Source of the DNA: Chloroflexota bacterium
GTDB lineage: Bacteria > Chloroflexota > Limnocylindria > Limnocylindrales > CSP1-4
Length of the DNA stretch: 35,600 bases
NCBI GenBank assembly: GCA_003165675.1
Contig: PMNU01000012.1
Span: 43,545-79,144, forward strand
Reading direction: 5' to 3'
The translations under genes and the position numbers were made by a program. The notes below the pieces were generated by a model. That model was not told the origin of the DNA, ran no database searches, and saw only the letters and a list, made by a program, of their open reading frames with translations. Each line of letters starts with the position of its first letter. The first letter of the stretch is position 1. Below, in pieces: positions 1 through 35,600 of the stretch.

Positions 1-251
1 TCGAGCGTCTGCCCGCGGCGGATCTCCCGGACGTCGACGTGGCCGCGGCGATAGCCGGACTGCCGGAACGGGAGCGGCTGGCGGTGACGCTGGTCTACGG
101 CCTGGGCTACCGCCAGGACGAGGCGGCAGAGCTGATGGGGGTTGCGAGCGGAACGGTCTACTCCAGCATCTGGCGGGCGAGGCGCAAGCTGGCGCGTCTG
201 CTGGCAGATGACGAGCCCGTCTCAGGGCCGATCGTGAGGAGTCCTCGATGA
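1..251 (+). CDS. RNA polymerase sigma-70 family (ECF-like) factor, C-terminal fragment
   Basis: The reading frame is open from the left edge (codons begin at base 3) and stops at TGA 249-251, so the N-terminus lies outside the window. The visible part is sigma region 4: LPERERLAVTLVYGLGYRQD followed by the helix-turn-helix EAAELMGVASGTVYSSIWRA and a basic tail, the typical -35-recognition module of ECF-type factors. The stop codon overlaps the ATG of the next gene as ATGA, which implies translational coupling to a membrane protein carrying an anti-sigma-like zinc motif. I infer a sigma/anti-sigma pair. Sigma region 2 is not visible, so the ECF subgroup cannot be judged. Confidence 0.88.
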   Translation, partial: ERLPAADLPDVDVAAAIAGLPERERLAVTLVYGLGYRQDEAAELMGVASGTVYSSIWRARRKLARLLADDEPVSGPIVRSPR

Positions 252-2695
252 GCAAGCTGAGCGATCGACTGGCGGCAACCATGCGTCGGTGGCACATCGA
301 CGAAAGGCGCCTCGATGAGATTGCGGCGGAGGCGTCCAGTGGGCCGCACGCCGAGTCGAGTGAGTCGGGCCTGGTCGCGACGTCGGCCGAGCTGGCCCAT
401 TTGCAGGCCTGTAGGCGGTGCCGAAGCCTGCTCGTTGGCTTCGGTCGGACGTCCGGCGTTCTGGCGGGCGTTTGGGCCGACCGGTCGATTGGGCGGAGGG
501 CCGAAATACCGAACGGAGCCGGTCGTGTCCGGCTTGGGCGGCCCACTCGGGTTGAAGCGCACGAGGGTCGGGGCGTCCCCCGGCGAGCGGCGATCCCGGC
601 GGCCGTGGCGGCGATTCTGGTTGGGGTGGTCGCCACGGCCGGGCTCTTGGTCCTGCGTGTCGGCGTCCAGCCCGCGTCGAGCGCCCCGGGAGAGTCTGCG
701 ACTCACGAAACTGCGCAGGTCACGGCGGGCAGCACGCCGCAACGCACGGGGCTCGTGGCGCGGCTGCCGCTGGGCGGGCAATTCTCATGGTCGCCGGACG
801 GCAACCATTTGCTCGTCTCCTTGGAATACGAGAGCGACGTCTACGACCGGTTCGGCAACCGGGAGTCTTCGTTCGGGCAATACGAAGGCTGGCTCGACGC
901 GACCCACGTCATTGCCGGCGACGGCCACGTGGCCGGAATCGATCAGCCGTACTCGGGCGGCCCACAGTCCAATTCGTGGGTCGTCGCGAGCGGCCACGGC
1001 GCCGCCGCGATTATCGTGGCTGTCCCCGGCTGCGTTGGAGACCCGATCATCGACTGGTACCGGAACGGCCAATACGTGAAGGCCGGGGAGCAGGCCACGC
1101 CTTATGGCTGGTCGCCCGACGGCAGCCTCTTGTTGCTCGGCCACATGAGTTGTTCGAGCGCCGATGGCGAGGCGAGCGGCTGGAAGGGCCGGGTGGACGT
1201 GGTTGACTTCGCTTCGGGACGGATCCTGGCGACGGCTCCGAACGTTCGCGGCCAGATGGCGTTCAACCCGTCGGCCACCGAACTCGCTGCGCAGTCGGAT
1301 GCGGATCTCGAGGTTGTCACCGTTGAAGGTGGCCAGGTTCGAACGATCACAGGCGCGCGCTTCCTCAGCTGGCTCGACGACAGCCATCTCTACTACATGG
1401 CGGGTACGTCCGTCATGTCGTTGGACCTGGCTTCGGGCTCGACCGGTACCGTCGTCGGCAGCGGCGATTGGCAGATTCCGTCTGCGGCCGGACCGCAGAT
1501 CGTCGTCGACAAGACCGGCGTCGCGCGCAGAATCGTCGGGGCGGACGGATCCACGCTGATCGACCTGTCGTCCGCCAGCTTGGCCGTGGCGCACATGCTG
1601 CCTTTGCCCGCCACGTTCTTGGAGCAGCAGAGGTGGTCGCCGGACGGCCGGATGCTGGCCATCGATTCGTTCGACGGCACCTCTCTTGCGCTGTTCTCGG
1701 TCACCGATCTGCCAGGCTCGATTGGCTCGGCGCTTCCGACGCCCATCGGCTCGCCGCAGACGATCGTGGAGCTCGACCGGATGGCATCGCCCTGGCCCGT
1801 CGGCCATTTCCTCTCGGACCCCAAACGCAACGCCTTCTGGTTCATCGGCGGCGACGCGGGCAAGACGATGGACCTTTACCGCTATGACGTTGCGACGGCG
1901 AAGCTGTCCATCACCGCCATCGAGGGCACCGTATACAACGAAAGCGACCCGCGAGATAGTCTGGCCATCGCGCCCGATGGCAGGCTTTGGATCGGCGCGG
2001 GGCTGGATCTGATCGTCTACGCCCCCGATACCGCCGACCAGACCAGTCTGACACTTCCGGCCTCGGGTCCGGATGTCCAGTCCGACCCGGCGCTCGGCCA
2101 GCCCGATCCATGGATCACCGGCATCGCCTTCGACGCCGCCGGCAACGTTCTAATCGCGCGCAATTGGGTGAGATCGCTCGCGCAGGTGGACACCTCGCTC
2201 CACGTCACGGGCCGCGTCGACGTGTCCGACGGATTCCCGATGACAGGGGGCCTGGTCGTGGCCGGAGGTGGAGCCTACGTGCTCGCGGATCCGGCGAGCG
2301 GGTTGTGCTTCGGCGTCGACGCGACGGGCACGGGCAAGCTGTCCAACACGAAGTTCCAGGCGTCGGGGCTGGCAGCGGTCGGCGACCGGGTGCTCGCCGC
2401 CGGTACGCCGCCGGGCTGGATCGACGCGAACGGCGGGGCGGCGATGATCGAGCCAGTCATGGCCTCGGCCGATCTGGTCGCGGCCGGCCCCGACGGCACC
2501 TCAGTGCTCTACAGCCAGGCGACTGGCGAGATGCAATGGCGCGACAAAGACGGAAAGGTGTCGGCCCAGGGCGTCTTCAGGGCCGGAACGGCGCCGCAGA
2601 TCGCCGCCCTCGGCTTCGACGGGCAGGGGCGGCAGTGGGCCGTGGAGTCGTTGGGCGGCGCCTACTCGCTGGTCAGGCTCAGCCTCGGCGCGTAG
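248..2695 (+). CDS. Membrane-anchored anti-sigma-like protein with extracytoplasmic beta-propeller
   Basis: 815 residues, starting at an ATG that overlaps the stop of the upstream sigma gene, with GAGGAG six bases before it. The cytoplasmic N-terminus (about 1-112) contains H51-x3-C55-x2-C58, the HxxxCxxC signature of zinc-binding anti-sigma (ZAS) domains. One transmembrane helix follows at about 114-138. The remaining roughly 670 residues should lie outside the membrane and show repeated TolB/WD-like blade motifs (FSWSPDGNHLLVS, YGWSPDGSLLLLG, RWSPDGRMLAIDS) and later SMP-30/NHL-like ones (IAPDGRLWIG, IAFDAAGNVLIA). The likely role is to hold the sigma factor and release it on an outside signal sensed by the propeller. 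The architecture is seen; the sensing role and the ligand are inference. The ZAS part is short, so it could also be a degenerate anti-sigma domain. Confidence 0.8.
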   Translation: MSKLSDRLAATMRRWHIDERRLDEIAAEASSGPHAESSESGLVATSAELAHLQACRRCRSLLVGFGRTSGVLAGVWADRSIGRRAEIPNGAGRVRLGRPTRVEAHEGRGVPRRAAIPAAVAAILVGVVATAGLLVLRVGVQPASSAPGESATHETAQVTAGSTPQRTGLVARLPLGGQFSWSPDGNHLLVSLEYESDVYDRFGNRESSFGQYEGWLDATHVIAGDGHVAGIDQPYSGGPQSNSWVVASGHGAAAIIVAVPGCVGDPIIDWYRNGQYVKAGEQATPYGWSPDGSLLLLGHMSCSSADGEASGWKGRVDVVDFASGRILATAPNVRGQMAFNPSATELAAQSDADLEVVTVEGGQVRTITGARFLSWLDDSHLYYMAGTSVMSLDLASGSTGTVVGSGDWQIPSAAGPQIVVDKTGVARRIVGADGSTLIDLSSASLAVAHMLPLPATFLEQQRWSPDGRMLAIDSFDGTSLALFSVTDLPGSIGSALPTPIGSPQTIVELDRMASPWPVGHFLSDPKRNAFWFIGGDAGKTMDLYRYDVATAKLSITAIEGTVYNESDPRDSLAIAPDGRLWIGAGLDLIVYAPDTADQTSLTLPASGPDVQSDPALGQPDPWITGIAFDAAGNVLIARNWVRSLAQVDTSLHVTGRVDVSDGFPMTGGLVVAGGGAYVLADPASGLCFGVDATGTGKLSNTKFQASGLAAVGDRVLAAGTPPGWIDANGGAAMIEPVMASADLVAAGPDGTSVLYSQATGEMQWRDKDGKVSAQGVFRAGTAPQIAALGFDGQGRQWAVESLGGAYSLVRLSLGA

Positions 2696-2708
2696 ATCTC
2701 CGATCGGG

Positions 2709-2723
2709 CCGGTGTGCCACCGG
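2709..2723. terminator. Hairpin between convergent genes
   Basis: CCGGTG (2709-2714) and CACCGG (2718-2723) form a short stem with a 3-base loop, in the 54-base gap between the convergent propeller gene and gltD. There is no T-run on either strand, so intrinsic terminator function is uncertain. Confidence 0.3.
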
Positions 2724-2749
2724 ATCGCCGTCGCCGGCGCGCCGCCGCC

Positions 2750-4231
2750 TCAATAGTCGGGCAGCACCGACTCGCCGAACATGAGGAACTTGTCAACGGC
2801 GCGGGCCGCGAGGCGCCCCTCGTTGATGGCCCAGACAACGAGCGACTGTCCGCGCGCGCAGTCGCCGGCGGCGAAGACGCCCGGCGTCGTGGTCATGAAA
2901 TCGTCGTCGTGGACGATGTTGCCGCGGTGATCGAGCTTGCAGCCGAACGCTGCGGGGAGCTCGGGCGCGGGTCCCGTGAAGCCCATCGCGATCAGGACCA
3001 GGTCGGCCGGAAGCGAACCCTCCGTGCCGGCGCACTCGTTCATCTCCAGTCGACCGCCGGGGGCGTGGACCCACTCGATCTCGACGGTCTCGATCGCCTT
3101 GACGTGCCCGCCCCCGTCGCCCACGAGCCGCCGCGTGTTGACGAGATAGCGCCGTGGATCGGCGCCCCACATGGCGGCGGCCTCTTCCTGCCCGTAGTCG
3201 ACCTTGTAAACCTTGGGCCACTGGGGCCACGGGTTGTCCGCGGTGCGCGTCTCCGGTGGACGAGGCAGGATCTCGAGTTGCACGACGCTCTTCGCACCCT
3301 GGCGGATGGCCGTGCCCACGCAGTCCGTGCCCGTGTCGCCGCCGCCGATGACGACGACGTCCCTGCCCGCGGCCGAAACCGGCGTCGCCGGTCCGCCGAG
3401 CAGGGCCCGCGTATTGGCGACCAGGAACTCCATGGCGAAGTGGACGCCCGCCAGCTCGCGGCCCTCGACCTTCAGGTCGCGCGGCACAGTGGAGCCGATC
3501 GCGAGGACCACCGCGTCATATTCCTTGACGAGCTTCTCGGCCGCGATGTCCAGCCCGACGGCCGTGCCCGTTACGAAATCGATCCCCTCGGCCTCGAGCA
3601 GCTTGACGCGACGGTCGATGACCGACTTGTCCAGCTTCATGTTGGGGATGCCGTACATGAGCAGGCCGCCGACTCGGTCGTCGCGCTCGAAGACGGTCAC
3701 GGCATGGCCGGCGCGGTTCAGCTGCGCCGCGGCGGCTAGGCCGGCCGGGCCGCTCCCGACGACCGCGGCCTTCATCCCCGTCCGGCTCAGGGGCGGCTCG
3801 GGCACCACCCAGCCTTCGAGGAAGGCGCGCTCGATGATCTCGTTCTCGATCATCTTGATGGTGACCGGAGGCTGGCTGATGCCGAGCGTGCACGAACCCT
3901 CGCATGGAGCCGGGCAGACGCGGCCGGTGAACTCCGGGAAGTTGTTCGTCTTGTGGAGCCGGATGATCGCCTCGCGCCACTGACCCCGGTAGACCAGGTC
4001 GTTCCATTCTGGGATCAGGTTGTGGATTGGGCAGCCCATTGCCAGGCCGTTGACCAGCTCGCCGCTGTGGCAGTAGGGGATGCCGCAGTCCATGCAGCGC
4101 GCGCCCTGGTCGCGGAGAGTCGCTTCCTCGTAGCCCGGGTGCGTCTCGCCCCAGTCCTTCACTCGCTCGAGCGGCGGCCGGACGTGGGCCGGCTCGCGCC
4201 CGAATTCCATGAAACCGGTCGGCTTGCCCAT
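2750..4231 (-). CDS. gltD: Glutamate synthase, small (beta) subunit
   Basis: 493 residues. It passes electrons from NADPH through FAD and iron-sulfur clusters to the large subunit, which makes two glutamates from glutamine and 2-oxoglutarate. The N-terminal ferredoxin-like region has the cysteine sets C46, C49, C54, C67 and C106, C110, C114, which ligate [4Fe-4S] clusters in the family. A Rossmann FAD site follows ([14 protein letters not shown]159-G161-G164), then an NADPH site ([12 protein letters not shown]) and the C-terminal FAD motif ([20 protein letters not shown]). The same frame stays open far upstream, but the true start is the ATG at 4231: it begins [10 protein letters not shown], lies two bases after the gltB stop, and gives the usual family length. 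It is the second gene of a gltB-gltD operon. Confidence 0.96.
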
Positions 4232-4233
4232 CG

Positions 4234-8865
<4,632 letters not shown>

Positions 8866-9186
8866 CTTGCGCCGTCCTCGCTCGACTATGCCGGAACGGT
8901 CACCACCGCCTCTCCCGCAGCGGCGACAGCGGTGCCTGCTCCAGAGCGGGAGCCATCTTCCGTCGCGGAAAGGCGAGTGTCGAATAGGGAGCGGCTCCAG
9001 GTCAAGTTTGGGAAGGTTGCGAATCGGTTACCGACCGGAGGAACGCGATCCGCCCGGCGGCTGTGGCGCGGGCTGCGGGCGACCGTCGTACGCCCCGGGG
9101 CGAGGGAATCGCGATAGACTTCCGAGGACTTCGCGGAGGCGAGCTGTCAACAAGGCCCGCCCAGGCATCGTCAGGGAGAAACGGCA
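8866..9186. other. Divergent intergenic region upstream of gltB and the 9187 gene
   Basis: 321 bases without a convincing gene; open frames here are antisense-type shadows with no initiation signal. On the plus strand, TAGACT (9115-9120) fits a -10 box for the downstream gene. On the minus strand, TTGACC is a possible -35 for gltB, with only a poor -10 partner (GACACT, 18 bases further). No riboswitch-like fold or obvious repeat was recognised. Confidence 0.5.
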
Positions 9187-10125
9187 TTGTCGCCACAGTC
9201 GCGCCGCGGCCGAGCCGCGCCAGGCAGCAATCGCAGTTCATCGTCTCGCAAGGCCGCCGACGCATCCCGCAAGCCGGCCACGCCGGACGCATCCCGCAAG
9301 CCGGCCGTAGCGGCCAGCGCGCCCGTCGACGCCCAGGCCGACGAGGTCGAGTTGACGTCCGCGGGCCGCGAAGACAGGCCGGTTCGGCGCAAGCGCCCCC
9401 TCGCCAGGGTCCAGCGCAGCTCGATGGGTCGCAACGCTTACGGCTATGTGAAGGCTTACGTCCCGCTCTTCATCGCGTTCGTGATTCTCTTTGCCGGGGT
9501 CTGGGCGTGGACCAGCTTTGGGCCGCACACGCCTACCCCGAAGGACAACTGGACGCGGATCGAGAACCTCTGGAAGCCAAAGCGAGACGCTGACCTGAAG
9601 GCCGTTTCGGTCGCGGTCGCGGACAACGACTTCACGTCTCTGCTGAGCTCGTACAAGTCCCTCGGCGCGGACACCAGGAGCTGGATGGACGATCTGTCGA
9701 AGGTCACGAGTTGGGACGACCCCAACGTGACGCCCGATCCGAACGCGTCCGCCACTCCGACGCAGCTCGTGCAGCAGCTGACCGGGGACGGAGACGCCGA
9801 GGCGGACTTGCTCCAGAACCAGATGGCGACGGCGAAGTCGATGGACGACCTGCTGGCGCTCAAAGACGACCTCAACGCCGACGACACGGCGGTCCAGGCC
9901 GACTACGTGGCTGCTCGAGCCGCGATTCCGGGGCTCACGCCGCTCCCAAGCGGGCAGCCTACTCTCGCACTGCCGTCCGGAAGCTTGGCCCCGTCTGAGT
10001 CGCCTGGGGCATCGGCCGCCCCGGGTGCGTCGGCTGCGCCGGGCGCGTCCCCGACTGCCTCCTCGAGCGCGACGCCCGCTTCGAGCGGCTCTGCCTCGCC
10101 CACGGCCTCTGCCGCGGCCAGCTGA
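9187..10125 (+). CDS. Single-pass membrane protein of unknown function
   Basis: 312 residues from a TTG start preceded by AGGGAG with an 8-base gap; an internal ATG at 9424 would remove the basic N-terminus and has no better signal. Residues 1-80 are basic and disordered, with a nearly exact tandem repeat (DASRKPATP then DASRKPAVA) that is also almost exact in the DNA. A transmembrane helix lies at about 91-110 (YVPLFIAFVILFAGVWAWTS). The outer part (about 115-265) is rich in D, L and A and reads as helical; the last 45 residues are a Ser/Ala/Pro linker with PGASAAPGASAAPGAS repeats. I do not recognise the family. The topology (basic inside, acidic outside) suggests an anchored extracytoplasmic protein. 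Confidence 0.75.
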   Translation: MSPQSRRGRAAPGSNRSSSSRKAADASRKPATPDASRKPAVAASAPVDAQADEVELTSAGREDRPVRRKRPLARVQRSSMGRNAYGYVKAYVPLFIAFVILFAGVWAWTSFGPHTPTPKDNWTRIENLWKPKRDADLKAVSVAVADNDFTSLLSSYKSLGADTRSWMDDLSKVTSWDDPNVTPDPNASATPTQLVQQLTGDGDAEADLLQNQMATAKSMDDLLALKDDLNADDTAVQADYVAARAAIPGLTPLPSGQPTLALPSGSLAPSESPGASAAPGASAAPGASPTASSSATPASSGSASPTASAAAS

Positions 10126-10223
10126 TCGGCTGGATCCGAGCCGCTGTAAACGCGAACCGGGACTGGTGGCGGACGGAACCGGAACCTCTCGCGACACCCG
10201 GGCCGGTACCGATGCCGCCACTC

Positions 10224-10229
10224 TAAAGT
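10224..10229 (+). promoter_or_regulatory. Possible -10 box for the HTH gene
   Basis: TAAAGT sits in an otherwise GC-rich gap. It would start transcription near 10236, leaving a leader of about 110 bases before the GTG at 10347. No matching -35 element is visible. Confidence 0.3.
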
Positions 10230-10346
10230 ACGGCTTGTGACAGTTGGGTGGAGTCTGTACGGTTCGCGTCGCTTCGGGTTCGGTACGGTCCCGATCGCGC
10301 AGGAACATCGATCGCCCCGCTTCATATGCAGACGCAGAGGGAACCC

Positions 10347-10541
10347 GTGGTTGCCATGGCCGCTAACGAACTCGGTCCGATGCTCACCGCGAGCGAAGTG
10401 GCGGGAATGCTTCACCTGCACGTCAACACGGTGAAACGACTCGGCGATCGAGGCGAGTTGCCCTTCTATCGTGTCTGCAAGCGTGGCGACCGCCGCTTCC
10501 GCCTCGAAGACGTGATGACGTTCCTCGAGAAGAATCGATAG
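10347..10541 (+). CDS. Small excisionase-type (MerR-like winged HTH) DNA-binding protein
   Basis: 64 residues from GTG 10347. The core (about 12-62) reads LTASEVAGMLHLHVNTVKRL, then GELPFYRVCKRGDRRFRLED and a C-terminal helix. This is the pattern of the HTH_17/excisionase family (BldC-like), in which a MerR-type winged helix reads DNA. The start is uncertain: AGAGGG (10336-10341) is 5 bases before the GTG and 14 before ATG 10356, and an ATG at 10326 or a GTG at 10248 are also in frame. No integrase, attachment site or phage gene is nearby, so it is more likely a stand-alone regulator than a recombination directionality factor. Targets are unknown. Confidence 0.8.
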   Translation: MVAMAANELGPMLTASEVAGMLHLHVNTVKRLGDRGELPFYRVCKRGDRRFRLEDVMTFLEKNR

Positions 10542-10690
10542 CCTCCCCGAAACCTCGGTTCGCCGGGACCCGCCCCTGGGCAGGTGCCCAATCCGGAGGG
10601 CCAGAGTCGTTTCTCCGATGGACTTCGGCGGAGCCGACCTGGTCGCCCGACGATGGAGCCGGCGACAACGGCAGGTGGAGTCCCCCGAGT

Positions 10691-10707
10691 GGGGCCTAGT
10701 GGGCCCC
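10691..10707. terminator. GC-rich hairpin between convergent genes
   Basis: GGGGCC (10691-10696), loop TAGTG, GGCCCC (10702-10707), placed just after the aminotransferase gene and downstream of the HTH gene. There is no T-run. It is a reasonable shared terminator by position only. Confidence 0.4.
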
Positions 10708-10717
10708 CGGCGCCACG

Positions 10718-12118
10718 CTAGGCCGAGGCGAGTGGCAACGAGCGCAGCCCCGCCCGGAACAGCTCCACGCCCCGGGCGACTTCGGCGGTCGTGACGTCAA
10801 TGGGGGGCAGGAACCTGATCACGTTGTGGTGCGTGCCGCAATTGAGGATGAGCAGCCCCTGGTCCGCACAGGCACCGATCAGCGCCTCGCAGGTCTCGGC
10901 GTCGGGATCGCGAGTGGCACGATCTTTGACCAGCTCGACGCCGACCATCAGGCCGCGGCCTCGAACGTCGCCGATTCGACTGTCTTCGGCCATGAGTGCC
11001 GTCAGGGCACCGTGCAGCTCGGCGCCGCGTTCGGCTGCATTGGCCACCAGGCCCGCCTCCTCGATCGTCCGCATGACGGCGATCCCGGCGGCGCAGCTCA
11101 CGGGGTTGCCGCCGAAGGTGGTTCCATGTGCCCCAACGCCCCATCGCTCCTGGAGCTCGCGGCGGGTTACGATCGCGCCGATCGGCATGCCGTTGGCGAG
11201 GGCCTTGGCCACGCAGATAACGTCGGGCACGATGTCGGCGTGCTCGAAGGCCCACATGCGACCGGTCCGAGCAATGCCCGACTGGATCTCGTCGCAGATG
11301 AGCAGAATGCCGTTCTCGTCGCAGAGGGTGCGCAGCTCGCGCAGGAACGAGGCGGGAGCGGGGTTGAAGCCTCCTTCGCCCTGAATCGGCTCGATGATGA
11401 TCGCGGCCACTGACGACGCCGGGATCTCATGCCCGAGCAGCGTCCGGAGGGCACCCATCGCACCGGCGGTAGCCGCCTCCTCGTCGTCGCCGAAGTAGCG
11501 GTAGACGTTGGGGAAGGGCGCGAGGTAGACCGATGGCAGGAGCGGTTCGTAGCCGAGCCGGTAGTTGATGCTCGAGCTGGTGACGGAGGCGGCGCCGAAG
11601 GTCCGGCCGTGGAAGGCGCCCCTGAAGGCGACGATGCCGGGCCGCCCGGTGACGCGGCGAGCGAGCTTGAGGGCCGCCTCGACCGCCTCCGTACCGGAGT
11701 TGCCGAAGAAGACCGTGTCGAGCGGATCCGGACAGACGTCGGCCAGCATGCCCGCGAGGCGGCCGACGGGCTCGAGGTAGCCGAGCGCGTTGCAGATGTG
11801 GAGCAGCTTGTCGGCCTGGTCCTTGATCGCGGCCGTGACAGCCGGATGGCGGTGGCCCAGCGAGGTCGTGGCGATGCCGCAGGCGAAGTCCAGGAAACCG
11901 CGTCCGGCCGAATCGTAGAGGGTGTGACCCTCGCCATGGCTCCAGCTGGTCTCGTAGTAGCGGCCCAAGATCGGCGACAGGTGCGGTGTGGAGATGGCCG
12001 CGTAGTTTCCGGCGACGGCGAGCGCGTCGATCTCGGCCGGAGTCAGGTCGCGGCCCGGCGCGCCGGCCGGGGCTACGGCGGCAGAGGCGTGGACGACTTG
12101 ATCCTTGGCGGTGTCCAT
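10718..12118 (-). CDS. Class III PLP-dependent aminotransferase (GABA/ornithine type)
   Basis: 466 residues from ATG 12118, with GAGGAG nine bases upstream (a GTG one codon earlier is the alternative). Family signatures in order: substrate/PLP-side DFACGIATTSLGHRHPAV, the PLP-phosphate loop GNSGTEAVEAALKLAR, EPIQGEGG, the cofactor aspartate in LLICDEIQSGIARTGRMWAF (D276), and the Schiff-base lysine K305 in VAKALANGMPIGAIV. Such enzymes move an omega-amino group (4-aminobutyrate, ornithine, acetylornithine, diaminobutyrate) to 2-oxoglutarate. No arginine-biosynthesis or GABA-shunt gene is adjacent, so the donor cannot be named from context; a catabolic GabT-like role is a guess. A -10-like TATACT lies about 60 bases upstream. 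Confidence 0.9.
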   Translation of the reverse strand: MDTAKDQVVHASAAVAPAGAPGRDLTPAEIDALAVAGNYAAISTPHLSPILGRYYETSWSHGEGHTLYDSAGRGFLDFACGIATTSLGHRHPAVTAAIKDQADKLLHICNALGYLEPVGRLAGMLADVCPDPLDTVFFGNSGTEAVEAALKLARRVTGRPGIVAFRGAFHGRTFGAASVTSSSINYRLGYEPLLPSVYLAPFPNVYRYFGDDEEAATAGAMGALRTLLGHEIPASSVAAIIIEPIQGEGGFNPAPASFLRELRTLCDENGILLICDEIQSGIARTGRMWAFEHADIVPDVICVAKALANGMPIGAIVTRRELQERWGVGAHGTTFGGNPVSCAAGIAVMRTIEEAGLVANAAERGAELHGALTALMAEDSRIGDVRGRGLMVGVELVKDRATRDPDAETCEALIGACADQGLLILNCGTHHNVIRFLPPIDVTTAEVARGVELFRAGLRSLPLASA

Positions 12119-12142
12119 CACGCGAGCTCCTCAGGAGAGACG

Positions 12143-12163
12143 GGTCGCCGGTCGATGGCGACC
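12143..12163. promoter_or_regulatory. Inverted repeat in the aminotransferase leader
   Basis: GGTCGCC (12143-12149) and GGCGACC (12157-12163) are perfect inverted arms around a 7-base spacer. It lies between the aminotransferase start (12118) and its -10-like box (12178-12183), so it would be in the 5' leader as an RNA hairpin or act as a downstream operator. Function is not known. Confidence 0.35.
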
Positions 12164-12177
12164 GGCGGGGCCTCCCG

Positions 12178-12183
12178 AGTATA
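12178..12183 (-). promoter_or_regulatory. -10 box for the aminotransferase gene
   Basis: On the minus strand this reads TATACT (five of six matches to TATAAT) in GC-rich surroundings, about 60 bases before the start codon. No -35 match is seen at 16-18 bases. Confidence 0.4.
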
Positions 12184-12395
12184 GAGGCGCGCGCCCCGTC
12201 GGCCGGCCCTCGAAGCCCGAGCGCGTCCTTGCGTCGAGTGGCAGCTGGCTCGTTCCGGTATGGGGCGCCGAATGTCCTGCTCGGTCCGGCGGAAGGGCGT
12301 AGGCTTAAGAAGCCGGGCCTGTGCCCCGTCATCTCGGCCGTCAGGACACAGGACAGCGGCAGGGGCGCACTACCTCACTCTGCCGGAGCGGGCTC

Positions 12396-13217
12396 GTGGA
12401 ACTGAGGGTCGCTCCACCCGAGGTCGCCGAGTTGGACAAGCGAAGAGGCACCGTGGAGCGGACGATTGTTGCCGTCGGCGACGAGAAGCTCAAATTCGAA
12501 GTCGACGGGAGGACGGTCATGGTGGCCACCAGACCGGCCGATGGCGATCGGATGGCCAGGCTCTTCGAGCTTGGAGTGGGCCCCACGTGGGACGATTCCT
12601 CGCCGATGAGCGACGAGGCCGTTACGGCCCTGGTTCGGGGCTTGATCGACGAAGCGGGGAAGAAGGGCGAACAGGCCGAGGTGCTCGGCGTCCCGCCCGC
12701 CGCGGCAGTCTCGTTCCCGAACGACTCGCGCATCTATGTGTCGCCGGTCGAACCTCTGTCCTTCTCCCTGCCGGGCTCGCCCACGGGCCTGGCCTTCAAG
12801 ATGGACGAAAGGGGCGACGGACACCTCTGGGCGCTTGGCGACGAGCGGATCCGGCTGGGCTCGGATGGCATGTGGTGGATCGTGAAGTCGCTCGTCGACG
12901 CACTCGTCGACCCTGTCACGACCTCCACATGGCCGCGCTTCCTGACCCTGGGCACTTCCCTCGGGGGGCCCGCGACGCAGGCCTCCCTCGAGTGCGGAGA
13001 CTGGGGCGTCGGGATCGTGTGGCGCAAGCTCCACAGCGGCCTCGTTAGCGACGTCCTGGCCGTGCAGGAGCTGTCCTACGAACGGGTAGAGGGATGGCTC
13101 CGGCTCCTGTGCCCGGTCCGGGATGATCTCGAGCGGCGGCGCGTTCACCGTCAGCGGCTGCGCCCATCCCGAATGGCCGAGAAGTGGGCTCGCGTCGTCG
13201 AGCGCTGGAGCGACTGA
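12396..13217 (+). CDS. Hypothetical protein, soluble, family not recognised
   Basis: About 273 residues from GTG 12396, which has GGAG seven bases upstream; GTG 12453 is a possible later start, and the frame also extends to 12321. Composition is that of a normal cytosolic protein: no signal peptide, transmembrane helix or cysteine cluster. A stretch around 70-90 (MSDEAVTALVRGLIDEAG) is helical. The C-terminal half is rich in tryptophan (MWWIVKSL, DWGVGIVWRKL, EGWLRLL) and ends in a basic helix. No catalytic motif was recognised. It is monocistronic, with a hairpin after the stop. The opposite strand is also open here, but the plus frame has the better start signal and composition. Confidence 0.62.
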   Translation: MELRVAPPEVAELDKRRGTVERTIVAVGDEKLKFEVDGRTVMVATRPADGDRMARLFELGVGPTWDDSSPMSDEAVTALVRGLIDEAGKKGEQAEVLGVPPAAAVSFPNDSRIYVSPVEPLSFSLPGSPTGLAFKMDERGDGHLWALGDERIRLGSDGMWWIVKSLVDALVDPVTTSTWPRFLTLGTSLGGPATQASLECGDWGVGIVWRKLHSGLVSDVLAVQELSYERVEGWLRLLCPVRDDLERRRVHRQRLRPSRMAEKWARVVERWSD

Positions 13218-13218
13218 G

Positions 13219-13239
13219 CTCGCCGTCAGTATCGGCGAG
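13219..13239. terminator. Bidirectional hairpin between convergent genes
   Basis: CTCGCCG (13219-13225), loop TCAGTAT, CGGCGAG (13233-13239) is a perfect 7-bp stem in the 39-base gap between two convergent genes. It has no U-tract, so termination would not be of the classic intrinsic type. Confidence 0.5.
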
Positions 13240-13256
13240 ACGCCAGCCGCCCCGAG

Positions 13257-13904
13257 TTACGAGATGTCGCCCGTCGGCTGAACAAGGAAGATCCAGACAT
13301 CCCAGGCGCAGTGGCTCACGATGAGGGCACCAATGGGGACGCCGGCGGCGTAGAGCGCGCACCAGTGGGCTCCGGCCACACCCGCCGCGCCCATCAGAGT
13401 GAGGTTGCCCGTCGTGACGTGCACGGCCGAGTAGGCCGCGGCCGCCACTGCCGCACCGGTCCACCGGCCATAGCGGCGCATTAGCGCTTCCTGGACCAGG
13501 CCCCGCCAGAACAGCTCCTCGGCCGGGCCGACGATCGTTACCAGGCGCGCCGCCGTCTCTCCTCGCGGAGCGAGGTCCCGCAGCGAGTAGATGTCTCGAA
13601 TCTGGTCGTCGCCGCCCGGGACGAAGCGCCGCGCGAACCGGTCGCCGAGCCTGAACGTGCCGTAGAGCGCGGCCGCCGAGGCGAGGCCAAGGGCCACTTC
13701 CCGAGCGCCGATGTGTGTCCGCCGAAGACGTGGATTGGCGGCGAGCGCCAGGCCTCCGAGGACGGCACCGGTCGCCGTCATGCGGCTCCAGAATCGATCG
13801 CGCGGTCCCCGGAAGGTTGCCGCGAACGCCGGCAACGCCGCGGCCAGACCGAGGGCGGTCGCCGCCTCAAGGGTCCGGCTCCGAGCGGGCAATTGGCCGG
13901 CCAT
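13257..13904 (-). CDS. CPBP-family intramembrane metalloprotease (CAAX protease-like)
   Basis: 215 residues, several hydrophobic helices. The three CPBP motifs are present: EExxxR as E129-E130-L-F-W-R134 (AEELFWRGLVQEA), the histidine of the second motif at H162 (AYSAVHV), and HxxxD as H198-C-A-W-D202. In characterised members the glutamate and histidines cleave substrates within the membrane; bacterial members act in peptide processing, immunity or sigma-regulator cleavage rather than on prenylated proteins. The ATG overlaps the stop of the upstream LLM-UbiA gene as TGATG, so the two are translationally coupled. Longer open sequence upstream is only that gene read in another frame. Confidence 0.88.
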   Translation of the reverse strand: MAGQLPARSRTLEAATALGLAAALPAFAATFRGPRDRFWSRMTATGAVLGGLALAANPRLRRTHIGAREVALGLASAAALYGTFRLGDRFARRFVPGGDDQIRDIYSLRDLAPRGETAARLVTIVGPAEELFWRGLVQEALMRRYGRWTGAAVAAAAYSAVHVTTGNLTLMGAAGVAGAHWCALYAAGVPIGALIVSHCAWDVWIFLVQPTGDIS

Positions 13905-15982
13905 CACGGCACAACCCGGGCCGCGAGCAGCCCGACCACGAGCAGCAACCCGAAGGCGAAGTGGAGTCGGGCCGTCTGGAGGTCGATCATGGCAATGGCT
14001 CGGGCCTGGCCGGTCGCGCCGAGCTCCGCCGAGCGGACCACCTGGGCCAGGAACGGCAGCGAGAAGACGGCAATGGCCGTGGTCGACGGCAGCCAGCGAA
14101 GGGCGACCGCCAGACCGAGCGTGACATACGCGCCGAGAACGAGCGCCAGGTATCCATAGTGGGCCCAGTCGCGCCCCAACCGAGTCGACAGCGTGACGAT
14201 CCCGGCTCGCGTGTCCTCGCCGATGTCGCGCCATTCGTTGCCGTGGAGTATGGCCGCCACGAGCAGCCCCACCGGCAGCGAAAGGACGAGCGCCCGCAGG
14301 TCCCAGGCTCCGGTCACGGCGAAGTAGGAGCCGACCACCATTGTCGGGCCCATCAACAGGAAGACGATCGGCACGCCCATAGCCCGGTACTTGTACTGGA
14401 ACGGGGGCGCCGTGTAGGTGTAGCCGGCGACGACGCCGACCAGACCGAGTCCGACGATGGCGGGACCGCGCAGCCAGACAAGATAGGTTCCGATGACGAC
14501 CGCCGCCGCGAACAGACCGAGGGCGAAGGCGTAGGCGCCGCGCTCGCTGACTCGACCCTTGAGGACGGCGTGGCTCATCCGGGGGGACGTGATGGTGTCG
14601 ACGCCCCTGCGGACGTCGTAGACCTCGTTGATCACGTTCGTGCCGGAGTGGAGCAGCATCCCGCCGGCGAGGGCGGCCAGGAACGGAAGAAGCGAGAAGC
14701 GCGAGTCCACTACTGCGAGGGCGCCGCCCGCCAGGACCGGGATCGCCGACGCGGTATAGGCGAACGGTCGCAGGATCTCGTACCCGGCGGCAACCCGGCG
14801 ACGAACCCGCTCGGAGAGCTCGAGCCGGCGATCGTCCGCCAGTCCGGTCGGGCTGCGACCGGTGTCGTCGGAGGATGGGGGTGCCGGCTCGGCGGCGGCG
14901 GGGCTGGTCGATGCAGCGGCCGCAACCGCCTCGCGCTTCACCGCGGCCCGATCCGGCAGGGCGGCGTACAGCTTCGCCGCCTCGATCAGCTCGATCGTCT
15001 GGGCTTCTTCCTGAACCACCGGCTGGAGAAGCGGCAAATCGAGACCGGTCTCGGTGTGGAAGGCCATCGCCCTTGCCGCGACGTCCTCTCGGGTGCCGCA
15101 GAGCATGAAGGCGTCCAGGAGATCGTCGGGGATGAGCTTTCCGGCTTCGTGGTAGTCCTCAGCCCGCCAGGCGGCGGCGATTCGGTCGCGCATCTCGCGG
15201 GAGAAGCCGGCTCGCTGGAGCGACACGTCGCCCAGGATGGACATCATGTAGATCACGAACGGCTCACGCTTGGCCCGGTTCAGGGCCTCGCGGCGGGTCT
15301 TGTCCACGAGTGAAAGCAGGTAGGCGGCGGTGTCGACGTCGGCGGGATCGCGGCCGGCGGCCGCCGCCGAGGCACGCAGCCGCTCCAGGATCCCACGCAG
15401 CGAGGGGATCGACTCGCACGGGCGGGCGAGGTAGCCGTCGGCCTTGCGGCCGGCCAGTTCCACGAACTCCTTGCGATAGCCGGCGACGTACAGCGGGATG
15501 CGATGCGCAGGCGGGAACATCGGTTGGATGGGCGGCAGGCCGGGAGTCCCCGACGCCACCCGCTCACCGGCCCACAGGGCCCGGAGCTGGTCCATGGTCT
15601 CGCTAACGCGATCGAGCGCATCGGTGAGGGAGTAGGGGATCCCCATCTGCGCGAGGCGCAGCGGTAGGCCCGTGCCAAGCCCTATGACGATGCGCTCTGG
15701 CAGGAGCTCGTCCAGGGAGGAGCCGGTCATGGCGAGGACCACGGGATGGCGCGTGTACGGGTTGACTGCGCCGAGGGCAACGCGGAACGAGCCATCGGGG
15801 TCCGTCGCGAGAGCGCTCGCGATGGCCGAGCCGTACGTGACGGCGTCGCGCTCGAAGTAGGAATCGTGGATCCAGATGGAGTCGAGGCCGGCGTCTCGGG
15901 CGCGTCTCGTCCAGTCGATGACGTCGGAAATGTCGCCCCGGGCGGCAATGCCCAGACCGACTCGACGTGCCAACGCTCGCAT
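13904..15982 (-). CDS. Fusion protein: LLM flavin/F420-type oxidoreductase plus UbiA-family prenyltransferase
   Basis: 692 residues in one uninterrupted frame from ATG 15982 (GGGAG just upstream). Residues 1-345 read as a luciferase-like monooxygenase TIM barrel: VGLGIAARGDISDVIDWTRR, AGLDSIWIHDSYF, GLGTGLPLRLAQMGI and PLYVAGYRKEFVELAGRKAD. This class uses FMN or coenzyme F420. After an Ala/Pro-rich linker (about 346-385), residues 390-692 form a polytopic UbiA-type domain with both aspartate-rich motifs: NVINEVYDVRRGVD (N449, N452, D456, D462) and NEWRDIGEDTRAG (N582, D586, D590). The second is MenA-like, suggesting prenylation of an aromatic acid such as a quinone head group. The first motif has NE where ND is usual. 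Linking both activities in one chain suggests consecutive steps on one substrate; this is inference. It is coupled to the CPBP protease gene. Confidence 0.88.
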   Translation of the reverse strand: MRALARRVGLGIAARGDISDVIDWTRRARDAGLDSIWIHDSYFERDAVTYGSAIASALATDPDGSFRVALGAVNPYTRHPVVLAMTGSSLDELLPERIVIGLGTGLPLRLAQMGIPYSLTDALDRVSETMDQLRALWAGERVASGTPGLPPIQPMFPPAHRIPLYVAGYRKEFVELAGRKADGYLARPCESIPSLRGILERLRASAAAAGRDPADVDTAAYLLSLVDKTRREALNRAKREPFVIYMMSILGDVSLQRAGFSREMRDRIAAAWRAEDYHEAGKLIPDDLLDAFMLCGTREDVAARAMAFHTETGLDLPLLQPVVQEEAQTIELIEAAKLYAALPDRAAVKREAVAAAASTSPAAAEPAPPSSDDTGRSPTGLADDRRLELSERVRRRVAAGYEILRPFAYTASAIPVLAGGALAVVDSRFSLLPFLAALAGGMLLHSGTNVINEVYDVRRGVDTITSPRMSHAVLKGRVSERGAYAFALGLFAAAVVIGTYLVWLRGPAIVGLGLVGVVAGYTYTAPPFQYKYRAMGVPIVFLLMGPTMVVGSYFAVTGAWDLRALVLSLPVGLLVAAILHGNEWRDIGEDTRAGIVTLSTRLGRDWAHYGYLALVLGAYVTLGLAVALRWLPSTTAIAVFSLPFLAQVVRSAELGATGQARAIAMIDLQTARLHFAFGLLLVVGLLAARVVP

Positions 15983-16048
15983 GTATCTCCCGTGCTCCGG
16001 TGCGCCGGCCTGCCGATGTCGCAGGCAGCGAGGCCGGAAACGCTCGAT

Positions 16049-16054
16049 ATGTTA
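16049..16054 (-). promoter_or_regulatory. Possible -10 box for the LLM-UbiA gene
   Basis: On the minus strand this reads TAACAT, within the only AT-rich part of the divergent gap. It lies about 65 bases before the start codon. No clear -35 was found. Confidence 0.3.
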
Positions 16055-16153
16055 GCAACTCGCCGATATTAACTGCCGGCACGGATAAGGCCGGCCCGGG
16101 CCGCGAAGCGGGCCAGACGTGCGCCCGCAGGGGACGGCCCGCCCGGCAGCAGC

Positions 16154-16172
16154 CATCGCAGCGGCTGCGATG
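16154..16172. promoter_or_regulatory. Perfect inverted repeat upstream of the GNAT gene (operator candidate)
   Basis: CATCGCAGC (16154-16162), a central G, then GCTGCGATG (16164-16172). The arms are perfect complements. It ends 25 bases before the TAACGT box of the downstream gene, where a regulator could contact or block polymerase. The regulator is unknown. Confidence 0.45.
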
Positions 16173-16196
16173 CCTGCTCATTGGCGCGCCATCCCT

Positions 16197-16202
16197 TAAC
16201 GT
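16197..16202 (+). promoter_or_regulatory. -10 box of a probable leaderless transcript
   Basis: TAACGT followed by six bases and the ATG at 16209. No Shine-Dalgarno sequence precedes this start, so transcription probably begins at or next to the start codon. Confidence 0.5.
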
Positions 16203-16208
16203 GGCGCC

Positions 16209-17066
16209 ATGCCACTCCCGAGCGGCCCCGATCCGTGGTTTGGACTCAGCCCCGAGACGCTCCGCTTCCTGGAGGTCCATCCGGCGCGCGCGATCGCGAT
16301 TCCGGGGCGTGGCTGGCGTGACTTCGGCGACGCGGTGATGCTCTTTTCCGCTGGCGAGAAGGAGCCGTTCTTCAACCGCTTGACGGCGGTTCGCTGGCCC
16401 GAGGACTCCTGCGCGTTCGACGCGCGGCTTCGTCAGGCGACGGAGCTGTTCGCCGCCCTCGACCGCAAACCCTACGTCTGGGCAATCCCGAGTCTGAGCG
16501 CGCCATTGGACCTGGTTGCGCGCCTCGCCGCCAACGGCTTCATAGACCAGGGCGGCGGCTACGACATGATCCTGCTCGACGACCCGGCCGCACGGCCGAA
16601 TGTACCGCTTCCTCGAGGCGCGGTTCTGGAGCGTTGGAACAACCCATCCGACGCCGATCGCGTCGCGCTTGCAGCGGCCCTCGCCGTCGTGATCGGCGAG
16701 TCGTTCGGTATCCCCGAGAGCCGTCGGGCGAACCTGATCACCGAAATCGCCCTAACGCTGGCGCAGCCTTTCTTCCACGCCTGCCTGCTCCGCGTCGACG
16801 GCGAGCCGGTGGCCACCGGCGAGCGCTTTACGTTCGACGGCGCCAGCTACCTCTCGTCGATCGGAACGCGGCCGGCGTGGCGCGGTCGCGGCTTCGCCAG
16901 GCTCATCACGACTGCCCTGGCCCGCGACTCCGTCGCCGGCGGATCGGAACTCGTCTACCTCGGCGTCTACGCCGATAACACCCGCGCCATTCGCCTCTAC
17001 GATCGACTCGGTTTCCGCATGCTGGGGCCCCGATCGTCCGATATGCTGCTCGAACGTCCGCGCTGA
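16209..17066 (+). CDS. GNAT-family N-acetyltransferase
   Basis: 285 residues. The C-terminal half carries the GNAT fold: acetyl-CoA pyrophosphate loop R225-x-x-G228-x-A230 in GTRPAWRGRGFARLITTAL, then the beta5/alpha4 pair LGVYADNTRAIRLYDRLGFR. The N-terminal half (about 1-135) is weaker and may be a degenerate second GNAT copy, as is common in proteins of this length. The substrate is not predictable. Starts at ATG 16209 without a ribosome-binding site but with a -10 box six bases upstream, so the message is probably leaderless. The next gene begins 158 bases later, so it is probably transcribed alone. Confidence 0.88.
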   Translation: MPLPSGPDPWFGLSPETLRFLEVHPARAIAIPGRGWRDFGDAVMLFSAGEKEPFFNRLTAVRWPEDSCAFDARLRQATELFAALDRKPYVWAIPSLSAPLDLVARLAANGFIDQGGGYDMILLDDPAARPNVPLPRGAVLERWNNPSDADRVALAAALAVVIGESFGIPESRRANLITEIALTLAQPFFHACLLRVDGEPVATGERFTFDGASYLSSIGTRPAWRGRGFARLITTALARDSVAGGSELVYLGVYADNTRAIRLYDRLGFRMLGPRSSDMLLERPR

Positions 17067-17224
17067 GCCCAACAGGCGATCCAAGCGGTTGACCCGCTCG
17101 TCGTGTCGGCGGCCGAGAGACGATCATTCGCAAGGTGGAGGACCACCCGCGGGGGCGCCGCGAGCATCGGGAACAACGCACCGGAACCGGGGGATCCACG
17201 CGCCATGTATAGCCAAGGAGTGAG

Positions 17225-18154
17225 ATGACGCAAAGCGGCGAGCCCGTCATCCGCGTCAAAGACCTGAAGAAGCACTACGGGGACGTCAAAGCCGTCGACG
17301 GGGTCACCTTCGAGGTCGCGCGAGGCGAGGTCTTCGGGATGCTGGGTCCCAACGGGGCCGGCAAGACGACCACGATCGAGGTCCTGGAAGGCCTGCGCCC
17401 GCCCGACTCGGGCACCGTCGAGGTGTTCGGGCTCGACGTGTGCAGGCACCCCGAGTCCATCAAGCAGCGCATCGGCGTCCAGCTGCAGAGCGTTTCGCTG
17501 TACCCGCGCCTGACCGTCACCGAGTTGCTGGATTTGTTCGGCAGCTTCTACGCGCACCATCTGCGCACCAAGCAGCTGATCGACGCGGTCGACCTGGGCG
17601 AGCGGGCGAAGGCCCGGTCGATGAACCTTTCGGGCGGCCAGCAGCAGCGGCTCTCGATCGCGCTGGCCCTGGTGAACGATCCCGAGCTGATCTTCCTCGA
17701 CGAGCCGACGACGGGCCTGGACCCGCAGGCACGCCGCTCTCTGTGGGACCTGATCAAGGGGCTTCAGGCGAAGGGCAAGTCGATCCTGATGACGACCCAC
17801 TACATGGAAGAGGCCGCGGAGCTGTGCGACCGGGTCGCCATCATGGACCACGGCCACATCCTGGAGATGGGCACGGTCCCCGAGCTGATCGGGCGGCGAT
17901 TCAAGGAGCGGGCCGTCTTCTTCGACACGAACCTCAAGCTTTCCTCGGCCCAGCTTGGCACGCTCGACGGAGTCACGCGGGCCGCCCAGGAGGACGGCCA
18001 GACCGTGCTCTATTCGCGCGATGTAGCCGGCACGATCGGTGCGCTGCTGGCTCTCGCCGACAGCCTGGTCGTGGAGCCGAAGAACCTGGGGATACGCCAG
18101 GCGACCCTCGAAGACGTCTTCCTCGACCTGACCGGTCGGGCCCTGCGCGACTAG
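17225..18154 (+). CDS. ABC-2 type exporter, ATP-binding protein
   Basis: 309 residues with a complete nucleotide-binding domain: Walker A GPNGAGKTT (41-49), Q-loop near 86-88, signature LSGGQ (135-139), Walker B LIFLDE (155-160), D-loop in GLDP, and the switch histidine H192 in TTHYMEE. The roughly 75-residue C-terminal extension is typical of CcmA/DrrA-type exporters. ATG 17225 has AAGGAG four bases upstream. The permease gene starts 10 bases after the stop, so the two form a two-gene operon; by family they export a drug, lipid or polysaccharide, and no substrate clue is adjacent. Confidence 0.95.
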   Translation: MTQSGEPVIRVKDLKKHYGDVKAVDGVTFEVARGEVFGMLGPNGAGKTTTIEVLEGLRPPDSGTVEVFGLDVCRHPESIKQRIGVQLQSVSLYPRLTVTELLDLFGSFYAHHLRTKQLIDAVDLGERAKARSMNLSGGQQQRLSIALALVNDPELIFLDEPTTGLDPQARRSLWDLIKGLQAKGKSILMTTHYMEEAAELCDRVAIMDHGHILEMGTVPELIGRRFKERAVFFDTNLKLSSAQLGTLDGVTRAAQEDGQTVLYSRDVAGTIGALLALADSLVVEPKNLGIRQATLEDVFLDLTGRALRD

Positions 18155-18164
18155 GAGCCGAACG

Positions 18165-19247
18165 ATGAACACCCTCCTGCGGCTGACCGTCGCGAACATC
18201 CGGTCGCTGGTCCGCGACAGAGCGGCCCTCTTCTGGACCTTCTTCTTCCCGGTCATGTTCGTCTTCCTGTTCGGCTGGATCTTCGGCGGCAGCGGCGACA
18301 GCAAGGTCGCAATCGGCTTCGTCGACCAGGACAACACGCCGGTCTCGATGGGGCTCGAGCAAGCCTTCTCGCAGGTCAGTCTCCTGACCGTCCAGACGGG
18401 CTCGCTCGAGGCTGAGAAGGCGGCGATGCAGCACGGCGACATCTCCGCCATCGTGGTGGTTCCGTCAGGCGCGGGGGCTGCGGTCGCGGCCAAGAGCACG
18501 ACGTCGATCCAGCTGTACACCGATCCGAGCAGCAGCCAGGTCAGTCAGGTCGTCACGCAGGTGGCCGACCAGATCGTCGCCGCGTCGAACCTGCACATAG
18601 CCGGTGGCTCGGCGGTGGTCGGAATCCAGCCTATGACCCTGCAATCCACCAACATCAGCAGCGTCGCGTACCTGGTTCCGAGCATCCTGGCCATGGCGCT
18701 GATGCAACTCGGCGTCTTCGCCGCTATTCCGCTCGTGCAGCAGCGCGAGAAGGGCATTCTCAAGCGCCTGGGCGCCACGCCGCTGGCTCGCTGGAAGCTG
18801 GTCGGCAGCAACGTGCTGCTGCGCCTGCTGGTGGCCATTGTCGACGCCGTGGTGATCCTCGGCATCGGGCTGGTCTTCTTCAACGTCAAGATCGTCGGCA
18901 GCCTCATTGTCGCGGCCGGGCTGATCCTTCTCGGGGCCGGCGCTTTCCTGGCCATCGGCTTCGCGCTCGCGTCCTTCCTCAAGACCGAGGAGCAAGCAAC
19001 TGGGGTGGTGCAGGTCGTCCAGATGCCGATGATGTTCCTGTCGGGCATCTTCTTCTCGTTCGACTTCCTGCCTGGCTTCCTCCAGACCATCGCCCGCCTC
19101 ATGCCGCTGACCTATCTGGGCGATGCCCTCCGACAGGTGATGGTGAACGGGACCCAGGTGGCGCCGCTGGGCGTGGACGTGGCGGTCCTCACCGGCTGGC
19201 TGGTGGTGTGCCTGACTATCGCGGCTCGATCGTTCCGCTGGGAGTAG
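18165..19247 (+). CDS. ABC-2 type exporter, permease protein
   Basis: 360 residues with the ABC-2 membrane layout: one N-terminal helix (RAALFWTFFFPVMFVFLFGW, about 20-43), an extracytoplasmic domain of about 130 residues, then five helices in the C-terminal half, including the amphipathic coupling region QQREKGILKRLGATPLARWK. A typical late motif is PMMFLSGIFFSFDFLP followed by MPLTYLGDALRQVM. AGGAG, overlapping the stop of the ATPase gene, serves as its ribosome-binding site with a 7-base gap. It forms a heteromeric or dimeric exporter with the upstream ATPase. Confidence 0.94.
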   Translation: MNTLLRLTVANIRSLVRDRAALFWTFFFPVMFVFLFGWIFGGSGDSKVAIGFVDQDNTPVSMGLEQAFSQVSLLTVQTGSLEAEKAAMQHGDISAIVVVPSGAGAAVAAKSTTSIQLYTDPSSSQVSQVVTQVADQIVAASNLHIAGGSAVVGIQPMTLQSTNISSVAYLVPSILAMALMQLGVFAAIPLVQQREKGILKRLGATPLARWKLVGSNVLLRLLVAIVDAVVILGIGLVFFNVKIVGSLIVAAGLILLGAGAFLAIGFALASFLKTEEQATGVVQVVQMPMMFLSGIFFSFDFLPGFLQTIARLMPLTYLGDALRQVMVNGTQVAPLGVDVAVLTGWLVVCLTIAARSFRWE

Positions 19248-19275
19248 CCGGCTCTGTCTCCTGGGGCGGCGAGCA

Positions 19276-19298
19276 GCACCCGGGTGCGGCCGCGCGGC
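19276..19298. terminator. GC palindromes between convergent permease and nitroreductase genes
   Basis: GCACCCGGGTGC (19276-19287) and GCCGCGCGGC (19289-19298) are two adjacent perfect palindromes in the 62-base convergent gap. They could fold as hairpins, but no T-run follows. Confidence 0.3.
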
Positions 19299-19309
19299 TT
19301 TGGCGGCGC

Positions 19310-19831
19310 CTACCAGCGCTCGTAGTGGACGACGGCCTCGAGCGGCTTGCGGCCGCCGGCGCGCTTGGCCCAGGTGAGGGCTTCGGGCTTCTCGGGGTAG
19401 CCGAACGAAAGCATGAACTCGCAGCAGTGGTCGGCCGGGTACCCGAGCAGCTCGCGGGCGAGCGGCTGGTTGTAGACCGTGGCCGGCACGCTGCCGATGT
19501 CGAGCTCCCAGGCCGCGAGGGTCATGTTCTGGGCTGCGCGCCCCAGGTCCCACATGATCGAGTACGGCGCGTCGTGCGTGGCCGGGTCCGGTACGACCAG
19601 GGCTATGGCGGCGGCAGCTCCGGCGAGGTGCTGCGCGTACGGCCCGACCTCGCTCAGCCGCAGGAGATGCTCCCGATTGGTGCACACGATGAAGTCCCAG
19701 CTCTGCTGGTTCTTGGAGCTGCCCGAGCGCCGTCCGGCGTCGAGGATGCGGCGCAGGTGCTCGGGCTCGAGCGGCCGCTCGGCGAACTTGCGGATGGCGC
19801 GCGTCGTGTCGATTGCTTGCCACGTGTCCAC
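19310..19831 (-). CDS. Nitroreductase-family FMN oxidoreductase
   Basis: 173 residues from GTG 19831, which has AAGGGAG six bases upstream; the longer open frame lacks any start signal. FMN-site motifs: the N-terminal arginines in AIDTTRAIRKF (R11, R14), the SGSSKNQQSWDFIVC segment (37-50), and WDLGRAAQNMTLAAWELDIGS (94-114) of the dimer helix. Such enzymes reduce nitro groups, quinones or flavins with NAD(P)H; some relatives use F420 or break down flavin. The C-terminus (RKPLEAVVHYERW) matches family practice. Transcribed away from the ABC permease, and about 75 bases after the hydrolase gene in the same direction. Confidence 0.9.
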   Translation of the reverse strand: MDTWQAIDTTRAIRKFAERPLEPEHLRRILDAGRRSGSSKNQQSWDFIVCTNREHLLRLSEVGPYAQHLAGAAAAIALVVPDPATHDAPYSIMWDLGRAAQNMTLAAWELDIGSVPATVYNQPLARELLGYPADHCCEFMLSFGYPEKPEALTWAKRAGGRKPLEAVVHYERW

Positions 19832-19907
19832 TTGATTCTCCCTTGATCCGGAGGTTGGGACGGCGGTTGGCCGAGCCGGTGCTGGCCAGGGCCGGTCGCG
19901 CTGCCGT

Positions 19908-21098
19908 TCAGTCGAGGTCGATAGTTCTATTGGCGGGCGGCGTCTTGGCCGCCAGCGCGCCGAAGCTGTAGACCGGATCGGGCGGTCGCTCCACCATGAC
20001 GGCGGCGGCGCGGTCTCCGGCAGTTTCCGGGGACAGCCCGCCCCCGAGCCACCTGGCGAAGAACGCCGCGCCCCTGCGGCGGCAGTCGGCGTCCTCGTAG
20101 AGCCAGCGATGACCGAAATCGGGTAGGACCAGCGTTTCGACCGGCGCGTCGTTCTGGTCGCGTTTCGCGGTCGCCGCTCGCGCGATGAGGTCCATGTGCT
20201 CGACCGGTACGCCGTGGTCCTGGGCACCGTGGACCAGCAGCAGCGGGCCGCGGTACAGGGCCGCGGCGGCGACTGCGCTCGCTTCTTCCACCGAGTGGCG
20301 TCTGGGAACGAGCAGGATCGCCGCGGTGAACCAGGCGAGCGGAGTGGCGACGGGCTCGGGAATCTGCATCTCGGCCATCTGGAAGGTCTTGAGGGTCATC
20401 CGCACCAGGTCGGCCGGTGCGGACATGCTGACGACCGCGGCGATCTCCGGTTCTCGAGAGGCGGCCACGATAGCGCCCGCGCCACCCATTGAGTGGCCCA
20501 GGACGCCCACAGCTGACACTTCCGGCCGGGTCGCCAGCCAGCGCGCGGCCGCGGCGGTGTCGTCGGCGAACTCGGGGACGTTGATCGGCAGCGTCTCGGG
20601 CGGGTTGTCGCCGTGGCCGCGAACGTCGAAGACGAGGCAGTGGAAGCCGGCGGCGTGAAGGTACCGGACATGGGCGAAGGTCCGGCCTCGGTTCGACTCC
20701 CAGCCGTGGACGACGGCTATCGCGGGTCGGCGATCGATCGGGACGCCGGCTTTCGCGACCAGCGCCGCAGTCTCAGCGGTCGCGTGGGCCGCTGCGGTCG
20801 AGCGCGCGCCTCCTGCGGTTTGGGTGGCGGCGACAAGTCGACGCCTGCGCGGGGCCGGAGTCGCAGGCGCAGGGATGAACCATCCGGCAAGAGCATGGTC
20901 GCCGGCCGGAATCGCGACCTCCTCGAAGTCCAGCTCGAAATCCGCCGGCGAAGTCTCGACCGGGCTGCGCCGAGGGAGCCCGACGCGCTCGCGGTAGCGG
21001 AGGGCGAATCGATACGCGGCGGCCAGTCCTGTCGCGGCCCCGACCGCCAGGACCAGGCGAAGCCACTTGAGTCGTTTGCAGCGTTTCGGTCGTGCCAT
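19908..21098 (-). CDS. Membrane-anchored alpha/beta hydrolase (serine hydrolase)
   Basis: 396 residues from ATG 21098. A basic N-terminus and one helix (about 12-33) anchor it, with the catalytic domain probably outside. The nucleophile elbow is GHSMG (S203), the acid is D294 in GAQDHGVP, and the histidine is H330 in DFGHRWLYED. The oxyanion-side motif VVHGWESNRGRTF (129-141) is that of the YqkD/BAAT-like dienelactone-hydrolase-type family. An alanine/threonine-rich insertion (about 78-123) sits between the first strands and looks disordered. No Shine-Dalgarno is apparent. The substrate is not predictable; esters or peptides are usual for the fold. Confidence 0.87.
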   Translation of the reverse strand: MARPKRCKRLKWLRLVLAVGAATGLAAAYRFALRYRERVGLPRRSPVETSPADFELDFEEVAIPAGDHALAGWFIPAPATPAPRRRRLVAATQTAGGARSTAAAHATAETAALVAKAGVPIDRRPAIAVVHGWESNRGRTFAHVRYLHAAGFHCLVFDVRGHGDNPPETLPINVPEFADDTAAAARWLATRPEVSAVGVLGHSMGGAGAIVAASREPEIAAVVSMSAPADLVRMTLKTFQMAEMQIPEPVATPLAWFTAAILLVPRRHSVEEASAVAAAALYRGPLLLVHGAQDHGVPVEHMDLIARAATAKRDQNDAPVETLVLPDFGHRWLYEDADCRRRGAAFFARWLGGGLSPETAGDRAAAVMVERPPDPVYSFGALAAKTPPANRTIDLD

Positions 21099-21269
21099 GA
21101 GGGTAGGGGACGCTACGCGGGCCGGCCTGTCAAGAGCGGTGTGCGCGGGGAGGCGCAGGATCTGACTCGGATCCGCTCGACGCGGAGACGCGAACCCATC
21201 CCTGCCGGCTCGACGCCGAGCTCCCACCCGAGCCGGGGCGGCCGAGCGCGACTCTCGGGGCTCGACCGG

Positions 21270-21275
21270 TAGACT
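21270..21275 (+). promoter_or_regulatory. -10 box of a probable leaderless transcript
   Basis: TAGACT followed by six bases and the ATG at 21282, with no Shine-Dalgarno sequence before the start. This fits the same leaderless layout seen at 16197 and 34573. Confidence 0.5.
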
Positions 21276-21281
21276 GGTCGG

Positions 21282-22064
21282 ATGCTACGTAATCCCTTCA
21301 CCGTGCTCGGGGTGCCTCTCGACGCGACCGCGGACGCCATCAAGGTCGCCTGGCGTCGTCTCGCTCGTCAGCACCATCCGGACGTTACGAGCGGCGATCC
21401 GGCCCTGGAACGGCGGGCGAACCGGACGATGGCCGAGATCAACGCCGCTTACCAGGAATTGCGTGACCCGGACCGGAGGCGGGCTCATCGGGAGGCGGCG
21501 GCGCGGGCTGCCAGAGGCGACGGTGCCGCCGCGGAAGGCGGCGCGGAAGGCGGCACGACAGGCGGTGGCGACGGGGGCACGGCCGCCGATCGGACACGGG
21601 GCAACGGGCCCGGCAGTTCCGGCCGGAGCACGTGGTCACATTCTGGCCGGCCGGTGACCGCCCGCATAGACACGAGCGCGTTGCTGAGGCCACGCAACTC
21701 GACGTTGCGGCCGCTGGATCGCAGTCCACTCCCCGGGTTGCCGCCGCGGCCGCGTTCCGCCGGAGGGCGCGAACCGCCCCGAGCTTCGACGCCCACCGGG
21801 CCGACGCTCCGACGCCGCGGGCCCACGCTCGAGGCCGATCTGCCGACGATCCCGCAGGCGCTGGACACGCGACTCAGGTTCGGCAAGTTCGCGGGCTTGA
21901 CTCTGGGCGACGTAGCGGCCGTCGAGCCATCGTATGTCGAGTGGATCGTCAGGACGATCGATCGAGATCCGGAGATCAGCCTCGCTGCGCGCGTGGTTCT
22001 GCGCAACCTGGGACGCGGCCCGTTCAGGCGCCCACGCCTCGACTCGTTCGTCCCCAGGGGTTGA
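21282..22064 (+). CDS. J-domain protein with C-terminal ExoX-like domain
   Basis: 260 residues. Residues 4-70 are a J-domain: PFTVLGVPLDATADAIKVAW, the DnaK-activating HPD at 32-34, then MAEINAAYQELRDPDRRRAH. It lacks the Gly/Phe and zinc-finger regions of true DnaJ. A long disordered Gly/Ala/Arg/Pro linker (about 75-190) follows. The last 62 residues start RFGKFAGLTLGDVAAVEPSY and continue VEWIVRTIDRDPE. This resembles the small FGKYKG...PxYLxWL domain found at the C-terminus of exonuclease X and in DUF3820-type proteins. A plausible role is to bring DnaK to a nucleic-acid or protein target bound by the C-terminal domain; this is inference. Confidence 0.88.
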   Translation: MLRNPFTVLGVPLDATADAIKVAWRRLARQHHPDVTSGDPALERRANRTMAEINAAYQELRDPDRRRAHREAAARAARGDGAAAEGGAEGGTTGGGDGGTAADRTRGNGPGSSGRSTWSHSGRPVTARIDTSALLRPRNSTLRPLDRSPLPGLPPRPRSAGGREPPRASTPTGPTLRRRGPTLEADLPTIPQALDTRLRFGKFAGLTLGDVAAVEPSYVEWIVRTIDRDPEISLAARVVLRNLGRGPFRRPRLDSFVPRG

Positions 22065-22150
22065 GCGCCCGCGCACCAGGCTCGCCGCGCTCCCGGCGGT
22101 CGTGCACCCGGCACGCCACGATACCCTCAGACGCCCATTGCTGAAACGGT

Positions 22151-22178
22151 CGACCCGCCCGGCATGCCGGGCGGGTCG
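22151..22178. repeat. Perfect 28-base palindrome
   Basis: The 14-base arms (left arm CGACCCGCCCGGCA) are exact reverse complements with no spacer, centred between 22164 and 22165. It is 87 bases after the J-domain gene. As RNA it would be a strong hairpin and may terminate that transcript, but no T-run follows. As DNA it could be an operator or a short mobile palindromic repeat; no second copy was seen in this window. Confidence 0.6.
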
Positions 22179-22224
22179 TCGCTGCCCTTCGTTGGGCATG
22201 AGAACTGGCCGCCGACCGAGGCCC

Positions 22225-22512
22225 ATGCTGGCCGAACTATCCTGGTTGCTCGGGTCGTGGTCGGGTCACGCGGCTTCCTCGTACGAACGCCCATTCGTCT
22301 CAAATGCGGAGGTCGCGATGGACCCTGCCCGTGTCCGATGCCCCTGGTACCTCGTGAAACGGTATCGGCGGCCATGCTTCACCCTAGACGGTGGGTCTCG
22401 GACCGCAATGACCCGTAGGATGGCGATGCCACAGTCCCTAAGTACGGCGCTTCCTGGCACCGCCGCGAGGGGCAGCCTCGCCAGCCCGAGTCTTCGACCA
22501 CGGCGCGTTTGA
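22225..22512 (+). pseudogene. Possible remnant of a lipocalin/nitrobindin-like gene
   Basis: A 95-codon frame whose first residues, MLAELSWLLGSWSGHA, resemble the start of nitrobindin/DUF1579-type beta-barrel proteins (LxxLLGxWxGxG). Those proteins are usually 150-190 residues; the frame here continues with a sequence rich in Arg, Pro and Ser that no longer looks like the family, and stops early. No ribosome-binding site is clear. It may be a decayed gene, or chance. The similarity rests on about a dozen residues. Confidence 0.22.
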
Positions 22513-22553
22513 CCTGAACCGGACGAGCCGCTCGGCGGTACCATCAGCAACGC

Positions 22554-23042
22554 ATGTACGCAGATGGACTGTCCTTCCTCGACGAAGAGCGCGATGCCTG
22601 GCGGCCCTATGAAGCCCTCCTCGAATTGACCGACGAACAGCTGGAGAGGCCGCTCGACAGCGCTCATGGCTGGAGCGGCCGGGACCTGATGGCCCACCTC
22701 TGCGTGTGGATCGAGTGGATGCTCAGGGTTACTCGCGAACTGGCCCTCGGGCCGAGCAGCCCCGCCTACGATCAGTTCCGGGCGATCGCCGGGGAATGGG
22801 GGGCTCAGGGCGATCGGCTCAATGCTCGATACCAGGCCGAGTGGGCCGCCCTTCCCATGCCCGAGGTCCGGGGCCGCTTCTCGACCCTGCCGGGTGAGCT
22901 GCGTGGCTACCTGACCGTGGTTCCCGAGACGCGCTGGCTCAAGGACCCGGACCACCTGAAGTCGCTGCTCGGGAACACGACCGAGCACTACGCCGAGCAT
23001 GAGGCCGACCTTAGGGCCGTTCTCGCCGCCGCCGGCCGCTGA
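22554..23042 (+). CDS. DinB/maleylpyruvate-isomerase-like four-helix protein (putative metal-dependent)
   Basis: 162 residues. The pattern of three widely spaced histidines of the DinB superfamily is present: H48 in the helix GWSGRDLMAHLCVWIEW, and H145/H149 in TTEHYAEHEADL. In the family these bind a divalent metal, often nickel or zinc, and many members are thiol transferases (mycothiol or bacillithiol) or maleylpyruvate isomerases. Here only the fold and metal site can be called; the substrate is unknown. It is transcribed alone, ending before a strong hairpin shared with the convergent trxA gene. Confidence 0.82.
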   Translation: MYADGLSFLDEERDAWRPYEALLELTDEQLERPLDSAHGWSGRDLMAHLCVWIEWMLRVTRELALGPSSPAYDQFRAIAGEWGAQGDRLNARYQAEWAALPMPEVRGRFSTLPGELRGYLTVVPETRWLKDPDHLKSLLGNTTEHYAEHEADLRAVLAAAGR

Positions 23043-23104
23043 GCCGCCCGCGCCGCCGCGCCGCGTGCGCCGCCGACCGCCGCGGCCGGGTTCCCAGACA
23101 TAGC

Positions 23105-23138
23105 ACGACCCCGGCCCGAGGGGGTAGGCCGGGGTCGT
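23105..23138. terminator. Bidirectional hairpin terminator between the DinB-like gene and trxA
   Basis: ACGACCCCGGCC (23105-23116) and GGCCGGGGTCGT (23127-23138) form a perfect 12-bp stem with a 10-base loop, in the convergent gap. It is the strongest hairpin in the window after the 22151 palindrome. There is no U-tract, as often in GC-rich genomes. Confidence 0.65.
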
Positions 23139-23197
23139 TGGACGGGGCCGAGGGGGAGGCCCCGCTTGGTATTCGCTCTATCGGCGGGCCCGAGGAC

Positions 23198-23542
23198 TCA
23201 ACTCGCCTTGGTCGTAGCGTACTGCGAAAGGCCGAATCTCGCTTCGAACTGCTCGGCCGGCATGGCCCCCACGACCGCCATCGGAGGCTGTCCGGGGCGG
23301 AAGAAGGCGATGGTCGGCAGGGTCATGATCTGGAGGGCCTGTGAGATGCCGGGATTCGCGTCGACGTCCATCTTGACGACGTCGATCGAGCCCGCGTACT
23401 TGTCCGCGATGCGCTCGAGCTCGGGGGCAACCATCCGGCACGGACCGCACCAGGATGCCCAGAAGTCGACGATTATCGGCCGCTCCGAGTTGAGGACGAC
23501 CTGCTCGAAGGTCTCGTCCGTTACTGCTTTCACTTCGGCCAC
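23198..23542 (-). CDS. trxA: Thioredoxin
   Basis: 114 residues from GTG 23542, with AAGGA about 10 bases upstream. The redox motif W31-C32-G33-P34-C35 sits in VDFWASWCGPCRMVAPELER and the cis-proline P76 in QIMTLPTIAFF. It is a cytosolic disulfide reductase of normal length, reduced by thioredoxin reductase (not in this window). It lies 46 bases downstream of an ArsR-type regulator gene on the same strand, so it is probably the second gene of that operon and under its control. No signal peptide. Confidence 0.95.
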   Translation of the reverse strand: MAEVKAVTDETFEQVVLNSERPIIVDFWASWCGPCRMVAPELERIADKYAGSIDVVKMDVDANPGISQALQIMTLPTIAFFRPGQPPMAVVGAMPAEQFEARFGLSQYATTKAS

Positions 23543-23588
23543 CTGACGATGGTCCTTTCTACCTGACGGTCTTGGCCGGCATCGAAAC

Positions 23589-23882
23589 TCAGCCGGCGAT
23601 TGACTGGAGCAGCCTGCACGCTTCGAGGATCCGAGGATTCGCGAGGCGATAGTAGATCGCGTTGCCCTCCCGACGGGTCAGGACGAGGCCCGAATTCCGC
23701 AGGACGGCCAGGTGCTGGCTCATGTTCGGCACGTGGCATCCGACCCGGTCGGACAGTTCGCGTACTGAAAGCTCTCCATCGGCGAGGGACTGGAGGACGC
23801 ACAGGCGTTTCGGGTCGGCAAGAGCTCTCGCCACTGCCGCGCTCCGCTGCCTCGCGGTCTCCAGATCGCCTACATCGAGCAT
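23589..23882 (-). CDS. ArsR/SmtB-family winged-helix regulator
   Basis: 97 residues from ATG 23882. Winged-helix layout: ALADPKRLCVLQSLADGELS (helices 1-2), recognition helix in VGCHVPNMSQHLAVLRNSGL, and the wing VLTRREGNAIYYRLAN. The classical arsenic motif ELCVCDL is absent (ELSVREL here), but cysteines C28, C49 and C89 remain. These could bind a metal or sense thiol/persulfide state, and linkage to thioredoxin favours a redox role; this is inference. The frame extends to a TTG at 23909, but the promoter -10 box falls inside that extension, six bases before ATG 23882, so the message is probably leaderless. Confidence 0.88.
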   Translation of the reverse strand: MLDVGDLETARQRSAAVARALADPKRLCVLQSLADGELSVRELSDRVGCHVPNMSQHLAVLRNSGLVLTRREGNAIYYRLANPRILEACRLLQSIAG

Positions 23883-23888
23883 GTGAGG

Positions 23889-23917
23889 AATATACAACAG
23901 CTTGCGCAAAGACGCAA
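23889..23917 (-). promoter_or_regulatory. Promoter of arsR-trxA with internal palindrome
   Basis: On the minus strand: -35 TTGCGT (23917-23912), a 17-base spacer, and -10 TATATT (23894-23889), then six bases to ATG. The spacer contains the 8-base palindrome TTGCGCAA, a good position for autorepression by the ArsR-type product. It is the best sigma-70-like promoter in the window. Confidence 0.65.
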
Positions 23918-23964
23918 TGATCGGGCCACCGCCAGCGCCGGACGGGCGACAAGCTGTCCTGGGA

Positions 23965-26286
23965 TCAGTGCGTGGCGGCCCCGAACCAGGTGCCCTGAGT
24001 CCCTATGAAGAGGACGCCGTTCCTTAGGAGCACGGGCGTGACGTCGTGCGGGAGGGCGGGGGCGTCGCCGACGAGGCGGAGGTCGGTCCAGTGACGACCA
24101 TCGAGCGATGTCCAGTAAGCAGGAACCTGGCTCTGCTGCGTCGTGCCGTAGGCGAGGATTCGATTGCCGTCGCCGGTGAGGCTACCGAGGGCAGTGCCGT
24201 CGCCCTCGCCTCCGGACCAGTAGCCAAGGGGATCGTCGCGGTTGCTCCAGGTCTTCCCGTCGGCAGAGCCGACGAATCCAACGGTCCCCGGGGTTGCCAT
24301 TGGACGAGTCAGCGCGACGAAGCCCTGACTTCCAGCCGCCATGTTCAACAGGCAGTCACCGCCCGAGGCGGCGTGCCAGTGCTGACCGTCCGTCGACCAC
24401 CAGGAGGTGCCCGCCGGAGGCGCCGCCGCCGTCTTGTCGGACATGGGAGCGCATCCGCTGACGAGGTAGGTCGTGGCCGAGGCGGCGATCGGACCCAACT
24501 CTACGCCGGACCCTTGCGCCGGATCGACGATCTGCCACGTAGAGCAATCAGTGGTGTAGGCGACCCTGGCGTCGGCCGTGAGCGCGATGGCGCCGCCCGC
24601 ATTGCCGGCTATCGATTCCGTGTTCATCTGCAGGGGCGGCGCGGCGCTCGGCTGCCACGTCAGGCCGTCGCTCGACCGCCAGACCGAAGTGTTGCCGGCT
24701 GCGTCTCCGGCGGCCACCAGGATCTGGTCGCGGCAGGACGCCGCCGTGAGTCGCGTGGCGTTGCCGAAAGTCGCCGACGGCAGCGGAGTCCAGCTCTCCC
24801 CGTCGCGAGAAACCCAGGCAACGGGCGTGGCGCTCGAGACGTCCGCATCGGCCATCGCCAGGTACCCGCCGGGCCATGCCGCGAAGCTCGTGGCGCCCAC
24901 CGGGCCGCGGCTGAGCGGGCGAACAGTCAACCCCGTCCAGGTTGCGGTCGTGGTGGGCGGGAACGTGCCCGGCAACGAGGGCAGGGGCGTCGGCGCGACG
25001 CTCGGGGAGGCCGCCATCGGTCCGGTGCCGGCGGCTCCGTACCAGACTCCGGCCTCCGAAACGCGAAGCACGCCGCCCGGCAGCACGAAGAAGTCGGTAT
25101 CGCCGAGGACGCCGTCGGCGGCTCCGGGGTCGCCCGCGATGGTCAGACTCTGCCAGTCCGCGCCGTCGGTGGAGCTCCACAGGCCGAACGGGGGCTTCCC
25201 ATCGGCCGAGCCCATGACGACGATGCGATTCCCGTCCGACGCCGCCTGGCCTAGGGTCGGTGGGAAGACCGTAGTGGCGGGCGCCATCTGCCAGGTTGCG
25301 CCGTCGGGACTGGAGGCCCATCTATCGGTCACCACGCCGGGCTGGAACTGCGCCTCGAGCGACGCGGCGGCACCCACTGAGCCGCCGTAGATCAGGCTCG
25401 GGGATGCCGGGAGCGACTCGGCCGTCCAGTTCTTGCCGTCGGTCGACCACCACGCAGCCCCGGTGGTTGCGGCCACCGAATCCTTCGGGGAGAGCGCACC
25501 GTACGCCAGAAAGCCTCCGTCCATGACGGTGACGCCGGTGGGAGTGATCGAAGCGTCAGGGCCTTTCGGCAGGCTGACCTGGGTCCAGGTCCCGCAGTCG
25601 CTCGTGAACCACAGCGACGTCGAGCCCCACATGCCTCCCAGGACGACGGCCGCACCGGCGTCAGTTCCCGCCAGCCTGGGTGGATAGCTCGTGAAGCTGT
25701 CGGCGAGAGTCTGCGTCCGGGTCCACGAGCTACCGTCGACGGAAAAGTACGCGAGCGCGTTCGCCGACCCGTTGACGATCGCCACGACGCCGGATCCGCA
25801 TGGCGCGGCCTGGCCGTCGAATCCGTCGGCGGGGAACGTCCCATCCGGCACAGGCTGCCAGGACATGGCGTCGGTCGACGTCCAGCCGCCGAACGTTCCG
25901 GCCTGGCCGTCCACGTCCCGGCTGTAGCCGACGGCCACGTAACCGCCCTTCCAGGCGACGACGCTGGGGCTCGATGTAGTGGCCTTGCCGAATGGTGCGC
26001 TGGAGACGCGTTTGAAATCGATCGAGGTCCAGGCCTGGCTCGATCCCGAAGGCGTCGCGGTGTCTATCGCCGTCTCCATCGCCGTGTTTGTCGCCACGGG
26101 GGTCGCCGTGGCGAGGCCGACGGACGCCCCTGGCGATGCCGTCGGCTCGGGATTGTTGGGGGCCTGGATCGCCGCAAGCAGGAGATTGGCGCAGATCATC
26201 GCCGCCGCCAACGCGACGACGGCTCCGACCATGAGGGCCAGTTGCTTGCTGGACGAGTCTCTCTGGAACCGTGTCGAGCCGGCCAT
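23965..26286 (-). CDS. Membrane-anchored protein with two tandem six-Asp-box propellers
   Basis: 773 residues from ATG 26286, with GGGGG about six bases upstream. One helix (about 15-38) anchors it; a Thr/Ala/Pro linker follows. The rest carries twelve Asp-box motifs of the S-x-D-G-x-x-W type, as in sialidase/BNR propellers. They fall into two halves, 85-419 and 446-773, with matching order. The third box has DC in both (TSDCGTW, TTDCSTW), the fourth is WWSTDGKNW and WWSTDGQHW. Both halves end alike (GVLRVSEAGVWYGAA, GVLFIGTQGTWFGAA). This is a duplicated propeller. No sialidase active-site set (Arg triad) is evident, so binding or scaffolding is more likely than catalysis. It is transcribed divergently from the 26444 gene. 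Confidence 0.85.
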   Translation of the reverse strand: MAGSTRFQRDSSSKQLALMVGAVVALAAAMICANLLLAAIQAPNNPEPTASPGASVGLATATPVATNTAMETAIDTATPSGSSQAWTSIDFKRVSSAPFGKATTSSPSVVAWKGGYVAVGYSRDVDGQAGTFGGWTSTDAMSWQPVPDGTFPADGFDGQAAPCGSGVVAIVNGSANALAYFSVDGSSWTRTQTLADSFTSYPPRLAGTDAGAAVVLGGMWGSTSLWFTSDCGTWTQVSLPKGPDASITPTGVTVMDGGFLAYGALSPKDSVAATTGAAWWSTDGKNWTAESLPASPSLIYGGSVGAAASLEAQFQPGVVTDRWASSPDGATWQMAPATTVFPPTLGQAASDGNRIVVMGSADGKPPFGLWSSTDGADWQSLTIAGDPGAADGVLGDTDFFVLPGGVLRVSEAGVWYGAAGTGPMAASPSVAPTPLPSLPGTFPPTTTATWTGLTVRPLSRGPVGATSFAAWPGGYLAMADADVSSATPVAWVSRDGESWTPLPSATFGNATRLTAASCRDQILVAAGDAAGNTSVWRSSDGLTWQPSAAPPLQMNTESIAGNAGGAIALTADARVAYTTDCSTWQIVDPAQGSGVELGPIAASATTYLVSGCAPMSDKTAAAPPAGTSWWSTDGQHWHAASGGDCLLNMAAGSQGFVALTRPMATPGTVGFVGSADGKTWSNRDDPLGYWSGGEGDGTALGSLTGDGNRILAYGTTQQSQVPAYWTSLDGRHWTDLRLVGDAPALPHDVTPVLLRNGVLFIGTQGTWFGAATH

Positions 26287-26353
26287 TCGAGTCCCCCTTG
26301 CCTGACGTAACGCCGCGTCGATGCTTGTCCGTGCCGCTGAGACGGTTCGTCCC

Positions 26354-26359
26354 ATTATG
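26354..26359 (-). promoter_or_regulatory. Possible -10 box for the Asp-box gene
   Basis: On the minus strand this reads CATAAT (five of six to TATAAT), about 68 bases before the start codon. No -35 match was seen. Confidence 0.35.
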
Positions 26360-26443
26360 TGGTGGCGCGGCCGATCCGCTCGGTGTCGCTGCGCCCGCTC
26401 AGTTCGTCCCGCCGCTTCGTCCACTTGAGGCTACGATGACGGC

Positions 26444-28237
26444 ATGGATGACGGCGGCGCGTTCAGCGGCGGCCCCGGCGGGATCGGCGGCGGTCTGGGG
26501 GGTCAGCTCGGAGCCGCTGGCGGCGACATGCGCGATCCTAGGAACGCGGGCATGGCCGGCGGCCTAGGCCCGGGCCAGCTGCAGGGCCTCGCCAGCGCCC
26601 TGGGCCTTGGCGGATCGCAGGGCCTCGGCGGAGTGGTTGGCCACGATGCCCGTGACCCGCGCGGAATGCGAATAGGGGGCCGCGACTCCCGCGACGTCCG
26701 CACGCAAACGGGCCACGACGCCCGCGATGGCGGCGGGGGCGGGAAACTCGAGACGATCCAGATCCACGGCCAGGGCCGGCTGGCCGGACCCAAGGCGGCG
26801 TCTGAGCCGGCGACCGTCAGCATCGATTCGACCGGTCTGACTCTGGAGATCGGCACCGGGCGCCCCGTCCGCGCCGGCTTCCGCGACCTCAGCATGATTG
26901 CAATTCAGCAGTCCACCGCGCTCCTGGTTCTCGGCGACGGCCCAGACTCGATGCGGTTCATCCTCGAGAGGTTCGCCGATCGGCTCGGACCGATGGTTCG
27001 GCTGCTGCGGGAGCTTCGACTGAAGCAGCGCCTGACCGATGGGCTGGTCAGGGTCCCCGACGATCCGGCCGAGCTGGTGGAGTTTGCCTGGACGCCGACG
27101 ACCGCCCCGCTGGGCCCAGGCCCCGACGGGCCCGCGGCCGCCGCCATAGGAGTGGGCCAGCTCGTCGTTCATCCGTGGGGCTTCGTCGTTTGCCCGCTCG
27201 ACGAGCGCGCGACGTGGATCCACTACCGGCGCGCCTCGATCGCGACCGTCACGACGCCGAGTCCCGGCGACGTGGTCGTGGAGGGCGAGCCCGGTACCCT
27301 GACCCTGCGCGGCCTGGGGGCTGCGTCCACGCGCGTGCACGACACGCTCACGAAGCTGCGCGACGGTGCGTTCGCCGACGCCGCCGGCTTCGTGGAGCAG
27401 CTGATGCCCGACGCGCCGTTCGGAGTTCGGCAGAAGGCCTCGGACCAGCTCGTCGACGGCCGACCGACGCGGCCCGACGTCTTTGGCGATGCTGGCTGGC
27501 CGGTTGTGGAGACGGCCGTCCTGGGCGAGCCTAAGTTCGCCGCGAGCTACCAGTCGTTGTGTGCCGCGGCCGGCACAGCCGCGCCCCGGTGGGTCGCCAT
27601 GTCGCCGATCGACCCGGGCGGTACTGAGCCCAAGATCTGGTTCCTGATCGCCATGCCGGGCAACCTCGTTGCGCTTGAGCTGGTCACGGCCGGCGCACAT
27701 GCCACGTACTTCTATCGGGTCATGCCTCGGGCGCAGTACAAGGGAGAGCCGCCCGAGAAGCTCGGCGTCGCCGGCGAGCAGGCCGTCCGCGACATCAGCG
27801 AGGCGCTCGTCGACTGCCGCTTCCTGCGCGAACCGATGGCGCTGCCGGCCGACCAGCTGAGGCTGCCGGAGTACCTCCGCTACCGGCTTGCCCTTGCCGT
27901 GCTGCCGAGCCTGGCCTGGGCGAGGAGCCGGTTCGTCGCCCGAATCGTGCATCGCAGCCCGGCCGCCTGGTCGTCGGCCGTGGCGGACCTGATCCACTGG
28001 CATTCGACCGCGGGGGACGAAGGCGCCGAGTGGCCCGGCCGCGCTGCCCAGGAAGCGGCCATATGCGCGGCCGGCGGTGACGGCGGCGAGAACGATTCGG
28101 ACGCCGGTGGCGACGACGACTCGGGCTCGGCCGACGATGGTCGCGCCGAGAGCGCCCAGGGCGCCGCGGCCGACGATTCGGGCGGCGCAGGCGGCGCGGC
28201 AAGCGAGACGAGCAAGCCTTCGGGCACTTCAGGCTAG
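26444..28237 (+). CDS. Hypothetical protein, Gly-rich N-terminus and acidic tail, possible PH-like modules
   Basis: 597 residues, no signal peptide or transmembrane helix. Residues 1-100 are Gly-rich with repeats of an RDPR/HDARD type (MRDPR, HDARDPR, RDSRD, HDARD). Two beta-rich modules follow, about 122-195 (TVSIDSTGLTLEIG through FRDLSMIAIQ to an amphipathic helix) and 238-320 (GQLVVHPWGFVVCPLDER through TLTLRGLG). Both read like small PH-type folds ending in a helix; this is inference. A third region (about 340-520) is unrecognised. The tail (545-597) is low-complexity Asp/Gly/Ser/Ala. The zinc-ribbon gene downstream starts 10 bases after the stop, so they probably form one operon. Starts at ATG 26444, GAGG 13 bases upstream. 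Confidence 0.78.
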   Translation: MDDGGAFSGGPGGIGGGLGGQLGAAGGDMRDPRNAGMAGGLGPGQLQGLASALGLGGSQGLGGVVGHDARDPRGMRIGGRDSRDVRTQTGHDARDGGGGGKLETIQIHGQGRLAGPKAASEPATVSIDSTGLTLEIGTGRPVRAGFRDLSMIAIQQSTALLVLGDGPDSMRFILERFADRLGPMVRLLRELRLKQRLTDGLVRVPDDPAELVEFAWTPTTAPLGPGPDGPAAAAIGVGQLVVHPWGFVVCPLDERATWIHYRRASIATVTTPSPGDVVVEGEPGTLTLRGLGAASTRVHDTLTKLRDGAFADAAGFVEQLMPDAPFGVRQKASDQLVDGRPTRPDVFGDAGWPVVETAVLGEPKFAASYQSLCAAAGTAAPRWVAMSPIDPGGTEPKIWFLIAMPGNLVALELVTAGAHATYFYRVMPRAQYKGEPPEKLGVAGEQAVRDISEALVDCRFLREPMALPADQLRLPEYLRYRLALAVLPSLAWARSRFVARIVHRSPAAWSSAVADLIHWHSTAGDEGAEWPGRAAQEAAICAAGGDGGENDSDAGGDDDSGSADDGRAESAQGAAADDSGGAGGAASETSKPSGTSG

Positions 28238-28247
28238 AGGAGCGACG

Positions 28248-28697
28248 ATGCCGACTTTCAAGCACCCGTGCCCGTACTGCGACAAGTTCATCGACAGGGC
28301 CGTGGCCGCGTGCCCGTACTGCGGCCAGGTGGACCCGTTCTCGCCCAAGCGCTGTCAGAACTGCCAGAAGATCGTCGAGGATCCGGCCTGGACGGTCTGT
28401 CCGACGTGCGGGCAGTCCCTGATAGCGCCCCCTCCTGGCACAGTTTCCCCGGCTGGAACCGCGGCGGGTTCGGGGGCCCCTACCGCGGCCGCACCTGTGC
28501 AGGCTCAGGTTCCGGCGGCGGCCGGCTCCGGTGTTGCGGCGTCCGCCCAGCCGGCCCCTCCGCCCCAAACGCGCCCGCCCCTCAATCCGGACGCCGCTGC
28601 TCCTGTCCTCAAGTCGGCGGGCCCGTGCTCAGGCTGTGGCGCGCCGCTGCCTGCCGGTGCCCGCTTCTGCACGATCTGCGGGACTGTAGCGGGGTAG
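28248..28697 (+). CDS. Zinc-ribbon protein with multiple CxxC pairs
   Basis: 149 residues from ATG 28248 with GAGGAG six bases upstream. The N-terminal 60 residues hold two four-cysteine ribbons: C8/C11 with C22/C25, and C36/C39 with C51/C54. A disordered Pro/Ala/Gln linker (about 60-120) leads to a third ribbon, C127/C130 and C141/C144 (CSGCGAPLPAGARFCTICG). These are double-zinc-ribbon folds that typically mediate protein or nucleic-acid contacts. The gene follows the 597-residue protein by 10 bases, so the two products may act together. The C-terminal ribbon resembles those of the convergent 206-residue protein. Confidence 0.85.
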   Translation: MPTFKHPCPYCDKFIDRAVAACPYCGQVDPFSPKRCQNCQKIVEDPAWTVCPTCGQSLIAPPPGTVSPAGTAAGSGAPTAAAPVQAQVPAAAGSGVAASAQPAPPPQTRPPLNPDAAAPVLKSAGPCSGCGAPLPAGARFCTICGTVAG

Positions 28698-28705
28698 TTA
28701 GGCGC

Positions 28706-28725
28706 GGTCCTTGTCTCTGGGGACC
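28706..28725. terminator. Weak hairpin between convergent zinc-ribbon genes
   Basis: GGTCC (28706-28710) and GGACC (28721-28725) with a 10-base loop, in a 46-base convergent gap. The stem is short and has no T-run. Confidence 0.25.
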
Positions 28726-28743
28726 TAGCCGCCCCCGCCGGCG

Positions 28744-29364
28744 CTACGCGACCTTGTTGCCGCAGTTGCCGCAGAAGCGAGTGTCGGCGGCGAGCTCGGC
28801 GCCGCACTTGCTGCACTTCGCGACGCCCAGGGGCGTGCCGCAGTTGCCGCAGAACTTCTCGCTGCCGACCGGCTTGCCGCAGCTGGGGCACTCGGTAGCC
28901 CGGGCGCTGGTGTCGCCCGAGAAGATCTGCTGACCCTGCACCGCGTCGCGCATCTGGCTGATTTCGACGGAGGAGCGCTCCGCCTCCATCTCGGCGGCGA
29001 GGTTCGGGGCGCAGTTCACGCACAGGCCGCGCGCCTTGTTGAAGCAGGTCTCGTCCACCCAGTTGTTGCACCGAACGCAGCGGTGGAACAACGGCATGAT
29101 CTCGTTGGAGGCCTTCTGGAGGGCCTTGTCTCGGGCGTCGCGGTCGGTGATCTGCTGGGCGCTGTCGGCGACGTTGCGCGCTCCCCAGAGCCCGCCGATG
29201 ACGCTGCTCGCGCCGCTGAGGATCGACGCGCCGGTGCCGAGGAGATTCTTCTGCCACTCGCTTCGGTAGCCGCTGCCGCAGACGTCGCAGCGGAACTCGA
29301 ACTGGTATCCCTGGTTGGTCGAGAGATCCTGGTAGTTGCTGGTGAACGGGGTGAAGCCCGGCAT
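28744..29364 (-). CDS. Zinc-ribbon protein with treble-clef-like cysteine clusters
   Basis: 206 residues from ATG 29364, with AGGAG eight bases upstream. Cysteine pairs in order: C26/C29, C96/C99 with C107 and C115/C118 (CVRCNNWVDETC), C159/C162 with C172/C175, and C184/C187 with C198/C201. The last two are standard zinc ribbons (CPSCGKPVGSEKFCGNCG, CSKCGAELAADTRFCGNCG). A Gly/Ser/Ala-rich hydrophobic stretch (41-62) lies between the first and second clusters and could sit in or on a membrane. A charged helix (122-145) precedes the C-terminal ribbons. Similar ribbon proteins act as adaptors; no specific partner is known. It is convergent with another zinc-ribbon gene. Confidence 0.85.
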   Translation of the reverse strand: MPGFTPFTSNYQDLSTNQGYQFEFRCDVCGSGYRSEWQKNLLGTGASILSGASSVIGGLWGARNVADSAQQITDRDARDKALQKASNEIMPLFHRCVRCNNWVDETCFNKARGLCVNCAPNLAAEMEAERSSVEISQMRDAVQGQQIFSGDTSARATECPSCGKPVGSEKFCGNCGTPLGVAKCSKCGAELAADTRFCGNCGNKVA

Positions 29365-29467
29365 TCGACCCACTCCTGAGTGGCGGCCGCGAGGCGGCCT
29401 TCGGCTGCTGCGTTGTGGCTCGAATGGTAACGCCAAGCCGGGCCGGCGGTAGTCCCCTGCGACCATG

Positions 29468-31228
29468 CTACGGGAGCGTCGCGGGCTCCAGTCGGGCCAC
29501 GATCGTTTCGTCGTTGAGGAGGAAGAAGCTGTGGATCGGGCCATCCTGGAGGTCGCTCGACCCGTAGATCTGGTAGCCGCCGAGCCCGAGGTCGATCCCG
29601 ACGACACCCGACGGGAACGGGTCGACGACCGCAAATGCGCCCGGGCCGCCGGAGGGTTGTTCCTTCGTCAGTATCGAGAACGCCGCGCCTGCTCCGCAGA
29701 GCGAGTCGCTTGGATACGGCGGCGTGTCGCACCATAACGATGGCACCCAGTCGAGCCAGGCGCCGACTACGACGAGGTTCGAACCAGTGGGGTGAGGGAC
29801 GGCGACCACTGTGTCGAGCGATGCCGGCGAGCCATCGGCCGACGCGATTCGGCCGACGATCTGGATCGCTCCGAGAGACGAGACCTTGACCGCCCAGTAG
29901 CCTTCGCCGGCGGTCGGCGACGACGGCGCGCACGAAGACATCGGCGGCGGAGTGCCGGTCTCGCCGGCGCAACCGATCGAGACGGGGAGGGGCCCCTTGA
30001 CGATGGCCACTCGTCCGACGACGGCGCCTGGTGTCGCAGTCCAAAGCTCCGCCAGTTCCGTGATGGTGAGCGCGCGACCGCCCGGCCCGACGATCCCGAC
30101 CGGCGCCGGCGCCAGCGGCCCGGTCGCCGTGGCGCTGGAGACGGGCGTGGCCGGTGCGGCAGACGCAGCCGTGGCGGTTGGCGGGGCGGTCGGCGAGGAG
30201 CGCGGCCAGTCCGCGAGCTTCGCCAGAACGCGCCAGGCCGGGCAGCCCACCGAGGAGGTCGAAGGTTGGTCGGGGCACTGCTCTGAGGCCGACCGCACTA
30301 CGAAGATGCCGTGGACGGCGACGCCGCCCTGGATACCGTCGATATTGCCCATGCCGGCCGCCTCGACCTCCCGCGCATCCTTTGGTATGTCGAGGTAGTC
30401 GGGAGCCCGCGTGGGCAGCTGATCCGCCGTGGCGTCGAGCCAGGTTCCGACGCACGGGTCCGAACCGTTGGGATCGAGCGGGTCGCCGTCGGGTACCGGC
30501 GTCCCGCCGGAGCAGAAGGCCGCGTCCGAGGTCGGGAAGCGCAACTGCGTCATCCACGCTTCGACCAGGAACGTCTTGCCCGAGCCGGGCCAGGCGGGAG
30601 TGGACACCAGGGCCCCGTCGCTGCCGCCGGGCCAGGCGTCGTCCAGGCTGGCGGTCAGCCGGGAGGAAGATGCGGGCGTGATTCGGCCGAGCAGCCCAAG
30701 GTAGCCCGCGCCGAGGTAGCGGAATGCGAAGATCCCCGACGCAGTCGGCCCCGGCAGCTCCGCGGCCAGGGTTGCGCCCATGACACACACCTGGGCGCCC
30801 ATCCCCTCGACGACGCCGATGGTTGGGTAGCGGTTCATCGGGCAGACGTCGTTGCGGACGTCGATCGTCACCTCGGCGACGAACGCGGAGTTCACGGGCA
30901 GCGCCGGGTCGGCCAGGAGAGCGGCGAGTTCCGTGGCCGTCAGGGGCCGGTCCAAGGGATAGCCGGTGGGCGCGGCAGGGCCACGGTTCACGGCCGGCAG
31001 GGCAACGGCCACGATCAGGACCGCGATCAAGGCGAGCGCCATCGCGGCGCCCGCCAGACGCGGCGGCGTGAGCCGGAGCCCGGGCCATCGCAGCGCCTTC
31101 CGTGGCTCGGGTGCCCGATCCACGGCCGCGGCAATGTCTGCCATGAGCCCGTCGGGGAGTCGCCCGGCCGCGCGTCTCGACAGCTGTTCGCGTATTCCGT
31201 TCTCGGTCGGCTGAAGTTGCTCGTTCAT
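29468..31228 (-). CDS. Membrane protein with duplicated cysteine-paired outer domain, putative anti-sigma
   Basis: 586 residues from an ATG that overlaps the sigma gene's stop as ATGA. A short cytoplasmic part (1-56), one transmembrane helix (about 58-80), then a large outer region. The outer region is an internal duplication: LDRPLTATELAALLADP (from about 92) against GGRALTITELAELWTATP (from about 383). Ten cysteines fall in five close pairs (129/148, 239/259, 318/329, 420/433, 500/511), as expected for disulfides outside the cell, separated by a Pro/Thr/Ala linker (343-375). There is no HxxxCxxC zinc motif. By gene order it probably restrains the sigma factor, but sequence alone does not show an anti-sigma fold. 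Confidence 0.8.
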   Translation of the reverse strand: MNEQLQPTENGIREQLSRRAAGRLPDGLMADIAAAVDRAPEPRKALRWPGLRLTPPRLAGAAMALALIAVLIVAVALPAVNRGPAAPTGYPLDRPLTATELAALLADPALPVNSAFVAEVTIDVRNDVCPMNRYPTIGVVEGMGAQVCVMGATLAAELPGPTASGIFAFRYLGAGYLGLLGRITPASSSRLTASLDDAWPGGSDGALVSTPAWPGSGKTFLVEAWMTQLRFPTSDAAFCSGGTPVPDGDPLDPNGSDPCVGTWLDATADQLPTRAPDYLDIPKDAREVEAAGMGNIDGIQGGVAVHGIFVVRSASEQCPDQPSTSSVGCPAWRVLAKLADWPRSSPTAPPTATAASAAPATPVSSATATGPLAPAPVGIVGPGGRALTITELAELWTATPGAVVGRVAIVKGPLPVSIGCAGETGTPPPMSSCAPSSPTAGEGYWAVKVSSLGAIQIVGRIASADGSPASLDTVVAVPHPTGSNLVVVGAWLDWVPSLWCDTPPYPSDSLCGAGAAFSILTKEQPSGGPGAFAVVDPFPSGVVGIDLGLGGYQIYGSSDLQDGPIHSFFLLNDETIVARLEPATLP

Positions 31229-31767
31229 CGCGACTCCTTCGCGAGCGCCGACTCTAAGGCCGCGCGGGCGCGGTGGAGTCGGGACTTGACGGTGCCGGTT
31301 GGTGCGCCAAGGACCGCGGCTATCTCCGCGACAGGGCGCTCCTGGAGGTGATGCAGAACGAGGACCGAGCGGTCGTCGATCGAGAGCCGGGCGAAGGCTC
31401 GGTCAAATGCGTCGGCGGCCGCCATTCGGTCGGCCATGGGAGCTTCGGTCGAGGCCGGTTCGGCGCCTTCGTCGGGGTCGAGGATTCGCACCTCGCGAAC
31501 CTTCGTTCGGGTTCGCCGTCGCAACTGACCGCGACAGGCGTTGACGTTGATCCGGCCCAGCCAGGCGTCGATGTTGTCCGGGTCGCGTAACTCGCCGATG
31601 TGGCGCCAGGCCGAGACGAACGTCTCCTGCGTGGCGTCGGCCGCGTCTGCCTCGGAGCCGAGAATTGCAAGTGAAGTTCGATACACGGCGTCGATCCGGC
31701 TTCTGACGAAGGAATCGAAGGCAGTGCGGTCGCCCGAGCAGGCGTTCTCGATGAGCGCTCGGTCCAT
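31225..31767 (-). CDS. RNA polymerase ECF sigma factor
   Basis: 180 residues from ATG 31767 with GAGGG upstream. Region 2 spans about 8-82 (AFDSFVRSRIDAVYRTSLAI, DAADATQETFVSAWRHI, DAWLGRINVNACRGQLRRR) and region 4 about 120-172 (FARLSIDDRSVLVLHHLQER, VAEIAAVLGAPTGTVKSRLH). The length and two-domain layout are those of ECF factors that read specific promoters under stress or envelope signals. It is the first gene of a two-gene operon with the overlapping membrane protein, paralleling the pair at 1-2695. No clear ECF-type autoregulatory promoter was recognised in the 108-base divergent gap. Confidence 0.95.
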   Translation of the reverse strand: MDRALIENACSGDRTAFDSFVRSRIDAVYRTSLAILGSEADAADATQETFVSAWRHIGELRDPDNIDAWLGRINVNACRGQLRRRTRTKVREVRILDPDEGAEPASTEAPMADRMAAADAFDRAFARLSIDDRSVLVLHHLQERPVAEIAAVLGAPTGTVKSRLHRARAALESALAKESR

Positions 31768-31875
31768 TGCCTCCCTCTATCTCCGTCTACCTGTATCGAT
31801 GCTCCGGCACGCCCCCAGGTTGCATCCGCTACGGCCCGATTTTCGCGCCGCCTCCGCCCGGCCCATACTCCGGCC

Positions 31876-32910
31876 ATGACAGACCACATCGTTCCGCTCG
31901 AGCGATTCCGCGACGCCCGCCGGGTGCTGGACGGCCGCATCCACCGCACGCCCATTCTGTCCTCGTCGACGGCGGCGCGGGTGCTCGCCGCGGGCGGCGT
32001 GAACGTAGCCGACGGCCGGATCTACGCCAAGGCGGAGCATCTCCAGAAGACCGGCGCGTTCAAGATCCGTGGCGCGCTGAACAAGATGGGGTCGCTCAGC
32101 GCGGCCGAGAGGGCGGCCGGAGTCATCACTCTCTCCGCCGGCAACCACGCTCAGGGCGTGGCGCTGGCGGCACACGAGGCCGGCGTCCACGCCGTGGTCA
32201 TGATGCCGGCCGGCGCCGTCCGGTCCAAGGTGGACGCGTGCGTCGGCTATGGAGCGGACGTGATCCTCTACGGCCGGAACGTCGGCGAGACGTGGGCCCG
32301 CATGGACGAGGTTCAGGCGGAACGCGGCCTGACTTTCGTGCCCCCGTTCGACGACCCGTGGATCCTTGCGGGGCAGGGAACGATCGGCCTCGAGATCCTC
32401 GACGACCTGCCCGAAGTGGACGTCGTCGTGGCGGGTATCGGCGGCGGGGCCCTGTGTACCGGGACGGCGGCCGCTGTCAAGGAAACGCGGCCCGGCGTGC
32501 GCGTCTACGGTGTGGAGCCCGAGAGGTCCAACGCGCTGTCGCTGGCCCTGGAGCGGAACGAGATCGTTCGCATCGTGCCGGCCTCGGTGGCCGACGGTTT
32601 GGGCGCGCCGTTCGCCGGCGAGTGGACCATGGCGATGGGCCGGCGCTACCTCGACGGGATCGTCCTGCTCGACGACGCCACGATCCTGGCGGGCGTTGGT
32701 TTCGCGCTCGAGCGGATGAAGCAGCTGGTCGAGCCGGCCGGGGCGGCGGCGCTGGCGGCGGTCCTCTTCGGCAGGATCCCGATCCGCGACGGCGAGCGGG
32801 TGTGCGTCGTCCTCAGCGGCGGGAACGTCGAGACGGACAGGCTCGGTGAATTGCTGGCGGGCGCGGCGCCGCTCGACATCCCCGCGGCGGTGAGGCGACC
32901 CGCGCTGTAG
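31876..32910 (+). CDS. Threonine ammonia-lyase (threonine/serine dehydratase), PLP fold type II
   Basis: 344 residues, no C-terminal ACT domain, so it matches catabolic-type or unregulated enzymes. The PLP lysine is K63 in KTGAFKIRGALNK; other signatures are ITLSAGNHAQGVALAA and the C-terminal VLSGGN. It deaminates threonine to 2-oxobutyrate, which feeds isoleucine or propionate metabolism. Coupling to the methylmalonyl-CoA genes 1.7 kb away is suggestive but not shown. The phosphate loop reads GIGGGALCTG, where GGGGL is usual, so one glycine is replaced by alanine. A serine racemase-like activity is the main alternative. A weak -10 (CATACT) ends six bases before the ATG, and no Shine-Dalgarno is seen. 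Confidence 0.92.
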   Translation: MTDHIVPLERFRDARRVLDGRIHRTPILSSSTAARVLAAGGVNVADGRIYAKAEHLQKTGAFKIRGALNKMGSLSAAERAAGVITLSAGNHAQGVALAAHEAGVHAVVMMPAGAVRSKVDACVGYGADVILYGRNVGETWARMDEVQAERGLTFVPPFDDPWILAGQGTIGLEILDDLPEVDVVVAGIGGGALCTGTAAAVKETRPGVRVYGVEPERSNALSLALERNEIVRIVPASVADGLGAPFAGEWTMAMGRRYLDGIVLLDDATILAGVGFALERMKQLVEPAGAAALAAVLFGRIPIRDGERVCVVLSGGNVETDRLGELLAGAAPLDIPAAVRRPAL

Positions 32911-32925
32911 GGGCTCGCGCGGTCG

Positions 32926-32949
32926 CGGTCGCGGCCCAGGCCGCGGCCG
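32926..32949. terminator. GC hairpin between convergent genes
   Basis: CGGTCGCGGCC (32926-32936) pairs with GGCCGCGGCCG (32939-32949) with one G-T wobble, giving a strong stem with a small loop. It lies in the 39-base convergent gap and runs up to the metallopeptidase stop codon at 32950. Confidence 0.5.
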
Positions 32950-33360
32950 TCAGTCGACCCCGAGCTCGTGCAGCCGCTCCTCTGGGATGCCCAGGTGGTG
33001 AGCCAGTTCGTGAACCACCGTGATTCGGACCTCGCGCTCCAGGTCCGCCGGGTCCGGGAAGTCCTCGAGCAGCGCGTTCGAGAAGAGCGTGATCTTGTTG
33101 GGCACGAAGGCCCAGTCCGCGCCGTACTCGATCCGGGGTACACCCTCGTACAGGCCATACAGGCCCTCGTCGGGACCGAGGCCGGCCTCACGGAGCTGCT
33201 GCGCCGACGGCTCGTCCTCGATGACGATTGCCACTTCGTCGAGCGCCCGCGCGAACGGTTCTGGGATCCCGTCGAGCGCATGCTGGACGAGTCGCTCGAA
33301 CCTCTGTGCGGCGTCCGCCGTCTGGCGCCGTCGAGCCCTGCCTCGTGGTCGTTTAGCCAT
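32950..33360 (-). CDS. Small metallopeptidase-family (zincin-like) protein
   Basis: 136 residues from ATG 33360. The C-terminal motif VVHELAHHLGIPEERLHELG contains HExxH (H117, E118, H121) with H122, matching the minimal-zincin family (PF06262, often annotated simply as metallopeptidase family protein). The middle has the family's YGLYEGVPRIEYG segment. A basic N-terminus (about 1-15) precedes. It has no signal peptide and is likely cytosolic; in vivo substrates of the family are not established. No Shine-Dalgarno is visible, and TAGCAT lies seven bases before the ATG, so it may be leaderless. It is divergent from folE. Confidence 0.88.
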   Translation of the reverse strand: MAKRPRGRARRRQTADAAQRFERLVQHALDGIPEPFARALDEVAIVIEDEPSAQQLREAGLGPDEGLYGLYEGVPRIEYGADWAFVPNKITLFSNALLEDFPDPADLEREVRITVVHELAHHLGIPEERLHELGVD

Positions 33361-33364
33361 GGCG

Positions 33365-33374
33365 ACTATGCTAC
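33365..33374 (-). promoter_or_regulatory. -10 box of a probable leaderless transcript
   Basis: On the minus strand, TAGCAT followed by seven bases and the ATG at 33360. It fits the TAnnnT-N6/7-start pattern seen before other genes lacking a ribosome-binding site. Confidence 0.4.
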
Positions 33375-33463
33375 GGCCCGCGCGTACCCGCGACTCGCGA
33401 CGCGCGGCTCCCGACCGCGACCCGTGGACGACACGGCGTAGGATTCTGTAGAAGGAGCCAGCG

Positions 33464-34174
33464 ATGCCGACCGACCAGCCGTTCGAACGCGAGCAGCTCG
33501 ACCTCGAGGCGCACGTCCGCCAGATGGTCGACGAGATAGAGCGCGGCGAGGAAGAGGACCGCGGCACGGCCGCCGAGAAGCCGGCGGCCGGGGAGAGGGG
33601 TGGCCAGTCCGGCGGCATCGAGCGGGCCGTCCGCCAGATCCTCATCGAGATCGGCGAGGATCCTGAGCGCGAAGGCCTGCTGCGCACTCCGGAGCGCATG
33701 CACCGAATGTGGCTCGAGCTCACGTGCGGCTACCGCGTGGACCCGGACCGGCTGATCAACGGGGCGGTCTTCGACGTCGGCTACAGCGAGATGGTGGTCA
33801 TCAAGGGAATCCCGTTCTACTCGCTCTGCGAGCACCATATGCTGCCGTTCTTCGGCACGGCCGCAGTGGGCTACCTGCCGCGTGGCCGCGTCATCGGGCT
33901 CTCCAAGATCCCGAGGATCGTCGAGATGTACGCGCGGCGCCTGCAGGTCCAAGAGCGGATGACGCAGCAAATCGCCGACTTCCTGCAGGAACGCTTGAAT
34001 CCGTATGGCGTCGGCGTGGTCATCGAGGCGGAGCATCTCTGTCTGGCGATGCGCGGCGTCCAGAAAGGCGGCGCGACCATGGTCACGAGCAGCGTCCTGG
34101 GCGCATTCCGGGCGAACAAGCAAACTCGCGACGAGTTCATGGCCCACCTGGAGCGAGCGGTGCCGCGAGTTTGA
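33464..34174 (+). CDS. folE: GTP cyclohydrolase I
   Basis: 236 residues. It converts GTP to 7,8-dihydroneopterin triphosphate, the first step of folate (and pterin) synthesis. The zinc site is C122 and H125 in SLCEHHMLPFFG plus C193 in HLCLAMRGVQK; other family motifs are GLLRTPERMHRMW, GLSKIPRIVEMYARRLQVQE and KGGATMVTSSVLG. The first 50 residues are an acidic, charged extension not needed for the fold. ATG 33464 has AAGGAG seven bases upstream. No other folate gene is adjacent. Confidence 0.96.
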   Translation: MPTDQPFEREQLDLEAHVRQMVDEIERGEEEDRGTAAEKPAAGERGGQSGGIERAVRQILIEIGEDPEREGLLRTPERMHRMWLELTCGYRVDPDRLINGAVFDVGYSEMVVIKGIPFYSLCEHHMLPFFGTAAVGYLPRGRVIGLSKIPRIVEMYARRLQVQERMTQQIADFLQERLNPYGVGVVIEAEHLCLAMRGVQKGGATMVTSSVLGAFRANKQTRDEFMAHLERAVPRV

Positions 34175-34243
34175 GCCCGCCGCCAGAAAGCTTCGCCGAA
34201 TCGCCGGATGAGAGTTCCGGGCAGAAGAAACGGGAGCCTCGAA

Positions 34244-34489
34244 ATGTTCCTCGATCCGAACGCGGCGAACCCTCACCAGGAACCGTGCCTGTCATGCGGC
34301 GAGGAGACCGCAGTCGGTAGCGTCTTCTACTCGGACCGGAGCGCTGTCGACAACCCCGACGGAACGCGAGGCTATCTCTGCTCTGAGTGCAGTGCGCACG
34401 TCCGCTCGGCGGGGCACCGGGAGGGGCTGAGCGAGGTGAGGAGGCTCGGGGGGTTGATGGCGATAGGCATAAGCGCCACGAGGCACTGA
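34244..34489 (+). CDS. Small zinc-ribbon protein of unknown function
   Basis: 81 residues from ATG 34244 with GGGAG seven bases upstream; an in-frame ATG at 34208 has no such signal. Two CxxC knuckles, in EPCLSCGEETAVGSVFYSDR and GYLCSECSAHVRSAG, frame a loop of about 27 residues as in a zinc ribbon. The rest is hydrophilic, with a short hydrophobic end (LGGLMAIGIS). It sits between folE and the cobalamin-binding gene on the same strand, with gaps of 69 and 96 bases, so operon membership is uncertain. Confidence 0.72.
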   Translation: MFLDPNAANPHQEPCLSCGEETAVGSVFYSDRSAVDNPDGTRGYLCSECSAHVRSAGHREGLSEVRRLGGLMAIGISATRH

Positions 34490-34572
34490 TCGAACGGGCT
34501 GGGGGCCGAATCGCCGGCGCCCGACTTGCGCCGGAACGAGACTTGCCGGCACTGGCCGGGTTTCGGCGCCGT

Positions 34573-34578
34573 TATCAT
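34573..34578 (+). promoter_or_regulatory. -10 box of a probable leaderless transcript
   Basis: TATCAT followed by seven bases and the ATG at 34586. No Shine-Dalgarno sequence is present between them. Confidence 0.5.
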
Positions 34579-34585
34579 TCGCGGC

Positions 34586-34990
34586 ATGACTGATCGACCG
34601 ATCAAGGTTCTCATCGCCAAGCCCGGGCTCGATGGGCACGACCGCGGCGCCAAGGTGCTGGCTCGCGGTCTGCGGGACGAAGGCTTCGAAGTCGTCTACA
34701 CCGGGCTGCGCCAGACGCCCGAGATGATCGTGACGGCGGCTCTCCAGGAAGACGTCGACGTCGTCGGCCTGTCGATCCTGTCCGGTGCTCACATGACGCT
34801 CGTGCCTCGCATCTGCGCCCTGCTGCGAGAGCGCGGCATGGACGACGTGCTCGTGGCAGCCGGCGGCATCATCCCCGACGACGACGTGGCGCCTCTCAAG
34901 GAGAGTGGCGTTGCCGCGATCTTCGGCCCTGGTACCACCATCGCCGAAGTGGCCGACTTCCTGCGCGCCAACGCCCGGCCGCGGGACTGA
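34586..34990 (+). CDS. Methylmalonyl-CoA mutase, cobalamin-binding small subunit
   Basis: 134 residues, the C-terminal B12 domain as a separate protein. The lower-ligand motif DxHxxG is D16-G-H18-D-R-G21 in [13 protein letters not shown]; SxL is S63-I-L65 (GLSILSGAH), then the GG of [13 protein letters not shown] and the loop FGPGT (113-117). With the large catalytic subunit it rearranges (R)-methylmalonyl-CoA and succinyl-CoA. The large subunit is not in the window, so it may lie elsewhere or beyond the right edge. meaB follows 11 bases later, which supports the assignment. Closely related small subunits serve isobutyryl-CoA or ethylmalonyl-CoA mutases and cannot be excluded. Confidence 0.93.
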
Positions 34991-35001
34991 CTCGGGCCGG
35001 C

Positions 35002-35600
35002 GTGACCAGGGCCGTCCCTTCGGCGATCAACCAGGCCGCGGCCTCGGCGCGTGCCGGCGATCTCTGCGATGCGGCGCTGGCCGGTGATCGTCGGGCTCTC
35101 GCGCGTCTGCTGACGGCCGTCGAGAACCGCTCGCCTCTCGCCGAGGCCGCTCTCCGGCGTCTCTATCCCCTGGCGGGCCAGGCGCAGCTGATCGGCATTA
35201 CCGGGCCTCCCGGAGCCGGCAAGAGCACGCTCGTGGCCGCGTTGATCGCCGAGCTTCGCCGGGCCGGCCGGCCCGTGGCGGTAGTCGCGGTCGATCCATC
35301 CAGCCCGATCACCGGCGGCGCCGTCCTGGGCGATCGCGTCCGGATGCAGGCCTACGCGGCCGACGACGGCGTCTTCATCCGATCCATGGCGTCGCGTGGC
35401 CACGCCGGCGGGCTCTCGTCCGCGACGGCGGCGGCGGCTGCGGTCTTCGACGCCGCGGGCTTCGACGTTGTCCTGATCGAAACCGTCGGCACGGGCCAGA
35501 GCGAGGTGGAGGTGGCTGCCACGGCCGACACGACGGTCGTCGTAGAGGCACCCGAGATGGGCGACGAGATCCAGGCAATCAAGGCAGGCCTGCTCGAAGT
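35002..35600 (+). CDS. meaB: Methylmalonyl-CoA mutase-associated G-protein chaperone, 5' part
   Basis: Partial: 199 codons from GTG 35002, running off the right edge with no stop. This SIMIBI-class GTPase (MeaB/ArgK) loads and protects the cobalamin of methylmalonyl-CoA mutase. Seen here: Walker A GPPGAGKST (68-76), the family motif DPSSPITGGAVLGDRVRM (98-115), SMASRGHAGGLSSAT, and the switch region ETVGTGQSEVEVA, then VEAPEMGDEIQAIKAGLLE. The dimerisation arm is beyond the window. It is 11 bases after the cobalamin-subunit gene and surely co-transcribed. The start has no clear Shine-Dalgarno, so translational coupling is likely. Confidence 0.94.
   Translation, partial: MTRAVPSAINQAAASARAGDLCDAALAGDRRALARLLTAVENRSPLAEAALRRLYPLAGQAQLIGITGPPGAGKSTLVAALIAELRRAGRPVAVVAVDPSSPITGGAVLGDRVRMQAYAADDGVFIRSMASRGHAGGLSSATAAAAAVFDAAGFDVVLIETVGTGQSEVEVAATADTTVVVEAPEMGDEIQAIKAGLLE

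Follow-up and report, generated by a model that had tools for sequence, protein, structure and literature searches.

The window, a 35,600-nucleotide stretch of a Chloroflexota contig, carries on its reverse strand an open reading frame that joins a luciferase-like monooxygenase (LLM) domain to a UbiA prenyltransferase domain, followed immediately by a gene of the CPBP family (Table 1). The initial annotation had described the frame as an LLM domain fused to a complete UbiA domain, and the open reading frame, Pfam and an AlphaFold2 model all agree with that description. Pfam matches Bac_luciferase at residues 12-309 and UbiA at residues 413-647, both far above cut-off. The AlphaFold2 model of the 692-residue fusion, built from 42 homologues, has a mean pLDDT of 86.7 and contains two confident domains, at about residues 1-346 and 388-690. 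With a pTM of 0.62, the model does not fix the orientation of the two domains relative to one another. The linker between them is the sole long stretch that is unconserved, with a mean majority-residue fraction of 0.10 compared with 0.71 in both domains. At the downstream end the sequence reads GTGATGG, such that the fusion's TGA (13906-13904) and the ATG of the CPBP frame overlap by one base, as the initial annotation had noted. This arrangement suggests that translation of the two genes may be coupled.

Table 1. Positions of the fusion gene, its domains and motifs, and the adjoining CPBP gene, numbered from the first letter of the window.
Feature	Position	Strand	Evidence or remark
LLM-UbiA fusion gene	13904..15982	(-)	692 aa, single ORF
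LLM (luciferase-like, F420-type TIM barrel) domain, residues 1-346	14945..15982	(-)	PF00296 E 1.1e-46
Disordered inter-domain linker, residues 347-384	14831..14944	(-)	pLDDT <50; variable length
UbiA (MenA-like) membrane prenyltransferase domain, residues 388-692	13907..14821	(-)	PF01040 E 8.7e-32
First Asp-rich motif, N449-x-x-N-E-V-Y-D-V-R-R-G-V-D462	14597..14638	(-)	UbiA half
Second Asp-rich motif, N582-E-W-R-D-I-G-E-D-T-R-A-G-I-V-T597	14192..14239	(-)	UbiA half
TGATG stop/start overlap of the fusion and CPBP genes	13902..13906	(-)	Sequence
CPBP (Rce1-like) intramembrane protease-family gene, 215 aa	13257..13904	(-)	PF02517

The fusion is genuine and old. Among 61 related genomes, 13 gave a full-length match in one open frame, and three more contained one long open frame that the search reported as two pieces, giving 16 fusion genomes in this relatives sample. 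A scan of GTDB genomes yielded 80 further loci, with identities down to 51%, whose titles include Chloroflexi, Limnocylindrales, Anaerolineae, Dehalococcoidia, Dormibacterota and Actinomycetes. One of these loci is frameshifted (L067), four are incomplete (L084, L093, L099 and L101), and the others are intact. In an even sample of the phylum the fusion was present in 25 of 201 Chloroflexota genomes, spread over ten families, and many of its hosts are uncultured bacteria of soil and groundwater. The fusion is therefore found as one open frame in nearly all of more than 80 loci, across many Chloroflexota families and under other titles as well. The possibility that homologues are always split at residues 346-385, and that a frameshift or an assembly error had created the fusion here, was rejected: the homologues are fused across phyla and a frameshift occurs only in L067. 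We also considered a natural three-domain LLM-UbiA-CPBP protein, seen in a single genome (L093/G205). We rejected this candidate, as its UbiA domain is truncated at about residue 644 and the junction is garbled, which probably reflects a deletion or an error. All 80 loci come from records titled as MAGs or uncultured assemblies, and the fusion may have gone unnoticed for this reason. We found no description of it in the open-access literature, and we know of no other F420-type oxidoreductase that is covalently joined to a UbiA prenyltransferase. As a conserved pairing of domains, the fusion is new.

The CPBP gene accompanies the fusion almost without exception. In 72 of the 80 loci a homologue follows downstream on the fusion's strand, usually overlapping it or within a few dozen bases, and one further locus (L093) has the homologue in frame with the fusion. 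Since five of the seven loci without CPBP stop at a contig edge, the gene is present in 73 of the 75 loci that could be tested. The window's own CPBP protein scores 45.8 bits against PF02517 (cut-off 22.4) and has an Rce1-like match with an E-value of 7.5e-12. Like the CPBP/Rce1 glutamic intramembrane proteases, it retains the EExxxR motif and the His and His/Asp residues of the active site: E129, E130, R134, H162, H198 and D202 are the same in all 70 aligned members. The protein falls far under the cut-off of each named NCBIfam CPBP sortase-like family, and its gene is tied to that of a prenyltransferase. Some members of the CPBP family are believed to be non-proteolytic scaffolds. A literature search for CPBP in combination with UbiA gave no lead.

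The UbiA half has intact motifs and resembles MenA. As the initial annotation had stated, both Asp-rich motifs are present, and no key residue of either varies among 42 fused homologues (N449, N452, E453, D456, V457, R458, G460 and D462 in the first motif; N582, W584, R585, D586, D590, R592, G594 and T597 in the second). The annotation had also singled out NE in place of ND in the first motif. The substitution is real (E453), but as it is invariant across the 42 homologues it is a feature of the family and not a defect, and carries no special meaning for this protein. The family and the intact motifs suggest that the domain is an active prenyltransferase. For each of the 42 members, the NCBIfam models that best match this half are DHNA prenyltransferases. 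The nearest solved sequence in the PDB is UBIAD1 (8djk, E 8.9e-22). The UbiA half thus shares with MenA (TIGR00751, PRK06080) and UBIAD1 the UbiA fold, a MenA-type spacing of the Asp-rich motifs and its best profile matches. It differs from MenA in carrying an LLM domain and in its scores, which lie below the MenA cut-offs (70.3 versus 102.15 for TIGR00751 and 152.4 versus 277 for NF004749). Maximum-likelihood analysis places the fused UbiA domains in a single group, apart from both the MenA of Men operons and orphan MenA proteins. Judged by sequence, the UbiA half is MenA-like and belongs to a separate clade.

The LLM half most closely resembles F420-dependent enzymes. Its 28 best Foldseek matches in the PDB are all F420-dependent, with Mer, the F420-dependent methylene-tetrahydromethanopterin reductase, in first place; FMN monooxygenases appear among the matches at rank 29 and below. 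NCBIfam F420 models are matched by all 42 members, although the window's protein is under every cut-off. Invariant positions in the 42 members include H39, E44, R45, T77, R78, D91 and R236-A237-K238-R239. The domain shares with Mer (1z69, 8qpl) the TIM-barrel LLM fold, with target TM-scores of 0.87-0.90 and about 25% identity, but the fusion protein scores 114.9 bits against a cut-off of 348.7 for TIGR03555. Read off the alignment offset, the catalytic Glu6 of Mer (mutated to Gln in PDB 8qq8) aligns with Gly11 of the fusion, a position that is near-invariant (90% or more Gly in 42 homologues). The LLM half is therefore not a Mer, and a Mer function was rejected on both the score and the missing catalytic glutamate. 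The N-terminal domain had been expected to hold a flavin or F420 pocket; its closest folds are all F420 enzymes, and cofactor binding itself is a prediction from the fold. Among the relatives, CofD was over cut-off in 14 of the 16 fusion genomes, and CofH, one half of Fo synthase, was found in 1 of the 61 genomes. As CofH is missing from the other 60, the hosts may obtain F420 or a precursor by scavenging or import, or FMN may be the cofactor instead. On the strength of the fold, F420 appears to be the most likely cofactor, with some uncertainty.

In about a dozen distant lineages a UbiE/MenG-type methyltransferase adjoins the fusion (L063, L064, L076, L079, L085, L088, L097, L100, L104, L157, L163 and L164). 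Nine of nine tested quinone-type UbiE-like neighbours pass the cut-off of TIGR01934, the ubiquinone/menaquinone biosynthesis methyltransferase. No UbiE lies next to the fusion in the window itself; among the window's relatives, the divergently placed neighbour often encodes a different SAM methyltransferase with only weak similarity to UbiE. A wider conserved neighbourhood was considered and rejected, as no gene beyond CPBP and UbiE recurs across lineages, and the ABC transporter, GNAT, nitroreductase and glutamyl-tRNA synthetase genes nearby are confined to particular lineages.

The distribution of the fusion was compared with that of the known menaquinone pathways, using menB as the marker of the Men pathway and mqnA/D (PF02621) as that of the futalosine pathway; the counts cover these two pathways. 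Across the 201 Chloroflexota genomes, MenB was over cut-off in 69 and MqnA/D was found in 33, with one or both in 101. Neither menB nor mqnA was found in any of the 25 fusion genomes of this sample (hypergeometric P 4.7e-9, a naive value that ignores relatedness), and about 75 of the 201 have no MenB, MqnA or fusion. The same exclusion is seen within the window's genus, where 10 of 21 genomes have the fusion, nine have MenB over cut-off and none has both (Fisher P 2.2e-4). Five families (f1, f8, f16, f20 and f35) each contain both states, and so the exclusion is not the effect of one clade. We saw one exception, G030, which combines the fusion with a complete Men operon. The genomes are MAGs, and hence the absences of menB and mqnA are in part due to incompleteness. 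The MenB genomes that we fetched (L145-L149) contain a complete Men operon on sequence inspection (menF, D, H, B, A, C and E). Together these data show a strong and unexpected link between the fusion and missing menaquinone pathways. The fusion hosts differ in the same respect from hosts of MenA, as the DHNA gene menB is absent from all 25 fusion genomes of the phylum sample and present in 1 of 16 (G030) in the relatives sample. A plain MenA was rejected on the cut-offs, the tree and the absent menB, and futalosine menaquinone was rejected on the absence of mqnA from the fusion genomes. With the Men, futalosine and methyl-plastoquinone pathways the fusion loci share the use of a UbiA-family prenyltransferase and a UbiE-family methyltransferase; what separates them from the first two is the absence of menB and mqnA, G030 excepted.

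A separate menA was looked for in the window's own genome. One is present and over the MenA cut-offs (L003), but it is an orphan, and menB was not found in this assembly; orphan MenA occurs in five fusion genomes (L140-L144). These observations bear on an alternative in which the quinone is made in some other way and then tailored. Here the substrate of the UbiA domain would be DHNA that is salvaged or comes from an unusual synthesis, and the LLM domain would reduce an isoprene unit or the ring, in a role like that of MenJ, which acts on the side chain, or of Ddn, an F420H2-menaquinone reductase. The MenA-like UbiA half, the F420-type LLM fold and the retention of orphan MenA are all in keeping with such a role. 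However, MenJ has a fold other than that of LLM, and tailoring alone leaves unexplained why the fusion avoids genomes with the DHNA-making Men pathway. Ddn offers a precedent for an F420 enzyme that acts on menaquinone, yet it too is of another fold, the split barrel (PMC8498797). We consider tailoring quite unlikely.

Genes for respiration are widespread in the hosts. Outside the window's genus, COX1, the heme-copper oxidase subunit, was found in 25 of 26 fusion genomes, being fragmentary in G088, and a NuoH-family match was found in 35 of the 36 fusion genomes tested, that in G026 being weak. Most fusion genomes outside the genus, with their heme-copper oxidase and complex I, would be expected to depend on a quinone, and they have no recognised menaquinone pathway. 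The proposal that the hosts are fermenters with no need of quinone is weakened by these same genes. COX1 is absent from the window's own genus, in genomes with the fusion and in those with MenB alike. Five genomes (G032, G035, G037, G057 and G059) have COX1 but no menB, mqnA or fusion, and the fusion therefore cannot be the sole alternative. A further alternative is that the LLM domain acts as an FMN-dependent monooxygenase, either hydroxylating the prenylated ring or decarboxylating it oxidatively, and so fills the role of the ring hydroxylases of the ubiquinone pathway; prenylation would then be coupled with an O2-dependent oxidation of the ring. FMN monooxygenases do occur within the LLM family, from Foldseek rank 29 downwards, Fo synthase is missing from most relatives and most hosts outside the genus have oxidases. 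Set against this are the F420 enzymes that make up all of the top 28 structural matches and the leading NCBIfam LLM matches, the presence of CofD in most hosts and the lack of COX1 in the window's own genus. An FMN-dependent oxidation is, in our estimation, improbable.

We propose that the fusion and CPBP, together with UbiE in many other hosts, contribute to an alternative way of making a respiratory prenyl-quinone, used by those Chloroflexota and neighbouring lineages that have neither the Men nor the futalosine pathway. This is a tentative proposal that we would place a little short of probable. Its basis is the mutual exclusion, the respiratory complexes, the UbiE context, the MenA-like UbiA half and the F420-type LLM fold, together with CofD in most hosts and the place of Chloroflexota in a survey of quinone pathways (PMC13386864). 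Evidence against it comes from G030, from the COX1 genomes without menB, mqnA or the fusion, from the absence of COX1 in the window's genus, from the incompleteness of MAGs and from the missing Fo synthase; orphan MenA could also carry out the prenylation in some fusion genomes, which likewise counts against it. The initial annotation had pictured a redox enzyme acting on a prenyl acceptor or product, perhaps a quinone, and of that picture it is the link to a quinone-like isoprenoid that gains from the gene context and the presence/absence pattern; the suggestion made there that the protease processes the enzyme gains no support from them. In the alternative quinone route, the C-terminal UbiA domain would work in the membrane and attach a polyprenyl chain to an acceptor of the aromatic-acid type, with the LLM domain held on the cytosolic side by the flexible linker. 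Either ahead of prenylation or following it, the LLM domain would donate a hydride to the head group or take one from it, most likely with F420, and UbiE would then C-methylate the ring. CPBP would be an obligate membrane partner, serving in protein cutting, in the handling of a prenylated intermediate or as a scaffold. The substrate, cofactor, order of steps and product given here are those we infer for the route.

The fusion might instead make some other prenylated lipid or cofactor, such as an ether lipid, a prenylated aromatic antioxidant or a modified tetrapyrrole, and the exclusion of menB would then be a matter of lifestyle or niche. About 75 of the 201 genomes manage without MenB, MqnA or the fusion, and UbiA enzymes take many acceptors (PMC4106721). 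F420-LLM enzymes that act on lipids are also known, as exemplified by hydroxymycolic acid dehydrogenase (TIGR04465; PMC6279831). A quinone is nonetheless the better fit to the UbiE neighbours and to an exclusion that holds inside a single genus and five families, and the respiratory complexes in most fusion genomes also argue against a non-quinone product. We regard such a product as unlikely.

The alternative quinone route may be taken a step further. The LLM-UbiA, CPBP and UbiE set could represent a third, undescribed route to a respiratory quinone, possibly of a new type, in aerobic uncultured Chloroflexota and their neighbours without either known menaquinone pathway; this stronger form we hold to be doubtful. 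A 2026 genome survey places most of the lineages that lack a quinone pathway in Bacillota and Chloroflexota and suggests that further quinones may be undiscovered; the passages of it that we consulted make no mention of an LLM fusion (PMC13386864). A review of F420 assigns F420-dependent menaquinone reduction to an enzyme of another fold, Ddn (PMC8498797).

The fusion gives the quinone gap in Chloroflexota a concrete, testable gene set, with a prenyltransferase, a methyltransferase and a redox partner, and the presence of the fusion tells in which genomes quinones should be sought. The prediction is that the lipids of organisms with the fusion will reveal a quinone that was not anticipated, or a known quinone made in an unforeseen way. 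In hosts that lack both known routes to vitamin K2 and that, for the most part, respire oxygen, the fusion may be part of an undescribed synthesis of the electron-carrying lipid that such hosts should need.

Besides the LLM-UbiA fusion, the genome from which the window derives encodes a second fusion of a redox barrel to a UbiA domain, in which the N-terminal portion is a split-barrel domain. In a weak structural model, this domain resembles F420-binding MSMEG_6526, Rv2074 and the glutamyl-tRNA reductase-binding protein. Homologues of the split-barrel fusion were found at seven further loci (L026, L027, L028, L029, L033, L151 and L152); some of the host genomes carry the LLM fusion, some carry Men genes, and some have neither.

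The three-part frame at L093, in which the LLM-UbiA fusion runs on into the CPBP protease gene, is probably the product of a deletion or sequencing error, and the frameshifted copy at L067 is a pseudogene or an assembly error.

Features at the compared loci
Feature	Locus and positions	Genome and contig	Description
Split-barrel-UbiA fusion	L150:7347-8993	G000:C48 (window's own genome)	N-terminal split-barrel domain and MenA-like UbiA domain
LLM-UbiA-CPBP single frame	L093:5001-7478	G205:C75	825 aa; UbiA truncated, junction garbled
Frameshifted fusion copy	L067:5001-7117		Frameshift within LLM domain; one MAG copy
Additional stand-alone UbiA gene	L071:1621-2607		Directly upstream of LLM-UbiA fusion; Anaerolineae
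Additional stand-alone LLM gene	L079:3816-4811		Directly upstream of LLM-UbiA fusion; Anaerolineae

At ten loci near the window's lineage, the gene at position -1, on the opposite strand and divergent from the fusion, encodes a SAM methyltransferase of approximately 337 aa with weak likeness to UbiE (loci named: L044, L049, L054-L056, L060, L067 and L101).

Orphan MenA genes, with no other Men genes nearby, occur at L140-L144 and L153 and are relatives of the MenA encoded in Men operons. The source genomes of L140-L144 also carry the LLM-UbiA fusion.

Within the window's genus, all 17 genomes tested, including those with full Men operons, contain the complex I marker NuoH and lack the heme-copper oxidase subunit COX1.

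The F420 pathway protein CofD scored over the cut-off in 43 of 61 related genomes. A search of the same 61 for the Fo synthase CofH was positive only in G030, the genome that has both a Men operon and the fusion. The common occurrence of CofD together with this restriction of CofH suggests that the group either salvages Fo/F420 or has a divergent Fo synthase.
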